DNA from: Halobacteriovorax sp. GB3
Lineage (GTDB): Bacteria > Bdellovibrionota > Bacteriovoracia > Bacteriovoracales > Bacteriovoracaceae
Length of the DNA stretch: 64,000 nt
Assembly: GCF_028649655.1 (NCBI RefSeq)
Contig: NZ_JAQSLN010000001.1
Location: 434,001 to 498,000, forward strand
Direction: 5' to 3'
Part shown: in pieces, positions 1 to 64,000 of the stretch
Layout of the letters: every line of letters begins with the position of its first letter
Numbering within the stretch: position 1 is the stretch's first letter
Notes under the pieces: model-generated
Told to the model about the DNA's origin: nothing
The model's database searches: none
Seen by the model: the letters and a program-made list of their open reading frames with translations, nothing else
Program-made: the position numbers and the translations under genes

Positions 1-222
1 TACACAATGATGCAATATGGAGACAATCTCTTGCGTTGTAAGGGGATTATTAATGTCTCTAAGGATCGTTCACTTCTTTTTCAAGGGGTTTATAACTCTT
101 TTGATATTCAATTATTTGAAGGGGAGAGACCTTTAAAATCACAATTTGTTTTTATTGGTAAACACCTCCGTTCTGAAGTTCTAGAGCAAGGGCTTCTCAA
201 TTGTCGAAAGGATTCCCAGTGA
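1..222 (+). CDS. CobW-family GTP-binding metallochaperone, C-terminal fragment (5' end outside window)
   Basis: The reading frame is open from the first base, and the 73 visible residues match the CobW C-terminal domain: the YGDNLLRCKGIINV strand, a short acidic turn, then LVFQGV-like and FVFIGKHL strands. Known members are COG0523 GTPases that deliver zinc or cobalt, or act in cobalamin synthesis. The GTPase domain lies upstream of the window, so the subfamily cannot be assigned. The stop overlaps the likely GTG start of rlmC, implying co-transcription and translational coupling. The family call is good although only the C-terminus is seen. Confidence 0.8.
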   Translation, partial: YTMMQYGDNLLRCKGIINVSKDRSLLFQGVYNSFDIQLFEGERPLKSQFVFIGKHLRSEVLEQGLLNCRKDSQ

Positions 223-1355
223 GCTCTTGTCATCATTATGAAGAAAGTTATTGTCGCTCATGCCAGTTAATAGGTAAGGAGTATCAATTAGGTTTAAAAG
301 AAAAAGTGTATCACTGGCGCTCCCTTTTGGAAATTGACTCTAATTTAATAGAAGAGGTTTTCTATCCCAAAGAACCGCTAGGTGGAAGAAATAAGGCGAA
401 GATCATGGTCGGTGGAAGCGTTGAATTTCCACGATTTGGCTTTCCTGATCCTGAGAACTTCAAAAAAGTTCGCCCGCTTGAAAATTGCCCGCTCTATTTG
501 CAAGGAATGAATAATATTTATCCCGTTTTAAAGGAGCTCGTTCGTTCATATCAACTTACTCCCTATAATGTAGAGCTAAAAAAAGGTGAGTTGAAATATA
601 TTATTTTCTATCAATCAGAAAGTACGAATGAGAAATATTTGAAGTTCATTGTTCGATCAAAAGAATCATTAGATCGTTTGAAAAAAGCACTTCCATTTTT
701 AAAAGAAAATATTAGTCAACTCAAAGTCGTCTCAGCTTCTCTACAGCCCGAGCATAAAGCTATTTTAGAAGGGGAAGAGGAGATATTTCTTACTGATACT
801 ACGAGAATAAATAATAGAATGAATGATCTTGAACTTCCGATTTCAACGAGAAGTTTTTTTCAGGTAACAAGTGAAGTTGCTTCCAAACTTTATCTTTCTG
901 TACAAGAGCGAATGAGCGAATGCGACTACGCTCTGGATCTTTTTTGTGGAGTGGGAGGTTTTAGCTTTCATCTTGCTAAAAAGGCTAAAAAGGTTTTTGG
1001 AGTTGAGCTTTCTAAAGATGCTATTGAATGTGCAAAAGATGCTGTTAAAAAAAATAACCTTTCTCACATTGATTTTCTCGCTAAAGATGCCTACGATTTT
1101 TTAAAAGAGCAGAGACCTAAAATCGATACGCTTGTTGTTAATCCTCCTAGACGAGGACTGGGTGAAAAATTATGTCGCTTAGTCGAAGAATTTGAGGCAA
1201 ATGAAATCTTTTACTCTAGTTGTAATCCAGAGACATTGAATAAAGATCTTTTACTCCTTAGCAAATATGAAGTTATTTGGGCAAGACCATTCGATATGTT
1301 TCCTTATACGAATCATCTCGAGTTCTTAGTTCATTTAAAAAGGATAGAGGTTTAG
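219..1355 (+). CDS. rlmC: 23S rRNA (uracil-747-C5)-methyltransferase RlmC
   Basis: SAM-dependent m5U methyltransferase of the RumA/TrmA group. The 378-residue product is near the usual RlmC length (about 375) and collinear with it: N-terminal Cys cluster (C-x7-CRSC plus a later ENCPLY Cys) that binds an Fe-S cluster in the family, FRNKAK-like GGRNKAK, LTPYNVELKKGELKYI, SAM motif DLFCGVGGF, NPPRRG and catalytic-Cys motif YSSCNPETL. It lacks the TRAM domain of RlmD, which favours RlmC. I chose GTG at 219, preceded by AAAGGA and overlapping the cobW stop, over the TTG at 201. Operon with the downstream methyltransferase (3-bp gap). Confidence 0.93.
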   Translation: MSSCHHYEESYCRSCQLIGKEYQLGLKEKVYHWRSLLEIDSNLIEEVFYPKEPLGGRNKAKIMVGGSVEFPRFGFPDPENFKKVRPLENCPLYLQGMNNIYPVLKELVRSYQLTPYNVELKKGELKYIIFYQSESTNEKYLKFIVRSKESLDRLKKALPFLKENISQLKVVSASLQPEHKAILEGEEEIFLTDTTRINNRMNDLELPISTRSFFQVTSEVASKLYLSVQERMSECDYALDLFCGVGGFSFHLAKKAKKVFGVELSKDAIECAKDAVKKNNLSHIDFLAKDAYDFLKEQRPKIDTLVVNPPRRGLGEKLCRLVEEFEANEIFYSSCNPETLNKDLLLLSKYEVIWARPFDMFPYTNHLEFLVHLKRIEV

Positions 1356-1358
1356 AGT

Positions 1359-2114
1359 ATGCTAAGAAATTTCTTTGCTTCAATTGTTTGGAGAAACAGC
1401 GGTAGAAAGGCCTTTCAGTCTATTTATAAGGAGGCCCTTCGCTCGAAAACGTATTTAAAATATATTGAAAAAGTGCATGGCAGAGATTCTTTTTGCTATA
1501 ATATGCTCTCTAAGAATCAATACGAAGAATTTATCGCACAAATTAAATCTCTAGAGAATACTAAAGATAAAGTCGCCCTAGATATTGGTTGTGGTCCAGG
1601 TCTTATGGCCCAAGCATTACAAGAAAAATATTTTAAGAGAGTTATTGGTCTCGATTTTTGTGAAAAAATATTTATTGATCAAAGTGACAAACTTGTTTTG
1701 GTTGAGTCAAATATCGAGATGATGCGTTTAGAAAAAGAAAGTTTCGATTTTATCTATTGTATCGATTCTTTTTATCATTTACGAAATCCAAAAAAGGCCC
1801 TGAATAAAATTTTAAATTCCTTAAAAAAAGATGGTCTCTTTGTCCTTTTTTATAGCTTTACAGGTGAAAGTAAAATGGCCCCCATGCTTAAGTCTTGGGG
1901 GGTTGAGGGAAAGGTTGATATTGTCGATTTTACTGATGATGATCTCTCTTTTTGGAAATCTTCAAAGCAGGCATTGAATAAGTTTGAGCAAGACTTTTAC
2001 AATGAAGCTTGTCAAAGAGTATTCAAAGCGAAGAAACTTGAATGTGATAAGTTTCTAAAATATCATGAAAATGGTGATATCCATCGTAAAATGCTCGTTT
2101 TAAAGCGTCTCTAG
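1359..2114 (+). CDS. class I SAM-dependent methyltransferase, substrate unknown
   Basis: A 251-residue protein with a class I Rossmann methyltransferase core: SAM motif I DIGCGPGLMA near residues 77-86, an acidic LD after strand 2, and FDFIYCIDSFYHL as the motif IV region, resembling the methyltransferase 11/25 group. The N-terminal about 70 residues are basic and helical and do not match a family I know. It starts 3 bp after rlmC, so it is probably cotranscribed. A small-molecule or RNA substrate is equally possible. Its 3' end overlaps the convergent Hpt gene by 15 bp. Confidence 0.7.
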   Translation: MLRNFFASIVWRNSGRKAFQSIYKEALRSKTYLKYIEKVHGRDSFCYNMLSKNQYEEFIAQIKSLENTKDKVALDIGCGPGLMAQALQEKYFKRVIGLDFCEKIFIDQSDKLVLVESNIEMMRLEKESFDFIYCIDSFYHLRNPKKALNKILNSLKKDGLFVLFYSFTGESKMAPMLKSWGVEGKVDIVDFTDDDLSFWKSSKQALNKFEQDFYNEACQRVFKAKKLECDKFLKYHENGDIHRKMLVLKRL

Positions 2115-2816
2115 AAACTTAATCAGATTTTCTTTTAGCTCTTCTTCTGTTAAGTGTGAGCTATTTTTATAAAAGCTATCTTTTAAAAGTTTAAAGTACT
2201 CTTTATTCTTATCCAGAAGTAATGTTGGTACCTTGTGTGAAGTTGAAAAGTACTCTTCTATTTTTAAGAAGTTATTACCACGACAGAAGTCTTGATTTGC
2301 AATTAAACCTTTAGTATTTTCTGTTTTAAGATGTTCAAAAGCACTTGCTAGATTTTGGCATTTAACAATCTCATAAGGATCGAAAAGATCTTCGTAATTA
2401 CCAATCCAACTAGCACTTCCTAAAATAACAATTTTTTCTTTTTGCTCTTCAGATTTTTTCATTGGAATAATATCGATAGACGTCTCTACTTCGGGTGTCT
2501 TTTCACTCTCTTTTCCATTTAAGATGGAGCGTGAAAGATCAATGACATAAAAGAATTGTTGGATTTCATTCTCGCTTAAAGATTGGTCAATCTCTTTGTC
2601 TCGCAGGCTACTCTCTAGCTTATGCATCCAGGACTCAATTTTATAAAAGCCAAACATGGCCGATGATCCCTTAAGACTGTGTAGGCAATTGAGAAGTTCT
2701 CGTTGAAATGAATGGATTAAAGACTCTGGTGAAATGGTAAGACAAACTCTCTCTATTTCATCGAGTATCTCTAACGCATCTAGTTTGAATTCGTTAAGAA
2801 TGTCTTGGTCGTCCAT
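2100..2816 (-). CDS. Hpt-domain phosphotransfer protein with receiver-like C-terminal half
   Basis: The first about 105 residues form a histidine phosphotransfer (Hpt) helical bundle with the phosphoacceptor motif HSLKGSS (His46). Such domains pass phosphoryl groups between receiver domains in multistep relays or chemotaxis kinases. An acidic linker follows, then a C-terminal segment (about 130-238) starting KIVILGSASW that has the alternating strand/helix look of a receiver but lacks the usual acidic pocket and Lys. No kinase lies alongside. The cytoplasmic 238-residue protein probably takes phosphate from an unlinked hybrid kinase. Confidence 0.72.
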   Translation of the reverse strand: MDDQDILNEFKLDALEILDEIERVCLTISPESLIHSFQRELLNCLHSLKGSSAMFGFYKIESWMHKLESSLRDKEIDQSLSENEIQQFFYVIDLSRSILNGKESEKTPEVETSIDIIPMKKSEEQKEKIVILGSASWIGNYEDLFDPYEIVKCQNLASAFEHLKTENTKGLIANQDFCRGNNFLKIEEYFSTSHKVPTLLLDKNKEYFKLLKDSFYKNSSHLTEEELKENLIKFLETL

Positions 2817-3048
2817 TTTTCTCCCCGATAGGCGATAAAATTCATTTATGAATTATTTGCATCATTCTCTTCTTCGTATCATTATAAATCTAACTTAAGT
2901 TCTTTATAAACATGATATATGTCCCTGTTTTTAAAGGATAGTTTGCAATTCTTAATAATTAAAGAACTTAGATAGATAGTCTTTAGGGAAGCTTAATTTG
3001 TTGTCATTTTTTTTAAAGATAAAATTGAGCTAAGCTTGAATTTTTGTC

Positions 3049-3861
3049 CTATCTTTTAAAGATATTTTCCAAGTTTTCGTTCTTAAAATGAATACTACAG
3101 AGATAAAGCCCGCTTCCTGGAGCGATAAAACCAAGTTTTAAATTTGATTTTAAGCTAAGAGATTCTCTTATTTGCTCTTTTGTAATCAATCCTCTTCCAA
3201 GATCAATGAGTGTTCCGACAATGAGACGCACCATTTGTTTCATAAATCCGTTGGCCTCAATTTTAATGAGATAGGACTGTTCTATAGAGAGGCCATCGAT
3301 GAAATGGGGATTTTTCTCGATTGAAAGAGCTTTAATTTCTCTTTCCATTGTCCCTTTGATGGGACTTCTATATTGGTAGTTGTGAAAGGAATGAACACCT
3401 TTAAAAAGCTCTAGGGCCTCGATCATGGCCTCGATATCAAGTTGTTCTTTGAAGTTTGGACAAAGCTGGGAGCTGAAGAGATTATCACTTTGTTGGTTAG
3501 AGAAATAGTAGCAATAACATTTACTTTTTACTGATTGAATCAGTCGAAACTGAGCGTTTGATTTAATAATTTGTTTTATGTGAATATCGCTTGGAAGCTT
3601 CTTATTCAAAAAGTCTTTTAACTCCCTTTCATCTATTGATTCATTTAACTGCAATTTACAAAATTGATCCAAGGCATGAACTTTTGAATCGGTTCTACTT
3701 GCGCCCAGTAAATGGAAAGAACCTGGTCCAAATCTCTTTTCAAGGACTGTTTCAATGGTGCCACTGAGTGTTGGGAAATTCTTTTGCTTTTGCCAACCAA
3801 AGTATGCGTTTCCAAAGTAGCTGAGATTGATTAAATAATAATACTTTTTGTTTTGTTCCAT
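3049..3861 (-). CDS. truA: tRNA pseudouridine(38-40) synthase TruA
   Basis: 270-residue TruA-family synthase, which isomerises uridines 38-40 in the tRNA anticodon stem. The N-terminal YFGNAYFGWQKQ, the catalytic-Asp motif GASRTDSKVHA (Asp58) and the C-terminal ANGFMKQMVRLIVGTL block are all in order and at family length. The usual RTDAGVHA reads RTDSKVHA here, but the Asp and following VHA are kept, so activity is expected. It stands alone, divergent from the tetR-SDR operon across 124 bp. Confidence 0.93.
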   Translation of the reverse strand: MEQNKKYYYLINLSYFGNAYFGWQKQKNFPTLSGTIETVLEKRFGPGSFHLLGASRTDSKVHALDQFCKLQLNESIDERELKDFLNKKLPSDIHIKQIIKSNAQFRLIQSVKSKCYCYYFSNQQSDNLFSSQLCPNFKEQLDIEAMIEALELFKGVHSFHNYQYRSPIKGTMEREIKALSIEKNPHFIDGLSIEQSYLIKIEANGFMKQMVRLIVGTLIDLGRGLITKEQIRESLSLKSNLKLGFIAPGSGLYLCSIHFKNENLENIFKR

Positions 3862-3925
3862 AATTCCTCTAGATAGCTGTATTTCTATAAAACGATGAAT
3901 AAAGAGAGTAAAGGTGAATATTAAT

Positions 3926-3954
3926 TTGATTTACTGACTTGTGGTCATTAAAAT
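3926..3954 (+). promoter_or_regulatory. putative sigma70 promoter of tetR-SDR operon with internal palindrome
   Basis: TTGATT (3926-3931) and TAAAAT (3949-3954) are separated by exactly 17 bp, 32 bp before the tetR start codon. A TGAC-N5-GTCA palindrome (3935-3947) lies inside the spacer, where a bound TetR dimer would block RNA polymerase. Autoregulation is inferred from the geometry alone. Confidence 0.45.
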
Positions 3955-3985
3955 GAGTTTACGTTAGCCCAATGGAGTATAAAAT

Positions 3986-4654
3986 ATGAAGCCTTTAAAA
4001 ACAGATGAAACAAAAGTTAGAAGACGTTCGCGTACAGCAATCGAAAAGAACGAAAAAAAGAAGAAGATTGTTGAAACGGCCTTAGATCTCTTATTTAAAG
4101 ATCAGGGAGGTGAGCTTCCATCTGTTGATAATATTGCAAAAGCAAGTAGCGTTGCTAAGGGAACAATCTATTTATATTTTAGAACAAAAGAGGAGATTTT
4201 TCTCTATGCGATGGATGTCTATTTTAAAAATTGGTTTAACGAAATTAAAACCGCACTTAAGGAAAAAGAAGCGATTAACTCAACAGAATTTTCTCGCATC
4301 TTTTCATCTCCTGTTCTTGATAACGAACAATTCTTAAAACTTGCTTCTATGAAAAGACTTGTTTTTCAAAGAGGACTTAGTAGTGAGTTGATTCTCTCAC
4401 ACAAAGATATGATTGTAGCTGGTGTTAGAGATGTCGCCTCTGAAATTTCTAGAATTACTTCGAGAACAAATGAGGAGTGTGAAAAGTTGATTATGCGCTC
4501 TTATGGTGTCGTTCTTGGTTGTCACTATATTTCATATCCACCAAAGGGGAATATGACGACTCTTTCAGAAGAAGAGAAATCAATTCTTCTACTCAACCTC
4601 GATGAAGATATTAATCATATTCTCAATTGTTTGTTTGAACGTTTTTTAAATTAA
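3986..4654 (+). CDS. TetR/AcrR-family transcriptional regulator
   Basis: 222-residue TetR-type repressor. After a very basic N-terminal tail, the helix-turn-helix region runs through PSVDNIAKASSVAKGTIYLY followed by F-x-TKEEIF, the family signature near residues 45-75. The all-helical C-terminal two-thirds would form the ligand-binding and dimerisation domain. The ligand is unknown. The SDR gene starts 12 bp downstream and is the most likely target along with its own promoter, which carries a palindrome. Confidence 0.88.
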   Translation: MKPLKTDETKVRRRSRTAIEKNEKKKKIVETALDLLFKDQGGELPSVDNIAKASSVAKGTIYLYFRTKEEIFLYAMDVYFKNWFNEIKTALKEKEAINSTEFSRIFSSPVLDNEQFLKLASMKRLVFQRGLSSELILSHKDMIVAGVRDVASEISRITSRTNEECEKLIMRSYGVVLGCHYISYPPKGNMTTLSEEEKSILLLNLDEDINHILNCLFERFLN

Positions 4655-4666
4655 TAAGGAGTTGTC

Positions 4667-5323
4667 ATGGCAAATGTTGTCATTACTGGGGCCAATAGGG
4701 GAATTGGTCTTGAATTAACAAAAATATTTACTAAAAGAGGCGACTCTGTAGTGGCCCTATGCCGTGAGGCATCTTCTGCACTTAGAGAGACTGGTGCAAA
4801 AATTATAGAAAACTTTGATGTGACTAATCAAGAGTCAATTGATTCCCTTAGTGAGAAAATTGATGGTGTTGATCTTCTTATCAATAATGCAGGTATTTTT
4901 TTGAATGAGACAATACAAGCGTTGGATTTTGATTCCATTGAAAAGCAGTTTCAAGTGAATACTCTTGCACCCCTTAAAATAACAATGGCCTTAATTAAGA
5001 ATTTAAATCAAGGGTCCAAGGTTTGTTTTGTTTCTTCTCGAATGGGATCAATCAGTGATAATACTTCTGGGAGTTACTATGGTTACAGAATGTCTAAGGC
5101 GGGATTAAATGCTTTTGGAAAGTCGCTGGCCATGGACCTTAAAGGGCAGGGGATTGCTGTTGCTCTTTTACATCCTGGATATGTACAAACGAAAATGACT
5201 GGCTTTAATGGAGAAATTTCTCCGACAGAAGCAGCCGAGGGTTTATCAAAGAGAATTGATGAGCTGACTCTTGAAAACTCTGGTGGTTTTTGGCATTCAA
5301 ATGGTGAACAATTACCTTGGTAG
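4667..5323 (+). CDS. short-chain dehydrogenase/reductase (SDR)
   Basis: Classical SDR oxidoreductase of 218 residues. It shows the cofactor motif TGANRGIG (7-14), NNAG (73-76), the catalytic Ser within FVSS (123-124) and YRMSK with Tyr140 and Lys144. The downstream HPGYVQTKM is typical of C-factor/sniffer-like carbonyl reductases. The substrate cannot be read from sequence. It follows tetR by 12 bp with RBS AAGGAG, so one transcript is likely. Confidence 0.88.
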   Translation: MANVVITGANRGIGLELTKIFTKRGDSVVALCREASSALRETGAKIIENFDVTNQESIDSLSEKIDGVDLLINNAGIFLNETIQALDFDSIEKQFQVNTLAPLKITMALIKNLNQGSKVCFVSSRMGSISDNTSGSYYGYRMSKAGLNAFGKSLAMDLKGQGIAVALLHPGYVQTKMTGFNGEISPTEAAEGLSKRIDELTLENSGGFWHSNGEQLPW

Positions 5324-5335
5324 TTTAAAATACGG

Positions 5336-5356
5336 ATGGGCCTAGATCAGGCCCAT
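5336..5356. terminator. hairpin between convergent SDR and 126-aa gene
   Basis: ATGGGCC and GGCCCAT form a 7-bp stem with a 7-base loop. It begins 12 bp after the SDR stop, overlaps the stop of the convergent gene, and is followed on the plus strand by a pyrimidine-rich tract. Probable terminator for the SDR operon. Confidence 0.55.
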
Positions 5357-5722
5357 TTCTCTTCCTTTTTGCATCAGGTCAGCTTTCTCTTGCTCACTCA
5401 TATTTGCAAATTGCTCTTGGAGTGCGCGCAATTGCTCTGGACTCATCGAAGACATCATATCATTAGCTTGTTTCATCATATCCTCTTTGGACATATCGCC
5501 AAAAGCTGAGTCTTGGGCCAATGATTTTTCAAAGACAACTTTCTCTGTTTCAATTGTATAGTCAATTTGATGATCAGCTTTCATCTTTTCTAAAACGTTG
5601 TTGAAATTAAGACCTCTGTTATCGGCCGCTTCATACATTTTTTCAACTGGAAGTGAAACACGCTTTTGTGGAAAGCCATTTGATTCTAGTGTCGCTATGA
5701 TTTTTTCAATAAATTCATTCAT
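5342..5722 (-). CDS. conserved-looking small cytoplasmic protein with STI1-like helical C-terminus
   Basis: 126-residue soluble acidic protein, function unknown. The N-terminal half resembles a small alpha/beta fold. The C-terminal half is Met/Gln/Glu-rich helix with the phrase MSPEQLRALQEQFANMSEQE, reminiscent of STI1/heat-shock chaperonin-binding repeats in proteins such as Sti1. That resemblance is only a short low-complexity match. RBS CAGGAGACAG lies at good distance from the ATG. Divergent from the lone receiver gene. Confidence 0.55.
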   Translation of the reverse strand: MNEFIEKIIATLESNGFPQKRVSLPVEKMYEAADNRGLNFNNVLEKMKADHQIDYTIETEKVVFEKSLAQDSAFGDMSKEDMMKQANDMMSSMSPEQLRALQEQFANMSEQEKADLMQKGREMGLI

Positions 5723-5840
5723 CTCTGTCTCCTGCTAAATTGAAACGTCTATGAGAATCTATCGCTTTATGAGGGAAAATTGAAGAACTTTTAAGGTCTT
5801 TTTGTGAGTTATTAACGGATAATAGAGAGAAGGAGTATCT

Positions 5841-6209
5841 ATGAGAAGTATCGTTTTAGTTGATGATGAAACAGATATGTTTCCTCTTTTTAATATTAAA
5901 TTTAAAAAAGAGATAAAGAAAAATGAAATTAAATTTATTTTCTTCTCCTCTGCTCAAGATGCACTGACTTTCATCAAGGGGACCCCGCCGGATAAATTTC
6001 AGTATATTATCAGTGATATCAATATGCCTAATATGGATGGCCTTGAATTGTTGCGAGAAATTAAAGATCGGGATCAGCATCAAAAAGTCTATATGATTTC
6101 AGGGCAACAGAGTCTCGATGCAAAAAAAGAGGCCAAAGAACTAGGGGCCGATGGTTTTTTGAAAAAGCCAATTAACTTTCAAGAGTTAAAAGATTTACTT
6201 CTTAGCTAG
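5841..6209 (+). CDS. stand-alone response-regulator receiver domain
   Basis: A 122-residue CheY-like receiver with no output domain. The acidic pair is Asp8-Asp9, the phosphoacceptor Asp59 in ISDINMPNMDGLEL, the switch Ser in MISGQ and conserved Lys109 in FLKKP. It would act as a phosphate shuttle or by protein-protein interaction. No kinase is adjacent, so its partner is elsewhere. RBS GAAGGAG. Its last 8 bp overlap the convergent membrane-protein gene. Confidence 0.88.
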   Translation: MRSIVLVDDETDMFPLFNIKFKKEIKKNEIKFIFFSSAQDALTFIKGTPPDKFQYIISDINMPNMDGLELLREIKDRDQHQKVYMISGQQSLDAKKEAKELGADGFLKKPINFQELKDLLLS

Positions 6210-7680
6210 CTATTTCTTTGTGAACGAATTCTTCTGCTAGAAAAAGGGCATTCTCTGTTAAATAAGAAAAACTCAAAAGTCTATCGTTGAATTCTCTGTG
6301 TAGTGGTCTTCTATAGCGAAGAAGTGGGCGAGTGGCGGCCCTCAGCTTCAGCTCATCTTTGATAAAGGTGTCAAAGATATGAGCGGCCAGATCTTTTTGA
6401 CCTTTTGAAGCTGACTCCCAATATGTTTTTGCCATTGTCTTTAATAAAATTTCTTGGTGTTCAGCTTCTGTCACTCGTTCTTCAATGAGTGGTAGAATAC
6501 TCTTTGAAACAAAGTTAATCGCTAACTTTTCGTCTTCATAAGCGCAGTAGAGAATAATTCGCCCTAAATCAAAGAACATCGTTTCTAAAGCATTTTTAAG
6601 TTGATGCCTATGCGACTGTAGGGCGTAGTGAAAGAAACTCTCTACGGCAAACTTCAGATGAATAGGGTTGTTGATTAATAGCTCAATGGCAAGTCGGTAG
6701 TAGTAACTAATTGATTGAAAGCGATCATTATCCTTGGCCTCAACCGCACGGTTGAAAAGAGAGTTTAATGTCATGAGATGCAGATCAATTAAGGTTTCTC
6801 TATTTTGATCGATGGCCTCATCTAATGTTTCTAGAAGTTTTTCACAGTAAAAGGGAATGATTTCATTATTTTGTTTGTTGAGATTATTGACGATTTTAGT
6901 GAGCCTGCCTATGAAATAGGCCTCAGGCCACTCTTTTTCTTTTTCAAGATAAAACCTTGCTTCTTGAGAGATCCCAACGATAAATGAAGGTTCATAAAGT
7001 CTCCATGTACTTTGCTCTTCTTCGTAATTACTAATGAGATCATTGACGATTTCATAGGAGCGATCAAAAACCATATAGATGAGATGTTTGTCATCTCTTT
7101 TTGCTGCTGTGTAAGCGATATTGGAGAGGACTTCAAAAGACTCAAAACAGCTTTCTTTAAATTCTAGAGGAACAGCTTCTTTTCTGATTCGATTCAACTT
7201 TTTAAGAACTTGGTGTTTAAGAAGGGGGAGAAAGTAGCTCGGTTTAATAAATTGGCTTACATAGTACAAGTAGGGAATGATCCCACCAATGGCCAGACAG
7301 CTAATAACGAAGCTCGCAAGGTAGAGGCCATGATAGTATGGATTTTCTGGTGAGGTAATATTACAAATCATAACCAAGAGATTAGAGATAAGAATAAACC
7401 CCATTCCAATAACTGTTAGAGGGTGGGTCACAAAAATTTTAGAAATACGTGCTGTATAGAGATTTGAAGTGAGTGTAATAATTAATGCCATTGAGGTTAA
7501 TAGAGCAGAGAAAAAGGAATTGAGCATCCTATTGGTTGCAGCTAGTCCCGAGGAAGGAGAGTGAATATCATTACTCCACAAGAGAACTGCTAATCCCACT
7601 GAGAGTGTATAGCCGATGACAAGCAAGGGAATGATCTGGTAAATGATTCCCTTTTTAACTCGCTCTAAAGTTAGTTTCAT
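6202..7680 (-). CDS. DUF2254-like integral membrane protein
   Basis: 492-residue protein with about four N-terminal membrane segments (residues about 15-35, 50-72, 85-108, 118-140) and a long soluble helical C-terminal region of about 340 residues. The pattern of a second TM helix followed by LTSNLYTARI resembles DUF2254 membrane proteins (STIASSMITVAG... TLASSQYSPR), but the match is partial. Function unknown. Its ATG overlaps the stop of the upstream PH-like gene by one base, so the two are translated together and may act together at the inner membrane. Confidence 0.55.
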   Translation of the reverse strand: MKLTLERVKKGIIYQIIPLLVIGYTLSVGLAVLLWSNDIHSPSSGLAATNRMLNSFFSALLTSMALIITLTSNLYTARISKIFVTHPLTVIGMGFILISNLLVMICNITSPENPYYHGLYLASFVISCLAIGGIIPYLYYVSQFIKPSYFLPLLKHQVLKKLNRIRKEAVPLEFKESCFESFEVLSNIAYTAAKRDDKHLIYMVFDRSYEIVNDLISNYEEEQSTWRLYEPSFIVGISQEARFYLEKEKEWPEAYFIGRLTKIVNNLNKQNNEIIPFYCEKLLETLDEAIDQNRETLIDLHLMTLNSLFNRAVEAKDNDRFQSISYYYRLAIELLINNPIHLKFAVESFFHYALQSHRHQLKNALETMFFDLGRIILYCAYEDEKLAINFVSKSILPLIEERVTEAEHQEILLKTMAKTYWESASKGQKDLAAHIFDTFIKDELKLRAATRPLLRYRRPLHREFNDRLLSFSYLTENALFLAEEFVHKEIAS

Positions 7681-8429
7681 TAAAATGACTCATCTAATTC
7701 TTTTTCAGGCTCTAAGACATAGTGAAACATCTCTATTTTAATATGCCGACTCGTTTTAACACTAACGATGAAATCGCTATCATTGAATTCGACACTATAA
7801 GTTCTTCGACCGTTTTTATCGCAAAAATTATCGAAGCAATTAATAATCCTCAAGCTTTTATATTTTGTCCTCTCAAGAGATTTTAAAATCCCTGTAGAGT
7901 CAAAGAAGAAGATTCTCATATCAGTAACAACGAGAACTCCATAGATGTGCTCAGAAAAGCTAGGGCTGAATCTTCCAAGAAGGGCCGCTTGTACTTTTTC
8001 TTTTGGATGAAAGATATTGGGCGTCTCAATCATTCTAGAGACAACAATGGGCGTGAACATTTTTTTACACTCCATCATTTTCATATCAACACGCTCTTTT
8101 AAGAAGTGATTCATGGAGTTCTTGCTCAAAGTCCAACCTTTCATATAGTAGTAGACTTCCTCGGCACTCGTTGCATCGTCATCGATAAAATAGCGATAGA
8201 CATTTTGATCATTTCTAACTTCTATGATTCCCTTTTCATGCACAGGTACCGGCATGTTGACACTGATAATATGTTCAAAGGGAATGGTGTGAATGATCTC
8301 CGATTCACTGGCAAAGAGGTAGTGGTCTCTTGTGACGTAGAGCCTACCTTCGAGGCCTTCGTAGGTTGAATTTATATAAAATGGGGCATTGGTTTCAAGT
8401 TCATCTATTGTTGCAGCGGCGATACCCAT
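7680..8429 (-). CDS. protein with two predicted PH-like (GRAM / bacterial PH) domains
   Basis: 249 residues, no signal peptide. Two beta-rich segments share the logic of PH-like folds: residues about 20-95 contain LEGRLYVTRDHYLFASE, typical of GRAM domains, and about 140-240 contain LGRFSPSF...GVLVVTDMRIFFFDS, typical of YokE-like bacterial PH domains. A helical linker joins them. The assignment rests on strand pattern, not a family signature. It precedes, with a 1-base overlap, the DUF2254-like membrane protein, which suggests a cytoplasmic partner at the membrane. Confidence 0.5.
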   Translation of the reverse strand: MGIAAATIDELETNAPFYINSTYEGLEGRLYVTRDHYLFASESEIIHTIPFEHIISVNMPVPVHEKGIIEVRNDQNVYRYFIDDDATSAEEVYYYMKGWTLSKNSMNHFLKERVDMKMMECKKMFTPIVVSRMIETPNIFHPKEKVQAALLGRFSPSFSEHIYGVLVVTDMRIFFFDSTGILKSLERTKYKSLRIINCFDNFCDKNGRRTYSVEFNDSDFIVSVKTSRHIKIEMFHYVLEPEKELDESF

Positions 8430-8462
8430 GAGAAGCTCCTCTGAATGATAAACGTTACTAGA

Positions 8463-8479
8463 GCCTATTGTATAGGCTA
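8463..8479. repeat. inverted repeat upstream of the PH-like gene
   Basis: Perfect 6-5-6 inverted repeat, AGCCTA-TTGTA-TAGGCT, 34 bp upstream of the PH-like gene start. It overlaps a weak TACAAT -10-like sequence on the minus strand. It could be a repressor operator; no regulator is identified. Confidence 0.35.
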
Positions 8480-8640
8480 GCTCATTTAAAATTTATAAAT
8501 GTTTGTCAAAGTTTTCTCATAGTTAAGGAATTTCATAGACTTTAATAAATAAATTTATTTTTAAAGTGTAAATATCTCATTCTGTGGCGAAATTGAGCAA
8601 AAACAGCTATTCTATCTTCTCAATTTCTAAGGTGATACTG

Positions 8641-9546
8641 ATGGCAAAAAAAGACAAAAGTAAGACGAAACTCAGTTTTGATGATTTTTTTAGCGAATTC
8701 TACTCGTCGAGATGGGACACGCTTAAAAAGGCCATGATTGAAAAAGACTTCAAGGTTTGGAGACGCAATAAGTTTAGCGACTTAAAGATGTGTGAGTCAT
8801 TAGAGCTTAGACCAATAGAGTGGTTGGAGTCTTGCTATTATCCTGGAGAAAATAGTGAGGATTTAAAACTCTGTGATGAAAATGGAATTCGTCTATTTTA
8901 TGGGATGGACCCTGCGAGTATTATTGTGGCGAGAACGCTTGCTATCAATTCGGGTGATGAGGTTCTCGATATGTGTGCTGCACCTGGGGGAAAAACACTT
9001 GTTCTCTTTGAATCGCTCGTTGATGGAGGAAATCAAAAGAGTAACGAAGTCTCTAGAACGAGACGCGATCGCTTAAAGAGAGTTATTCGTGACTATATTC
9101 CTGAAGAAAAGAGAATGCGTATCTCTATCTCTGGTAAAGATGGCCTTCGCTTTGGCCTAGACGAAGTTGAAACCTATGATAAGATTCTTGTGGATGCCCC
9201 TTGCTCGGGCGAAAAACATATTTTAGAAAGTGAATCTGAGCTTTCAAAGTGGACGGTAAAGCGAACGAAGAGGCTTGCTGGTCTTCAGTATGGACTTTTG
9301 TGTTCTGCTCTTTTAGCGGCAAAGAAAGAAGCTGAAATTGTTTACTCGACTTGCTCTATCTCCCCACTTGAAAATGATGATGTTCTCGAAAAGCTTCTTT
9401 CAAAGAAAGGAGATCAGTTTGAGTTTTCTCCATTAGAAGGTCCTATTTATGATCTTGGGGAAAAAACGAAGTATGGAGTTATTTTTCTTCCTGATCATTG
9501 TGGGTTCGGCCCACTGTTTGTTAGTCGATTAAAGAAAATCAACTAG
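8641..9546 (+). CDS. RsmB/NSUN-family RNA cytosine-C5 methyltransferase
   Basis: 301-residue m5C RNA methyltransferase-type protein. It shows SAM motif I DMCAAPGGKT, motif IV DAPCSGE and motif VI YSTCSISPLEN. The two Cys are the release and nucleophilic cysteines of the NSUN/RsmB family. There is no NusB-like or PUA domain, so it is shorter than RsmB or RsmF and the target RNA is unclear. I start it at ATG 8641, which has AAGGTG 7 bp upstream, rather than GTG 8584. The 3' end overlaps the convergent ABC permease gene by 8 bp. Confidence 0.85.
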   Translation: MAKKDKSKTKLSFDDFFSEFYSSRWDTLKKAMIEKDFKVWRRNKFSDLKMCESLELRPIEWLESCYYPGENSEDLKLCDENGIRLFYGMDPASIIVARTLAINSGDEVLDMCAAPGGKTLVLFESLVDGGNQKSNEVSRTRRDRLKRVIRDYIPEEKRMRISISGKDGLRFGLDEVETYDKILVDAPCSGEKHILESESELSKWTVKRTKRLAGLQYGLLCSALLAAKKEAEIVYSTCSISPLENDDVLEKLLSKKGDQFEFSPLEGPIYDLGEKTKYGVIFLPDHCGFGPLFVSRLKKIN

Positions 9547-10330
9547 AAGCAGAGTCATAGTGAGCAATGGCCTTTTTCCAAATAAAGATTAAGAATAAAT
9601 AAGACGCAACGATGGCCACAAGAAGCCCTAACAGTGGACTAACGCTTATTGGTTGCAGCAAGAATTTTACAGGTGCTGAACCAATGACTAAAATCGGGAA
9701 AAAGAAAGTGAGGGCCCTCTTTGCAAGTGGGTTATAGATAAAATCAGGCCAACGGGCCAGTTGCTGAAATTGCATTCTAAGTACATTAATTCCAAGTCCT
9801 TCTGTTAACCAAAACATACTTGTCGTAATGATGAACTCAATGATTGCTAAGAGAATAAATGAGAGCAACACCAGTAGTGGAAGTGAAATCCAAGAAACAA
9901 TTGGTAAATCTACTTTAAGTCCATAGTAAATGAGCGCACTCCAAGTGAAGATGATATTAATAAAACTCGATGGCCGAAAATAACGAAAAAAGACAATAAA
10001 GATCGAATGAACGGGCTTTAGGAGAGTGTAGTCAAGTCTTCCTGTTTTTATATCTTCAGATAGTATCCAGAATGATTCGCTAAGAAGAGTCATGTGAAGA
10101 TGATCTATTGTTAGCATAAAGGCCACAAAGAAAAGTAATTGTTCTCTATCCCATGGACCAATTGTTGAAATGTGGTCATAGATGAAGCTCACAGTTAAAA
10201 GAGCACTCAAATAAAAGAAGATATCCATGACAATGAGAAGAACAAAGTTTAAGCGAAAACTTGATGCCTCTGAGACACTTGTTGCCACGTACATTTTATA
10301 GATACTGAGGTAGTGTTTAATTGTATTCAT
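9539..10330 (-). CDS. ABC exporter permease, COG3694 type
   Basis: 263-residue inner-membrane protein with about six hydrophobic helices. Features such as EDIKTGRLDYTLLKPVHSIFIVFFRYFR are characteristic of the ABC-2-like permease family (DUF990/COG3694), which pairs with a COG4587 permease and a COG4586 ATPase. It is the third gene of the operon and abuts the second permease (stop at 10331, start at 10330). Together they would form one exporter; the cargo is unknown in this family. Confidence 0.82.
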   Translation of the reverse strand: MNTIKHYLSIYKMYVATSVSEASSFRLNFVLLIVMDIFFYLSALLTVSFIYDHISTIGPWDREQLLFFVAFMLTIDHLHMTLLSESFWILSEDIKTGRLDYTLLKPVHSIFIVFFRYFRPSSFINIIFTWSALIYYGLKVDLPIVSWISLPLLVLLSFILLAIIEFIITTSMFWLTEGLGINVLRMQFQQLARWPDFIYNPLAKRALTFFFPILVIGSAPVKFLLQPISVSPLLGLLVAIVASYLFLIFIWKKAIAHYDSASS

Positions 10331-11128
10331 CTAAATTCCAGCTGCCGTGTAGTTTTTTATTCCTCTTTTCCATATTAAATGATTGAGAAGAAAAGCAATC
10401 ATTATCCAAAGTCCAATCACTGCTATGGCGATTGGAAGTTTCGAGTAGTCACCTTCAAAAATCTTAACAGGGTAGTAGGTGAGATAGGGAAAAGGTGTCC
10501 ATTGAAGAAGATCGACAAAGGCCTTTGGGTAAAAATCTAGTGGCAAAATTGCCCCCGATAAAAAGAGTGAGAGAGTTTGCAAGATGACTCGCAAAATCCA
10601 AGTTTCTTCCAGCCAGAAGGCCAGAATTCCGCAAAGATATTGTAAGAGATACCAAAAAAATGAGATGTAAAAACAAAATAATATTCCAATTGCAAGTTGG
10701 GAGACGGTTAAATCCGCAAGGAATCCAAAACTTGATATAATTGCAATTGTCACAAGACTAATGAGTAATTGTAGAAATTGAAAACTGAGAAAACTTGCCG
10801 TATGAAATTCCCAAAAGTTAAAAGGATAAATGAGGTAACTTGAAATTCTACCTAAGCGTATATCTTCAGAGAGATTCATCGAGTTATGACCTTGGGCCAA
10901 AAGAGATATAATAAGGGTCCAGATATGATAGTGGATCATTTCTTGAAAATTATACCCTTGAATGACCTGTTGCTCATCGCCACCATAAATTGATGACCAA
11001 AGATTATACTTAATGAAAAAGAAGACAATGGCAGGGCCAATAACTTGTAGGAAGAAATTTAATCGATAGGCCGTGTATTTAGACCAACTAATCTTAATTG
11101 TTTGCCACCACTTTGCAACATTTTTCAT
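10331..11128 (-). CDS. ABC exporter permease, COG4587 type
   Basis: 265-residue permease with about six membrane helices and the family phrase NLSEDIRLGRISSYLIYPFNF. It mirrors the EDIKTGRLDYTLLKP of its partner, so the two permeases are related and likely form a heterodimer. The gene lies 1 bp after the ATPase and directly before the second permease. Confidence 0.82.
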   Translation of the reverse strand: MKNVAKWWQTIKISWSKYTAYRLNFFLQVIGPAIVFFFIKYNLWSSIYGGDEQQVIQGYNFQEMIHYHIWTLIISLLAQGHNSMNLSEDIRLGRISSYLIYPFNFWEFHTASFLSFQFLQLLISLVTIAIISSFGFLADLTVSQLAIGILFCFYISFFWYLLQYLCGILAFWLEETWILRVILQTLSLFLSGAILPLDFYPKAFVDLLQWTPFPYLTYYPVKIFEGDYSKLPIAIAVIGLWIMIAFLLNHLIWKRGIKNYTAAGI

Positions 11129-11129
11129 G

Positions 11130-12125
11130 CTATTGATCTCTCGTCAGAATTTCGGGATTGGCCATAAGGGTTTTCATAACTTTTTCAATAGGCATTTTCT
11201 CTGTATGAAAATCTGAAACGGAAAATGTCGAAAGAATTTCACTGGAAACTTTGTTGAGTTCATTTTCATCAAGTTTCAATTCAACTTCCATTTTGTTTTC
11301 ACTCCATTGGCAATCGTGATTTCGCCAGAATGAATGTGCAAATACTTGATCGTCTTGAAAGGTGAATGTTACCGTTTTCTTTTTACCGAGAATTTTTTCA
11401 AAGTCTCTTATGGGACCATCGAATCCTTTCTTCCCTTTAAAGATAAGAACAATGCGATCACAGAGAGCTTGTACATCCGCCATATAATGAGATGTGAGAA
11501 TAATCGTAACCTTATTTTTTTGATGGTATTCTTTGATGAAGTTTCTAATATTTTCTTGGGCCACAAGATCAAGTCCAATGGTTGGTTCATCAAGGAAGAT
11601 TATATCGGGAGAGTGCAGTAAGCTCGCCATGAGCTCTAGTTTCATTCTCTCACCCAAAGATAATTTTCTAACATGGACGTGAAGGAGTTCTTTGACATCG
11701 AGAAGAGTCGACATCGATTCAATTTTTTCTTGAAAAATATCATCTGGTATTTCATAGTACTTTTGAAGAAGAGAAAGTGAGTCCATGGCCGGAATATCCC
11801 ACCAAAGTTGAGATTTTTGTCCCATGACCAAGGCGATCTTTTTTCGAAAATCTTTATTTCTCTCCCATGGATTATGACCATTCACTAATAACTGCCCCTT
11901 AGAGGGAACAATAATTCCTGTGAACATTTTCATAAGGGTTGTTTTCCCAGCACCATTAGGCCCTAGTAATCCTATGATTTCGCCTTTTTTAATCTCGAGA
12001 TTAAAGTCTTCAACGGCATTTTTAGTGATATAATCTCTTTTAAAGAAGGTTTTGAATGCACCTAAGAGTCCAGGTTCTTTTTTGTAGCTTCTAAATTGTT
12101 TTGTGAGTCCATTTGCTTCTATCAT
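11130..12125 (-). CDS. ABC exporter ATPase, COG4586 type
   Basis: 331-residue nucleotide-binding subunit: Walker A GLLGPNGAGKTT (about residue 53), Q-loop MGQKSQLWWDIPAMDSLSL, signature LSLGERMK (degenerate LSGGQ), Walker B IIFLDEPTIGLD and H-loop LTSHYM. The Q-loop phrase with LWWDIP and the C-terminal about 100-residue extension are typical of COG4586 rather than DrrA/NatA. It powers the two permeases encoded immediately downstream. Confidence 0.9.
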   Translation of the reverse strand: MIEANGLTKQFRSYKKEPGLLGAFKTFFKRDYITKNAVEDFNLEIKKGEIIGLLGPNGAGKTTLMKMFTGIIVPSKGQLLVNGHNPWERNKDFRKKIALVMGQKSQLWWDIPAMDSLSLLQKYYEIPDDIFQEKIESMSTLLDVKELLHVHVRKLSLGERMKLELMASLLHSPDIIFLDEPTIGLDLVAQENIRNFIKEYHQKNKVTIILTSHYMADVQALCDRIVLIFKGKKGFDGPIRDFEKILGKKKTVTFTFQDDQVFAHSFWRNHDCQWSENKMEVELKLDENELNKVSSEILSTFSVSDFHTEKMPIEKVMKTLMANPEILTRDQ

Positions 12126-12179
12126 GGTTGAATCTTAAGTTTACGGTGACAGATATTCAATCCTTTTTAGGAGTAGCTT

Positions 12180-13034
12180 TTGCTAAATTTTAAAAAATGG
12201 CGATCTTACAACTTGAGGCTTATTATTGAAGAAGTGGTCCTTCTTTCGATTCTCTGTTTGGTTAGTGTCATTACGACCTATGTGATTTTTGGAGATATTT
12301 TTAGTGCGCTCTTTTCAATGATCATTCCTATCCTTTTTACTTTTCATTTGAAAAATAGTTCCCAGATTTTACTTCGCTACTATCGAGCAAGGCAATTAGA
12401 TCGAGAGGATTTTGATTCTATCTATTCTATTGTCGATGATCTCTCTGTAAGGGCTTCACTTGATCAAAGACCTAGACTGTATTTTCTCGATACCTTTCAA
12501 ATTAATGCTTTCACTGCTGATTTTGGTGAGTATTATGGTATAGCCATTTCTCGAGGTTTGATCAATACGATGCAAGAGAGAGAACTTAAAGCTGTCTTGG
12601 CCCATGAAATATCTCATATCTCTAATCGAGACCCGCTTTTTTTAAAAGTAACAACCGCTATTTATAGCTTTATCTCTTTTGTCAGTACGGCCATTCATAT
12701 TATTTTAATTCTCTGCTTACCATTTTACTTATTAAACTTAATAGAGATACGTTTGCAGCTGGCCTTTGCCATCATATTCTCGCCGTGGATACTCAGATTC
12801 CTTATTTTGGCCATCATGAGAAATCGAGAATATAAGGCAGATCTCAATGCAAGTCTTCTTACTCAAGATCCTCTGGGACTTGCCATGGCCCTTAGAAAGT
12901 TACTTCGATTACAAGGGCGCTTTTTGAATCTCTTTTTTCCTTTTCGTCCCAATCAAAAAACGAGCATGCTCGACACTCATCCAACGACAACAAGTCGTAT
13001 TTCTCGCTTACTCGATCTTGAAAAAAGGATGTAA
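12180..13034 (+). CDS. M48-family membrane zinc metallopeptidase (HtpX-like)
   Basis: 284-residue membrane protease. Two hydrophobic helices (about 18-55) precede the zinc motif HEISH (142-146), with a further hydrophobic pair (about 160-213) before REYKAD, whose Glu217 is the expected third zinc ligand and Asp221 the family Asp. HtpX-type enzymes degrade damaged membrane proteins. It is shorter than some M48 members but has the whole catalytic core. The start is TTG at 12180, justified by AGGAG 7 bp upstream. The small zinc-finger gene follows. Confidence 0.83.
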   Translation: MLNFKKWRSYNLRLIIEEVVLLSILCLVSVITTYVIFGDIFSALFSMIIPILFTFHLKNSSQILLRYYRARQLDREDFDSIYSIVDDLSVRASLDQRPRLYFLDTFQINAFTADFGEYYGIAISRGLINTMQERELKAVLAHEISHISNRDPLFLKVTTAIYSFISFVSTAIHIILILCLPFYLLNLIEIRLQLAFAIIFSPWILRFLILAIMRNREYKADLNASLLTQDPLGLAMALRKLLRLQGRFLNLFFPFRPNQKTSMLDTHPTTTSRISRLLDLEKRM

Positions 13035-13076
13035 CGTTTTCTCTTGGAATCTCACTCAATGAAAAGGAGTGGCAAG

Positions 13077-13316
13077 ATGTTGACGTGCAAGAGGGTCTAT
13101 ACACTTTTATGGTCTAGTGAAGATTTACATTTTTGGCAAAAATGTCGTGTTTCTCTACACTTACTTATATGCCCTAATTGCCGTAGGGCCCAAGAACTTA
13201 AAGATCGGTTAGATATGGCCATGAAAAAGGTTCAAATCAAGTATGGGGATTTAGAAAAAATAAGGAAACTAGAAGATGAAATTCTTGTAAGTGTTAGAAA
13301 TTACGATAGGAGATGA
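13077..13316 (+). CDS. small zf-HC2-like zinc-finger protein
   Basis: 79-residue protein. An N-terminal Cys (LTCKR) and HLLICPNCR give a C-x(n)-H-x3-C-x2-C arrangement as in the anti-sigma zf-HC2 zinc-binding domain. The rest is a charged helix. It has no membrane segment, and no sigma factor gene is adjacent, so an anti-sigma role is only a possibility. ATG 13077 is preferred over TTG 13044 because AAGGAG sits 9 bp upstream. Lies 42 bp after the M48 peptidase and probably shares its transcript. Confidence 0.6.
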   Translation: MLTCKRVYTLLWSSEDLHFWQKCRVSLHLLICPNCRRAQELKDRLDMAMKKVQIKYGDLEKIRKLEDEILVSVRNYDRR

Positions 13317-13407
13317 GTGTCTCTCTTTTTGACAGTAAGGGAATCTTTTTCAAAGTCTCTGCACAAAAATCTCTGTTGGCTAAAATTTTCTTAAGGAGGC
13401 CAACGAG

Positions 13408-13890
13408 ATGGTTCAAAAACTTTGTGTTCTATTTTCTTTTCTAGCAATTCTTCTTTCATCTGCAAAAGCAGATGAGTTTAAGATTGGAAATGACAAACAC
13501 GAGGTCAAGCTCTCTTGTGCTTTTACAAATTGTCTTATTGTTGAAATGAAAGATGGAAAAAGAGAAACTCTCTTTGATGGAATCAATAGAGACCAAGGCA
13601 AAAATCTAATTGATCTCTCTTTGAAATCGAATAGCTCAAAAATTTATTTTCCTATCTCTTCAAAGAAAATGAACTCAAGTAGTGGGTTGGCACCTCTTCG
13701 TTTTGTCTTAGATCTTACTCATATTGCTTTTGTACAAGTTCCAAATATCCTATCTCAAAAGATCGCCCGTCTCTTTTTAAAATTAGATGAGGATGGAAGC
13801 CTATCTTGGCTTTATTCTTCATTTCTTAAATCATTCAAGACGGACTCAATCGCAACGACATTAAAAAAGATTAAAAATCGTTCTGTTTAA
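13408..13890 (+). CDS. secreted protein of unknown function
   Basis: 160 residues starting with a clear Sec signal peptide (KLCVLFSFLAILLSSAKA, cleavage after AKA near residue 21). The mature part has early Cys residues (VKLSCAFTNC) that could form a disulfide, then strands and a helical tail. I recognise no family. RBS AAGGAGG is well placed. It stands alone between the zinc-finger gene and the acylphosphatase-like gene. Confidence 0.6.
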   Translation: MVQKLCVLFSFLAILLSSAKADEFKIGNDKHEVKLSCAFTNCLIVEMKDGKRETLFDGINRDQGKNLIDLSLKSNSSKIYFPISSKKMNSSSGLAPLRFVLDLTHIAFVQVPNILSQKIARLFLKLDEDGSLSWLYSSFLKSFKTDSIATTLKKIKNRSV

Positions 13891-13954
13891 TTTCTCGTAT
13901 TTTCCTCTAGCAGTATAAAATGAAATTATGTTTTCTTGTGTGAAGGAGGCTCTA

Positions 13955-14290
13955 ATGAAGAAGAAAGTTACGATTAATGTCTATGGCAAGGTTCAGGGAA
14001 TCATGTTTCGCCAAACTTTTATTCGGGCCGCAATCAAAAGAGAGCTTGATGCCGGAGCCACAAATGATCCCAATGATAGAAATCATGTCACATGTTCAAT
14101 GGAAGGAGATGATACGATAATTGAAGAATTGATTCATGATTTAGCTCAATTGGATAAACTTAACTCATGGGGTGCTAAGGTTGATAAAGTCGAAAGACTT
14201 AGTGACTATCTCAATTATTCTTCTCACGAAGTAACGACTGAAAATGTTGATGAATACAAATGGTCTAGTGGTGTAGAGTTCTATCTCTAA
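13955..14290 (+). CDS. acylphosphatase-like protein
   Basis: 111-residue small alpha/beta protein. The N-terminal VYGKVQGIMFRQTF matches the acylphosphatase signature G-x-V-Q-G-V-x-FR, including the phosphate-binding loop and Arg. The second motif, usually VRNLPDGSVE, reads GATNDPNDRNHVTC, keeping an Asn but with a longer turn. It may hydrolyse acyl phosphates or be an altered member. I use ATG 13955, preceded by a strong AAGGAGG, not the upstream TTG/ATG codons. Confidence 0.72.
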   Translation: MKKKVTINVYGKVQGIMFRQTFIRAAIKRELDAGATNDPNDRNHVTCSMEGDDTIIEELIHDLAQLDKLNSWGAKVDKVERLSDYLNYSSHEVTTENVDEYKWSSGVEFYL

Positions 14291-14422
14291 TACTCGATGT
14301 CATCACAGCTCTAATTCAAGAAAACATAAAAACTTTCAATGTTTTGCCAAGTATTTCTGGGCATTCTCCTCAATATGGCCTAGGGTTAAAGTATAACGCT
14401 AATTCTACATAAGGATTTAATT

Positions 14423-14905
14423 ATGACGATCTCTAAAAACAAAGTTGTGACAATGCACTATCATTTAACAAATGATAATGGAGATGTTCTCGATTCATCT
14501 CAAGGCGCAGAGCCTCTTCTATATCTACAGGGTCACAATAATATTATTCCAGGTCTTGAAAAAGAAATGGAAGGTAAAAATGTTGGAGACAAATTTAAAG
14601 TAACGATTGAAGCAAAAGATGGTTATGGAGAATATGATGAAGGTCTCGTGCAAAAACTTCCTAAAGAGCAATTTGCACAATTCCCAGAGCTAACAGTAGG
14701 GATGAGATTCCACATTGATAGTAACTATGGGCCAATGGTTGTTCAGGTCGATGAAATTACTGATTCTGAAGTGACGATTAATGGGAACCACGAACTTGCT
14801 GGAACAAGACTAACTTTTGATGTTGAAGTTGTTGAGATTCGCGATGCAAGCCAAGAGGAAATTGATCACGGTCACGTTCATGGACCAGGTGGACACCAAC
14901 ACTAA
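14423..14905 (+). CDS. slyD: FKBP-type peptidyl-prolyl isomerase SlyD
   Basis: 160-residue cytoplasmic PPIase/chaperone. The FKBP half-sites (GAEPLLYLQGHNNIIPGLEKEMEG, then the IF-domain insertion with DGYGEYDE) and the later GNHELAGTRLTFDVEVVEI block are collinear with SlyD. A short His-rich tail (HGHVHGPGGHQH) would bind nickel as in E. coli SlyD. Single gene with a strong terminator 15 bp downstream. Confidence 0.93.
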   Translation: MTISKNKVVTMHYHLTNDNGDVLDSSQGAEPLLYLQGHNNIIPGLEKEMEGKNVGDKFKVTIEAKDGYGEYDEGLVQKLPKEQFAQFPELTVGMRFHIDSNYGPMVVQVDEITDSEVTINGNHELAGTRLTFDVEVVEIRDASQEEIDHGHVHGPGGHQH

Positions 14906-14920
14906 AATCTATTGATTATG

Positions 14921-14947
14921 AAGCCCCGTTATTTCGGGGCTTTTTTA
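14921..14947 (+). terminator. rho-independent terminator of slyD
   Basis: AAGCCCCG and CGGGGCTT make an 8-bp GC-rich stem with a 6-base loop, followed by a run of T. It starts 15 bp after the slyD stop. Confidence 0.9.
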
Positions 14948-15030
14948 TTTCAATAGGATCTATTTGAAAATGGCTCCTTCCATTGACCTATACTCAGACT
15001 TGGGAGATGGTTAAAGAAATCGGAGTCTTC

Positions 15031-16257
15031 ATGAACCAAATCAAAAATCCAAATAATAATTTAACTATTTTAATCTTAGGGCTCTTAACGGCCTTTGGAC
15101 CTTTAAGTATCGATATGTATCTGCCATCATTTGTTTCTCTTTCAGAAGAGTTTGCTGTTCCTATATCGCAGATTCAACTGACTCTTGGAGCATTCATTAT
15201 TGGTATGGGTGCAGGACAAATTTTCTATGGACCATTATCTGATCAGTATGGAAGAAGAACATCGCTCTTTGTTGGACTCTTTCTTTATATCTGTTCATCT
15301 TTTCTTTGTATCTACGCTCACTCGGTTGAGCAAATTATCTTATTGCGCTTTATCCAGGGACTTGGAGGATGTGCCGGAACAGTTATGGCACGAGCGGTTG
15401 TTAGAGATCTCTATGATGGAGACGATGCCGCAAAAATTTTTTCAGTTTTAATGCTTATCATGGGAGTTGCTCCCATTCTTGCTCCAACGATTGGTGGCTT
15501 TATTTTAAGTGCCTACACGTGGAGAATTATTTTTATCATCCTCGGTTGTATTGGTGTTTTGGCCTTCATCAATGTTCTGTTCTTTTTAAAAGAAACAAAT
15601 CCAAAGGAAAAACGAAACCCACGAGCTTTGAAGATGGCCTTTTCTACATACAGAGAGATCGTAAAGGATAAATCTTTTATCGGTTACCTTTGTACAGGAG
15701 GAATGATTCAAGGGGTTCTCTTCTCTTATATCACAGGCTCATCATTTGTTTTTATGAAGTACTATCATTTAACAGAATCACAATACGGCCTGCTCTTTGG
15801 TCTTAATGCATTTGGATTGATCATGGCCTCTCAGGTTAATCGCTATCTTCTATCTAGAATGTCCATCAATCAAATTATTAAGAGAGTGACTCTGGTGAAC
15901 TTTATTTGCGCTTGCTTTCTCTTATTTAATGGAATTACGGAAACGTTTGGATTCTATGGAATTGCTGTACCTCTTTTCTTTTGTATTGCATCTATTGGTA
16001 TGGTTTTTCCTAATACGACGGCAGGAGCCCTGTTAAATCACTCAACTCACGCAGGAAGTGCTTCAGCGCTACTTGGAACTCTTCTCTTTGTCTTTGGATC
16101 GAGTTCTACTCTGTCGGTAAGTTTATTTGCCAATGGAACTCTCATTCCAATGACTGCTGTGATTTTCTTTTGCTCCCTGATGGGACTTAGTCTTTTTCGT
16201 TTTCTCGTACTTCGCAATGATCAATCAGCGGTTGCTGAGAGTTCTTCAAAGTCTTGA
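15031..16257 (+). CDS. Bcr/CflA-family major facilitator superfamily efflux transporter
   Basis: 408-residue 12-helix inner-membrane drug/H+ antiporter. The N-terminus LTAFGPLSIDMYLPS is the Bcr/CflA signature, followed by the MFS motif A GPLSDQYGRRTS and by RFIQGLGGCAGTVMARAVVRDLY, typical of bicyclomycin/chloramphenicol-type exporters. Substrate is not predictable. I start at ATG 15031, where GGAG precedes by 5 bp and the length is normal, rather than TTG 14983. Overlaps the convergent EamA gene by 37 bp. Confidence 0.88.
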   Translation: MNQIKNPNNNLTILILGLLTAFGPLSIDMYLPSFVSLSEEFAVPISQIQLTLGAFIIGMGAGQIFYGPLSDQYGRRTSLFVGLFLYICSSFLCIYAHSVEQIILLRFIQGLGGCAGTVMARAVVRDLYDGDDAAKIFSVLMLIMGVAPILAPTIGGFILSAYTWRIIFIILGCIGVLAFINVLFFLKETNPKEKRNPRALKMAFSTYREIVKDKSFIGYLCTGGMIQGVLFSYITGSSFVFMKYYHLTESQYGLLFGLNAFGLIMASQVNRYLLSRMSINQIIKRVTLVNFICACFLLFNGITETFGFYGIAVPLFFCIASIGMVFPNTTAGALLNHSTHAGSASALLGTLLFVFGSSSTLSVSLFANGTLIPMTAVIFFCSLMGLSLFRFLVLRNDQSAVAESSSKS

Positions 16258-17129
16258 GCGTCCTTTTCAAAATTTGTCATTTTGGGAATGAGTGCGACAC
16301 AGATAAGAACGAGTGAACAGCCAATGAGAGCTTGAATTGAGAGCGTCTCTGCGAAAAAGAGATAGCCAAAGAGTGCTGCAAAAATAGACTCTAAAAGAAA
16401 GGCAAGGCTCACAATATGAGGAGGCGTTCCTTGTTGGGCAAAGACCTGAAAGCTAAAGGCGATGATCGAAGAAAAAATCGATAGAATAATAAATCCTAAT
16501 AGCGGAGAAGGGCTAAGAGTTACAAGTGAGTCAAAATCTAAAAGAGGTTTTAGGTTTGGTGGTCCTTCAAACATAAGTCCAAAAATGAGTCCTAAAACTC
16601 CCATATAAAAACATTGAAGAAGATTAAATTCCACGGCCGGTAAGTGGGCAGCGTATTTATCAACAGCTAAAATATGGAGAGCAAAGAAGAAGGCCGAGAT
16701 AATGGTAATGATATCTCCCATATTGATATTGTCGATTTTAAATTCACACAGAAGCATGATTCCAAAAAGTGATCCCGCTAAGAGAAACCAATAACCTTTC
16801 TTAAAACGTTGTTTAAAAAAGAAGTAAGTCAAAATGGGCGTGAAGATAGAATAAAAGACTGTGAGAAAGCCACTCTTTGCCAGTGTGGTCATTTCAATTC
16901 CATATGTTTGAAGCTGGAGAGCTGTTAAAAGCAACACTGAACAAATGATGGGACCAATCTTATCTTTGATTGTTCTTCTCATCATGAGAAAGGGCAGTGA
17001 AAAGAGTGCAGCGAAAACGTAGCGAAGTGAATTTGACCAAAGAGGTGAGTAGTCTACAAGTGTCCATCTTGTTCCTACAAAACCCATTCCCCAAATTAAT
17101 GTCGCTATAATTAAAAGTCCAAATCTCAT
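16221..17129 (-). CDS. EamA/DMT-superfamily transporter
   Basis: 302-residue protein with ten hydrophobic helices arranged as two EamA repeats (about 5-135 and 150-290). The IWGMGFVGTRW start and the second-repeat LLESIFAALFGYLFFAETLS are typical of RhaT/YdcZ-like drug/metabolite transporters. Substrate unknown. ATG 17129 has an ideal GGCAGGAGG just upstream, so the longer reading from 17156 is rejected. Confidence 0.85.
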   Translation of the reverse strand: MRFGLLIIATLIWGMGFVGTRWTLVDYSPLWSNSLRYVFAALFSLPFLMMRRTIKDKIGPIICSVLLLTALQLQTYGIEMTTLAKSGFLTVFYSIFTPILTYFFFKQRFKKGYWFLLAGSLFGIMLLCEFKIDNINMGDIITIISAFFFALHILAVDKYAAHLPAVEFNLLQCFYMGVLGLIFGLMFEGPPNLKPLLDFDSLVTLSPSPLLGFIILSIFSSIIAFSFQVFAQQGTPPHIVSLAFLLESIFAALFGYLFFAETLSIQALIGCSLVLICVALIPKMTNFEKDAQDFEELSATAD

Positions 17130-17205
17130 GCTGCCTCCTGCCAAAGAAGGTAACACCGAATCAAAAATAAGGGAAGTTTATTAGGCCTAAGGGATTTTGT
17201 TTAAA

Positions 17206-17240
17206 AGTATCAATGGCCCAGACAGTGATTGCTGGGCCGT
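17206..17240 (-). terminator. terminator of menB
   Basis: CTGGGCC (17232-17238) and its complement TGGCCCAG (17214-17221) pair into a 7-bp stem with a 10-base loop, 13 bp past the menB stop. A T-rich tract follows on the minus strand. Confidence 0.65.
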
Positions 17241-17250
17241 TAACTTTCAA

Positions 17251-18156
17251 TTAGTAATGCCAAGGAAATTTAGAAAAGTCTTGATCTCTTTTTTCGAGGA
17301 AGGCATCTCTTCCTTCTTTTGCTTCATCTGTAGCGTAGGCTAGGCGAGTTGCTTCTCCAGCAAAGAGTTGCTGTCCTACCATTCCATCATCAGTGAGGTT
17401 GAAACCAAACTTGAGCATTCTCATGGCCGTTGGAGATTTTGAGTTCATTTCTTTTGCCCAGCGAAGAGCTTCATTTTCTAACTCTTTATGTTCGACAACT
17501 TTATTAACCATTCCCATTTGGAAAGATTCTTCGGCCGAGTAGTTAAATCCGCAAAAGAAAATTTCTCTCGCTCTTTTTTGGCCAACCATTTTTGCAAGAT
17601 AGGCCGAACCATAACCAGAGTCAAAGCTTGCTACATCAGGATCTGTTTGTTTAAAGATTGCATGTTCTTTAGAGGCAATTGTTAAGTCGCAAACAACATG
17701 AAGAGAGTGTCCTCCTCCTACGGCCCAACCTGGAACGACGGCAACGACAACTTTAGGCATAAAGCGAATGAGTCTTTGAACTTCTAAAATGTGAAGGCGT
17801 CCAAGCTTTGCTGGATCGACAACACCTTCGCTTCCTTCGTACTTGTATCCATCTTTTCCACGAATCCTTTGATCTCCACCAGCACAGAAGGCCCATCCTC
17901 CATCTTTAGCAGAAGGCCCATTCCCTGTTAAAAGAACAACTCCTACATCAGAGGTCATACGTGCGTGCTCAAGTGCGCGATAGAGCTCATCAACAGTCTT
18001 AGGGCGAAAGGAATTTCTGCACTCAGGTCTGTTAAAAGCGATTCTCACAGTCCCTTGGTCTTTAGCTCTGTGGTATGTAATATCAGTGAATTCTTCAAAA
18101 CCTGGAACTTCATTCCATAGCTCTGGATTAAAAATATCTGAAACTTGATTGGTCAT
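17251..18156 (-). CDS. menB: 1,4-dihydroxy-2-naphthoyl-CoA synthase MenB
   Basis: 301-residue crotonase-fold enzyme that closes the second ring in menaquinone synthesis. It reads like MenB throughout: RIAFNRPECRNSFRP, GGWAFCAGGDQRIRG, PGWAVGGGHSLHVVCDL, the catalytic-region QTDPDVASFDSGYGSAYL and C-terminal EKRDQDFSKFPWHY. That Tyr-ending tail is specific to MenB over other crotonases. No other men gene is near. Its presence implies menaquinone-based respiration. Confidence 0.96.
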   Translation of the reverse strand: MTNQVSDIFNPELWNEVPGFEEFTDITYHRAKDQGTVRIAFNRPECRNSFRPKTVDELYRALEHARMTSDVGVVLLTGNGPSAKDGGWAFCAGGDQRIRGKDGYKYEGSEGVVDPAKLGRLHILEVQRLIRFMPKVVVAVVPGWAVGGGHSLHVVCDLTIASKEHAIFKQTDPDVASFDSGYGSAYLAKMVGQKRAREIFFCGFNYSAEESFQMGMVNKVVEHKELENEALRWAKEMNSKSPTAMRMLKFGFNLTDDGMVGQQLFAGEATRLAYATDEAKEGRDAFLEKRDQDFSKFPWHY

Positions 18157-18432
18157 ATGGTTCTCCTTTTATCGAGCCTATCCTAATGATCGGAAGGTCT
18201 TCAGTCAACGCAAGGAGTGCGTTTGTAAGGGATTGAATTTAGATAATTGACAATGATTCGTGTCACTTTTTAAGAAAAAAAGTTGGGCCAAAAAACTGGA
18301 TAGATCAGTTATAAGTGTTGGTTTTAAAAGAATTTAGAATAGAAATTTGAAATTCTTTGAAAGCGAGATCTTATTTGTTTTTATAATGGACTTTATCACG
18401 TTAAGAATCCGATTTTTGAGAAGGGGAAGAGG
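18157..18432 (+). other. 276-bp intergenic region with possible promoter
   Basis: No coding or RNA signal seen. TATAAT at 18382-18387, preceded by TTGAAA (18357-18362) with a 19-bp spacer, is a possible promoter for the 82-aa gene 46 bp downstream. The rest is AT-rich and without repeats. Confidence 0.4.
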
Positions 18433-18681
18433 ATGGCACTTTATATCGTTAAAGACGTTATTGTAGATCATTACAGAGATGAAATTAGTTCAGCTTACAG
18501 TACAAGTAGTCATTATGGAGTTTTAAATTCAGGTGAATTTGATCATGCCATCACTGAGTTGTGGAAGGCCGCAAGAGTTGACGGTCTTACAAGAGATTTT
18601 TTCAACACATTGGTTGAGTACGAAGTGAAGGCCCATGGTGTTGAACCTGAAGTAACTACCTTTTTACAACAGGCCGCTTAA
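18433..18681 (+). CDS. small helical protein of unknown function
   Basis: 82-residue acidic, soluble, mainly helical protein without signal peptide, Cys or recognisable motif. The clean RBS (AAGGGGAAGAGG), a possible TATAAT promoter upstream, and codon use like the neighbours argue it is real. Its last 26 bp overlap the 3' end of the convergent cytochrome-b-like gene. Confidence 0.55.
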   Translation: MALYIVKDVIVDHYRDEISSAYSTSSHYGVLNSGEFDHAITELWKAARVDGLTRDFFNTLVEYEVKAHGVEPEVTTFLQQAA

Positions 18682-19096
18682 GTTTTTGTCCCATGAATTG
18701 GTGGTAGATAAAGAGAATGGTCCATAGGATTGATGATCCAATGTGGCTCCATTTCCAAAGGCTTGTTGTCCAAGATTCGACAGAACTTTGAAGTAGATAC
18801 CCCGAAAATGTCATCAAAATAAAAAGGGCGGTCATAACGAGGCCGCTTCTTCTTAGTTTTTGATAGCCGCAGACAATTCGAAACCAAATGTGGTCTTGCC
18901 ATATCACTCCTATACAAAAAATAAGTAGGGGAGATAAAATGATATGCAAGTGGTGAAAGTGAGCTTGAAAGGGATGAGACTGTAGTCCGTAGAGACCTTG
19001 AACTTTCATGAAGTACTTAAACACTCCATAGAGAAGCCCAGTGAGTATGCTCGCGTAGGAGCTATAAATAAGGGCATTCTTCTGTCTTGGACTCAT
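18656..19096 (-). CDS. four-helix membrane protein, candidate heme-b cytochrome (DUF4405-like)
   Basis: 146 residues with about four membrane helices (about 12-30, 50-66, 84-103, 116-134). Histidines sit in or beside helices: HFHHLH (46-51), His118 in WSHIG and His132 in YHQF. This spacing suggests heme coordination as in small membrane cytochromes b, but the family match is by pattern only. The ATG overlaps the stop of the FMN-binding gene by 4 bases, so the pair is coupled. It could carry electrons between quinol and the extracytoplasmic flavoprotein. Confidence 0.5.
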   Translation of the reverse strand: MSPRQKNALIYSSYASILTGLLYGVFKYFMKVQGLYGLQSHPFQAHFHHLHIILSPLLIFCIGVIWQDHIWFRIVCGYQKLRRSGLVMTALFILMTFSGYLLQSSVESWTTSLWKWSHIGSSILWTILFIYHQFMGQKLKRPVVKR

Positions 19097-19647
19097 TTCT
19101 TGTAGGCAACCTTGTCGATTGCGAGAATGCGTCTCGCGCTAATCACTGTTGATTTCGATGTGAGAGTTGCACCACTCACGACATCAATTGATTTCTTTAA
19201 ATGAAGATCTCCATTTAAAATTTTGCTTTTAAACAGATCGAGCCACCTTTTTGGTGCTTTATATTCCACAGGCTCTTGGAAATTGAGAGTTCTAATTCTT
19301 TCAATGGACTGATTTTTGACAGCGATAAGCATTGATTGAGTGTGTGTTCGTACAACTTGCGAATCAATATAGGCGTGAATCATTTCCTTTTCACATTGAA
19401 CGAGAAAACTCATAACGATTCCCGTATCAATTTTTAGCTCTGAAAGTGAACTTGCTTTTTGTAATTCCTCTTCTGAGAGATAAATCATTTTCTTTTCAAT
19501 TTTACATTTAGGAAAATGGCCTTGCATAACATCGTTTAATGTTGCTCCACCTGCAAAAGAGAGGTTTATTGATAATAAAAGAGGGAGGAGTAAAACTCCT
19601 CCCTTATAAATCGAAGAATATGTTTTCAATTTAATTAGAAATGCCAT
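19093..19647 (-). CDS. exported FMN-binding (flavinylated) protein, RnfG/NqrC-like domain
   Basis: 184 residues with an N-terminal signal or anchor (about 17-32, ending SFAGG). The C-terminus contains VVSGATLTSKSTVISARRIL, the FMN-binding domain motif in which ApbE attaches FMN to the Thr (here Thr161). The protein would sit in the periplasm as a one- or two-electron carrier. Its start overlaps the porin gene's end by 13 bp and its stop overlaps the cytochrome-like gene's start, so the three are one operon. Its redox partner or substrate is unknown. Confidence 0.72.
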   Translation of the reverse strand: MAFLIKLKTYSSIYKGGVLLLPLLLSINLSFAGGATLNDVMQGHFPKCKIEKKMIYLSEEELQKASSLSELKIDTGIVMSFLVQCEKEMIHAYIDSQVVRTHTQSMLIAVKNQSIERIRTLNFQEPVEYKAPKRWLDLFKSKILNGDLHLKKSIDVVSGATLTSKSTVISARRILAIDKVAYKK

Positions 19648-20804
19648 CCCATACCTAGGTTGAATGAATCTCTACCAGTTTCAGCTTCATTTGTATTTTT
19701 AACATAATCAACTTTGAAAGTAATTCTGTCAATTGGCTTGAACTGAACACCGTAAGTGATATTTGTTACTTCTTGTGACTTGTTCTTAGTTACACCTGCT
19801 GGAACTTCTTCTTGAGTGTTGTAAGTTTCGTAACGAACAAATGGCATAATGGCCATGTCTGATCCAGACATTACATCATAACCAGCTTCAATGTAGTAAC
19901 CTTGCATTTTATCAGCAGCGCTTCCACCTTTTTGCTCATTAAGTTTCTTCCCATCAAGATCTGCCCAAGTGTAAAGAGCACGAGTCTTTAGACCTTTCCA
20001 CTGATACTCAGCGTGAAAGTCGAAGATATTGTGGCTAACACCAGAAACACCATTAAGTTTTCCAACGTATGCTGAAGCTCCAGCTACAAGACCTTGAAGA
20101 CCTGTATAGTCAACTCTTGCCACATAAGAGAAGTGATCAGCCGTTGCATTTGAAGCCTTTTGACGACCATCTCTAACACCATTCTCTCCAAAGTTTGAAG
20201 CAGAACCATCAAGCGAGTTCATGATGTAGAACTTGTAGTTAAAAGAAGAAAGCTTCCCATAAACACCAAGTCCGTGCTCTCTCCAAGTTGTTGGAAGAAT
20301 TTTATTTTCAATTTCTGGTCTGTTTACTGAAAAGAATGTTGTTGGCTCGTGTGTTTCATTGATCCAACCCATTGGTGTAAGAAGAACACCCGCTCTAAAG
20401 TTAAGAGCATCAGAGTGGTGGTAATCAAGGTGAGCAAATTCTAGATAAATTTTGTTAGCGTGCTCAATTTCGATTTCTGTGTTTAGAGTCCACTTCTCAT
20501 CGAATTTGTAACCAACGTAAAGAATATTTCTTAGCGCATCAGCTGTTGCTGGTTGAGAAGAGCGATCACCCTTTTCATTTTCTCCACTTTTATTAGTGTA
20601 AGTAATCTCTCCGTATCCTCCAATCGATAGACCGTTTCCAAGATTGTAAACTTTGTCTTTTGAAAGACCTTGAGTTTGTGCTCCTCCGTGACGAAGTTTA
20701 GCAACTTCTGAAGCGAGAACGTCAATTTTCTTTTCTAGTTCAGTAACTGTGGCACCCATCGCGACAGCTGGAACAAGAGCTAGTGCTGCTAGTGTCTTTT
20801 TCAT
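19635..20804 (-). CDS. outer-membrane porin-like beta-barrel protein
   Basis: 389 residues. It has a Sec signal peptide KKTLAALALVPAVAMGA, a short coiled-coil (VTELEKKIDVLASEVAKL) as seen at the N-terminus of many porins, then alternating amphipathic strands ending NLGMGWHF with the C-terminal Phe recognised by the Bam complex. LRAGVLLTPMGWINETHEP-like text recalls porins of the phosphate-selective O/P type. ATG 20804 follows AAGGAGTTCAAC, so the upstream in-frame extension is not real. First gene of the operon, with a palindrome on its promoter. Confidence 0.82.
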   Translation of the reverse strand: MKKTLAALALVPAVAMGATVTELEKKIDVLASEVAKLRHGGAQTQGLSKDKVYNLGNGLSIGGYGEITYTNKSGENEKGDRSSQPATADALRNILYVGYKFDEKWTLNTEIEIEHANKIYLEFAHLDYHHSDALNFRAGVLLTPMGWINETHEPTTFFSVNRPEIENKILPTTWREHGLGVYGKLSSFNYKFYIMNSLDGSASNFGENGVRDGRQKASNATADHFSYVARVDYTGLQGLVAGASAYVGKLNGVSGVSHNIFDFHAEYQWKGLKTRALYTWADLDGKKLNEQKGGSAADKMQGYYIEAGYDVMSGSDMAIMPFVRYETYNTQEEVPAGVTKNKSQEVTNITYGVQFKPIDRITFKVDYVKNTNEAETGRDSFNLGMGWHF

Positions 20805-20836
20805 GTTGAACTCCTTATTAACATGGTACTGGTCTA

Positions 20837-20867
20837 ATACTAAATAAAATGTTTGACCTGTCAAACA
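20837..20867 (-). promoter_or_regulatory. porin operon promoter overlapped by an 8-2-8 palindromic operator
   Basis: On the minus strand TTGACA (20864-20859) and TAGTAT (20842-20837) are 16 bp apart, ending 32 bp before the porin ATG. The perfect palindrome TGTTTGAC-CT-GTCAAACA (20850-20867) covers the -35 box. A dimeric repressor bound here would block the porin operon and could also affect the divergent ABC ATPase gene. The regulator is unknown; the half-site spacing does not match Fur, LexA or FNR/CRP. Confidence 0.6.
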
Positions 20868-20947
20868 GAATCGAGTCAATAGGAATTGTTTTGATAAAGC
20901 TTCCAATGCCCATAGTCAGCTTGAGAGCTTTTTGATAAAACCCTTGC

Positions 20948-21994
20948 ATGGATATATTACGCATAGAAAAACTCTTGAAAACATATGATGAAAAGTCGTT
21001 AACCACTGTTAATGAAGTAAGCTTTGCCCTTAAAAAAGGGGAGATCCTCTCTATTATCGGTCCCTCTGGAACGGGAAAGAGTACCTTGGTTAAAATGATT
21101 GCGGGTATCGTTGGCCCTAAGTCGGGCAAGATGTTCTTTTATGATACCGAGCTGCCATATGAAAAAGAGCATGAGAAGATCGCCTATGTTCCGCAAGAGC
21201 TCTCATTAGATAATGATAAAAATATTTTTGATAATATAAAAACGAAAGTGGCCCACCTTAATGAAGATGAAATTCATGTGAAGGTCAGAGATATGATTGA
21301 AGTTTTTGGTCTTCAGTATAAAGACTTTAAAAGTCCAACAGAGCTCTCAACGGGACAAAAGCAAAGGGCCGAGATGGCCAAGGCGCTCGTGAATTCTCCT
21401 GAAGTTTTAATTCTCGATGAGCCCTTTTCGAATTTAGATAAAAGTCTTCGTGAACAATTAAAAGCTGAGCTATTTGAAATTCTAGAAGAGAGAGAAATAA
21501 GCTGTATTATGGTGACTCACGACTTGGATGATGCCTTTTCTGGTTCCGATCGCGTGATGGTGATGGCCGATGGTATTGTTAAGCAATTGGCTTCGCCGAG
21601 AGAAATCTATCAAAAACCAGCATGTAGTTATGTTGCCCGCTTTAGTGGTGCCGTCAATCTTCTGGCTGGCCCTATTACCCCTCTTGAAAATGGACTCTAT
21701 CACATAAAGAATAGTTTTGGAGAGTTTGAAGCGAAGGCCCATCAAGAAGCTCTTTCACAAGCTAAGTTTGCCTATCTCGTCGTTCGCCCAGAAATGACTG
21801 AATTGAATAATAAGGGAAAATACAAAGGAACAGTCTTAAAGAAGCGCTTCTATGGACCCTATGTTGATCTTTGGCTGAAGACTGTTGATCAAAATAAATT
21901 TATCATTCGCGTTCCTTATGATCAGGAGCAGGAGATCGGTAAAACTATTCGCTTTGATATAAAAGCGAAAGATCTCTATCTACTCATGATTTAA
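20948..21994 (+). CDS. ABC transporter ATPase, FbpC/PotA-like with TOBE domain
   Basis: 348-residue nucleotide-binding subunit with Walker A GPSGTGKST, signature LSTGQKQRAEMAKAL, Walker B VLILDEPFSNLD and the H-loop VTHDL. A C-terminal regulatory region (about 235-348) resembles TOBE_2 of iron(III), spermidine or molybdate importers. No permease or binding-protein gene is adjacent, so it is an orphan subunit here. It is divergent from the porin operon across 143 bp that contain the palindrome, which suggests shared control. Confidence 0.82.
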   Translation: MDILRIEKLLKTYDEKSLTTVNEVSFALKKGEILSIIGPSGTGKSTLVKMIAGIVGPKSGKMFFYDTELPYEKEHEKIAYVPQELSLDNDKNIFDNIKTKVAHLNEDEIHVKVRDMIEVFGLQYKDFKSPTELSTGQKQRAEMAKALVNSPEVLILDEPFSNLDKSLREQLKAELFEILEEREISCIMVTHDLDDAFSGSDRVMVMADGIVKQLASPREIYQKPACSYVARFSGAVNLLAGPITPLENGLYHIKNSFGEFEAKAHQEALSQAKFAYLVVRPEMTELNNKGKYKGTVLKKRFYGPYVDLWLKTVDQNKFIIRVPYDQEQEIGKTIRFDIKAKDLYLLMI

Positions 21995-22097
21995 AAAAAT
22001 CTAAAAATACTGATCTAGCTCATAGTGGCTTTCGCTAATTCATGTAAATTAGATGAAAGAGGTTTGGGTCTAGGTTGCACAAATTCCGATCTCTAAG

Positions 22098-22142
22098 ACC
22101 AGTGAGGTTTTATCCCTATTTTTTTTCCTCACTGGTTTTTTC
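22098..22142 (+). terminator. probable terminator of the ABC ATPase gene
   Basis: ACCAGTGAGG and CCTCACTGGT pair perfectly over 10 bp around a long (19-base) T-rich loop, and TTTTTTC follows. It lies 104 bp after the ATPase stop and 18 bp before the DUF2452 gene. An attenuator role for the next gene is possible. Confidence 0.55.
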
Positions 22143-22159
22143 TATGTTACCTTATCACT

Positions 22160-22654
22160 ATGAGTGACAAAAATAATCCAAAGAAAGATTCAAAAGAAAA
22201 TTCTAAGAAAGAGCAGGCCCAGCACGAACTGGATGTCTTTAAAGAGGACCGTGTCGATCTTCAAGGTCTGATCAAATTTGCTCACGAAAAAGGTGGCTTT
22301 TCAATCGTTCCTACTGAAAAGGGAATGAGAGAGGGAAAGGCAATGGAGGCCTTACAAGGGCAAACCCAAATGCAACTCGATACTATCTTTGAGCAAATGA
22401 AAGTTCTAGCGAAACAGGCCGAGCAACTGCGCTCACGAGTTGATCTCTCTTCACAAGTCTATGATGCAAAGTATAGCTTTGATCCTGTCGTTGGTGATCA
22501 ATATTATCTCTATGATAAAAAAGATGGTTCTAAGATTCTTTCGATGATTTCACCTGATCAGTGGAATAATGATTCTCTAACTTACGTTGCTACTGTGAAG
22601 TTCTTGGCGGATGAAACTTGGGAAGTCATTGCTAAAGAAGGTGATGAGAATTAA
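22160..22654 (+). CDS. DUF2452 (C1orf50-like) protein
   Basis: 164 residues. After a Lys/Glu-rich disordered N-terminus (about 1-25), the core fits DUF2452: IVPTEKGMREGKAMEALQ, a helical section with QMKVLAKQAEQL, then FDPVVGDQYYLYDKKDGSKI, SMISPDQW and a TWEVI ending. This family occurs in bacteria and eukaryotes without known function. Soluble and cytoplasmic. Its last 4 bases overlap the convergent receiver-like gene. Confidence 0.72.
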   Translation: MSDKNNPKKDSKENSKKEQAQHELDVFKEDRVDLQGLIKFAHEKGGFSIVPTEKGMREGKAMEALQGQTQMQLDTIFEQMKVLAKQAEQLRSRVDLSSQVYDAKYSFDPVVGDQYYLYDKKDGSKILSMISPDQWNNDSLTYVATVKFLADETWEVIAKEGDEN

Positions 22655-23049
22655 GCCGCAGCCATTTCTCCACTTCGATAAAAGAGCACTGCTGATAAGA
22701 TGGAGTGCTTGAGTTCTTTTTCAATTTCGACTTCATTAACTAAATAGCAGCCACTATCAACAAGCGTTAACAGCCAATTTCTCGTTTCAGTGTTTTTTGG
22801 CAAATGATTGATTAAAACAATTGGTGTGCTTGGAACTATGTCTGCGAGCATTCCTTGATCAAAAATTTCATAATTATCTAAGTAAATTATGAGGGCATCA
22901 GTTGGAACAGTCCCGATATGTTCAATGCACTCTTCCTTACTCCAAGAGAGTGAGACATCCCAGTTATTGCTTGAGAGGAGAAAGCCTATTCGTGAGGCTT
23001 CATGGTCGTTATTTGTCAGAAGGTTAACAGACAAATTGTGAATATTCAT
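22651..23049 (-). CDS. degenerate receiver-like protein
   Basis: 132 residues with five alternating strand-helix units that look like a response-regulator receiver (strand 1 VNLLTNN, strand 3 DALIIYLDN, strand 4 PIVLINH). The acidic pair and the Lys of the phosphorylation site are not recognisable. If the fold is right, it is a pseudo-receiver that acts by binding rather than phosphorylation. It ends EMAAA. RBS TAGGAGGG is strong. Homology is uncertain. Confidence 0.45.
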   Translation of the reverse strand: MNIHNLSVNLLTNNDHEASRIGFLLSSNNWDVSLSWSKEECIEHIGTVPTDALIIYLDNYEIFDQGMLADIVPSTPIVLINHLPKNTETRNWLLTLVDSGCYLVNEVEIEKELKHSILSAVLFYRSGEMAAA

Positions 23050-23213
23050 GGGAGCCCTCCTAATGGATAGTCTCTATTATAAGATAAATCTCAACTTCAA
23101 GTGTTTAAATGTTTTATTAATTAAATGATAACGTTTGATTGGGAGTTTGCGTTGCGTCTAGGGACTCTCAATATTTCCATTATAATGGTTGAACATCACT
23201 AAGGAGGGTGCAT

Positions 23214-23936
23214 ATGCCTTTAGAGTTTAAAAAGGTTAAAAACGGTCAATTAACAATCTCTTATGCTATTCAACGCCATGGAGAGGGGCCGAATCTTGTC
23301 ATTTTACCAGGAGCACTGGCAACAAAATGGGACTATACAGGCTTTGATGAGTTCTTTTCTAAAGATGATAATAAGGCACTCGGGACCGTGATCTCACTAG
23401 ACTTTAGAGGTCGTGGGGAGAGTGAATTACCTGAGGATGAGAAAGTTAAGATTGGCTTTTCTGTCGATGATCATTTAAGTGATGTTGCCGCAGTCATTGA
23501 TGAAGTTGGTCTCAATAGTTTCTACATTGTCGGTCATTCATTTGGTGCTGCTCTAGGATTGAAATATGCCATTAATAATCGCGATAAAGTTTTAGGATTA
23601 ATTGTTGGAGACTACGTTCCTTTTTGTCCTCCTTTTGATAGCAACTGGAAGGAGAAAATTGAAAAGAGAGTAGGTCAATTTAATATTCATCCAGATCTTC
23701 CGAGTCTTTTAAAAGATGGTTTTAAACCAGAGGGATTCGTTCACCAATTAAGTGAGATCGACGGGCTTCCTCTTCTCATCATTAAAGGGCAATTTCTATC
23801 AAATGATAAGGCCATGAAAATGTGGTCGGCCATGAGGAATACCCAAGTGTTTGATGGACCAAAAGACCACGATGTCTATTCAAGTGATCAAACGAGAAAG
23901 AGAGTTTTAAACTTCTGTGGTGCGAGCCTTGCTTGA
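23214..23936 (+). CDS. alpha/beta-hydrolase
   Basis: 240-residue alpha/beta-hydrolase fold protein. It shows the oxyanion region LVILPGALATKWDY, strand 4 SLDFRGRGES, nucleophile elbow VGHSFGAALGL (Ser) and the late His in GPKDHDVY. Substrate unknown; esterase, lactonase or dehalogenase-like activities are all compatible. I start at ATG 23214 because AAGGAGG ends 6 bp before it, leaving no room for GTG 23208. A GNAT gene overlaps its 3' end by 20 bp. Confidence 0.84.
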   Translation: MPLEFKKVKNGQLTISYAIQRHGEGPNLVILPGALATKWDYTGFDEFFSKDDNKALGTVISLDFRGRGESELPEDEKVKIGFSVDDHLSDVAAVIDEVGLNSFYIVGHSFGAALGLKYAINNRDKVLGLIVGDYVPFCPPFDSNWKEKIEKRVGQFNIHPDLPSLLKDGFKPEGFVHQLSEIDGLPLLIIKGQFLSNDKAMKMWSAMRNTQVFDGPKDHDVYSSDQTRKRVLNFCGASLA

Positions 23937-24393
23937 ATTGATTGAAAATAATCCTTTTGATGTTGAGGGACTTAAAGAAGTTTATCAAACAGAGAAAGAG
24001 TTAAAATTATCTTGGCCTAGTGCGAGATGGCCAATTGAAGAAGGTGAGTGGACGCAGTGGCTTGAGGCAGAGCACTCTGAATCAGTATCGCTCATCTTTG
24101 AACTCCATCAAAAGAAGATCGGTCACATCGCTTTTAAACGTTATCTATTGGAACCTAAGATGTGCTATCTGTGCTTTGTTTATATGCAGCCAGATTTTCG
24201 CTCTAAGGGGCTTTCTAAAGTCATGCTCGATCAGGCTCTTTTTTATGCCAAGTCGCGATGGTCACTCGATGAAGTTCATTTGCTCGTCGAGAAAAATAAT
24301 TTAAGAGCACTGCAGTTTTATGAAAAAAATGGCTTTCAAGTTCTCGATACTATGAATGACAAATGGCGCATGAGAAAAATGACAGAGAGTTGA
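23917..24393 (+). CDS. GNAT-family N-acetyltransferase
   Basis: 158-residue GNAT acetyltransferase. The core strand CYLCFVYMQPDFRSKGLSKVML contains the acetyl-CoA pyrophosphate loop (R-S-K-G-L-S, a variant of Q/R-x-x-G-x-G/A), followed by VHLLVEKNNLRALQFYEKNGF, the typical motif B. Substrate unknown. It starts at GTG 23917, inside the hydrolase gene, so expression is coupled to it. Confidence 0.8.
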   Translation: MVRALLELIENNPFDVEGLKEVYQTEKELKLSWPSARWPIEEGEWTQWLEAEHSESVSLIFELHQKKIGHIAFKRYLLEPKMCYLCFVYMQPDFRSKGLSKVMLDQALFYAKSRWSLDEVHLLVEKNNLRALQFYEKNGFQVLDTMNDKWRMRKMTES

Positions 24394-24462
24394 CCTATTT
24401 GACCTTGACCTTTGGGCCATCGGTATTATCTTGTGAGAAGAAATCATAAAGGAGATAACGAT

Positions 24463-24630
24463 ATGGTTAAGCCTTGTAAGATAGGGAAGGTTCATGTGAA
24501 TAGAATGGGGATTATGATTCCCGTTCCACGAATGATTCCACTCTACACAAGAAATGGCGATGCTCTTGCGAAAATTAAGGCCAAGGAAAAGAGCGAGAAT
24601 AAAAAGAAGTCTTCTAAAAAAGAATCTTAA
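24463..24630 (+). CDS. very small basic protein with Lys-rich tail
   Basis: 55 residues, starting at ATG 24463 with AAAGGAG 8 bp upstream. The N-terminal part (KIGKVHVNRMGIMIPVPRMI) looks like a short beta structure. The last 20 residues are almost all Lys, Glu, Ser and Asn. No family recognised. A strong RBS and a rho-independent terminator right after the stop support a genuine gene, perhaps nucleic-acid or ribosome associated because of its charge. Confidence 0.6.
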   Translation: MVKPCKIGKVHVNRMGIMIPVPRMIPLYTRNGDALAKIKAKEKSENKKKSSKKES

Positions 24631-24636
24631 AAAAAA

Positions 24637-24666
24637 TAATGCCCCTTATTCAGGGGCATTTTTTAT
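24637..24666. terminator. terminator between the small basic protein gene and the RluA-like gene
   Basis: TGCCCCT and AGGGGCA form a 7-bp stem with a 5-base loop, flanked by A-rich and T-rich tracts. It can terminate both convergent genes. Confidence 0.85.
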
Positions 24667-25493
24667 ATGTGCTCTAATTTTTCTTCAGGGACTTCAAAGT
24701 TGAAGACGCGGTTAGTGACAGGATCAGTCACTTTCAATTTATAAGCGACGAGTTTAATTTCCTCACTATCTTTTTTCCCTCGACCAAATTTACGATCACC
24801 AACAATAGGGTGACCTAGATCGGCAAAGTAAGATTTGAGTTGTTGGACTTTTCCTGTTGGAAGAGTTGCTTCAACTAATGTCGTCTTTTCTCTGGCTTCG
24901 ATAACACGAAAATAGGTTTCGGCCTTCTTTCCTTCTAAAACGGCATCGATAACTTTGTCTTTGTCACCTTCGACAAGATCCCCACGAACTTCAACTAAAT
25001 ACTTCTTTTCAATTTTTGTACTCGCCCAAATATCACTGAATTTACTTGCAAGTGTTTTATCGTAAGAAACGAGAATCAATCCGGCTGTCTCTCTTTCTAG
25101 ACGGTGAACGAGATAGACATCCTTTTTGCCTAATTGCTGAAGCTGTCTCTCGACTGCTCCTTCATCAGCAAACTTTGTTCCGTGAGATAGGATATTTACT
25201 GGCTTATACCAAACTCCCCAGTGTCTCGATTCATAGATCAATTCGATTGGAGTCGATTCGATTTTTTCTAGGTGAGGGTTATAGTAGAATTGGACCTTTG
25301 TTCCAACGAATAGTTCGAGACTTGCTCTTCTCGCTCTTTCAAATTTTTTACGGCCTTTTTTCTTATACCAGACGGCACCATTTTTAAGGTATCTTTTCAA
25401 GCTTTGCTTTGAAAGCTCAGTTTCTTTAGCGAGTAAATCGATAAGAGTGACTTTCTCTTGTATCGTAAAGTTGTAAATTTTAGTATTTCTCAT
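24663..25493 (-). CDS. RluA-family pseudouridine synthase-like protein with catalytic Asp replaced by Glu
   Basis: 276 residues. An S4-like N-terminus (VTLIDLLAKETELSKQSLKRYLKNGAVW) is followed by an RluA catalytic domain: VWYKPVNILSHG, VYLVHRLERETAGLIL, PTGKVQQLKSYFADLGHPIVGDRKFG. The universal HRLD motif reads HRLE (Glu133, codon 25097-25095), so the catalytic Asp is missing. The protein may be slow, inactive or repurposed for RNA binding. Its ATG overlaps the OXLD-motif gene's stop as ATGA, which fixes the start at 25493. Confidence 0.85.
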   Translation of the reverse strand: MRNTKIYNFTIQEKVTLIDLLAKETELSKQSLKRYLKNGAVWYKKKGRKKFERARRASLELFVGTKVQFYYNPHLEKIESTPIELIYESRHWGVWYKPVNILSHGTKFADEGAVERQLQQLGKKDVYLVHRLERETAGLILVSYDKTLASKFSDIWASTKIEKKYLVEVRGDLVEGDKDKVIDAVLEGKKAETYFRVIEAREKTTLVEATLPTGKVQQLKSYFADLGHPIVGDRKFGRGKKDSEEIKLVAYKLKVTDPVTNRVFNFEVPEEKLEHI

Positions 25494-25825
25494 TGAAGGT
25501 CCGATTGATTCAAACTGTCTAGCTGTGAAAGTGTCCAAGGGCAACCTGGACAACCTGACTGGCAACAACCTTCGTCGGCCCAGTCCGATGTTTCATTATT
25601 ATTTTCGATGTTTTTAAAAGAATAAAAATGGAGGTCATCTTCACTATCAAATTCTTCATAGAGATCAGGAGATTGAAGAGGATCACTCATGGTTTGAAGA
25701 GTGAGAGACAACATGTGAGAGTGGGCCTTGTTTTTATCAGAAAAAACGATGGCGAAGCTCTCATTTTTGGCCTTAACAAAGTAGCTATCAAGGTCGATGT
25801 TGTAATCTATATAATATTCTCTCAT
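25490..25825 (-). CDS. small protein with OXLD-type CC-x3-C-x2-CPW motif
   Basis: 111 residues. The first about 75 form a strand-rich acidic domain. The C-terminus carries EGCCQSGCPGCPW, which matches the Cys-rich signature of the oxidoreductase-like (OXLD1/PF09791) domain, usually CC-x-SGC-x-NC-x-W. Four Cys in this spacing could bind zinc or an Fe-S cluster. It is coupled by a 4-base overlap to the RluA-like gene, hinting at a link with RNA modification or translation, which is inference. Confidence 0.6.
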   Translation of the reverse strand: MREYYIDYNIDLDSYFVKAKNESFAIVFSDKNKAHSHMLSLTLQTMSDPLQSPDLYEEFDSEDDLHFYSFKNIENNNETSDWADEGCCQSGCPGCPWTLSQLDSLNQSDLQ

Positions 25826-25911
25826 AGGCCCTTTTGTAGCATGAATTAAAAAGGTGTGCTAGCTTTCTCTTGAACCCTGGAAGAGTTGACTCGGTAAAAA
25901 GGAAATAGAAA

Positions 25912-26388
25912 ATGTTGAACCAATACTTCTGGCAAATTCTTGTCGTTCTTTGTCTGTTAATTGTTGTTTTAGCGACTGTTGCTTATAGACTTTGGCGCGG
26001 CATGGAGAATGTGAAAAAAGCTGAACTTGATAAAAAACAAGAACTTGCTCTTAAAGATCGAGAAAGAGAGGAATTTGTAGAAGAGAGCCTGCGCATTATT
26101 GGAAAGGCCGTGCTCGAGAAGCAATGTGAGATTTCAGAGGGCTGTATTCGCATTCGTATGCTTTTAAATAGAACATCTAAGATTGATGTTACCAATCCTA
26201 ACTTTAATACTTTCTATGAGTTGTATGAAGAGATCAAGCACTTTAAAACTCACCAAGAGAGAAAAGAGCTATCAAAGCAAGCAAGGTTTAATGAAGATAA
26301 AAAGAGATTTGAAATTGAAGATCGTTATAGAGATTCAATGCTTGAAGCGACTCGTGAATTACTTAAGGCCTTAGAGTCTTTTAATTGA
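25912..26388 (+). CDS. DUF2489-like membrane-anchored protein
   Basis: 158 residues: one N-terminal membrane helix (about 7-28), a charged coiled-coil stretch, then SLRIIGKAVLEKQCEISEGCIRIRMLL and FNTFYELYEEIKHFKTHQER, which match DUF2489 proteins described mostly in Gammaproteobacteria. Function unknown; topology puts the domain in the cytoplasm. Its 3' end overlaps the convergent PEGA lipoprotein gene by 64 bp, the longest such overlap in the window. Confidence 0.66.
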   Translation: MLNQYFWQILVVLCLLIVVLATVAYRLWRGMENVKKAELDKKQELALKDREREEFVEESLRIIGKAVLEKQCEISEGCIRIRMLLNRTSKIDVTNPNFNTFYELYEEIKHFKTHQERKELSKQARFNEDKKRFEIEDRYRDSMLEATRELLKALESFN

Positions 26389-26822
26389 TTCTTCCCAATA
26401 ACTTTAATGCTCTTTTTTAGAGGAGTTTGAGCTGGCTCCATTTCAATGTAAATGGAGTCATCAGAGAACTTCTTGAGATTGCCCATCATGGCATCAGCAC
26501 CCCAAAAAACAACATTGATTAGATTGAGTGTGGCCATTGGATTGAATTCTTTTCGAAGAACATAGGTTGCATCTTCAAAACCATCTTTTTTGACCGTAAG
26601 TTTCGACTCATCAGGAAGATCGCGACTAATCGAGCGCTTAAGAGGTGTGTCTCCAATGTACTTGTCATTGAGATAGACTTTTGCCCCTTGTGCATTTGTC
26701 GATAATTGAATTTTGTCTTCACTACCGCCGATCATTGTCGCACAGCTTGTAAACAGTGAGCAAAAGCTCGCTGTGACAACAGTCTTTTTGACCTTCGATT
26801 TGATCTTCATTTTTAAAGCCAT
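26325..26822 (-). CDS. PEGA-domain lipoprotein
   Basis: 165 residues. A basic N-terminus and hydrophobic stretch lead to a lipobox-like LFTSC (Cys27), followed by a PEGA-type beta domain: LSTNAQGAKVYLNDKYIGDTPLKRSI. PEGA domains are extracellular beta-sandwiches often on surface proteins. A short hydrophobic patch near FWGADAMM may contact the membrane. The last 64 bp overlap the DUF2489 gene. Confidence 0.72.
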   Translation of the reverse strand: MALKMKIKSKVKKTVVTASFCSLFTSCATMIGGSEDKIQLSTNAQGAKVYLNDKYIGDTPLKRSISRDLPDESKLTVKKDGFEDATYVLRKEFNPMATLNLINVVFWGADAMMGNLKKFSDDSIYIEMEPAQTPLKKSIKVIGKNQLKDSKALSNSRVASSIESL

Positions 26823-26901
26823 AGAAAAATTGTAAGTTTTTTGTATGTTATCTGTAAATAGGTATAATAATCCTAATAGAATCTTAAAATTAGGTGATTC
26901 G

Positions 26902-27705
26902 GTGAGTTATTACATCCATAATCTAGATCCCATCGCTTTTCGCATTGGTTCATTGGCCTTTCCTTGGTACTGGCTAGTCTATTGCCTAGGCTACTTCTGG
27001 TTTCTCTTCTCTCTAGAGAAATTCATCGTGAACAAGAGCCTCAAGATGTCCTCTAAGAGCCTCTATAGCTTTGTTTTTGGCGGTTTTATCGCACTTCTCT
27101 TGGGAGGAAGACTGGGCTACGTTTTCTTTTATAATTGGCCATTCTATCAGGCCAATCCGCAAAAGATTGTGGCCTTATGGGAAGGAGGGATGAGCTTTCA
27201 TGGCGCGTTGGCCTTGAGCGCAATCTGGGTTCTTATTTACAGCAAAATAGTGAATATTCGCTTTTTTAATTTGTCTGACCACCTGTGTTTTTTGGCCCCT
27301 CCAGTGCTTGCCTTTGGGAGACTCGCTAATTTTATCAATGGAGAACTCGCTGGAAGAGTAAGCGATGTGCCCTGGGCGGTGATTTTTCCCCGAATTTATG
27401 GAAATACTCCCAGACACCCCTCCCAACTTTATGAGGCCTTTATCGAGGGGATTCTTCTTTTTGGAGTGATGCTTATTTTGAAAGGGAAGCTTAAAGTCGA
27501 GCGCTTTATGAGTTCACTCTTTTTAATTGGCTATGGACTTGGACGCTTTGTCGTTGAATACTTTAGAGAGCCTGATCAGCAACTTGGCTTCATAATAAAA
27601 GAGCTGACCCTAGGCCAGCTCTTTTGCTTAATGATGATTTTAATTGGTGTTATTATTTTTATTTCTGGTCGAAGAAAATATCCACAGCATAACTTGGAAG
27701 TTTAG
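26902..27705 (+). CDS. lgt: prolipoprotein diacylglyceryl transferase Lgt
   Basis: Inner-membrane enzyme that adds diacylglycerol to lipobox cysteines, the first step in lipoprotein maturation. Diagnostic text: GGRLGYVFFYN, GMSFHGAL (catalytic-region His), GRLANFINGELAGRV (Lgt signature with Arg/Asn/Glu) and GRFVVEYFREPDQQLG. With GTG 26902 (AGGTGA just upstream) it has 267 residues and seven helices; ATG 26845 has no RBS. It serves the many lipoproteins nearby. Overlaps the 599-aa lipoprotein gene by 47 bp. Confidence 0.92.
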   Translation: MSYYIHNLDPIAFRIGSLAFPWYWLVYCLGYFWFLFSLEKFIVNKSLKMSSKSLYSFVFGGFIALLLGGRLGYVFFYNWPFYQANPQKIVALWEGGMSFHGALALSAIWVLIYSKIVNIRFFNLSDHLCFLAPPVLAFGRLANFINGELAGRVSDVPWAVIFPRIYGNTPRHPSQLYEAFIEGILLFGVMLILKGKLKVERFMSSLFLIGYGLGRFVVEYFREPDQQLGFIIKELTLGQLFCLMMILIGVIIFISGRRKYPQHNLEV

Positions 27706-29458
27706 AGATATCTTCAATGATTTTTCTTTCATACATGATCTGTTGAACTTTTTCATCGTATTCTTTTCTTAGCTCTTCTGGCAGATCAGGGTTTTGATAG
27801 TCAAAGTCATCTTTCAAGAGTTCAAACTCACGTTTATCATCGAGTTTAGAAGCTACAGGAGTGTAGACTTTCTCATAAATACAAAGTGGTAAGTACTTAG
27901 GATTGATGATGATACACTCTTTGATTCCATCGATATCCACAGGCTTTCCAGAAACGCTTTGCTTATAAAGTTTAAGAATTTCCTTCTGTCTATCTCTAAT
28001 ATAAGTCGAGTAAGCTCTAAACTTTTCCATCTGTTGAAAGTCACTGATATAGGCATCAAGAATGGCCTTAGGCAGAGGAACTTGTCTAATTTGTTCCATA
28101 TCCCAAGGGTTGAAGCTTGGATTCTTAATGGCAAAGTTCACGAGATCTGGGAACTCTTCTTGATAATTTACCCAAAGACATTTCGTGTAAGCATCATCTG
28201 TTTTCTCTGTCGTACAAAGAATCTTATCTCCATACCACCAGCGAAGAGCATCTTGATAGTATTCACCAAGTTTCTCATCGAGATCAAACCAATAGATTGT
28301 CCCACCGAGTGGAATACCACCAGAGATCATAATATAGGCCATTCTCGCTTGGGCCGCATAACCTTGTGAGAGAATCTTTCCACGTGAGAGATCTTTGCTT
28401 TCTAAGTACTCTTTAATGAGCTCAGACTTCTCAGTGAAGTTCTTATAAACCTTATTATTTTTAACCGATCGCTTTAACTCTTCTTTTGCTTTTGAATAAG
28501 AGATATTTCTTCGTGCGTAAGAAGAAGGTTGAATCGACTCATCTTTTAAAATCTTTGTAATCTTTTGGTAGAGTGCTTGAATTTCTGCTTTTTGCTCCGC
28601 TGTCGTGTGAGTAAACTCGGCGCGCTTTCCAATGTTAAGGTAGGCAAATTCAAGTTCTCTATGGAGGATAACAAGCTTGTCTTTTAGCTTTGCTTGATGG
28701 GAAATTCTATTTTTAATGACTCCATCAGTGAGAAAATTAAAGTTGATGCGATCGAACTCATTTTGTTTTTTTGGAGCAAAGATTCCACCATCAAAATACT
28801 TCAAATCGTGCTCAAGGTGTTCAATTAAGTTTTTAAGATTTTCATCTTCTTTTCTAAAAGTAAAAACTGTAGGTTCCCACTTTCCATTCTTTTTAAATTG
28901 AAGCTCAACACGATCAAAATCTTTTGCTTTTTTCTTATAGAGCTTTAAAAGTTCTAAGTTGTATTTAATTGAAACTCTCGTTTCTAGAAGTTCTTTTACT
29001 TGATCGTTGTAGGCTTGATAATCACTTAACCACTTTCCAATCTTAATATTCAGTTCTTCAAGTTTTTGTTGTGCTTTAGGGTCTCCTGCGAGCGCCTTTA
29101 CATAAACAATGACACTTGAAAGAGTTTCTTCCTCGTCAAAAATATAATAAGTAGGAAATTCATTGTCGTTTACAAAGCGAAAAAAACGATAAGTCTTATC
29201 GTAGATTACTTTTCTGATACTTTCTTTTGGTTTGTTAACGATTAAACTATCAGTGCTTCGGTGAACGAGCTCTTTATCTTCAGCAGCTTTTCTCAGCTTA
29301 TCGCTGTAGCCATCTTCCATAAACATGTGCATCTCTCTAAAACATTTGAGAGTGACTTTTGGTTTTGTTTGACTTGCCGGACTTCTCGTTGCTTGAAAGT
29401 TTGAGCAAGAGCTAAGAATAAAAGGCGCCGTTAGAATGAGTGATTTTAGTATTTTCAT
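27659..29458 (-). CDS. large lipoprotein of unknown function
   Basis: 599 residues with a type II signal peptide (KSLILTAPFILSSC, lipid Cys17). The mature protein is highly charged and mostly helical, with a coiled-coil-prone section about 150-330 and Tyr/Trp-rich patches (YWFDLDEKLGEYYQDALRWWYG) near 410. No family recognised. It lies 32 bp downstream of the secreted metalloprotease gene on the same strand, so they may be cotranscribed. A membrane-anchored surface or periplasmic role is likely. Confidence 0.65.
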   Translation of the reverse strand: MKILKSLILTAPFILSSCSNFQATRSPASQTKPKVTLKCFREMHMFMEDGYSDKLRKAAEDKELVHRSTDSLIVNKPKESIRKVIYDKTYRFFRFVNDNEFPTYYIFDEEETLSSVIVYVKALAGDPKAQQKLEELNIKIGKWLSDYQAYNDQVKELLETRVSIKYNLELLKLYKKKAKDFDRVELQFKKNGKWEPTVFTFRKEDENLKNLIEHLEHDLKYFDGGIFAPKKQNEFDRINFNFLTDGVIKNRISHQAKLKDKLVILHRELEFAYLNIGKRAEFTHTTAEQKAEIQALYQKITKILKDESIQPSSYARRNISYSKAKEELKRSVKNNKVYKNFTEKSELIKEYLESKDLSRGKILSQGYAAQARMAYIMISGGIPLGGTIYWFDLDEKLGEYYQDALRWWYGDKILCTTEKTDDAYTKCLWVNYQEEFPDLVNFAIKNPSFNPWDMEQIRQVPLPKAILDAYISDFQQMEKFRAYSTYIRDRQKEILKLYKQSVSGKPVDIDGIKECIIINPKYLPLCIYEKVYTPVASKLDDKREFELLKDDFDYQNPDLPEELRKEYDEKVQQIMYERKIIEDISKLPSYAVDIFFDQK

Positions 29459-29490
29459 AGAACTCTTATCGGTTATAGAGGTTAAATTAT

Positions 29491-30333
29491 TTAGAAAGAA
29501 TTAAACCAACAATTCGGTCTAAAGCCCTGATTTTTCTCACAGATCCAATCTTTACTTAAGGGGTCTTTGTCACAGAGGGCCCCCGAGAGAATGGTATCGA
29601 TGCGACATTGAATATCTGGATAGGAATTGATGATCGTTCTCTCGACATGTTGATGAGAGGGATTTGTTAGACTCGCGAGTCCATCATCTGGAAAAATATA
29701 GTAGAGCACATGAGCAAAACTAAGGGCCGCCTCGGCCACATGTTCACAAACACGTTTCATTTTATCCGTTTGATGAAAGCGATGACAGAGATCGAGAATC
29801 AAAGGAGGAAGAGCTCCAGGAAGATCTTTATCGAGATCTTTTTGAAGATAATATCTTTTTAAGCATTGAGCTGCTGCAAAGTAGTCGGCCTGCCCTTCGC
29901 TAGAAGCCCATCTCATTGTGTCGAGCTCTGTTCTTGGCATTCCTGCGAGGATGTGACCAATTTCATGACAAGCAGTAAAGGCCCAGCCTTTCTCTGTCAT
30001 TCCTGGAATTCTCGCCATTCCACCCCAGAAGTTGATGCTAAAAGATTCGTGTTGGAGGTCTTGGCCATCTTCTTGAACTGCCCAAGCACTGAAGTAGGGA
30101 ACATCCCAAAAGAGATTGAGTTTGGTTGGTCGGTTTTGATTTTTAAATTCTTCCTCGTAGAGGTTGTAAACTTCTGTGGCGACTTGTTCAAAAGTTTCTC
30201 TACCAAGGTGGGATTGGATTTGTGCATTTTGGTCGATCATGTATCGGCTTGGATCGGACTTCTCCTCAACACAGAAGGGACAAGCTAGTGCTAGACCGTG
30301 AAAGAGAGAAATTATCAAGACAATCCATTTCAT
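29491..30333 (-). CDS. secreted HEIGH zinc metalloprotease-like protein
   Basis: 280 residues with a Sec signal peptide (IVLIISLFHGLALA, then CPFC). The zinc motif HEIGH occupies 123-127, and SSEGQADYFA follows, with Glu146 nineteen residues later as expected for the third ligand of a gluzincin. Many Cys residues (including CHRFH, RVCEH, CRID, CDK, ICEK, NCW) suggest several disulfides, typical of exported enzymes. Family not assigned beyond gluzincin-like. Runs ahead of the large lipoprotein gene. Confidence 0.7.
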   Translation of the reverse strand: MKWIVLIISLFHGLALACPFCVEEKSDPSRYMIDQNAQIQSHLGRETFEQVATEVYNLYEEEFKNQNRPTKLNLFWDVPYFSAWAVQEDGQDLQHESFSINFWGGMARIPGMTEKGWAFTACHEIGHILAGMPRTELDTMRWASSEGQADYFAAAQCLKRYYLQKDLDKDLPGALPPLILDLCHRFHQTDKMKRVCEHVAEAALSFAHVLYYIFPDDGLASLTNPSHQHVERTIINSYPDIQCRIDTILSGALCDKDPLSKDWICEKNQGFRPNCWFNSF

Positions 30334-30453
30334 AAATAATACCGAAATTCCCTGAAATCATTGATACTTTGTATATTTTGGAGTCTAATATGAAGAGTCT
30401 TAAATAGGCAGAGAAGTTATAAAATTTATAGATTAAAAAAAGGGAGAACAATC

Positions 30454-30954
30454 GTGGCAAAAGTTTCGATTCTTTGTGCAACTAGTGGAAATAACTTAAA
30501 ACTAAGCCATTCGCTTGAAGAGGTTTTAAAAGAACTTGGAGCTGAAGTAGAGCTCATTAACCTCGAGGCACTAGACCTGCCACTTTATTCACCGAAAGAA
30601 GAAGGAAATGGTATTCCTGAAAAAGCAACTCACGTAGCTGATACTCTTGCAGCAAGCCAAGGGATTGTTATGGTTGCCCCTGAATATAACGGAAGTCTTC
30701 CTCCTGTTATGAATAATGCTGTTGCATGGATTTCAAGAACTGGAGAGGATTGGAGAGCTGCTTTCAATGGTAAATTCTCTGTTGTTGCGACACACTCTGG
30801 TGGTGGCGGATCAAAAGTATGTAATGCGATGAGACAGCAATTAGAGCACGTTGGTTCAGTTGTTCTTCCAAGAACGATTGTGACAAATTATCAAAAAGAG
30901 TTGAATCCAAAGTCGGCAAAAGCGATTATGACTCAACTTCTTAAGTACTGTTAA
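30454..30954 (+). CDS. NADPH-dependent FMN reductase (flavodoxin-like)
   Basis: 166-residue flavodoxin-fold oxidoreductase. It has the phosphate-binding loop ATSGNNLKLS near the N-terminus, MVAPEYNGSLPPVMNNAVAWISR (the PEYNxSxPxxLKNAxDW family signature) and THSGGGGSK. Such enzymes reduce FMN, quinones, azo dyes or chromate with NAD(P)H. GTG start at 30454 with GGGAG upstream. Followed 21 bp later by the PerM-type gene. Confidence 0.88.
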   Translation: MAKVSILCATSGNNLKLSHSLEEVLKELGAEVELINLEALDLPLYSPKEEGNGIPEKATHVADTLAASQGIVMVAPEYNGSLPPVMNNAVAWISRTGEDWRAAFNGKFSVVATHSGGGGSKVCNAMRQQLEHVGSVVLPRTIVTNYQKELNPKSAKAIMTQLLKYC

Positions 30955-30975
30955 AAAATTAAAATAGGGAAGATC

Positions 30976-31980
30976 ATGGAAGGAACTTTTCAAAAGATAA
31001 ATAATGTTTGCTTGGTTATTTTAACTCTAATCGCTCTTACCGGAGCGCTTGTTTATACGAAAGCAATCTTAATTCCTTTTGTGATCTCTCTTTTTCTCTA
31101 CGCTATTTCAAGTCCCTCTATCTTGTGGCTTGAAAAGAAGTTTCACTTTCCAAGAATGGTCTGTGCTTTGATTACCATTATTCTCTTTCTCTGCGTGATG
31201 AGTATTGTGGTTCTCTTTGTCGTTTATTCTTTAAAGAACTTTATTGCCGGAGCTGATCTTTATACGCAGAAACTTGCGACTTTCTTTGAAGATGTCACGG
31301 TACTTTTGAAAACATATGGAATCCATATTGACTCTAGTAATATTCGTGAAGAGATCTTGAGCCTGCCAATCTTTACTTATTTAAAAAGATTTACTGGCTC
31401 TATTGTTTCCTTAGTTGGCAATAGTACTCTTATTTTGATTATCACTTCTTTTCTCATTGTAGGGGAAGGGGCAACAAAAGGAGAGAATGCTCTTTTTAAA
31501 GAAATTCACTATAAGATTTCTCGCTATGTAATGACAAAGTTTACAACGTCATTCATTACAGCTCTTCTTGTTGGGATACTCTTAGGATTATTCAAAGTCG
31601 ACTTGGCCTTTATGTTTGCGATTTTAACGTTTCTCTTTAATTTTATTCCAAACGTTGGTTCCATCATCGCCACGGCCCTTCCACTGCCAGTGATTCTTTT
31701 ACAATTTGGTTTTGGTTTGCCTTTCATTGCGATCTCTCTGGGATCACTTGTTATTCAATTTACAATTGGTAATGTCATTGAACCAAAGGTTATGGGAGAG
31801 TCAATGGATCTGCATCCTGTTGCAGTTCTTCTTTTTCTTATGTTTTGGGGTCTCGTTTGGGGGCTGCCTGGAATGTTTATGGCCGTTCCAATTACAGCGA
31901 TTTTAAAAATTGTTCTATCGAGAATTGAAACGACAAGACCGCTTTCGGAATTACTTGCTGGACGAATTTCAAACTTTTAA
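30976..31980 (+). CDS. AI-2E/PerM-family membrane transporter
   Basis: 334-residue polytopic protein of the AI-2 exporter-like (UPF0118/PerM/TqsA) family. Seven to eight helices, a central extracytoplasmic-type segment (about 85-140), and the family block FNFIPNVGSIIATALPLPVILL followed by GNVIEPKVMGESMDLHPVAVLL. Some members export AI-2, others act as Na+/H+ antiporters, so the substrate is open. The stop is 1 bp from the convergent rlmG stop. Confidence 0.88.
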   Translation: MEGTFQKINNVCLVILTLIALTGALVYTKAILIPFVISLFLYAISSPSILWLEKKFHFPRMVCALITIILFLCVMSIVVLFVVYSLKNFIAGADLYTQKLATFFEDVTVLLKTYGIHIDSSNIREEILSLPIFTYLKRFTGSIVSLVGNSTLILIITSFLIVGEGATKGENALFKEIHYKISRYVMTKFTTSFITALLVGILLGLFKVDLAFMFAILTFLFNFIPNVGSIIATALPLPVILLQFGFGLPFIAISLGSLVIQFTIGNVIEPKVMGESMDLHPVAVLLFLMFWGLVWGLPGMFMAVPITAILKIVLSRIETTRPLSELLAGRISNF

Positions 31981-31981
31981 T

Positions 31982-33094
31982 TTACTTCCTGCACTCAAGA
32001 ATTGTAAATTTCTGATTGCTTGCTAGAAGTTCAACGTTCTTAAAAATTCTTTTAAGTTTGGCGTGATAGCCTAAGTGTCTATTTCCAATGACAAGAAGCC
32101 TCCCTTCTTTTTTAAGAGCTTTCTTTGCATCTTGAAACATATTCCAAGCAATGAAATCACCGATAGTATTATTTTGGTGAAAAGGAGGGTTGCATAGAAC
32201 GAGATCAAAGATTTCTTCTTTTCCATCTTCAAAGCAATTGGTCCAATGAAAGTGTGCTTCATCTTCAAAGAAGAGCTTATAATTTTCTCTCGCACTTTTA
32301 ACGGCCATAAAGGATTCATCAGAGAAAGTGATTTGAGATGCTGGATTGAGCATTTTTGCTTTTAGTCCAACGATACCATTGCCACAACCAATATCGAGTA
32401 TTGTTGAGTAGTCTCCCTTAGGAATGTGCTCAAGAAAAAACCTTGTACCAACATCTAATTTCTCTCGGCTAAAAACATTTGAGTGATTAATGAGTGCCAG
32501 ATCAAAATTAGGCATCTTCACTTCTAAAGGGTATGGGTTTTCTACAAGAGAAGGTTGTTCGGCCTTTGAAAAAAGAAGTCTTGCTTTCTTTTTTGCTAAG
32601 CTCGTTGTCACTGTTCCAACATATTTCTCTAAGAGTTTAAAACTAACTTTTGGTAAGTGTTTAATCATCACACCGATAATTACTTGGCAGTCTTTTGTCA
32701 TATTCTTTTGTAGTGAGATGAGAATATCTTCAAAGAAAGACATACTTTTTGGGAGCTTGATTATGATGAGATCATAAACTCCTTCAATCGTATTTAGGTC
32801 ATTGATTAAATGAGGTGCTTGAAGTTTATTGTCCCTAGCATTTTCTATAATGCCTTTTGAACAGACAAACGAGTCTTGGTAGATGTGGGGATTAGATGAA
32901 TTTAGATTTAAGCTAAGAGCACCCCATTGATCATTTACGATCAAAACTTTTTCACTCCCAGACAGATTTCTCGAAGAGATCTCTTCTAAGATAAGTTCAT
33001 CAGCTGCATCCCAGGCCCTGAGTTTCTCATCTTTGATGCGTGGATATCTCTTGAGTGTTAAATCGAAAAAAGGGGAGTTTAAAGTCTCTTCCAT
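31982..33094 (-). CDS. rlmG: 23S rRNA (guanine-1835-N2)-methyltransferase RlmG
   Basis: 370 residues, near E. coli RlmG length (378). The degenerate N-terminal methyltransferase-like domain contains LRAWDAADELIL, VNDQWGALSLNL and VGTVTTSLAKKKARLL. The catalytic C-terminal domain has NHSNVFSREKLDVGTRFFLEH, SAM motif DIGCGNGIVGL, FSDESFMAV and the substrate motif NPPFHQ. The combination distinguishes RlmG from RsmC. Transcribed after a small zinc-ribbon gene with a 1-base overlap. Confidence 0.92.
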   Translation of the reverse strand: MEETLNSPFFDLTLKRYPRIKDEKLRAWDAADELILEEISSRNLSGSEKVLIVNDQWGALSLNLNSSNPHIYQDSFVCSKGIIENARDNKLQAPHLINDLNTIEGVYDLIIIKLPKSMSFFEDILISLQKNMTKDCQVIIGVMIKHLPKVSFKLLEKYVGTVTTSLAKKKARLLFSKAEQPSLVENPYPLEVKMPNFDLALINHSNVFSREKLDVGTRFFLEHIPKGDYSTILDIGCGNGIVGLKAKMLNPASQITFSDESFMAVKSARENYKLFFEDEAHFHWTNCFEDGKEEIFDLVLCNPPFHQNNTIGDFIAWNMFQDAKKALKKEGRLLVIGNRHLGYHAKLKRIFKNVELLASNQKFTILECRK

Positions 33095-33294
33095 TACTTC
33101 TTCTTATTTATCGCTTGCTCGTACTTTGCAATTTCTTCTGGACTTAGAGTCGTTGGTTCAATCTTCTTAAAACTCTTGATGGCATCTTTTCTCTCTTGGC
33201 AAGTGTGGACCGTTCCATCACCTTCAACAGGAACATTTTTTCTTCCCTCTTTCATCCAAGTAATTTCTTTATTGCAGTAGCGACATTTAGACAT
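33094..33294 (-). CDS. small zinc-ribbon-like protein
   Basis: 66 residues. An N-terminal CRYC and a later HTC (T-V-H-T-C) could bind one zinc, in the style of a small ribbon: KCRYCNKEITWMKEGRKNVPVEGDGTVH. The C-terminal helix is basic and acidic. Function unknown. Its stop overlaps the rlmG start by one base, so it is probably cotranslated with rlmG. RBS GGAGAAAA sits at the start. Confidence 0.6.
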   Translation of the reverse strand: MSKCRYCNKEITWMKEGRKNVPVEGDGTVHTCQERKDAIKSFKKIEPTTLSPEEIAKYEQAINKKK

Positions 33295-33319
33295 TGTTTT
33301 CTCCTTTCCAAAAGCTTCA

Positions 33320-34108
33320 CTATACCTTTTCTTGTTCTAAAAGGGTACCGTCATTACACCATGCTGTTAGTTTTTCACCATAGCAACAGCCTGTATCTAA
33401 TTGGAGAACTTTCTTGTTTTTTCTCCACTTTGCCCCTTCAAAAAATGGTGTATGACCTGAGATCATTAATTTGTCGGGGTGAGTATAAATATTTTTTGCT
33501 CGACGATTCCAAAGGAAATGATCGGCCTGCTCAATTGTTTCGATTTTATTTTGTTCCAATGACTCTTGTTGCTCATTGAGTATCAGAGCATGGGTGAGAA
33601 TATAATTATCACCTTCAAAAATGAGGTCGAGATTCAAAAAAAAGTCGATATACTTCTTATCGAAAGTCCATGTGTCTGGCTTAAGCGGTTCTAGTTCAAA
33701 ACTTTGAATAAATTCTTTTCCACCTTGAACGATCCAATTCGACAATTTTCCTTCAGTATAATCGACAAAACTTTCTTGCATCTCATGTTTGTGCTCTTCG
33801 TATTGCTTTTCTAGATCGTGAACCCAGACAGGTAGTTTCGTATTTTTAGAGAAAGAGTCTTTGGCAAAAACCTTGGCGAGACTAACGAATTCTTGTTCAT
33901 GATTCCCGGCAATGGCAAAGAAGTTCTCATTTTCTATAAATAGATCGATGACTTCCTTTGATTTTGGCCCGCGATCAATAAGATCGCCACAGGAAATAAA
34001 GCGTAGCGTTTCCTCGGGGGCATGCTTTTTATGATGCTCCGTGCATTTTTCTATTAAGGCCACGAGTTCGTCGTAGCAACCGTGAATGTCGCCAAAAATA
34101 AAGTCCAT
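33320..34108 (-). CDS. calcineurin-like metallophosphoesterase (Ser/Thr phosphatase type)
   Basis: 262 residues with the five PPP-type motifs: GDIHGC (6-11), CGDLIDRGP, GNHEQE, a later THALI and SGHTPFF. Two metal ions are bound by these Asp/His/Asn. It resembles PrpA/lambda-type protein phosphatases and diadenosine tetraphosphatases; the Glu after GNHE favours a phosphatase of the PPP group. Long inserts (about 80-150) are unusual. Divergent from serS. Confidence 0.85.
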   Translation of the reverse strand: MDFIFGDIHGCYDELVALIEKCTEHHKKHAPEETLRFISCGDLIDRGPKSKEVIDLFIENENFFAIAGNHEQEFVSLAKVFAKDSFSKNTKLPVWVHDLEKQYEEHKHEMQESFVDYTEGKLSNWIVQGGKEFIQSFELEPLKPDTWTFDKKYIDFFLNLDLIFEGDNYILTHALILNEQQESLEQNKIETIEQADHFLWNRRAKNIYTHPDKLMISGHTPFFEGAKWRKNKKVLQLDTGCCYGEKLTAWCNDGTLLEQEKV

Positions 34109-34171
34109 TTCATTCTCTTTTTTTATTTATCAAAATTATATTATGGGCCGATTTTTTATTAAAGGGTAAAA

Positions 34172-34205
34172 ATGCGCAGCTTTGGGCAGTAAATATGCGC
34201 CAGCT
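34172..34205 (+). repeat. direct repeat upstream of serS
   Basis: ATGCGCAGCT (34172-34181) recurs as ATGCGC-C-AGCT (34195-34205), about two helical turns apart. It lies 62 bp ahead of the serS start codon, just before a TATAAT at 34225-34230. It may be a regulator site; no function is shown. Confidence 0.35.
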
Positions 34206-34266
34206 CTTTATAAATGAGGGAAATTATAATAGATTTAAGGGGTAATAGAATGAAAAGGATGACGCT

Positions 34267-35538
34267 ATGCTTGATACTAAGTTTATTCGTGAAAATGCTG
34301 ATGCCGTAAAAAAGGCCTGCCAATTAAAGTGTATTGATCTTGATATTGATAAGATCCTCGACCTCGACAAAGAGGTAACAGCGCTTAAAACTCAAATGCA
34401 AGAACTTCAAACAAAGAAGAATGCAGCGTCTAAGCAAATTCCAAAAGCTTCAGCTGAGGAGAGACCGAAATTGATTGAAGAATCAAAAAAGGCCGGAGCT
34501 GAACTGGATAAGATGAAAGAAGATTTTACAAAAGTTGAAAGTGAACTAGCCGAGCTTCTTTGGCTTGTTCCACAAATACCTTCAGACAAAGCACCTGTTG
34601 GAAAAGATGATAGTGAAAATGTTGAAGTAAAACTTCACGGAGAAGTGCCAAGCTTTTCTTTTGAACCGCTTGATCACGTCGATATTCTCGAGAAGAACGA
34701 GTGGGCCGAATTTGAAAAAGTTGCTAAAGTTTGTGGTTCACGTTCATATTCTCTAAGAAACGAAATGGTTCTTCTTGAAATGGCCCTCCACCGCTTTGCT
34801 ATGGATAAGCTTAGAAAGAAGGGATTCACACTCGTTTCAACTCCTGCCCTTGCAAGAGAGCACGCTCTCTATGGAACGGGTCACTTTCCAACGGGAAAAG
34901 ATCAAGTTTACCACTTACCAGAAGACGATTTATATCTTTCTGGAACAGCAGAAGTTCAGCTTAATAGCTTTCACGGTGGAGAGATTCTTTCAGAGTCTGA
35001 TCTACCAATTTTCTATGCTGGATATTCTCCATGTTTTCGTCGTGAGGCGGGAAGTTATGGGCGTGATGTAAGAGGACTTATTCGCGTACACCAATTTCAA
35101 AAAACAGAGCAATATATTATTTGTAAAAACGATATCGGTGAATCTGAAAAATGGCACAAGATGCTATTAGAAACATCTGAGGAAATTGTTCAAGAACTTG
35201 AACTTCCTTATAGAATCGTTGAATGTTGTACAGGTGATATGGGAACGGGGAAAGTTCGTATGTACGATATTGAATGCTGGGTTCCATCTGAGCAAAAATA
35301 TCGTGAGACTCACTCTTGTTCAGCTCTTCATGACTGGCAGTCAAGAAGAACAAATACAAGATACCGCGACAGTGAAGGAAATGTTCAATATGTTCACACA
35401 CTCAATAATACGGCAGTGGCAACTCCAAGAATCATCGTTCCTTTTCTAGAAAATCACCAACTAGAAGATGGAAGCGTTAAAGTTCCTGAAAAATTAAGAC
35501 CTTATCTGTCTGGTCTTGAGATTCTAAAAAAAATCTAA
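34267..35538 (+). CDS. serS: seryl-tRNA synthetase
   Basis: 423-residue class II aminoacyl-tRNA synthetase. An N-terminal coiled-coil arm (about 30-100, KTQMQELQTKKNAASKQIP) binds the tRNA-Ser long arm. The catalytic core has TPALAREHALYGTGHFP, the motif 2 loop CFRREAGSYGRDVRGLIRVHQF and DIECWVPSEQKYRETHSCS. The motif 3 region reads TLNNTAVATPRIIVPFLENHQ, slightly divergent from the usual NGSG-x-AVGR. Usual length. AAGGA lies 8 bp upstream; a terminator follows. Confidence 0.95.
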   Translation: MLDTKFIRENADAVKKACQLKCIDLDIDKILDLDKEVTALKTQMQELQTKKNAASKQIPKASAEERPKLIEESKKAGAELDKMKEDFTKVESELAELLWLVPQIPSDKAPVGKDDSENVEVKLHGEVPSFSFEPLDHVDILEKNEWAEFEKVAKVCGSRSYSLRNEMVLLEMALHRFAMDKLRKKGFTLVSTPALAREHALYGTGHFPTGKDQVYHLPEDDLYLSGTAEVQLNSFHGGEILSESDLPIFYAGYSPCFRREAGSYGRDVRGLIRVHQFQKTEQYIICKNDIGESEKWHKMLLETSEEIVQELELPYRIVECCTGDMGTGKVRMYDIECWVPSEQKYRETHSCSALHDWQSRRTNTRYRDSEGNVQYVHTLNNTAVATPRIIVPFLENHQLEDGSVKVPEKLRPYLSGLEILKKI

Positions 35539-35541
35539 AGT

Positions 35542-35577
35542 AATTTCCCCTGCTTAGCAGGGGAAATATTATTTTTC
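35542..35577 (+). terminator. rho-independent terminator of serS
   Basis: TTTCCCCTGC and GCAGGGGAAA form a 10-bp stem with a 3-base loop, starting 5 bp after the serS stop and followed by ATTATTTTTC. Confidence 0.85.
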
Positions 35578-35653
35578 TTGTATTAGTTAAGCCAACCATT
35601 CAAATTGACGATAAGTTTTCTAAAGAAATCCTTTATATCAGCAAAGTTATGTT

Positions 35654-35659
35654 TATAAT
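35654..35659 (+). promoter_or_regulatory. putative -10 element (TATAAT) for the Hpt/receiver pair
   Basis: Consensus TATAAT followed by GG, 34 bp ahead of the preferred Hpt start at 35694. No good -35 at 17 bp. The same TATAATGG string precedes genes at 18433, 23214 and 45449, which supports a promoter role. Confidence 0.4.
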
Positions 35660-35693
35660 GGATGATGAGTTTTTATTTGAAGAGGATCAAAAA

Positions 35694-36041
35694 ATGAAAT
35701 TCAATCAGGAAAACTTAGTGGCCATGTTTGATGGAGATGAAGATATCTTCTTAGAAATTAGAGATGACTTTGTTTCTACCTATCCGGAAATGGTCGAAGC
35801 TATTGTTGAAGCTGCAAAAAATCAAGATCATGAAAAACTTCATATTAGTGCTCATACGATGAAGGGGGTTCTCGCTACTTTTTGTGCTGACGAACTTCGT
35901 GAAGTCGCTTTTGAAATTGAGATGATGGGCAAAGATAATAACTTAGCGGGCTCTGTTGAAAAAGCTGAGTTCTTGGCAACAGAAGTTCAATCACTCATTG
36001 AAGAACTAAAGAATTTTGATACTACTAAAATGGCGGCCTAG
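35694..36041 (+). CDS. single-domain Hpt phosphotransfer protein
   Basis: 115-residue histidine phosphotransfer protein: all-helical, with phosphoacceptor motif ISAHTMKGVLATF (His54, Lys57). It would pass phosphate between receiver domains. I start at ATG 35694 (AGAGG 8 bp upstream, after a TATAAT), because the 15 extra residues from ATG 35649 lack an RBS and precede the domain. The receiver-DHp gene begins 2 bp after the stop, so the two proteins are very likely partners. Confidence 0.82.
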   Translation: MKFNQENLVAMFDGDEDIFLEIRDDFVSTYPEMVEAIVEAAKNQDHEKLHISAHTMKGVLATFCADELREVAFEIEMMGKDNNLAGSVEKAEFLATEVQSLIEELKNFDTTKMAA

Positions 36042-36043
36042 TT

Positions 36044-36682
36044 ATGATGAAAGTTCTCGTAGTTGATGATGATAAGATTAACGCTAAGTTCTTAGCGAAA
36101 AGCCTAGCAAAACGCGGTTTTGAAGTTTCAGAAGTGCACGATGGTCGTTCTTGCCTTGAATATGTAAAGTCCAATGAAGTGGATATTATTCTTCTCGATA
36201 TTATGATGCCAGATCTCTCAGGACAGGAAGTTCTTTCAGAACTTCGTTCAGAGTATTCGGCCTTCGAACTTCCAATTGTTATGGTGACTGCTAAAAGTGA
36301 TGCTTCTGATGTCGTAAACTCTCTAAGAAAGGGTGCCAATGACTATATTACAAAGCCTGTAAATATTGATGTAGCCGAGGCTCGAATTAAAACGCAGGTC
36401 TCTTTGAAGTCTCTTTATAACGACTCTCTTGATAAAAAAGAGCTTGAAACACTCAATGCAATGATTGTGACTTACAATCATGAAATCAATAATCCTTTGA
36501 CGATTGCTATGGGAATGCTCAATAGGGCAGTTGCCAAGCAAGATTTCTCTTATCTTGATAAAGTTGAAGATGCTCTAGATCGAATTGCTGATATTGTTAG
36601 TAAGATTGATGGTGTCACGGCAAAAGGTAAGGTCGATCAGAAAGAGTATACCAAGGGAAAAAAGATGATCAGCCTAAAGTAG
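36044..36682 (+). CDS. receiver domain fused to a histidine-kinase DHp domain lacking an ATPase
   Basis: 212 residues. Receiver at 1-120 with Asp8-10, phosphoacceptor Asp52 (LLDIMMPDLSG), Thr82 and Lys104. It is followed by a helical hairpin with TYNHEINNPLTIAMG (His146), the H-box of histidine kinases, at about 135-205. The protein then ends with a basic tail; no N, G1 or G2 box exists. It cannot autophosphorylate and probably acts as a two-step relay or is phosphorylated by another kinase. Operon with the Hpt gene. Confidence 0.82.
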   Translation: MMKVLVVDDDKINAKFLAKSLAKRGFEVSEVHDGRSCLEYVKSNEVDIILLDIMMPDLSGQEVLSELRSEYSAFELPIVMVTAKSDASDVVNSLRKGANDYITKPVNIDVAEARIKTQVSLKSLYNDSLDKKELETLNAMIVTYNHEINNPLTIAMGMLNRAVAKQDFSYLDKVEDALDRIADIVSKIDGVTAKGKVDQKEYTKGKKMISLK

Positions 36683-37201
36683 GGCCTTTTCAAGATCGCC
36701 ATGAATTTCCATTAAACCAGATCCAGCGTGATGAAATTGAAATCCTTTGAATTTCTTTAAAAGAAGTTCCATGCCTTTGTTTTCAACTCTCATCGTGCCA
36801 ATTACTTTTGTGATTCCAACCGCGAGGGAATCTTTAAAGAGTCTTGTTAGTAAGTGCTTTCCGATGCCCATTTGTTGATAACTATCCACTAGAACGATAG
36901 CGAATTCACCGGTATCAGACCCCTCAGATTCTCTCACGATACGAGCAACGCCAATACCCAATTGCTTTTGTTCTGTTTCAATACCTGCTGAAATGGCCAA
37001 ATGATTCTTACCATCAGGCTTTGCATAGAATTCAGCTTCTTTATCGGCCAATTCCTTTTTTGCACTCATAAAGCGAAAGCGCTTCGTTTGCTCTGAGAGC
37101 ATTTTAAAGCCCTTAATAAAGAGTTCCTTATCTTCAGGGATAACTTGGCGAATGGTGACTGTTTCACCATTTTTGATGGTGATTTTCTCAATATTATTCA
37201 T
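36674..37201 (-). CDS. GNAT-family acetyltransferase
   Basis: 175-residue GNAT protein. After VTIRQVIPEDKELFIKGFKML, the core strand EFAIVLVDSYQQMGIGKHLL contains the acetyl-CoA loop Q-Q-M-G-I-G, followed by VIGTMRVENKGMELLLKKFKGFQF. It resembles the C-terminal acetyltransferase module of Pat/YfiQ-type protein lysine acetyltransferases, but as a single domain. Substrate unknown. Overlaps the convergent receiver-DHp gene by 9 bp. Confidence 0.82.
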   Translation of the reverse strand: MNNIEKITIKNGETVTIRQVIPEDKELFIKGFKMLSEQTKRFRFMSAKKELADKEAEFYAKPDGKNHLAISAGIETEQKQLGIGVARIVRESEGSDTGEFAIVLVDSYQQMGIGKHLLTRLFKDSLAVGITKVIGTMRVENKGMELLLKKFKGFQFHHAGSGLMEIHGDLEKALL

Positions 37202-37291
37202 TCCTTATAAAATACCATAGAACTCGATAATTTTGACACTTAAAATCTTGGTGAGTAGAATTTGAGTTAGACTTATTATTAGGAGAAGTTT

Positions 37292-38392
37292 GTGGCCAAT
37301 CAATACTTTAGCCTCAAAAAAACCGCAGAGATGTTTGGTGGCCAGCATCTCAAGGAAAGGATTGAGGAATTTGAAAAGAGTGGAGTCATTCCACCTTCAA
37401 GTCGTTATCGTTCAGGAGCTCTTTTTAGAAAAGGGTGGACGATTAATGACCTACCAACAATTGGAAGCAAGCTTGGCTTCTTTAAAAAATTTAAAAAATC
37501 GACTGCAATGGCCGTTTTTACTACAAAGGGCGGTGTTTTAAAAAGTACGCTTGCACTTAACTTAGCAAGAACCGCAGCTCTTCACGGTCAAAAGGTTTGT
37601 GTTGTTGGACTAGATATCCAAGGAGATATTACGACAGCACTAGGTTTTGAAAGTGATTTGGATAATCAAGAAGATCTTTTAGAAGTTATTGAAAAACTCA
37701 ATAGAACAAAAGGTCTCTCTGATCTTTTTAATAATCAAGTGAGATTAACAGAGATTATTCAATCAACTGATATTGCCAATCTTTATTTGATTCCTGAGAC
37801 TCCAGAGCTTGTCGCTTTAAATGATTCTCTTAGCAATATAAATCGACGTGAATTTTGGCTAAAAGAGAAAGTCGTTGATCTTTTAAAAGAACACTTTGAT
37901 CTAGTCATAATGGATTGTTCACCAAACTGGAACAAGTTGACAACGAATGCTCTTGTGGCCTGTGATGTTCTTATTTCACCCCTAGAGTGTAAGATTAATA
38001 ATTTTAGAAACTTTAGAGTCTTTAGACACTTCTTGAAAGAGTTTAAAGATGAGATGAGACTTCGTTTTGAAAATGTTTTCATCCCAACTCGTTATTCTAA
38101 AAATAGAAAACTCTCTCAGGATATTTTGTCTTGGTACCGTGAAAATGTTCCAGGATGTACTGATCATGGGGTTAGAGAGAATGTTTCTGGTGAAGAAGCA
38201 ACTGCTCTTAACCTCTCTCTCATTGAACACGTTCCAGGCCAAGAAATTGCCAAGGAGATGCGTGAGCTTTTAAAAGAAGTACACGGGAGAGTTGATCAAT
38301 ATCATGAGTATGTCGAACTTAGAGAGCCAGATGAAGTGATGATGACTCCAAGAGATCAGTATCAGCATGAAGTTCGTCAGTGGAGCTTTTAG
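37292..38392 (+). CDS. ParA/MinD-family ATPase with MerR-like N-terminal DNA-binding region
   Basis: 366 residues. Residues 1-65 (SLKKTAEMFG...GVIPPSSRYRSGALFRKGWTINDLPTIG) read like a MerR-type winged helix as in plasmid ParA/RepA. The P-loop ATPase follows: deviant Walker A KGGVLKST (79-86, Lys79 and Lys84), VVGLDIQGDIT, LVIMDCSPNW and LISPLECKINNFRNF. The usual KGGVGKT has Gly replaced by Leu. ParA proteins position DNA or cargo on the nucleoid. GTG start. The small partner gene begins immediately after the stop. Confidence 0.86.
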   Translation: MANQYFSLKKTAEMFGGQHLKERIEEFEKSGVIPPSSRYRSGALFRKGWTINDLPTIGSKLGFFKKFKKSTAMAVFTTKGGVLKSTLALNLARTAALHGQKVCVVGLDIQGDITTALGFESDLDNQEDLLEVIEKLNRTKGLSDLFNNQVRLTEIIQSTDIANLYLIPETPELVALNDSLSNINRREFWLKEKVVDLLKEHFDLVIMDCSPNWNKLTTNALVACDVLISPLECKINNFRNFRVFRHFLKEFKDEMRLRFENVFIPTRYSKNRKLSQDILSWYRENVPGCTDHGVRENVSGEEATALNLSLIEHVPGQEIAKEMRELLKEVHGRVDQYHEYVELREPDEVMMTPRDQYQHEVRQWSF

Positions 38393-38755
38393 ATGGCACT
38401 TTCTCTTAATGATGTAAAAAAGAACACAGACAAAAAGAAACAGGATTTATTTGATCAAAAGGAAAAAGTTCTAAGACCTTGGCAGACATTTGATCAAATG
38501 GGAATGCAAACGAGAACATCTTCAGCGCAAGAGGCCGTTAAACGGGCCAGAAGAATTGTTGAAAAGAATAACGATATCGTCTCGAAGCTTCGTGATGGCA
38601 CGGTTGATGACACTGTTATTGAGCAGTTAGACTCTAAAATTCAAGACCGTGACAAAAACTTTGAGGACTTTAGTGAGCAATTTCCATTGAATCACCAAAT
38701 TACTTCTCAATCAAAATTAAAGAGCTTTTTTCGCTCAGTCTTTGGGGGCCAGTAG
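38393..38755 (+). CDS. small candidate ParA partner protein
   Basis: 120 residues, no known family. The N-terminus is short and basic (SLNDVKKNTDKKKQDLFDQ) followed by VLRPWQTF. Known ParB-type activators stimulate ParA through a basic N-terminal peptide, so this end is the likely contact. The middle is a helix (EAVKRARRIVEKNNDIV) and the end carries SKLKSFFRSVFGG, an amphipathic helix that might bind a membrane or cargo. It starts directly after the parA stop codon with no gap, so the pair is an obligate operon. Confidence 0.62.
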   Translation: MALSLNDVKKNTDKKKQDLFDQKEKVLRPWQTFDQMGMQTRTSSAQEAVKRARRIVEKNNDIVSKLRDGTVDDTVIEQLDSKIQDRDKNFEDFSEQFPLNHQITSQSKLKSFFRSVFGGQ

Positions 38756-38768
38756 GCCCTCTTTTTTC
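38744..38768 (+). terminator. terminator after the ParA-partner gene
   Basis: GGGCC and GGCCC pair with a 4-base loop that contains the stop codon, followed by TCTTTTTTC. The stem overlaps the last codons of the gene. Confidence 0.7.
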
Positions 38769-38875
38769 AGTCATTTGGCCATGAAATTTCCCTATAAGTA
38801 CTCTATTCTCTATTGCAAATATTTCGAACTCATGTAAATTCATCTCTTAGAAAATTTTAAGAATTTGAGGGTCAT

Positions 38876-41557
38876 ATGAGAAACTTTATTGTCGGTCAAC
38901 GCTGGATTAGTGAAGCTGAACCAGAACTCGGTCTTGGGATCATTTGTGAGGTCTTGCCAAAGACAGTCAATATTGAATTTCGAAACTCTGATACAACTCG
39001 TGTTTATGGATTAAAAACAGCACCTTTAAAAAGAGTTGAATTTCAACGAGGTGATAAAGTTCAAAGTGTTTGTCAGACGAAGAAGTTTACTGTTGAAAGA
39101 GTAGAAGTCGTCGATGAACTTCTCGTTTATATAGGTGAAGAAGATGTTCTTTGCGAAGTCGATATTTGTCACTCACTAAGTTTCAATAGACCACAAGATA
39201 AGTTATTCAATAACCTTTCATCTCCTTTAAGCTTATTTGATCTAAGATCAAAAACTTCTGCTTGCCGCCAAGTGTATGAGAGAAGTCCTGTGAAGGGTCT
39301 TCTGGGAGGAAGAATGTCACTTCTTCCACACCAATTCTATGTGGCAAGCAAGGTGATAAATGAGCCTTTACCACGAGTTCTCTTTGCTGATGAAGTCGGA
39401 CTTGGAAAAACAATCGAAGCGGGTCTCGTTTTACATAATCTTATTAAAACTAATCGCGTTGATAGAGCTCTCATTCTGGTTCCTGATTCATTGGTTTATC
39501 AGTGGTTTTTTGAAATGAGAAAGAAGTTTAATTTAAACTTTCAAACGATCAATCAAGAGAGCTATCTAGAAAAGGGAACAAACCCTTTCAAAGATTCACA
39601 ATTTTCAATTGCAAGCTTAGACCTTCTCCGCGGAGCAGAGATGGCCAGAGAGCTTTTAAAGCAATCTGACTTTGACCTCATCATTGTTGATGAGGCCCAC
39701 CAACTGAAATGGACAAAAGAGGGACCAGATCTAGCTTTTCAGGTCGTAGAAGAAGTTGCATCGAGAACTCCAATGACATTTCTACTAACGGCTACGCCTG
39801 AGCAGCTTGGTGAAATGGGTCACTTTGCAAGGTTAAAACTTTTAGATAGCAATCGCTTCTATGACTACGATGCTTTTAAAAAAGAATCGGCAAATTATCA
39901 TGCAGTAGCAGAAGAGGCGAAAGAGATTCTTTCCAAAGGAGAGTTATCTGAAAGTGATAAGGAGTCTTTAAGATCTTTGTTAGACCGTCACGGTACGGGA
40001 CGTATTCTCTATCGCAATACGCGAGCAAATCTACAAAATGACTATGACTTTTTTCCTAAAAGAATATTAAATAGTTATTCATTAGACTCTAAACCTGAAG
40101 GTGATTATAGAGCGGCCCATAATTTAGATGAGCTTTTCTATGAAAAGGCCAACTGGCTTGTTGAATTTCTTTCGAATAACAATAATGAAAAGGCCCTACT
40201 AATTTGTCGATCTAAGAAGAAAGTTCTTGAGCTAGAAGAGTATATAAGAAAGAATTCTTCCTCGATCAAAACGGGAGTTTTTCATAGTGATCTCTCTCTT
40301 ATGGCCAGAGATAGGCAGGCTGCCTACTTTGTCGAAGCTGATGGAGCACAAGTTCTTCTTTGTACTGAAATTGGAAGTGAAGGTCGTAACTTTGAATTTT
40401 GTCATCATTTAATTCTCTTTGATCTACCAATCTCTGCTGATCTTTTAGAGCAACGAATTGGTCGTCTAGATCGCATTGGACAAAAGTCTGATATTCAAAT
40501 TCATGTACCATTTGCAAAAGAATCACATGAATCTGTTCTCTTAGACTGGTTTCATGAAGGACTAAATGCGTTTGAAAAGTCGTGTAAGGTAGGATCAAAA
40601 GTTCTTTCTGAAGTAAAAATTGATTTAGCAAAAGCTTTAGAAAATGAAAGTCAAAGTCATGACTTAATTGATAAGACGAAAACTCTTCGCCTAGAGCTTG
40701 AAGAGGAACTTGAAAAGGGAAGAGATCAGTTGATTGAATACAATTCCTATCAGCATGATCAAGCCTATGAGATTGTTAGAAATGTAAGAGCAATGGATAA
40801 CTCTAGTGAACTCTATTCTTTTTTAGATCTCGTTTTTCATAGTATTGGTGTTGATGTGGAAGAGATCGAACCTTTTGTCACTTTTATTAAGCCTTCTGAT
40901 AATATGTATATCCCTCACTTTCCAGGACTACCGTCAGATGGTATGAGAATTACATTTGATCGAAGAGTGGCCCTTGAAAGAGAAGATGTTTCTTTTATCT
41001 CTTGGGATCATCCAATGGTTCAAGGCATAATGGAACTGATTGAAAGTGAAGGTCTTGGAAACGTAAGTGTTGTAACTAGAAAGGGTGGAAAGCCTGGAAA
41101 GGTTTTTCTAGAGTGTTTTTTCAAGTTAAGTGCACTTACTAAAAAGGGTGTTGATACATCAAGATATCTTCCAACACAAACGATTCGTGTTCTTGTGAAC
41201 CCACAAGGAGAGGACTTCAGCGAAAAGTTTCCAAAAGAACTTCTCGATGAGAAGGTCATGGATTCAAGCGCTGAACAAAAGATGAAGGCCTCGAAGTTTC
41301 CAAAAGATAAAGTAGAGCAAGCTTTAGATCAAGCGAGAAGCCTTGCACTATCAAAAGCAGAGACGATTAAAGAGAGCGCGAAAAAAGAGGCAATGTTAGC
41401 TCTTGGTCAGGAAATATCGAGACTTGAAGAACTACAAAAAATTAACCCAAGTGTGCGCAGTGAAGAAATAGAATTCTCAAAAATCGCACTCAATGAAGTT
41501 TTAAATTTTATAGAGATAAGTGATATTCAATTAGATTCAATTCGTGTGGTCGTTTAA
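38876..41557 (+). CDS. rapA: RNA polymerase-associated SNF2 ATPase RapA (HepA)
   Basis: 893-residue Swi2/Snf2 ATPase that recycles RNA polymerase. Collinear with E. coli RapA (968 aa): N-terminal Tudor-like GQRWISEAEPELGLGIICEV, SLLPHQFYVAS, Walker A ADEVGLGKTIEAG, DEAH box IVDEAHQLKW, LLTATPEQLGEMGHFARLKLLD, DRHGTGRILYRNTR, and helicase motif LLEQRIGRLDRIGQ. The C-terminal region is shorter but still carries FDR and KPGKVFLE-like RapA text. Single gene with its own 120-bp upstream region. Its stop abuts that of a convergent lipoprotein gene. Confidence 0.94.
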   Translation: MRNFIVGQRWISEAEPELGLGIICEVLPKTVNIEFRNSDTTRVYGLKTAPLKRVEFQRGDKVQSVCQTKKFTVERVEVVDELLVYIGEEDVLCEVDICHSLSFNRPQDKLFNNLSSPLSLFDLRSKTSACRQVYERSPVKGLLGGRMSLLPHQFYVASKVINEPLPRVLFADEVGLGKTIEAGLVLHNLIKTNRVDRALILVPDSLVYQWFFEMRKKFNLNFQTINQESYLEKGTNPFKDSQFSIASLDLLRGAEMARELLKQSDFDLIIVDEAHQLKWTKEGPDLAFQVVEEVASRTPMTFLLTATPEQLGEMGHFARLKLLDSNRFYDYDAFKKESANYHAVAEEAKEILSKGELSESDKESLRSLLDRHGTGRILYRNTRANLQNDYDFFPKRILNSYSLDSKPEGDYRAAHNLDELFYEKANWLVEFLSNNNNEKALLICRSKKKVLELEEYIRKNSSSIKTGVFHSDLSLMARDRQAAYFVEADGAQVLLCTEIGSEGRNFEFCHHLILFDLPISADLLEQRIGRLDRIGQKSDIQIHVPFAKESHESVLLDWFHEGLNAFEKSCKVGSKVLSEVKIDLAKALENESQSHDLIDKTKTLRLELEEELEKGRDQLIEYNSYQHDQAYEIVRNVRAMDNSSELYSFLDLVFHSIGVDVEEIEPFVTFIKPSDNMYIPHFPGLPSDGMRITFDRRVALEREDVSFISWDHPMVQGIMELIESEGLGNVSVVTRKGGKPGKVFLECFFKLSALTKKGVDTSRYLPTQTIRVLVNPQGEDFSEKFPKELLDEKVMDSSAEQKMKASKFPKDKVEQALDQARSLALSKAETIKESAKKEAMLALGQEISRLEELQKINPSVRSEEIEFSKIALNEVLNFIEISDIQLDSIRVVV

Positions 41558-41567
41558 TTAACGACCA
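41547..41567. terminator. shared hairpin over the convergent stops of rapA and a lipoprotein gene
   Basis: TGGTCGTT and AACGACCA form an 8-bp stem with a 5-base loop. It covers both stop codons (41555 plus, 41560 minus). There is no long T-run, so it may act as a 3'-end stabiliser or weak bidirectional terminator. Confidence 0.5.
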
Positions 41568-41920
41568 TACTTATTGAGTTCTCTCTCATTGAAACATTGT
41601 ATGATTCTCTCGCCAAATTTCGCGATGAGTTCTTGCTCTTTTTTACCTTGTACGAGTTCATTAAAAGCTAGCTGACAAGTTCGCCTACTGTAGCGAAGAA
41701 CCTTTCCCTGACAATTCTTTTTAAATTCTGAACCGTAATTAGGAAGACCTCTAAAGTCTTTCATCGCGAGTTCTTCACAAGATTCAATCGTATACTCTTT
41801 CTTTTCAATCTGACAGGAGAGACAGAGTAGAAGAGTAAAACTAGTCCAGAAAACCTTCTGTTTGAAGGACTTCTTTGAATTTGTTGATAAGATCGAGACT
41901 ATAGTTTCCAACTTCATCAA
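41558..41920 (-). CDS. small lipoprotein of unknown function
   Basis: 120 residues with a hydrophobic segment and lipobox (SFTLLLCLSC, lipid Cys about 36) after an unusually long n-region. The mature part contains four Cys (ESC, KNC, RTC, QCF) and is basic. The start overlaps the end of the HD-GYP gene by 80 bp; no later ATG, GTG or TTG precedes the signal, so the overlap seems real. Likely envelope protein; no family recognised. Confidence 0.6.
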   Translation of the reverse strand: MMKLETIVSILSTNSKKSFKQKVFWTSFTLLLCLSCQIEKKEYTIESCEELAMKDFRGLPNYGSEFKKNCQGKVLRYSRRTCQLAFNELVQGKKEQELIAKFGERIIQCFNERELNKYGR

Positions 41921-42782
41921 TGGTCATTTCCTTGATTGTTTCCTTAGGAGTCTTTCCCGTGGTGATAATTCTTTTATCATAGTTGTTAACGAGCGAGAGG
42001 ATCTCTTCAGATGGGCTAAGTTTTGATTTCTTATTTGGTCCCTGTCCACTGAGAACTTCTTCGTGATTGACGACAAGTTCGATAATCGCTTGAGTTACCC
42101 AAGGTTTATCTTTTAAAACTTCAACAGCATCTTTGACGTGGAAACCATAAAGCCTCTTATCATCAGTACCATACTCGGTACGAGGTTTTTTAAATAGGGC
42201 CTGGTCTTCTTTTGGCATTCTTGCAATTCCGACATCATGAATGAGAGCAGCTGTTGCGATGTTGTCGATTTCTTCATCAGGAAGTTTACATTTTTCAGCA
42301 AGCTTTGTTGAAAGGGCCGAGACATTGAGTGAGTGCTTAATAATTAAATCAGCATCAGATGCCTTTTTACCAAAAATCTTTTTAAGTGCATCAGGATTGC
42401 CGGCAATCACTTGTCGCAGACTTTTTGCTGCATTTTGAGTCATTCTATATGAACTTTCACTCTCTGGATCTTTTTGCATTCTTTCAACAGCTGTTCCACA
42501 AGCTCCTTCTACAAGATTCACTTTCTCGTCAACAGTCGCTGTTGGAGAGTTCATCGTTTCTTGAAGAAGATTATCGAGAAATTGTTGATAGAGGGGTTCA
42601 TCATTTTCTGTAATATAGAATTTAGCTATCTTTTGCTTTTTAAGTTTGTTGTACTTTTCATCAGCAATTTGTGTGCCTCTTTCCGTATAGCGGAGATATG
42701 TCTCTTTGAAGAATATGTATAAGTCAAAAGACAACTCTCTGTTTGGCTTAACAGTTGAAATTCTAAGTGGTGTATAGCCCAT
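41841..42782 (-). CDS. HD-GYP-like phosphohydrolase with altered GYP motif
   Basis: 313 residues. The N-terminal about 75 (LRISTVKPNRELSFDLYIFF...KIAKFYIT) is a beta-rich module seen before HD-GYP domains in Bdellovibrio-type proteins. The HD domain contains KHSLNVSAL, AALIHDVGIARMP and FHVKDAVEVL. HHE-x2-DG-x-GYP is replaced by NHEEVLSGQGPNKKSK, so the GYP tripeptide of c-di-GMP phosphodiesterases is not intact. It may hydrolyse or only bind a cyclic dinucleotide. Confidence 0.8.
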   Translation of the reverse strand: MGYTPLRISTVKPNRELSFDLYIFFKETYLRYTERGTQIADEKYNKLKKQKIAKFYITENDEPLYQQFLDNLLQETMNSPTATVDEKVNLVEGACGTAVERMQKDPESESSYRMTQNAAKSLRQVIAGNPDALKKIFGKKASDADLIIKHSLNVSALSTKLAEKCKLPDEEIDNIATAALIHDVGIARMPKEDQALFKKPRTEYGTDDKRLYGFHVKDAVEVLKDKPWVTQAIIELVVNHEEVLSGQGPNKKSKLSPSEEILSLVNNYDKRIITTGKTPKETIKEMTIDEVGNYSLDLINKFKEVLQTEGFLD

Positions 42783-43036
42783 CTTCTACCTTTTGATGTG
42801 AATTCTTTAATAGAGAAATTTTAGGATCAATTGGGATATTTTTCAATGCGGTATAAACGAAACTTTCTAGAATCACAGACTTATTTAGTCTTTCTTTAGA
42901 GAAATATTGGCATACGAATACGTATCTTCTAAAATACAAGAAAACTAGGCGATTTTGTTAATTTTTCTTATAAATTGCCTCCTGATCTTAATAGGCAAGG
43001 GGGAGTCCTCTACCTTAAGAATGTTTGGATACGATA
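42783..43036. other. 254-bp intergenic region between divergent genes
   Basis: AT-rich spacer between the HD-GYP gene and the isomerase gene. It contains a small AGACT/AGTCT inverted repeat (42878-42892) and a CATACGAATACGTATCTT stretch near 42911. No small ORF or RNA signal is convincing. Confidence 0.3.
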
Positions 43037-43702
43037 ATGAATGATAAAGTGATTAAATATTATTTTGATTTTCTCTCTCCCTATTCTTATTTGAGTTGGA
43101 CGTGGGTAAGAGAGAATTATAGACAATGGATTTCCTCGGGTTATTCTGTCGAGTTTTTGCCTGTCACTCTTGCTCCTTTAATAACTCAGTTTGAAACAAA
43201 GGGGCCCGCTGAGATTGCGCCAAAGAGAAATTATCTTTTTAAAGACTGCTTGCGAAAAGCACAAAAAAGAGGTGTGCGCTTTAACATTCCAAAACTTCTC
43301 CCTTTTAATTCTCTCTATTGCTTAAGGTTAGCTCTTGCAGTTGAAAAAGAGCGTCAAGTTGAGTTGATTAATCTTCTTTTTGAAGCAACCTGGGTTCAGT
43401 CATTGGATATGGAAGATGAGGATGTTCTTCTAACTCTCTTATTAGAAAACCAATTTGATGGTCAAGCTCTGATGGATAAAGTTACTGATAAAGAAATAAG
43501 AAGAGAATTGAAGACGAATGTTAATGAGGCCAAAAAGAGTGGGGCCTTCGGTGTTCCTACATTCATTGTTGGCGATGAACTCTTTTGGGGGGATGATTCA
43601 AAGGCGGATCTTGAACTGCATCTTTTTAATAATGATCTTTACAATAAAAACCAATATCAACAATTTGTAACAAATTATCCCTTTAGAGGGGAAAAGGAAT
43701 GA
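43037..43702 (+). CDS. DsbA-fold protein, 2-hydroxychromene-2-carboxylate isomerase / GST-kappa type
   Basis: 221 residues of the HCCA-isomerase group: YYFDFLSPYSYLSW at the N-terminus (the SPYSY Ser replaces the Cys of DsbA), FNIPKLLPFNSL, a helical insert with ATWVQSLDMED, and the C-terminal signature KSGAFGVPTFIVGDELFWGDD. Family members use glutathione to isomerise aromatic intermediates; the substrate here is unknown. ATG 43037 chosen. The cyclophilin gene overlaps its stop by 4 bases. Confidence 0.84.
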   Translation: MNDKVIKYYFDFLSPYSYLSWTWVRENYRQWISSGYSVEFLPVTLAPLITQFETKGPAEIAPKRNYLFKDCLRKAQKRGVRFNIPKLLPFNSLYCLRLALAVEKERQVELINLLFEATWVQSLDMEDEDVLLTLLLENQFDGQALMDKVTDKEIRRELKTNVNEAKKSGAFGVPTFIVGDELFWGDDSKADLELHLFNNDLYNKNQYQQFVTNYPFRGEKE

Positions 43703-44262
43703 ATATGAAGAATTTTATGATTTTAATGTCTCTCATTTTTTCATTAAACACACTTGCAAGAACTCAAGTTGTTATGGAAACAAATTTTGGTAATATTGAA
43801 ATTGAACTCTATGATAAAAAATCTCCTAAAACAGTAGAAAACTTTCTTAAGTATACGGACTCTAAATTCTATGATGGAACAATCTTTCATAGAGTCATTG
43901 ATAATTTTATGATTCAAGGTGGAGGCTTTACTCCAAGTTTAGAGAGAAAAAAGACACTTGATCCAATCGTAAATGAGGCGAGTAATAAAATTGGAAATGA
44001 AACGGGAACAATTGCCATGGCAAGAACTCCAAATCCAAATTCGGCCACAAGTCAGTTCTTTATTAACGTGAGAAATAACTCTAACTTAAATTATGCAGGT
44101 CCTGGTCAAGAGGGGTATGCTGTTTTTGGTCGCGTTATTAAGGGGATGAGTGTCGTTAATAGAATTAAAAAGGTAAGAACAATGAGCAATGGAAATATGA
44201 GAAATCTTCCATCTGAAAATGTTGTTATCAAAAAAGTATATAGAAAAGCGACAAAGTCTTAG
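43699..44262 (+). CDS. periplasmic cyclophilin-type peptidyl-prolyl isomerase
   Basis: 187 residues with a signal peptide (FMILMSLIFSLNTLA) and a complete cyclophilin domain: VVMETNFGNIEIELYDKKSP, FHRVIDNFMIQGGGF with the catalytic Arg, GTIAMARTPNPNSATSQFFINV and GYAVFGRVIKGM. It resembles E. coli PpiA and would help fold exported proteins. Its ATG overlaps the isomerase stop as ATGA, so the two are coupled. Confidence 0.9.
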   Translation: MNMKNFMILMSLIFSLNTLARTQVVMETNFGNIEIELYDKKSPKTVENFLKYTDSKFYDGTIFHRVIDNFMIQGGGFTPSLERKKTLDPIVNEASNKIGNETGTIAMARTPNPNSATSQFFINVRNNSNLNYAGPGQEGYAVFGRVIKGMSVVNRIKKVRTMSNGNMRNLPSENVVIKKVYRKATKS

Positions 44263-44270
44263 TTTCTTTA

Positions 44271-44294
44271 GTAGAGGCCTTGGTAGGCCTCTAC
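44271..44294. terminator. hairpin between cyclophilin gene and srkA
   Basis: GTAGAGGCCT and AGGCCTCTAC form a perfect 10-bp stem with a 4-base loop, 8 bp after the cyclophilin stop and ending on the last codons of srkA. A T-run is lacking; probable bidirectional 3'-end structure. Confidence 0.6.
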
Positions 44295-45325
44295 ATCCAA
44301 TAGTCATAAGTGACAATTGATTGAATCTTTTGTTGCTGAACTCTCAAGTCTTGAATCAGTGTTTGCCAGTAATGTGGTGTTTTAAAGTGGGCAAACGCAT
44401 TTTGAAAAGAAGGATCTTCAAACCTTCTTACGACCCATGTTGTGTAGTGAATGTAGCGAAGGGCGCGATAAATTTCAATCAGATTGAGTTCTCTTCGATC
44501 AAATTCACGAAACATCTCATAGCCTCTAAGAAGCTGCTCTCTTTTTTCAATGGCCTCTTCTCCTTCAGCAGGTAGAAGTAACCAAAAGTCTTGAACAGCG
44601 GCACCCATCACCATGTCATCAAAGTCTACGATGGACATACCTTCTTCTTCGCGCCAAATGAGATTTCCCATGTGGCAGTCTCCATGGAGTCGAATTGTTT
44701 TAATATTGTTAAAATGCTTTTGCGATAAATCAAAAATTTGATTAGCAATTACTTCTAAATGAGGTTTAAATTCATCAGGAGTTAGATTGTTAGAGATCAG
44801 GTGAGATAGATTGCTTCTTCCATAAGTTTCGATATCTAGATGGAGTCTATGCTCAGCAGTTTCTCTCTGTCCAATATTATGAATTCTTCCAAGGAGTCTT
44901 CCAATTTGAGCATATTGGTCATCTGTTAACTCGCCAAGGGTTCTCCCTCTCTTTCTAGGGTAGAAGCAGAAATAGAGATTCGTTACTTCATCGTAAAATA
45001 GAGATGTCCCATCTATTTCAATAGGAGCAATAACAGGAATCTCTTGTTCGAAAAGTTCGAGAATAAATTTATGCTCATCAAGAATTTGCTCTTTGCTCCA
45101 TCTACCGGGACGATAGAATTTTGCAACAATATGATCTATTTTTTGCTCTAGATAAGGATAGGGTGTGTCGAGTTCAATTTCATAAACACGATTCTCCATA
45201 CTATTGAGTGCAAGGCAGCGACCTGTTGTTTTAAGCCCTAGATTTTCAAGTGCACTAAGAACATTATCAGGGGAAAGTTGATAGAAAAACTTGGTCTCTT
45301 TGTTTCCCCACATATTATTACTCAT
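44291..45325 (-). CDS. srkA: stress response kinase A (SrkA/YihE-type protein kinase)
   Basis: 344-residue APH-fold kinase. Collinear with E. coli YihE: ALNSMENRVYEIEL, VAKFYRPGRWSKEQILDEHKF, IRLHGDCHMGNLIWR with catalytic Asp and metal-binding Asn, and IVDFDDMVMGAAVQDFWLLL for the DFG-like Asp. In E. coli it phosphorylates Ser/Thr and counteracts stress-triggered death. Single gene with RBS AAGGAGAC. The N-terminal 20 residues are an extra extension. Confidence 0.9.
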   Translation of the reverse strand: MSNNMWGNKETKFFYQLSPDNVLSALENLGLKTTGRCLALNSMENRVYEIELDTPYPYLEQKIDHIVAKFYRPGRWSKEQILDEHKFILELFEQEIPVIAPIEIDGTSLFYDEVTNLYFCFYPRKRGRTLGELTDDQYAQIGRLLGRIHNIGQRETAEHRLHLDIETYGRSNLSHLISNNLTPDEFKPHLEVIANQIFDLSQKHFNNIKTIRLHGDCHMGNLIWREEEGMSIVDFDDMVMGAAVQDFWLLLPAEGEEAIEKREQLLRGYEMFREFDRRELNLIEIYRALRYIHYTTWVVRRFEDPSFQNAFAHFKTPHYWQTLIQDLRVQQQKIQSIVTYDYWM

Positions 45326-45448
45326 TTAGTCTCCTTATTGATGTGAAATCATAAATTCTAAGTGGGCAAAAGTACAGATTTGCGGAAAAATCATTCATCT
45401 TTACCATTGGAGGGAATCGATTGGTTATAATGGAGCTAGAGGTTAATA

Positions 45449-47284
45449 ATGACTAAACTTGCTAGAAAAATAAACAAAAATTATCAGGATAAAAACTATC
45501 GCTACTCTAAGTTTAAAAAGATAGATGGTAGTCACCCTTTTCAGGATGCCTGTCCTCATTCATGCGTTCTTTACCGAGCACGAAAGAGAAAGGGAGGTAA
45601 AGTTGCTTTCTTTAATTTCGAACTTGCAAAAGAAATGGGGCTCATTTCAAATGATCATCCAAATATCGTGACTGAGGAGCTTGAGAAATCAATTCTTGAA
45701 ACCTTTAGTCTTGTCATCATCAATGAATATGATGAAATCAATAATATTCAATTTCCTAAAGAAGATATTTTACCCAATAAATATATGGCCACAAGATACT
45801 TGCAATTGCAGCATCCAAACAAGCAGGGAAAAACCTCTGGTGATGGAAGAAGTATTTGGAATGGGCAGGTTTCTAATAAGGGTGTGACTTGGGATATTTC
45901 AAGTTGTGGAACTGGTGCAACAAGGTTAAGTCCAGCAACTCATATAAAGAAGAAGTTCTTTCAAACGGGCGATCCATCAATTTCATATGGATGTGGTTAC
46001 TCTGAGAAAGATGAGGGATTAGCAACTCTCTTTTTTAGTGAAATATTAAATCGCAATGGCATGTCGACTGAGAGATGTCTTGGAATCATTGAATTTCAAG
46101 GTGGGATTTCAATCAATATTAGGGCCCACGAAAATTTAATTCGACCTTCTCATATGTTTAGGCATATGAAGTTAGGGGAATACTCTAGTTTAAGAGATGT
46201 CGTTAATTACTACATTGATAGACAGATTGAAAATAAAGAGTGGAATGATGTTCCTAAAACTGAAAGGGCAAGATTTAAGTATTTTTTAGAGAAACAAGTT
46301 GAAGTTTTTGCCAAGCTTTCAGCAGACCTAGAGGATCAGTATATTTTTTGCTGGCTCGATTGGGATGGCGATAATGTCCTCATGGATGGTGGAATTATTG
46401 ATTACGGCTCAATAAGGCAATTTGGCCTATTTCATCATGAGTATCGTTATGATGATGTCGAGCGTTATTCTACAACGATCAAAGAACAAAAAGAAAAGGC
46501 CAAACATACAGTTGCAACATTTGAGCAAATTTATGATTTTCTCACGACCAGAGAAAAGAAATCGATAAAAGAATTTAAATCAAGCGATGTTCAAAAGAAG
46601 TTTAATGAAATATTTGAACAACGAAAAAATGAGAACCTTCTTTATAAAGTCGGACTAGAAAAAGATTATGTTGATTATCTTTTGAAGAATAAAACACAAA
46701 AAGTATATCAATTTAGAAAAGTTTTCTCTTACTTTGAAAGGGCAAAATCAATTGAAGGACTTCATCAAGTTGCCGATGGAATCAACTGGTCTGCTATTTT
46801 TTGTATGCGAGATATCTTAAGAGAACTCCCTCAGATCTATCTGGCAAGAGGTGAGGCCATTGACCAAAATGAGTTCATCGAAATCGCAAAATCAAATTAT
46901 GCGACACCGGCGGACCTAGAAATTAACAGCTATCGTGAGAGAATGATCTCAAAATTTCAAAATACATACTTAGAGCTTCTCGATTGCATAGAAACGAAAT
47001 ACTCCATTAGTACGACAGATCTTCTCTTGAAAATAACGATGCGCTCATCTGTTATAAATAAATACGATCGAGTGACGGGTGATTCCATAACTAAGATCGT
47101 TGAACAGGTTCTAAAGAGAAGACCAAAGTTCTCTCCTGAGGAGTTGCAGGAAGTTCTTAAGGATTTTACTGAGTATCAAATGCTCGATCCCGATCATAAA
47201 AAGAAAGCAAAACCTCTTAAAAATCACTCGCGATTTATGAAAGGTATGTTAAAAGTTGTTAGGGACTATAGAGAGGGACTCTAG
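45449..47284 (+). CDS. divergent SelO/YdiU-like protein AMPylase
   Basis: 611 residues. The SelO pseudokinase elements occur in order: GDGRS (131-135), WDISSCGTGATRLSP (equivalent to LQLKGSGPTPFSR), a helix with GLATLFFSEILNRNGMSTERCLGII, IRAHENLIRPSHMFRHM, then CWLDWDGDNVLM (Asn309) and IIDYGSIRQFG (Asp318), matching the HG-x-NTDN and IDYG metal-binding motifs. SelO transfers AMP to Ser/Thr/Tyr of proteins. Much text is unlike E. coli SelO, and there is no C-terminal Cys/Sec. TATAATGG lies 17 bp upstream. Confidence 0.75.
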   Translation: MTKLARKINKNYQDKNYRYSKFKKIDGSHPFQDACPHSCVLYRARKRKGGKVAFFNFELAKEMGLISNDHPNIVTEELEKSILETFSLVIINEYDEINNIQFPKEDILPNKYMATRYLQLQHPNKQGKTSGDGRSIWNGQVSNKGVTWDISSCGTGATRLSPATHIKKKFFQTGDPSISYGCGYSEKDEGLATLFFSEILNRNGMSTERCLGIIEFQGGISINIRAHENLIRPSHMFRHMKLGEYSSLRDVVNYYIDRQIENKEWNDVPKTERARFKYFLEKQVEVFAKLSADLEDQYIFCWLDWDGDNVLMDGGIIDYGSIRQFGLFHHEYRYDDVERYSTTIKEQKEKAKHTVATFEQIYDFLTTREKKSIKEFKSSDVQKKFNEIFEQRKNENLLYKVGLEKDYVDYLLKNKTQKVYQFRKVFSYFERAKSIEGLHQVADGINWSAIFCMRDILRELPQIYLARGEAIDQNEFIEIAKSNYATPADLEINSYRERMISKFQNTYLELLDCIETKYSISTTDLLLKITMRSSVINKYDRVTGDSITKIVEQVLKRRPKFSPEELQEVLKDFTEYQMLDPDHKKKAKPLKNHSRFMKGMLKVVRDYREGL

Positions 47285-47312
47285 TCTTAAGAGTGTCGTT
47301 GAAAGAGAGGGA

Positions 47313-47978
47313 ATGTTGAAACTTGTTTTCTACAGTGGGGGAGATGCTAAAGATAATACCAGTCTTGATAAAAGACTGTTAAAACTCGTCGAAAAAAAAT
47401 CTCCAAGAATCGCTTTCATCCCTTCTTGCTCCTATGATAGCGAAATGTATTTTCAGGATTTCGTCTCTCAATATCGAAAATACGGGGTAAAGAAATTTCT
47501 CCATTTTCCAATTGATGTTCCTTTCGATGCCATTATGCTTAATGAAGTTTTAAAAAGTGATATTATCCATCTCTCTGGTGGAAATACCTTCTATTTTCTC
47601 TTTCATTTACGAAAGGCAAAGCTTCTTTCTAAGCTTAAAGACTTTGTTAAAAGAGGTGGAATCTTAACTGGCCTAAGTGCCGGTGGTATACTTATGACTC
47701 CCGACATTGCAACGGCAGGGTTTCCTGAGTTTGATCGAGATGATAATGACGAAGGAATCAAAAATTTAAAATCTTTGAAGCTCGTCGATTTTGACTTTTT
47801 TCCACATTATCGTAATTCAAAGCGCTATGATCAAGAGTTGCTATTGCACGCTCGAAAATCGAAACGACCTTTGTATGCTTGTCCTGATGGAAGTGGCATC
47901 ATTTTAAATAGAGGCTCTCTCGAGTTTGTCGGTAAGTGCTATCTCTTTGTTGGGAATAAAAAAATTAGGCTCTCTTAA
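47313..47978 (+). CDS. S51-family peptidase (PepE / cyanophycinase-like)
   Basis: 221 residues. The core shows FYSGGDA, HLSGGNTFYFLFHLR and the nucleophile elbow TGLSAGGILM with Ser, followed by VDFDFFPHYRNS (candidate catalytic His). This matches the class I glutamine-amidotransferase-like S51 group, which cleaves alpha-aspartyl peptides. It lies 28 bp after the SelO-like gene. I start at ATG 47313, where GAGAGG precedes and the domain begins; the longer frame overlaps the SelO-like gene. Confidence 0.82.
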   Translation: MLKLVFYSGGDAKDNTSLDKRLLKLVEKKSPRIAFIPSCSYDSEMYFQDFVSQYRKYGVKKFLHFPIDVPFDAIMLNEVLKSDIIHLSGGNTFYFLFHLRKAKLLSKLKDFVKRGGILTGLSAGGILMTPDIATAGFPEFDRDDNDEGIKNLKSLKLVDFDFFPHYRNSKRYDQELLLHARKSKRPLYACPDGSGIILNRGSLEFVGKCYLFVGNKKIRLS

Positions 47979-49092
47979 AAGGGTTAAGTACTTCTAGATG
48001 CTCAAATAATCTCTCTAATTCACGTTTTTCTTGCGCGCAAAAGCCTTGAATCGCACGATCAAATTCTCTATCTTTTATAAAATGTAGGCTATGAGTGTGA
48101 GTAGGTAAAAAACCTCTTGGTATTTTATGCTCGCCCTGAGCACCGGCCTCAAAATAGTGAAGGCCTTTCTCAAGAGTGAATTCAATTCCTTGATAGTAAC
48201 AAAGTTCAAAATGAAGACCCGCAATGTCTACATTAGACCCCCAATAGCGACCATACAGCTTTTGATCGTCGTAGAAAAATAGCGATTGTGCAATCGATTG
48301 GTTCTCTCTTTGTGCTCGAACAAGAAGAATGGAGTGCTTCATTGTTTTAAAGATTTTTTTAAAAAAGTTCTTAGTCAGATAGGGATGGGCATTTTTTTTG
48401 TCGATTGTTTTCAAGTAGAAGTTATAAAAAATCTCGCCATCACTTTCACTCAGTTGCTCTCCTGTGAGCCGTTCAATATTCAACTTCTCTTTTTGCAAAG
48501 AACTTCGTTCTTTTTTGATATTCTTTCTCTTGGATTTTCTAAGTTGTTCTAAAAAGGAGTTAAAGTCTTGATAGTGATCATTGTAGAAATGATATTGCAT
48601 GGAATGGCGATGAATCCAAGATGAAGGAAAATTATGGTTTAAGATAGTCTGATCGACAAATAATAGATGGGCACTACTTAAACTCTTTTTTGTAACTTCA
48701 CTTTGAATGAAGGTCAAAAAGTGAGGAAGAAGCTCTTGGTCGCCAAGGATTTTTGGAGAACTAACCGGACTAAAGGGGATCGCACACGTTAACTTAGGAT
48801 AATAATCTCTTCCATATTGAGCGTAGGCATTGGCCCAAGACCAATCAAAAATATATTCTCCATAGGAGTTTACTTTCAAATAAAGCGGCATAAAAGCAAG
48901 TATCTCTTTTGAGTCTTTATCTTTTTTTGCTACGAGATAGTAGGGGTACCAACCTGTATTTTCAAATAGACATTGCTCTGTTTCAAGGGCCTGAAGAAAC
49001 TCATGAGAACAAAAAGGATTTTTTGTCTTAAAGGACTTTGTCCAAGAATCTTTTGAGATCTTCTCGAAGCTGTGATGGATTTCAATAATCAT
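47965..49092 (-). CDS. GNAT-like protein of the COG3146 / peptidoglycan biosynthesis-recognition family
   Basis: 375 residues matching the family formerly DUF482 (PF04339): NPFCSHEFLQALE near the N-terminus, then IFDWSWANAYAQYGRDYYPKL, SPVSSPKIL, a basic helix RKSKRKNIKKERS, FYLKTIDKKNAHPYLTKNFF and YYQGIEFTLEKGLHYFEAGAQGEHKIPRGF. The double-GNAT fold resembles FemABX peptidyl transferases, which suggests cell-wall or peptide modification; biochemical role unknown. TATAAT lies 6 bp upstream of the start on the minus strand, so the leader is short or the true start is later. Confidence 0.85.
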   Translation of the reverse strand: MIIEIHHSFEKISKDSWTKSFKTKNPFCSHEFLQALETEQCLFENTGWYPYYLVAKKDKDSKEILAFMPLYLKVNSYGEYIFDWSWANAYAQYGRDYYPKLTCAIPFSPVSSPKILGDQELLPHFLTFIQSEVTKKSLSSAHLLFVDQTILNHNFPSSWIHRHSMQYHFYNDHYQDFNSFLEQLRKSKRKNIKKERSSLQKEKLNIERLTGEQLSESDGEIFYNFYLKTIDKKNAHPYLTKNFFKKIFKTMKHSILLVRAQRENQSIAQSLFFYDDQKLYGRYWGSNVDIAGLHFELCYYQGIEFTLEKGLHYFEAGAQGEHKIPRGFLPTHTHSLHFIKDREFDRAIQGFCAQEKRELERLFEHLEVLNPFKRA

Positions 49093-49266
49093 AATTCTAT
49101 TATACTCAAAGACTTAGGTGTATGGCCGCCAAAAAGATGTGGCTAACTCAAAAGAGCTAACTTCATGAAGTTTCGTTAAGGATTGTGAATTTGGCAAATT
49201 ATCTTAAAGTATATAGGTGAGTGATCCGATCAGATAAATGGTTACCTACGAGTTTTATGAGAGATT

Positions 49267-50565
49267 ATGATTAAAAAAACACTTTTATTGCCCATTCTAT
49301 TTGCTTTTGGCTGTGTTCAAAATGGCCAGCAATTTCAACAAGGTGTTTATAACGTCAATAATCCCCAGTCTCCAAGTTACTACGCTAATTTAGGCGAAAG
49401 AGATGAGGAGCCAGAAGATCAATATACTTCAGAAGAAATTTTCTTTTTAAATGAAGTCTCTACAATCACAAAGGATTACCGAACTTTTCCAGATGCTCCA
49501 GAAGTTAATGCTTTCATTGATGGGATGGTTAGTGCAAAGAAGACAAGATGTCACGAAGAAATGGCAAGGGCCCATCGTAAACAGGCCCAGGCGCAAAATC
49601 CTGCTGCTTTAGGAGCGAGAAAGCTTTTATCGTCTTTCTATCAATCTTGTGATGCTTTGGATACGGCCATAGATAAAGATACTCCTGTTGCAAAAGGAGT
49701 TAAGGTTTCAAGTTCATCAAGTGCACCCGGAAAGGTGAGAACTCTTGTTAATAAAGATCGCTATATCTCTAGTCACTACTTACTTTCAAAATTAGACAAA
49801 CAACCAGGTTATCCTGGAGAGCAATGTCATAGTGCTTTAGAAACACCGCCAATTTATGGGTATGGTTCTAGAAAATTACCAAATAGTAGTGGGGATATTC
49901 GACTTCGCTCCAAAGGTGTTGGAGTGACATCTCGATCACAAAGTGCCGCAGGAATTGATTGTTCTTCATTTGTTTCTGTTGCTATGGCCACGCATGGATT
50001 AAAAATGACTCCCGATTCTGGAGCATTTTTTCCTGTGACGACACGCTCACTTGGTGACCTTGTCGATCGATCTCCGGCCTCGCGATCATGTGTTGAACGT
50101 AAGTCTTTTGATAGTTCTAAGTCTCTTGAGTCTGGTGATATTATCAATTACTCAGGTAAGCATGTCATAATGGTCGACACTGTCGGAGAAGACCCTCTTG
50201 GAATTAAGAAAGCCGTTGCCAGTGGACAGTGTTCAGATATAACTGTTGCTAGTTTTGATTTTACTTATATTCACAGTGGAAGTCTTGGTGGTTCGGTTGG
50301 ACCATCACGTGTTCACTCGTCTAGGCACGTCAAAAGTCAGGACTCAATGTTTAATAACCTCGTTCTATCTGCTAGAAAATCTTGTAAAAGTATTTTAAAA
50401 GGTGAAGAAGAACTAGGTGGGAAAGATCTCGTTGGGACAAAGAGATTTTCTGTCATGAGACACAAAACAGAGAATCCAGAATGTCTTTCTGACAAGAAAG
50501 TGACTCTTGAAAATGAAGAGTGTATTAATAGCTGCTACGCTAAAAATAATGGAGCCTCTTCATGA
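49267..50565 (+). CDS. lipoprotein with NlpC/P60- or CHAP-like cysteine hydrolase domain
   Basis: 432 residues. Type II signal (KKTLLLPILFAFGC, lipid Cys16), then a Gln-rich linker and a helical region (about 55-130). The catalytic-like part has GIDCSSFVSVAM (Cys232) and SGDIINYSGKHVIMVD (His299), the Cys and His order of NlpC/P60 peptidoglycan peptidases. Further Cys follow near the C-terminus. The family match is by motif only. It would act at the outer membrane on cell wall. Coupled (ATGA) to the small secreted protein gene. Confidence 0.66.
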   Translation: MIKKTLLLPILFAFGCVQNGQQFQQGVYNVNNPQSPSYYANLGERDEEPEDQYTSEEIFFLNEVSTITKDYRTFPDAPEVNAFIDGMVSAKKTRCHEEMARAHRKQAQAQNPAALGARKLLSSFYQSCDALDTAIDKDTPVAKGVKVSSSSSAPGKVRTLVNKDRYISSHYLLSKLDKQPGYPGEQCHSALETPPIYGYGSRKLPNSSGDIRLRSKGVGVTSRSQSAAGIDCSSFVSVAMATHGLKMTPDSGAFFPVTTRSLGDLVDRSPASRSCVERKSFDSSKSLESGDIINYSGKHVIMVDTVGEDPLGIKKAVASGQCSDITVASFDFTYIHSGSLGGSVGPSRVHSSRHVKSQDSMFNNLVLSARKSCKSILKGEEELGGKDLVGTKRFSVMRHKTENPECLSDKKVTLENEECINSCYAKNNGASS

Positions 50566-51044
50566 GTCTAAATAAGTCGCTAATCTTTCTATTATTAATG
50601 AGCCTTACAAGTCTTTCAATGGGATTTGAGTGTAAAAATATTGAGCCTTTGGAATTTGCTAAAGAGCTTATTCGTCTCGATCTCTCTGGAGCACGACTTG
50701 ATAATTATGAAGATTCTCACTGTTTGAAAAAAGAAAATTATAAGCATATCGTAACCGTCTATTCTCCGGCAGAAGACGATATCAATAATGCTCAATATAT
50801 CGTTGAAGACTTCAAACAAGTAAAGATGAATAAACCGACATTTGTTGATAAAGATAACTTTGTCTATGAAGTGAAATATTCTTATAGTGGAACGGATCAA
50901 AAGACAAAAAAGAAAAAAGCTATTCAAGACTCGATTCGTTTTTTCCTCAATAAGTCTGAAAACTCTCAAAAGACCATGGGTTGTGCTAGCTTAATTCAAG
51001 CTCCACAAGTTAAATCAATTCTTAAAAATTGTATTGTTCAATAA
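50562..51044 (+). CDS. small secreted protein, partner of the NlpC/P60-like lipoprotein
   Basis: 160 residues with signal peptide (SLIFLLLMSLTSLSMGFEC). The mature part has four Cys (FEC, HCL, GCA, NCI) suited to two disulfides, and a beta-rich middle (VYEVKYSYSG). No family recognised. Its ATG overlaps the stop of the NlpC/P60-like gene, so the two exported proteins are made together; it could be an inhibitor, adaptor or co-factor. Its 3' end overlaps the convergent YbaN gene by 7 bp. Confidence 0.6.
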   Translation: MSLNKSLIFLLLMSLTSLSMGFECKNIEPLEFAKELIRLDLSGARLDNYEDSHCLKKENYKHIVTVYSPAEDDINNAQYIVEDFKQVKMNKPTFVDKDNFVYEVKYSYSGTDQKTKKKKAIQDSIRFFLNKSENSQKTMGCASLIQAPQVKSILKNCIVQ

Positions 51045-51412
51045 TTTGGTCGAGAGAGAATAAAGCCTAGAACGGCAAGCCCTGTTAGAAAGACAATCAC
51101 CTTAATCCAAAGAGCAACATTAACGAAAATCAATGTATAAGAAAAGAATGTCACAATCAAGAAAGTCGACAGGATTTTTGCTTTCGGCTTAATTGCGCCT
51201 CTTTCGTGCCAATCTCGGATGATTGGCCCAAATGTCTTTTGATTCAATAGCCACGCATGAAGTCTTTCACTTCCTTTAGAAAAGAGAAAAGCAGCCAATA
51301 TTAAAAAAGGAGTTGTTGGAAGGAGGGGAAGAAAAATACCAATGACTGCCAGAACAATGCAGATCCAACCTAGTGCAAGAAAGATGAAACTTTTAGTTTT
51401 AGAGATCATCAT
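51038..51412 (-). CDS. YbaN-type (DUF454) inner-membrane protein
   Basis: 124 residues with three to four membrane helices. The family block FLPLLPTTPFLILAAFLFSKGSERLHAWLLNQKTFGPIIRDW is diagnostic of DUF454. E. coli YbaN lies in an operon with priC; its function is not known. The start at the ATGATG (51412/51409) overlaps the cmoB stop and has GGAG upstream; the longer frame within cmoB is rejected. Third gene of the cmoA-cmoB operon. Confidence 0.85.
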   Translation of the reverse strand: MMISKTKSFIFLALGWICIVLAVIGIFLPLLPTTPFLILAAFLFSKGSERLHAWLLNQKTFGPIIRDWHERGAIKPKAKILSTFLIVTFFSYTLIFVNVALWIKVIVFLTGLAVLGFILSRPNY

Positions 51413-52398
51413 TCTACTCCAAGAAGAGGTCCTTTTTTCTTTTTCATCTTCAGGCAAAATCTCACTGGTGCTGGGTAACCTTCAACTGTCTTTGTTGGAT
51501 CGTCTTGGTCGAGAAAGTCTTGAAGAGATTGATGAGGAGGTGGACACCATTTGGTCAATCTTTGCTCATCAAAAGTAGTCTCTTGAACAGAGAGAACTTC
51601 AATATCAATAAAGCCCGCTCTATTGGCCCAATTCTTTAAGCAGGATAGAGTAGGGAGAAACCAAACATTTCTCATCTTGGCATATTTATCTTCAGGAAAA
51701 AGCGCCACTGTTTCATCTCCTGGTATACCAATTGTTTCAAGAATCAATTGGCCTTCCGGAGCGAGGGCTTCTCTCATTTGAATAAGTTGTTCCATCGGGT
51801 GGCGGTGGTGATAGAGTATTCCCATTGAGAATATCGTATCCCAATAATTTCTAAAATAAGTGAGATGTTCAACTCCAAAGAGTTCAAATTTTAAATTATC
51901 TAATTGGCTGAAGTGATTGATAAATTCAAATTGAGCTAGGTTGTGAACGACAGGGTCAATTCCTAAAACGAGTTCAGGATTTTGAGCGGCCATTCTAAAC
52001 ATGAAGTAACCATTATTACAGCCTATATCGAGAACTTTCTTATCTTTTAAGCTTCCAAGACTTTTTTCGAGTCTTTCCCACTTAAAATCACTTCTCCATT
52101 CAGCATCAATCAATTCTCCAAAGAGGCGAAAAGGTCCTTTTCTCCAAGGAATGAGCGCCTTGGCCTGCGAGAGGATTTCTTCTCTTTGTTCACAAGGAAT
52201 CTCATCTTCATGACCAAGAGTGATTTCACTATTTTCAAAATCGCTGAACTTGGCCTTTAATTTTGGGAGATTATTTAAAAGGTCTTTGTATTCTTTATTT
52301 GAAGGACGATCGATCCAAGTGTCTCGTTCGTCTTTTAAAGCGAGAAGTTTCTCTTTATTAATGAATTTCGAATCAAGATCTAAATAGGATAATTTCAT
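51409..52398 (-). CDS. cmoB: tRNA U34 carboxymethyltransferase CmoB
   Basis: 329 residues, the usual CmoB length. Uses carboxy-S-adenosyl-methionine to carboxymethylate ho5U34 of tRNA, giving cmo5U. Diagnostic text: WRKGPFRLFGELIDAEWRSDFKWERL, SAM-type motif DIGCNNGYFMFRM, GIDPVVHNLAQFEF, FSMGILYHHRHPMEQL and VWFLPTLSCLKNWANRAGF. Overlaps cmoA by 1 base. The pair supplies the whole later half of cmo5U synthesis, widening decoding of NNU/NNC codons. Confidence 0.95.
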   Translation of the reverse strand: MKLSYLDLDSKFINKEKLLALKDERDTWIDRPSNKEYKDLLNNLPKLKAKFSDFENSEITLGHEDEIPCEQREEILSQAKALIPWRKGPFRLFGELIDAEWRSDFKWERLEKSLGSLKDKKVLDIGCNNGYFMFRMAAQNPELVLGIDPVVHNLAQFEFINHFSQLDNLKFELFGVEHLTYFRNYWDTIFSMGILYHHRHPMEQLIQMREALAPEGQLILETIGIPGDETVALFPEDKYAKMRNVWFLPTLSCLKNWANRAGFIDIEVLSVQETTFDEQRLTKWCPPPHQSLQDFLDQDDPTKTVEGYPAPVRFCLKMKKKKGPLLGVE

Positions 52399-53129
52399 TA
52401 TTTAATTCCAACATAACTGGCAAAGTTATACCATCTAAAAATAATGTCGACTTTTTTAAATCCAGCATCCTTCAAAAGTTGAAGTTGTTCATCTGGGCTA
52501 AGAGGGACGAGTACATTTTCTAGTGCCTCTCTCTTTTGTGAGATCTCTAGCTCTGAATAACCATTTCTTCTTTTAAAGTCGTAATAGAGATCAGTAATAA
52601 GATCGTTAATTCCTTCTTCGCGACAAAGTAATTTTTCACTTAGAACGAAGAGACCGCCTTCTTCGAGATTGTTATAAATCTTTTTAAGAAGTTCTAACCG
52701 CTGAGACTTTTCGATGAATTGAAGAGTGTAGTTCATGACGACCATAGAAGCATCGCTGATCTCTGTTTCACAGACATCCTCATCTCTAAGTTCGAAGTTT
52801 TCAACACCGTGCTTTTCTAGTTTTGTCTTCGCCTTTTCAAGCATTGGTGCAGACATATCAATACCAAAATATTTTGGTGTTTGCTCATTTTTGCTCTTTA
52901 AATGGCCATCTATGAGAGCAAAAGTTGTTCCCGTTGAACAACCTAGATCATAAATTTTACCTTTATTTTTTAATCCCCGATCGATAAGGTCGAGAATTAT
53001 TCGGTGAATTTCATCGTAAAAAGGAATTGATCGCGAAACCATATCGTCGAAAACATCGGCAACTTGTTGATTAAACTCAAAACCTTTAATAGTTCTTAAT
53101 TTCGTTCTAAATACTTCGTCTCTGCTCAT
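52398..53129 (-). CDS. cmoA: carboxy-S-adenosyl-methionine synthase CmoA
   Basis: 243 residues. Converts SAM and prephenate into Cx-SAM for CmoB. Characteristic segments: FNQQVADVFDDMVSRSIPFYDE, YDLGCSTGTTFALI, IDMSAPMLEKAK, MNYTLQFIEKSQR and LCREEGINDLITDLYYDFKRRNGYSELEI. First gene of the cmoA-cmoB-ybaN operon, divergent from the ChpT-like gene. Confidence 0.95.
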   Translation of the reverse strand: MSRDEVFRTKLRTIKGFEFNQQVADVFDDMVSRSIPFYDEIHRIILDLIDRGLKNKGKIYDLGCSTGTTFALIDGHLKSKNEQTPKYFGIDMSAPMLEKAKTKLEKHGVENFELRDEDVCETEISDASMVVMNYTLQFIEKSQRLELLKKIYNNLEEGGLFVLSEKLLCREEGINDLITDLYYDFKRRNGYSELEISQKREALENVLVPLSPDEQLQLLKDAGFKKVDIIFRWYNFASYVGIK

Positions 53130-53250
53130 AAATTTGTCTCTGATTTTTATGCGCAGTCTAATAACAACTACCTTACTTTGTAAAGGAATCTATTGTATCA
53201 TTGTAAGATAAGAATACCTTTAATTTTAACAACATACCGAGGAATGATGT

Positions 53251-53934
53251 ATGAAAGAGAGTAAAAATGTTCTAAAAGAGCAAACTCTCAGAGTTGTTGA
53301 AACGGCTTCGAAGTTTTCTCACGATATTTCAGGGAAAGCTCACATATTGCAATTTTGTTTAGATGAGGTCCTAGAAAAGAGACCTGAGCTTGGAAATGAT
53401 AAAGTCTTTTCAAAACTCGTCCAGTCCATGGAGGACCTTTGTGAGATTGTTGCCTTCTTTCGCGACTATCTCCCACACGAACTAGACCTAGAGTCAAATG
53501 AGTCGGTTTTAGAAGTTTGTGACAAAGTGAGGAGGCTTCTTAAAGTCTATCACTGGAAAAAAATGCCATCGATTATCTTAGAGTTTCCTGAAAATGATAT
53601 CCTTTGTAAAAGTTGTTGGGAACTTGGGGAATCACTTTTTTCAATTTTTAGCTATTGTTTAGACGAGCTAGATTTTAGTCAGGCTGAGCCTCTTGAGGTT
53701 ATGACTTCGATGGAATTGCAAGCTGAAGATGAAAAGCTCTTTGTGCAAATCGATGTGAACAGAAGCAGTATTTCTCTGGATTCAATCATTTCATATTTTG
53801 AAAATGCCAACTATCGAACTAAAACCATGCGAAGTTCACTTGGTTTTAAATTAGCTGGTCTAATGGATGTGAGAGTTGTTGAAAAAGATGACCACTCGAT
53901 TTTAAGTTTTATTATTTCAAACAAAATAGATTAG
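53251..53934 (+). CDS. ChpT-like histidine phosphotransferase / pseudo-kinase
   Basis: 227 residues. The N-terminal helical hairpin has KFSHDISGKAHIL (His24), a DHp-like H-box with His followed by Asp. The C-terminal half (about 85-227) looks like a degenerate HATPase fold: HELGESLFSIF-like helix, strands and SSLGFKLAGLM, but lacks the N-box Asn and the glycine boxes. Size and layout match ChpT, the Caulobacter phosphotransferase. It lies 18 bp upstream of a DNA-binding response regulator, its probable partner. Confidence 0.58.
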   Translation: MKESKNVLKEQTLRVVETASKFSHDISGKAHILQFCLDEVLEKRPELGNDKVFSKLVQSMEDLCEIVAFFRDYLPHELDLESNESVLEVCDKVRRLLKVYHWKKMPSIILEFPENDILCKSCWELGESLFSIFSYCLDELDFSQAEPLEVMTSMELQAEDEKLFVQIDVNRSSISLDSIISYFENANYRTKTMRSSLGFKLAGLMDVRVVEKDDHSILSFIISNKID

Positions 53935-53952
53935 AGAGAGAAGGAATTTATC

Positions 53953-54642
53953 ATGAATACGATGTTAGCAGACAAAACAATTTGGGTTTTAGAAGACGAT
54001 CAGGGATGTCAGTTTGTTTACGAACAGACTCTCGATTTGAGATATCAGACAAGATATTTCTCTTCTCTAAAAGACTTTGATGCTGCGTTAAATGATGATT
54101 CAATCATCAAGCCATCAATGCTCATTGCAGACTTAATGCTTGATGATGGGAACTTTCTTAATTATCTAACAAACTCACATGATGAGAGTGTCATCAATAT
54201 GCCTTTCATTATTGTTTCAAGCATTGATGATGTTGATGCTTTAAGATTTTGTTTTAAAGAAGGTGCACTCGATTACTTGACTAAGCCATTCAAAAAAAAT
54301 GAGCTGATTGTAAAAGTTGAAAATGTACTTACTAATTCAGGTCCTCTAAATCCAGTTCCTACAATTGATGTTACGGGAAAAGCAGTTGTCCTTGATGGTC
54401 AAGAAATTAAAAGTCTTACAATTAAGCAAAGACAGCTATTGAATCTTTTCCTTTCTTCCGAAGAGAGAAGTGTTACAAGACAAGATATTCTCGAAAAAGT
54501 ATGGGAGAGTACGAATGTTCACCCTAAAACGGTGGATGTTCACTTATATAACCTACGCCGAAAACTGCACGATTATGGATATATGATCCGCTCTGATGGT
54601 GGAGGAAAGTGGTCACTTTTATCTGATCGTAAAGAGGTTTAA
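53953..54642 (+). CDS. OmpR/PhoB-type response regulator
   Basis: 229 residues. Receiver 1-125 with Asp15-16, phosphoacceptor Asp60 (LIADLMLDDGN), Ser90 and Lys111 in LTKPF, though the usual PxxxG after the Asp is replaced. C-terminal winged helix (about 140-229) with LTIKQRQLLNLFLSS, RQDILEKVW and HPKTVDVHLYNLRRKL, the DNA-recognition helix of the family. Same operon as the ChpT-like protein. A clear terminator follows. Confidence 0.88.
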   Translation: MNTMLADKTIWVLEDDQGCQFVYEQTLDLRYQTRYFSSLKDFDAALNDDSIIKPSMLIADLMLDDGNFLNYLTNSHDESVINMPFIIVSSIDDVDALRFCFKEGALDYLTKPFKKNELIVKVENVLTNSGPLNPVPTIDVTGKAVVLDGQEIKSLTIKQRQLLNLFLSSEERSVTRQDILEKVWESTNVHPKTVDVHLYNLRRKLHDYGYMIRSDGGGKWSLLSDRKEV

Positions 54643-54674
54643 TTAATTCTAAGTGTTGTAGACCGATATGTTTG

Positions 54675-54709
54675 AGGCAAGGTGAGTGGTACTTATCTTG
54701 CCTTTTTTT
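54675..54709 (+). terminator. rho-independent terminator of the response-regulator operon
   Basis: AGGCAAGGTGAGT pairs with ACTTATCTTGCCT (13 bp with two G-T wobbles, 3-base loop), followed by TTTTTTT, 32 bp after the stop. Confidence 0.85.
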
Positions 54710-54783
54710 ATTTGAGTTAATGAAAGATTTTATTCGATATGAAAAACAATAAGAAGTTTCCTCATTTATAGGAGTATCAAATT

Positions 54784-57453
54784 ATGAGTAAGGTAAAGAA
54801 AACCCTTAAAGTTGGTGATAAGAATTATTCGTATTACTCGCTAGAAGAAGCAAAAAAACTTGGACTCGGAAATGTTGACAAACTACCGAGGTCATTAAAA
54901 GTTCTTTTAGAAAATCTACTTAGAAAAGAGAATGGGCAAAGTGTAACTTGGGCCGATGCACAGGCAATAAATGATTGGGCCAATACTCAAAAATCTGATC
55001 ATGAGATTGCATATAATCCAGCAAGAGTTGTTCTTCAAGACTTCACTGGTGTTCCTGCAGTTGTTGATCTCGCTGCCATGAGAGATGCTATGAATGTTTT
55101 GGGTGGAGATGCTCAGAAGATTAATCCTCTCGTTCCTGTGGATCTCGTTATTGATCACTCTGTTCAGGTTGAGCATTTTGGGAATAAAGAAGCTTTTGAA
55201 AAAAACGTAGAACTTGAATATGAAAGAAATGCTGAAAGATACAACTTCCTTAAGTGGGGGCAAAAAGCATTTAAAAATTTTCGCGTGGTTCCTCCAGGAA
55301 CGGGAATTATTCACCAAGTAAATCTTGAGTACTTAGCAGATGTCGTTTGGACTAACGATGAAAATGGTGAAACTTTCGCTTATCCTGATACATGCGTTGG
55401 AACAGATTCCCATACAACAATGATTAATGGACTCTCTGTTTTAGGCTGGGGAGTTGGTGGTATCGAAGCTGAGGCGGCCATGCTTGGGCAACCTGTTACG
55501 ATGCTTATTCCAGAAGTTGTTGGTTTTAAAATGACAGGGAAATTACAAGAAGGTGTCACTGCAACAGACCTCGTATTAAATGTTGTAGAAGCACTTCGTA
55601 AACACGGTGTTGTTGGTAAGTTTGTCGAGTTCTTTGGTCCAGGTATGAGTGATCTCTCCCTGGCCGATAGAGCGACTCTAGCGAATATGGCCCCTGAATA
55701 CGGAGCTACTTGTGGCTTCTTTCCAATCGATCAAAAGACAATTGATTATTTAAAGCTTTCTGGTCGTAAGGACGAGACGATCGCTCTGGTTGAAGCCTAT
55801 GCGAAAGAGCAAGGCCTTTGGGCCGAAAAAAATGATACAGACCCTGTTTTTACAAGTATTGTTGAACTTAATCTCTCAGATGTGACGCCTTGTATTTCTG
55901 GTCCGAAGCGCCCACAAGATAAAATTATTCTCGATGGTGCGAATAAAGAATTTACAGAAGTGATTTTTCCAAAAACTTTTGGTTATTCGCCATCTGATTT
56001 AAACAAAGAGTTTGATGTCGAAGGTGAAGATTACAAAATGAAACACGGTAACGTTACAGTTGCTGCCATTACTTCTTGTACAAATACTTCTAACCCCTCT
56101 GTACTTATCGCTGCTGGACTAGTTGCTAAAAAAGCAAATGAACTGGGAATGAAGACTTGTCCATGGGTAAAAACATCTCTGGCCCCTGGTTCTAAAGTTG
56201 TTACAGATTATCTCGTTGAATCAGGTCTTCAGGAGCACCTTGATGCTCTTGGATTTAACCTCGTTGGTTATGGCTGTACGACGTGTATTGGTAACACTGG
56301 ACCGCTTCCGGCTCCAATCTCTAAAGCAATTAATGAGAATGATATTCTTGCAACATCTGTTTTATCGGGAAATAGAAATTTCGAAGGAAGGATCTCACCC
56401 GATGTGAAGGCCAATTTTTTGGCCTCTCCACCGCTTGTTGTTGCCTATGCTCTAGCGGGAAATCTCAGTGTTAACGTTGCAAATGAATCACTTGGAAAGG
56501 ATAAAGATGGTAATGATGTCTTTTTAAAAGACATTTGGCCAAGTAACGCTGAAATTGAACAATATGTTAACAAGCACATCTCTTCTCAAATGTATCAAAA
56601 ACGCTATTCAAATGTTTTTGATGGTGATGAAAAGTGGAGTGCAGTTAAGGCTCCTGAAGGCGAGTTATACTCATGGGATTCAAGCTCTACCTACATTGCC
56701 CATCCAACATTTTTTGAAAATATTAAAGATGGAATCATCGATCATTATGAAGTTAAAGATGCAAGTATTCTTGCTCTACTTGGCGATTCGGTAACAACCG
56801 ACCATATTTCACCAGCTGGTGTAATTAAAAAAGATTCTCCGGCAGGCGTGTGGTTAACTGAAAGAGGTGTAAAACAATACGATTTCAACTCTTACGGTTC
56901 TCGTCGAGGTAACCATAACGTCATGATGAGAGGGACTTTTGCCAATATTCGTATAAAAAATGAAATGCTCGATGGTGTAGAGGGTGGTTATACAAAACAT
57001 ATCCCATCAGGCTCACAATTATCTATTTACGATGCGGCGATGAAGTATAAGGCCGAAGGGACAGAGCTAGTTGTTATTGCCGGAAAGGAATACGGAACAG
57101 GATCATCGAGAGACTGGGCGGCCAAGGGAACAAACCTTCAAGGTGTTAAGGCGGTTGTAACAGAATCATTTGAGCGAATTCACAGATCAAACCTTATTGG
57201 AATGGGAGTTCTCCCTCTTCAATTTCCAAAAGGAGTCGACAGAAAAACTCTTGGATTAGATGGTACTGAAAAAGTGAGTATTAAGCCCGTCGGTGAACTT
57301 GCGCCTAAGCAGAAGTTTCAAATGACTGTGACAAAAGCGGATGGAACAACACAGGAAGTTACACTAGATTCTCGAGTAGATACTCTCGATGAATTGAATT
57401 ACTTTAAAAATGGTGGAATCCTTCAATACGTTCTTCGTAATCTAAATTCATAA
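54784..57453 (+). CDS. acnA: aconitate hydratase AcnA (IRP1-like)
   Basis: 889-residue aconitase A that interconverts citrate and isocitrate in the TCA cycle. Near the N-terminus it has [14 protein letters not shown] and [18 protein letters not shown], then [26 protein letters not shown]. The 4Fe-4S Cys ligands lie in [10 protein letters not shown] and [13 protein letters not shown]-terminal swivel domain has [13 protein letters not shown] and [20 protein letters not shown]. Full family length. AnTAGGAG upstream and a bidirectional terminator downstream. Confidence 0.97.
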
Positions 57454-57456
57454 TAA

Positions 57457-57488
57457 GAAAAAGGCCTCGTCATGAGGCCTTTTTTTCA
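57457..57488. terminator. bidirectional terminator after acnA
   Basis: AAAAAGGCCTC and GAGGCCTTTTT make an 11-bp stem with a 5-base loop. Flanking A and T runs let it end both acnA and the convergent membrane-protein gene, whose last codons it overlaps. Confidence 0.9.
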
Positions 57489-57940
57489 TTTCTTTTTAGC
57501 TGATCATCTTCATCCTGAAAATTCTCAACAAAAGAATTAAATTGATTCTGGATATTTAAAAAATAATCACCTTGTCTAAAGTGCACTTTTTCTAGTTTCT
57601 TATTTGAGATCATTTTTTCTAAAGCATTCTCTAGGTTGTAAAGAGGTCCTGCAATTCTATGAGTAATGAGAAGTGAGGCCATCGTAAAAAAGGCCGTTAA
57701 TGAAATAAAGAGTAGACCCATCACGAGTAGGCCATAGTTTTTAAAATCTTCCACAATTAATAAAAGCTCATCTCCTTGAGGAAGATTCATCGATTGGATA
57801 TAGTCCAAAAGGGGAGAGAGTAGCCATATATTTGCTAGGACAATCGTTGCAAAAATAAAGCTTAAAAAGAAAAAGGCCTTCTTTAAGAAATTCATTTGAA
57901 AGCTTTTATTGATAAGTATTGTTGATCTTCTATTGTTCAT
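57470..57940 (-). CDS. HAMP-like two-helix membrane protein without output domain
   Basis: 156 residues. Two membrane helices (about 20-45 and 70-93) flank a short periplasmic loop, followed by ITHRIAGPLYNLENALEKMI, the start of a HAMP-type linker (Pro and Glu in place), and then an acidic tail. No kinase or methyl-accepting domain follows. It may pass a signal to a separate protein. Starts 12 bp after its upstream neighbour's stop, so they form an operon. Confidence 0.65.
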   Translation of the reverse strand: MNNRRSTILINKSFQMNFLKKAFFFLSFIFATIVLANIWLLSPLLDYIQSMNLPQGDELLLIVEDFKNYGLLVMGLLFISLTAFFTMASLLITHRIAGPLYNLENALEKMISNKKLEKVHFRQGDYFLNIQNQFNSFVENFQDEDDQLKRNEKKAS

Positions 57941-57952
57941 AAGGAATCCAAT

Positions 57953-58435
57953 TTAAAAATGATAACTTCTACCTATTTTGCATTCTGTAAGTTTTGGTCC
58001 AGGTTTTAGCTTTGTATGGAAAAAACGAAAGCTTCTGATTAACTTTCCAGTTCTCGTATTTTTAAAGAAAATCTTATGAAGTACGGTTGCATCTTGTTGA
58101 TGGCGATCAACAAGTTGAACAGACATATCGTAGAAAAGAATATTATTTGTAACCATACTTCCCACTGTGAGCTCATTAAAGTTATTTTCTGACTTAATAG
58201 AAGCTAGGGAACGTGATTTCTTTGAAATCTGTACAGATGAGAATGTGTTGAGACAGGCCTTTTCTTTTGACAGTGTCTTCTCGGCCATGGAAATAAAAGT
58301 TTTAAGCGCCTTTATCTCATTGCTACTTCTACTTGAATATTTGCTGCTTACAAACTTGATCATACCAAGAGAAATGAATCCAAGTATTCCTAGAATAAGA
58401 GAAATGTCTTTAACATTAAAGCTCGGTCTTTTCAT
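57953..58435 (-). CDS. N-terminally membrane-anchored protein of unknown function
   Basis: 160 residues. One membrane helix (about 11-29) then a long helix (EIKALKTFISMAEKTLSKEK) and a strand-rich end containing a basic patch (KNTRTGKLIRSFRFFHTKLKPGPK). The layout recalls pseudopilins, but the prepilin-type cleavage motif G-F-T-x2-E is absent. No family recognised. Encoded just upstream of the HAMP-like protein and may work with it in the inner membrane. Confidence 0.55.
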   Translation of the reverse strand: MKRPSFNVKDISLILGILGFISLGMIKFVSSKYSSRSSNEIKALKTFISMAEKTLSKEKACLNTFSSVQISKKSRSLASIKSENNFNELTVGSMVTNNILFYDMSVQLVDRHQQDATVLHKIFFKNTRTGKLIRSFRFFHTKLKPGPKLTECKIGRSYHF

Positions 58436-58623
58436 ATGGGCATTGTAGAGATTTATGAGTTCATTTCTAGTGAAATTGGGAAATAATCTTCATTCGCTAA
58501 AGAGATGAGATTTATTCTGGGTAGTTAACTCTTCAAAAAAATGGTTTTCTTGATGATCGTAGATATGCGAAAAATGGGCACTTTTATGCCAAAGAAATGA
58601 GTCAGAAAAGTGATTCAAAGGAG

Positions 58624-58899
58624 TTAGTTTAAATAGAATTCAAACTCTTCGAGATTGCTTGCACTACTTTGTAATACATCAACGACTCTTTGAAAGTCAT
58701 ATCCCATATGGTCTTTACTAATATCGTGATTGGTCCAATTCAGCTTTATTCTTGGGTCGATATAGCTATTGAGGCAGTCCCAAAGTCCGTCGAGAGTTTT
58801 GTCGTAGTAGTGGGGAAAGCTTAGAAGCTTTGCTATTTCTTCATGGAAATCTTCTAGGGATAGAATTGTCGCACCTGTTAGCTCGAGTTCTCTTTTCAT
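58624..58899 (-). CDS. barstar-family RNase inhibitor
   Basis: 91 residues matching barstar from end to end: KRELELTGATILSLEDFHEEIAKLL, then FPHYYDKTLDGLWDCLNSYI, which keeps Tyr31-Tyr32, Asp37, Trp40 and Asp41, equivalent to barstar Tyr29/30, Asp35, Trp38 and Asp39 that contact barnase. RBS AAAGGAA is 5 bp upstream of ATG 58899; the longer frame inside the preceding gene is rejected. No barnase is nearby; the gene before it encodes a secreted kinase-like protein. Cytoplasmic. Confidence 0.84.
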   Translation of the reverse strand: MKRELELTGATILSLEDFHEEIAKLLSFPHYYDKTLDGLWDCLNSYIDPRIKLNWTNHDISKDHMGYDFQRVVDVLQSSASNLEEFEFYLN

Positions 58900-58909
58900 T
58901 GGGTTCCTT

Positions 58910-59659
58910 TTAAAAGGGGTCGATGAGATAGAGTATACCATTGCTGTCGACCAAGAAGTTTTCATCATGAGTCCAAATTTGTATCCCCTCTGACGTCGTT
59001 AAGTCAATATTAAGCTTCTTCGTGAGATATTCTCTAGGAAGTATCCCCGATGTCGTTTCTAATAGGTGGGCGCGTCCATTGATTGTTTTTAAATCTCTAA
59101 ATTGAGAAATATGCCCATTTGGAAAATCTGCGAGTTCTTTTTCGTAGTATTCAAAGATCTGATAATTAAATTCATTATAGGTATTGAGTACCGCAATCTT
59201 TTGGGCGGTAGAAAAATCGGGATTATTGGTTAGGCTTAAGACGGTTATTCCTTCAATGTAGTCGAGGACCATGGCCTGTTTTGATTCATAGAGAGTGGGT
59301 TCTAAAACGACAACCGATGAATTTTGAATCTTTTCTCGCAACTCTTTTAAAAGATGATAGTCGCGAACGAGTGTGGCCTGTTCATAGTAAATTTTTAGAA
59401 CTTTGGAATGACCACTTTTGAGCTGGACTTTATAGATATCGCCCCCTCCAAGACCGCTATCGACATACTCAATGGCCAAGTAATCTTTTTCAAAAATTTC
59501 TTTTGCTTTAACAATTGCCTTAGCTAATTGATTTTGATCTTTAAGGGTAGCAAATCTTTTTGAAAACTTAATAACGAGATCAAAGCACAGGGGCTCATTG
59601 GCCCAGCTCGGACTAAAGATTAAGCACAGAAGAATTGGCAGAAAAAGTATGCGCTTCAA
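58910..59659 (-). CDS. secreted kinase-fold-like protein
   Basis: 249 residues with a Sec signal peptide (ILFLPILLCLIFSPSWA). Elements of a protein-kinase/APH-like fold appear in order: Gly-rich loop SGLGGGDIYKV (68-78), Lys in SKVLKIYY (86/89), a helix with Glu, hinge-like AMVLDYIEG (129-137), and near the end IWTHDENFLVD (His231, Asp232, Asn234) and LIDPF (Asp247), which stand for the catalytic loop and DFG. Only a few residues match, so the fold is a proposal. It would act outside the cytoplasm. Located 10 bp before the barstar gene. Confidence 0.55.
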   Translation of the reverse strand: MKRILFLPILLCLIFSPSWANEPLCFDLVIKFSKRFATLKDQNQLAKAIVKAKEIFEKDYLAIEYVDSGLGGGDIYKVQLKSGHSKVLKIYYEQATLVRDYHLLKELREKIQNSSVVVLEPTLYESKQAMVLDYIEGITVLSLTNNPDFSTAQKIAVLNTYNEFNYQIFEYYEKELADFPNGHISQFRDLKTINGRAHLLETTSGILPREYLTKKLNIDLTTSEGIQIWTHDENFLVDSNGILYLIDPF

Positions 59660-59669
59660 AAAGGATTTC

Positions 59670-60056
59670 CTATGTGTCTAAAAAATCGACATTCCCAATA
59701 TTTTGAGAAAATAGCTCTTCATTTTGTGATGAGTTACTTTCAATTCTTTCAAGAAAGATCTTTGCTTTTATAAGACCTTCTTTGACCATGGCCTTATCTT
59801 CTTCGCAGGCCGTGATCTTTTGGAGTTTATCTAATTGTTCAATATAATTTTTGATCGACTGTGTCTCAAGCTCTAAAGTGATTTGCTTATTTTTTACACT
59901 CTGTGCAAAGAGAGTCGTTTCTATTTTACTGTATGAACGAATAAGCTTATTTTGAAGTCCTTCGATTTTCGCAGTCTGGTCTTTAGGGCAAATAGAGAAA
60001 TAGCCCAATGCCGAAAAATTTAATGTAAAAATAAGAAGGAAAATTAGCTTTTTCAT
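59670..60056 (-). CDS. small secreted helical protein
   Basis: 128 residues: signal peptide (KLIFLLIFTLNFSALG), then a mainly helical mature part with two Cys (SICPK, TACEE) that could pair. No family recognised. First gene of an apparent three-gene operon (this protein, kinase-like protein, barstar) with 10-bp gaps. Could be a pilot, chaperone or co-effector for the kinase-like protein. Confidence 0.55.
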   Translation of the reverse strand: MKKLIFLLIFTLNFSALGYFSICPKDQTAKIEGLQNKLIRSYSKIETTLFAQSVKNKQITLELETQSIKNYIEQLDKLQKITACEEDKAMVKEGLIKAKIFLERIESNSSQNEELFSQNIGNVDFLDT

Positions 60057-60276
60057 GTGACCTCATTTATTTTCTTATGCATGATTTAAAGCAAGTTGGA
60101 TGCCAATAAATGAGTCTCTTTTCTCTGTAGAATTGACTGATTTTTTGACATATAGCGCTCAAGTGTAAAAATTTGCGACGATAATGTCATTGTGAGGTAA
60201 AATTGTTTAGTTTTGCTGCTTTATCGTTTACAATAAGACTGCTCTATTATGGCGACGAAGTTAAAAAGGAATCGAG

Positions 60277-61749
60277 TTGAATAAGCGAAGTATCATGGAT
60301 AATCCCAAGCAATTTAAAAGTTTGAGTTTTAAAGTCCTCGTCTGGATTCTTTTGACGAGTTCTTTTTTAACGACGCTCTTTACCTGTTTTTCTCTCTATC
60401 TTGACTATAGAAATGAGATGAACCTAATGGACCTAACGATTGAACAGGTTAGAAAGAGTACCGTTTCTTCTCTAGGACGATCTCTTTGGGATATTAACCT
60501 CGAGCAGGTTCAGGCCCAAGTTGATGGAATTATGAAAATTAATGACGTCGTTGCTGTGGTTGTCTATGACGAAAAAGGAGAAAAACTCATTGAAGAGGCC
60601 AAAAAGTATAAAACGACATTTGCCACAAAAACTCGATTCAACCTAACGCACTTAACAAGTGAAGGTGAAAAGAATTTAGGTGAGCTATTGATCGTCCTTA
60701 CTCAAGAAAACCTCTTTGATCGATTAAAGACCAAAGTTATTTTCATCTTTCTAACTCAAGGGCTTAAAACCCTGACGATTTCTTTTATTATTATTTTAAT
60801 TATTAATAAGTTTATTCTTGGATATCTGGTTAAGCTTTCACTCTTTTTTAAGAATTATGATCTGAACTCTATGGAGATTACAGAGCTTCCTGACCGTGGA
60901 AACCCACCAGATTATTATGACGAGCTTGATATGCTTCACGACTCTATTGAGAAGATGAATGTCGTTGTTGGTGAGTACAACAAAAAGATGCGTGAAGATA
61001 TTGAAAAGAAGGACGTGGAACTTCAAAAGCAAAAGGCCTATGCCGAAAATGCGAGTCGACTAGCTTCTCTTGGTGAAATGGCCGGAGGGATTGCTCACGA
61101 AATTAATAATCCACTAATGATTATTTCAAGTTCTTCTGATCTAATTAAAAGAAGCTTGAAAAACGATCAGCCTGATCTCGACAAAATCGAGGCTATGAAT
61201 GAGAAAATTAAAAACACCGTTCGTCGTGTCGTTGAAGTTATTCAGGGATTAAAAAGAATTGCACGCAATGCAGAGAGTGACACTCTCAATCCAACTTTTG
61301 TTAACGAGATCGTCAGCAATGTGACGGCACTTTGTACTGAGAAATTTAAAAGCTCTGGTGTTCAATTTGACCTTGATATTAGCAATAAGCAATTACAAGA
61401 AAGAGTTCTCTGTAAAGAGGTTCAAGTAGGACAAGTACTCATCAATCTCTTAAATAATGCCTTTAAAGAGGTCCAAGATCAAAAGAATCCTTGGATTAAA
61501 TTTCAAATTGAAGATCGTGGAGATGAATTAGAATTCTCTATTATGGATAGTGGTCGAGGAATACCTCAGGATATTAAAGAGAAGATTTTTGATCCTTTCT
61601 TTACGACAAGAAAGCAAGGTGAGGGAACAGGGCTTGGACTTAGTGTTTCATCGAGTTTGATGAGTCAGCAAGGCTCTCAGCTAATCCTTGATGAAGAGTG
61701 TAGCAATACTCGATTCTACTTTAGACTTAAGAAAATCGTTGTAGCATAA
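60277..61749 (+). CDS. sensor histidine kinase with periplasmic sensor region
   Basis: 490 residues. Two membrane helices (about 20-42 and 158-182) flank a periplasmic sensor of about 115 residues. No clear HAMP; a coiled coil (about 230-265) leads to the DHp H-box GEMAGGIAHEINNPLMII, and HATPase motifs follow: LLNNAFKEVQD (N), DSGRGIP (G1), FFTTRKQGEGTGLGLS (F/G2). This is the window's only full kinase. TTG start with AAGGA 7 bp upstream. No response regulator is adjacent. A terminator lies after it. Confidence 0.9.
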   Translation: MNKRSIMDNPKQFKSLSFKVLVWILLTSSFLTTLFTCFSLYLDYRNEMNLMDLTIEQVRKSTVSSLGRSLWDINLEQVQAQVDGIMKINDVVAVVVYDEKGEKLIEEAKKYKTTFATKTRFNLTHLTSEGEKNLGELLIVLTQENLFDRLKTKVIFIFLTQGLKTLTISFIIILIINKFILGYLVKLSLFFKNYDLNSMEITELPDRGNPPDYYDELDMLHDSIEKMNVVVGEYNKKMREDIEKKDVELQKQKAYAENASRLASLGEMAGGIAHEINNPLMIISSSSDLIKRSLKNDQPDLDKIEAMNEKIKNTVRRVVEVIQGLKRIARNAESDTLNPTFVNEIVSNVTALCTEKFKSSGVQFDLDISNKQLQERVLCKEVQVGQVLINLLNNAFKEVQDQKNPWIKFQIEDRGDELEFSIMDSGRGIPQDIKEKIFDPFFTTRKQGEGTGLGLSVSSSLMSQQGSQLILDEECSNTRFYFRLKKIVVA

Positions 61750-61752
61750 ATA

Positions 61753-61788
61753 AAGAGGGGCCTTAAGAGGCCCCTTTTTTTATTCTGT
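61753..61788. terminator. bidirectional terminator between sensor kinase and tricorn protease genes
   Basis: AGAGGGGCC-TTAAG-AGGCCCCTTTTTTT: an approximately 8-bp GC-rich stem with T-run on the plus strand. On the minus strand it sits at the end of the tricorn gene. Confidence 0.8.
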
Positions 61789-64000
61789 TGGCAGTTTTGG
61801 TGCCTTTAAGTTTGGCTTCTTTTTAAAGTCTGGCCTTAGAGGAGGGGTTTTCTTATGCTCTTTCATAATGACTTCAATCGATTTATCAAGTTGTGAATCA
61901 GTCTCTTTTGCCCAATCTTCAGGACTTATCTCAACTTCAATATCAGGGTCTGTACCGTAGTTCTCAACGTTAAAACCTACATCTTTAAACCAAAAAGAAA
62001 ATTCAGGTTGAGATGTTAAGCTATTATCATTGAGATAGTGACGAGGCCAAATACCGATAACACCACCCCAAGTTCTCTTACCAACGAGTTTACCAAGGTT
62101 CTTAAGTTTAAAACTATGAGAGAAAATATCTCCGTCTGAACCTGCGTGCTCATTTGTTAAACAAACCATTGGCCCATTTACAGCGTTTCTAGGATAGTTG
62201 TCATGCCCATACCATCTTGTCGTATTGAAGCCGATGACTTGCTGATTGAGCATTTTAAAAATTAACTGACTTACTGATCCTCCGCCATTATAGCGAACAT
62301 CAACAATCAATCCCTCGCGATTAGACTCTGAAAGATAATTTCTAAAAAACTCTGAGTAGCCAAAAATCCCCATGTCGGGAACATGGACATAGCCAATCTT
62401 TCCTTTGGTTTTCTTGTGAACATATTCTTTGTTCTTATTTACCCACTGTCTATAGAGAGGGAGAGTTGGATTGGGAATCGTTTCAACAATGACATTTTCA
62501 AATGTTCTCTTGTTCTTTCTTTTAATATAAAGAGTGATTCTCGTTTTTGGTTTTCCTTCTAGTGAGAAGTTTAAACTTTGTGAGTTCGAAAAAGCTTCTC
62601 CATCAATAGCATAGATTTTGTCACCAATTTTCAAATCGACTCCTGAAACGGCGAGGGGGGAGCTAAAAAATGGATTCCATGAATCTCCATGATGGATTGA
62701 GGTGATTTCAAAAGAGTTATCTTTTCTTTGAAATTTGAAACTAGCACCAAGGTGCCCATTTGGAAATTGAGGAGGTCTTCTATTGTAATCACCGCTAAAT
62801 TCATAACAGTGACTCGTTCCAAGTTCTCCCTGCATCTCCCAGATGAGATCACTAAATTCAAGCCTTGTGTTTACCTTTGAAAGTAGGGGAAGGTATCTCT
62901 TATAAATTTTTTCCCAGTCAATTTTTGACATATCTGGCGTCCAAAAGTGCTCTCTTTGAAGGAGCCATGCTTCCTGATACATTTGTCGCCATTCTCGTCT
63001 TGGGCATATTTTGATATTGATTCTTTGAATATCGATCCATCCATTCTTCTTATCATAGCCTTGATCATCAGAAGGCTTTGATGATGTTTGAACTAATCGC
63101 AAGTCATCACTTTCTAAGAGAAGATACTTTCCGTTGTCAGTGAGCATAAAGCTATGTGTATCGTCATGAAACTTTTCAAATTTCTTTGTTTTGAAGTCAA
63201 AAGTATAAAGAGCGCTACTCGTTGTCTCCATCGCCGACATAAGAGGTGAGATGGTCTGTGCTTCTTTTTTTAAGATAAAGAGTCTTTCATCAGTTGCTTT
63301 TGTCTCGATATATCCACCCATAGGAAGATCGAGAGCATAAATTCTATTTTCGATGCCATTGAAGTCAATGATTGTCTCTTCAGTTAAATCTTCATCATCT
63401 TGATCTTCATTATCATCTTCTTCTTCAAAGTTTAAGTAACGCTCCATTGGTGGTGGAGTAGAGGGCTCAAGACAAAGAGCATAGACTTTACTTGCGCTTG
63501 GAAATGAGAGGTCGTAGTGCGTTTCACATTCAACTGGATGAAATTCTCTCATTGAGTGGAAGTAGAGATATTTTCCATCAGGTGAAAAACAAGGACTACC
63601 ATCTCCAAGAACTGGCGTTATTAGTTGCCTAAGCTCTTTCTTTTTGAAGTTATAGACCATGAGGGCCTCTGTACCTTGTTTAAGTGGTTTTGGATAAACA
63701 AGATAGTTACTATCTGGGGACCAAGCAACATCACTGAAGGCAATTGGCCACGATTTACCTTCATCTATCAGTGAAAGTTTTCGCTTTTTAAGATCAAGTG
63801 AGAAAATCTGATTTCTATTATTAACTACACAGATATGCTTTTTATCTGGAGAGAGGGATAGATCGCTAATGATCCCCCAATCTTCTTTGAGAGTGATCTC
63901 TTCTTCTTGCATATTTTCTAAATTAAATAGTGAGAGACCTTCAGTGTTGTTTTCTAGACGAATCGCAAGGAGCTTTGTTTCGAATTCTTTTTTCTTTTTC
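61780..64000 (-). CDS. tricorn protease-like S41 peptidase (5' end outside window)
   Basis: The frame stays open from ATG 63912 to the right edge, so the gene is truncated; about 739 residues are visible. WD40/tricorn-like propeller blades (LSLSPDKKHICVV, AWSPDSNYLVY, CFSPDGKYLYFHS), an acidic linker then IDFNGIENRIYALDLPMGGY, C1 domain, PDZ-like GASFKF...DLKIGDKIYAIDGE, and S41 catalytic parts: ELGTSHCYE (His), HAGSDGDIFSH (Ser) and YGTDPDIEV. Tricorn family members cleave peptides released by other proteases. A periplasmic or cytosolic location cannot be decided, as the N-terminus is missing. Confidence 0.88.
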   Translation of the reverse strand, partial: KKKKEFETKLLAIRLENNTEGLSLFNLENMQEEEITLKEDWGIISDLSLSPDKKHICVVNNRNQIFSLDLKKRKLSLIDEGKSWPIAFSDVAWSPDSNYLVYPKPLKQGTEALMVYNFKKKELRQLITPVLGDGSPCFSPDGKYLYFHSMREFHPVECETHYDLSFPSASKVYALCLEPSTPPPMERYLNFEEEDDNEDQDDEDLTEETIIDFNGIENRIYALDLPMGGYIETKATDERLFILKKEAQTISPLMSAMETTSSALYTFDFKTKKFEKFHDDTHSFMLTDNGKYLLLESDDLRLVQTSSKPSDDQGYDKKNGWIDIQRINIKICPRREWRQMYQEAWLLQREHFWTPDMSKIDWEKIYKRYLPLLSKVNTRLEFSDLIWEMQGELGTSHCYEFSGDYNRRPPQFPNGHLGASFKFQRKDNSFEITSIHHGDSWNPFFSSPLAVSGVDLKIGDKIYAIDGEAFSNSQSLNFSLEGKPKTRITLYIKRKNKRTFENVIVETIPNPTLPLYRQWVNKNKEYVHKKTKGKIGYVHVPDMGIFGYSEFFRNYLSESNREGLIVDVRYNGGGSVSQLIFKMLNQQVIGFNTTRWYGHDNYPRNAVNGPMVCLTNEHAGSDGDIFSHSFKLKNLGKLVGKRTWGGVIGIWPRHYLNDNSLTSQPEFSFWFKDVGFNVENYGTDPDIEVEISPEDWAKETDSQLDKSIEVIMKEHKKTPPLRPDFKKKPNLKAPKLPTE

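Follow-up and report, generated by a model that had tools for sequence, protein, structure and literature searches.

Little is known of how bacteria that lack obvious siderophore systems take ferric iron through two membranes, and the operon described here would offer a testable answer. It occupies positions 18656–20804, on the minus strand, of a 64,000-nucleotide stretch of the Halobacteriovorax sp. GB3 genome (hereafter called the window), and its three genes encode a porin, an FMN_bind protein and a four-helix membrane protein. The question is what these three proteins do together. An initial annotation had drawn an electron chain that starts from quinol and reaches the flavoprotein by way of cytochrome b, the substrate entering through the porin; this chain fits all of the findings given below, in which heme, flavinylation and iron reduction are predictions. 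We consider it likely that the three products constitute a cell-envelope system that acquires iron by reducing it.

The operon and its products

The locus contains the following features (window coordinates).

18656–19096, minus strand: membrane protein gene (146 aa; predicted diheme b cytochrome)
19093–19647, minus strand: gene of the FMN_bind protein (184 aa; exported)
19635–20804, minus strand: porin gene (389 aa; ATG start at 20804, with the ribosome-binding site AAGGAG)
20850–20867, no strand assigned: palindromic operator TGTTTGACAGGTCAAACA, a perfect inverted repeat, 45 bp before the ATG of the porin gene
20948–21994, strand opposite to the operon: divergent ABC ATPase gene; the intergenic region with the operator is common to this gene and the operon

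The head-to-tail overlaps of 13 and 4 bp described in the initial annotation were confirmed from the three minus-strand open reading frames. The TTG start listed for the porin frame (20906) was rejected as an over-extension, and the ATG at 20804 behind AAGGAG is preferred. The gene downstream of the ABC ATPase gene encodes a DUF2452 protein, not a permease. Two genes away from the operon, at 17251–18156 of the window, is a gene for an enoyl-CoA hydratase family protein that resembles MenB of menaquinone synthesis; its proximity may be chance.

The middle product, earlier called an FMN-binding protein, matches Pfam PF04205 (FMN_bind) at 24.5 bits, above the cut-off of 22, and the same Pfam entry is matched by 10 of 10 family members of this protein. 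Behind its signal sequence it does carry the SGAT motif, in the form VSGATL (S158-G159-A160-T161). Among 67 homologues, G159 of the VSGAT at 157–161 is invariant, and A160 and T161 are found in at least 95%; covalent attachment of FMN to T161 is predicted from this motif. The genome contains one apbE (309 bits), situated near the nqr genes, whose product NqrC is the second FMN_bind protein detected in it. A single-protein scan of genome contigs with the FMN protein gave no matches, and the alignment of the FMN protein contains no segment of sufficient conservation to serve as a scan query. The two cysteines of the FMN protein are conserved within the family and at 44–55% across phyla, a frequency so low that they were dropped as a general redox feature.

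The last product was modelled as four long helices (pLDDT 96), and the histidines that had been noticed in its membrane helices are located in two of the four predicted: helix 2 contains H51 and H69, and helix 4 contains H118 and H132. All of these are invariant in 75 of 75 homologues. Because helices 2 and 4 are parallel in direction, H51/H118 and H69/H132 would lie at matching depths, and the charge pattern, which places both ends of the protein inside, would put H51/H118 toward the periplasm. The four histidines in the model fit two stacked bis-histidine heme sites, and the protein is probably a diheme b cytochrome with the pairs H51/H118 and H69/H132. The top PDB matches of the model (ranks 1–3) are to hydrogenase-1 cytochrome b (probability 0.89–0.97, TM to query 0.53–0.63, with a weak E-value of about 0.3), and weak matches to Ni_hydr_CYTB were also seen. 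DUF4405 (PF14358) is matched weakly by six of nine family members, and the 146-aa protein itself stays below the cut-off (15.7 bits vs 26.7). Neither the window protein nor its family members showed a PepSY match.

The porin has a signal peptide, an N-terminal helix and, in the AlphaFold model (pLDDT 90), a predicted 16-stranded barrel, in which a 32-residue loop (residues about 143–174) joins strands 5 and 6. In classical porins, the strand 5–6 loop (L3) forms the constriction. PDB structure matches of the model are to trimeric porins of the OmpC/OmpU/OprP type (E-value about 1e-11 to 1e-13), and both the 16-stranded barrel and the long strand 5–6 loop of 16-strand trimeric porins are present in it. 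At the sequence level, no Pfam porin family matches the window porin, other family members gave single weak BBP2/Porin_O_P matches, and PDB sequence searches with the porin and cytochrome profiles returned chance matches only. The residues N108, E110, E112, E114, H115, E122, E150, H152, E153, H264, R211 and R214 are invariant in 61 homologues. E150, H152 and E153 sit in the strand 5–6 loop, which by the strand order of the model is the position of the constriction loop L3, and N108, E110, E112 and E114 occupy alternate positions of strand 3, so that all of them would be on one face. These invariant charged residues suggest that the pore is selective, its lining being assigned from the modelled strand order.

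Conservation and neighbourhood of the trio

A profile of the FMN protein was run over 129 genomes of the family and found clear FMN_bind relatives in about 25. The distribution of the module is patchy, since it is missing from the one genome of the same genus. Throughout the family loci (twenty fetched regions and the window), the porin, FMN and cytochrome genes adjoin in nearly every region (in one, the cytochrome gene lies at the porin end of the trio), and the flanks share almost nothing. That the trio remains intact while the flanks differ argues for a functional unit, and rules out the ABC ATPase as a fixed partner. The initial annotation had brought in this divergent ATPase as an FbpC-like partner of the module. 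It is not adjacent to the module in relatives and was rejected as a part of the system; moreover, its best NCBIfam matches are of the PotA/UgpC/WtpC type, all under the cut-off, and are not specifically FbpC-like.

The porin profile, searched against one genome per species, recovered more than 560 relatives, and the best 80 loci in other genomes were read in six frames with the three profiles. The order porin-FMN-cytochrome exists in 67 of these best 80 loci (some of the others stop at a contig edge), and the FMN gene is in the flanks of 77. The loci belong to Acidobacteriota, Gemmatimonadota, Planctomycetota, Verrucomicrobia, Myxococcota, Zixibacteria and other phyla. Constant within the family amid wholly different flanks, and kept in the same order in most of the cross-phylum loci, the grouping is not due to chance, and the proposed check of gene order in related genomes came out in favor of a three-gene system. 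With the FMN_bind match above its cut-off, an apbE in the genome and the order conserved, none of the three results that the initial annotation had named as contradicting it was obtained. Within the fetched flanks of the best 80 porin loci, apbE is found in 55, with few exceptions on the same strand; for feoB the count is nine, eight of them on the same strand.

The cytochrome was detected in 31 of the 291 Bdellovibrionota genomes sampled. ApbE is present in all 31, vs 125 of the 291 overall (Fisher P = 4e-13, a descriptive value that ignores relatedness). The co-occurrence with iron genes that had been suggested was not seen for FeoB, which shows no enrichment (FeoB_C in 26 of the 31 cytochrome-bearing genomes vs 233 of the 291 overall); five of the 31 have no FeoB_C match, so the coupling to FeoB is not strict. 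A ferritin-like gene adjoins the module in three family loci, and feoAB is divergent from the porin gene in one further genome. Two genomes of another family have an operon of ApbE, CCP_MauG, a Fur-family regulator, porin, FMN protein and cytochrome, in this order.

Variants of the module were also recognized. Several Bdellovibrionota genomes (Bdellovibrio-like, L210–L215) contain a parallel form, DUF6662 barrel-FMN_bind-ApbE-cytochrome, in which the DUF6662 protein is taken as a different outer-membrane barrel. At other loci (L216, L217, L218 and L220), the place of the cytochrome behind porin and FMN_bind is taken by two small membrane proteins, and ApbE is encoded close by; the small proteins have a few conserved histidines, and the pair that was scanned gave no convincing Pfam match. 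In short, the variants keep a barrel, a flavoprotein and a membrane carrier, and exchange single parts.

An operator sequence common to the module and feoAB

The operator is an 18-bp palindrome, TGTTTGA-N4-TCAAACA, with 14 fixed bases. At least 12 of the 14 precede the porin gene in 14 of the 21 family loci (window included), a count that is partly circular because the palindrome was first noticed in the window operon and then tested. The feoAB genes were not used in defining the motif, and their count is more independent: sites with at least 12 of the 14 bases occur in 12 of 18 family regions upstream of feoAB, whereas 400-bp stretches drawn at random from the window hold one in 0.4% of cases. 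The feo site in this genome, TGTTTGAATAATAAAACT, has 12 of the 14. Perfect 16-bp cores in this genome adjoin genes for TonB, CCP_MauG and several proteins without an assigned role. Ten relatives contain 35 perfect cores, vs 6 for the reversed control pattern, and these cores adjoin CCP_MauG, imelysin, ChaN, PepSY_TM, HiPIP and Ni-SOD genes; a ferritin-like gene is 318 bp from a perfect site in the locus of one relative. Some operator sites precede genes without an assigned function. Because the operator is common to the module, feoAB and iron-related genes, we read it as marking an iron-starvation regulon. The sites point to membership of the module in this regulon, for which an iron-responsive regulator is assumed.

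Two further observations concern the distribution of the sites. Some module promoters of relatives contain hybrid half-sites, and the operator also exists upstream of genes for secreted proteins of about 165–175 aa that are alike (L230 1565–2059, L268 2473–2991 and L277 1873–2394); the two of these proteins that were scanned had no Pfam match.

As to the regulator, a classical E. coli-type Fur box was searched for upstream of the porin and rejected, the best match being no better than those in shuffled sequences. Fur itself was also rejected. The genome yielded a single Fur-family gene (L284; G000:C3:1403606–1403950), which adjoins ABC-transporter ATPase and permease genes which, read from sequence, look like the ZnuCB type, and because of these znuCB-like neighbours its product is probably a zinc regulator (Zur). 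The genome also contains two DtxR-type regulator genes, and we list their products, as a lead only, as candidates for the protein that binds the operator. One of these two genes (L305, 1378–1914) has the palindrome TGTTAGGTATGCCTAACA just upstream (1930–1947), in a form that resembles the module operator.

Proposed function and related systems

The initial annotation had guessed at a metal complex as the substrate. As far as iron is concerned, the guess gains support from the operator common to feoAB and tonB, from the feoB, ferritin and Fur-family genes among the neighbours, and from the linkage to apbE. The trio would then work as follows. Under iron starvation, a repressor would leave the palindrome, and the operon would be expressed along with feoAB. 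Ferric iron, probably as small chelates, would enter the periplasm through the dedicated porin. The four-helix protein would draw electrons from the quinol pool onto its two stacked bis-histidine hemes and pass them to the covalently bound flavin, which ApbE would have attached to the exported protein at T161. This flavoprotein would reduce Fe(III) to Fe(II), and the Fe(II) would move into the cytoplasm via FeoB, or via another importer where FeoB is absent.

The same chain might instead pass quinol electrons to an acceptor admitted by the porin, as in Fe(III) respiration or with some other oxidant, for energy gain and not for uptake. The electron path would be identical, flavinylation systems have respiratory roles in other bacteria (PMC8238504), and CCP_MauG is found under the same operator and, in two genomes, within the operon itself. 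However, the operator is common to the assimilation genes feoAB, tonB, imelysin and ChaN, and multiheme cytochromes and catalytic reductase subunits are not recurrent among the module neighbours, so that a terminal branch of respiration seems unlikely. Release of iron from ferric siderophores imported by TonB systems, with the porin serving as the exit of the stripped siderophore or as a general diffusion pore, would agree with the tonB gene of this genome, which has the operator too, and with the described PepSY-type flavinylation clusters that include TonB receptors (PMC8238504). It seems quite unlikely, since no TonB receptor adjoins the module in the loci examined, the fixed partner is a porin and not a receptor, and the invariant charged residues of that porin suggest a selective pore.

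The constant pairing of porin and FMN protein, which persists in loci that lack the cytochrome or have another part in its place, would also be expected if the flavoprotein docked in the barrel and conducted electrons outward to extracellular acceptors, as in the MtrAB porin-cytochrome complexes. Barrels of the MtrB type, however, are much wider than a 16-strand barrel, and 16 strands, a long loop at the L3 position and matches of the OmpC/OprP type would leave a pore unable to accommodate a folded domain of some 16 kDa; we regard such a conduit as very improbable. Reductive iron acquisition is the reading that we prefer, and under it the trio would be a candidate for the envelope ferric reductase that supplies FeoB, for which no gene has been assigned in most phyla. 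This compact, widespread three-gene unit, whose control site is common with feoAB in one lineage, would be relevant to poorly studied groups, among them the Acidobacteriota, Gemmatimonadota, Planctomycetota and predatory Bdellovibrionota.

The statement of the initial annotation that no characterised three-gene system has this shape agrees with our search: no description of a porin, FMN_bind and cytochrome trio was found in the open-access papers covered, and the word porin is absent from the main texts of PMC8238504 and PMC11334425. Partial counterparts do exist. Iron transport has been linked to flavinylation in PepSY-type clusters (Meheust et al. 2021, PMC8238504), in which, as proposed here, an inner-membrane heme protein donates to a flavinylated periplasmic protein and there is a link to iron acquisition; however, the membrane protein of the present module is not of the PepSY type, and its outer-membrane partner is a porin, whereas theirs is a TonB receptor. 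DUF4405 cytochromes are linked to ApbE, and heme b has been shown for one member (Huang et al. 2024, PMC11334425), a result with which the heme binding proposed for the 146-aa protein agrees. Both are small membrane proteins with four conserved histidines and a link to apbE. The DUF4405 fold has six helices, whereas the model of the 146-aa protein has four long ones, and the latter, below the DUF4405 cut-off, is paired with FMN_bind and a porin. In the Nqr complex, the FMN_bind domain of NqrC is likewise flavinylated by ApbE, but that complex is a sodium-pumping NADH dehydrogenase with a cytoplasmic NADH donor and no porin.

Porins have also been connected with ferrous iron uptake. In E. coli, OmpC supplies iron to FeoB (PMC7315122); there too a porin feeds FeoB, but OmpC is a general porin and has no co-encoded envelope reductase. 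In Geobacter and Desulfuromonas, Fur-regulated porins predicted to be co-regulated with feoAB have been proposed to act in iron transport (PMC545781), and one of them is weakly similar to the OprP type, although no flavoprotein or cytochrome b partner was described. The present trio would thus add a dedicated porin to the flavinylation-based electron-transfer systems. It is conceivable, though rather doubtful, that siderophore-independent reductive iron uptake in Gram-negative bacteria has its own iron-selective channel, with a metal-selective constriction formed by E110/E112/E114/H115 and E150/H152/E153, and that pore, flavin reductase and cytochrome make up one unit transferable across many phyla. 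Such a unit would have a parallel in the reductase-plus-permease systems of fungi.
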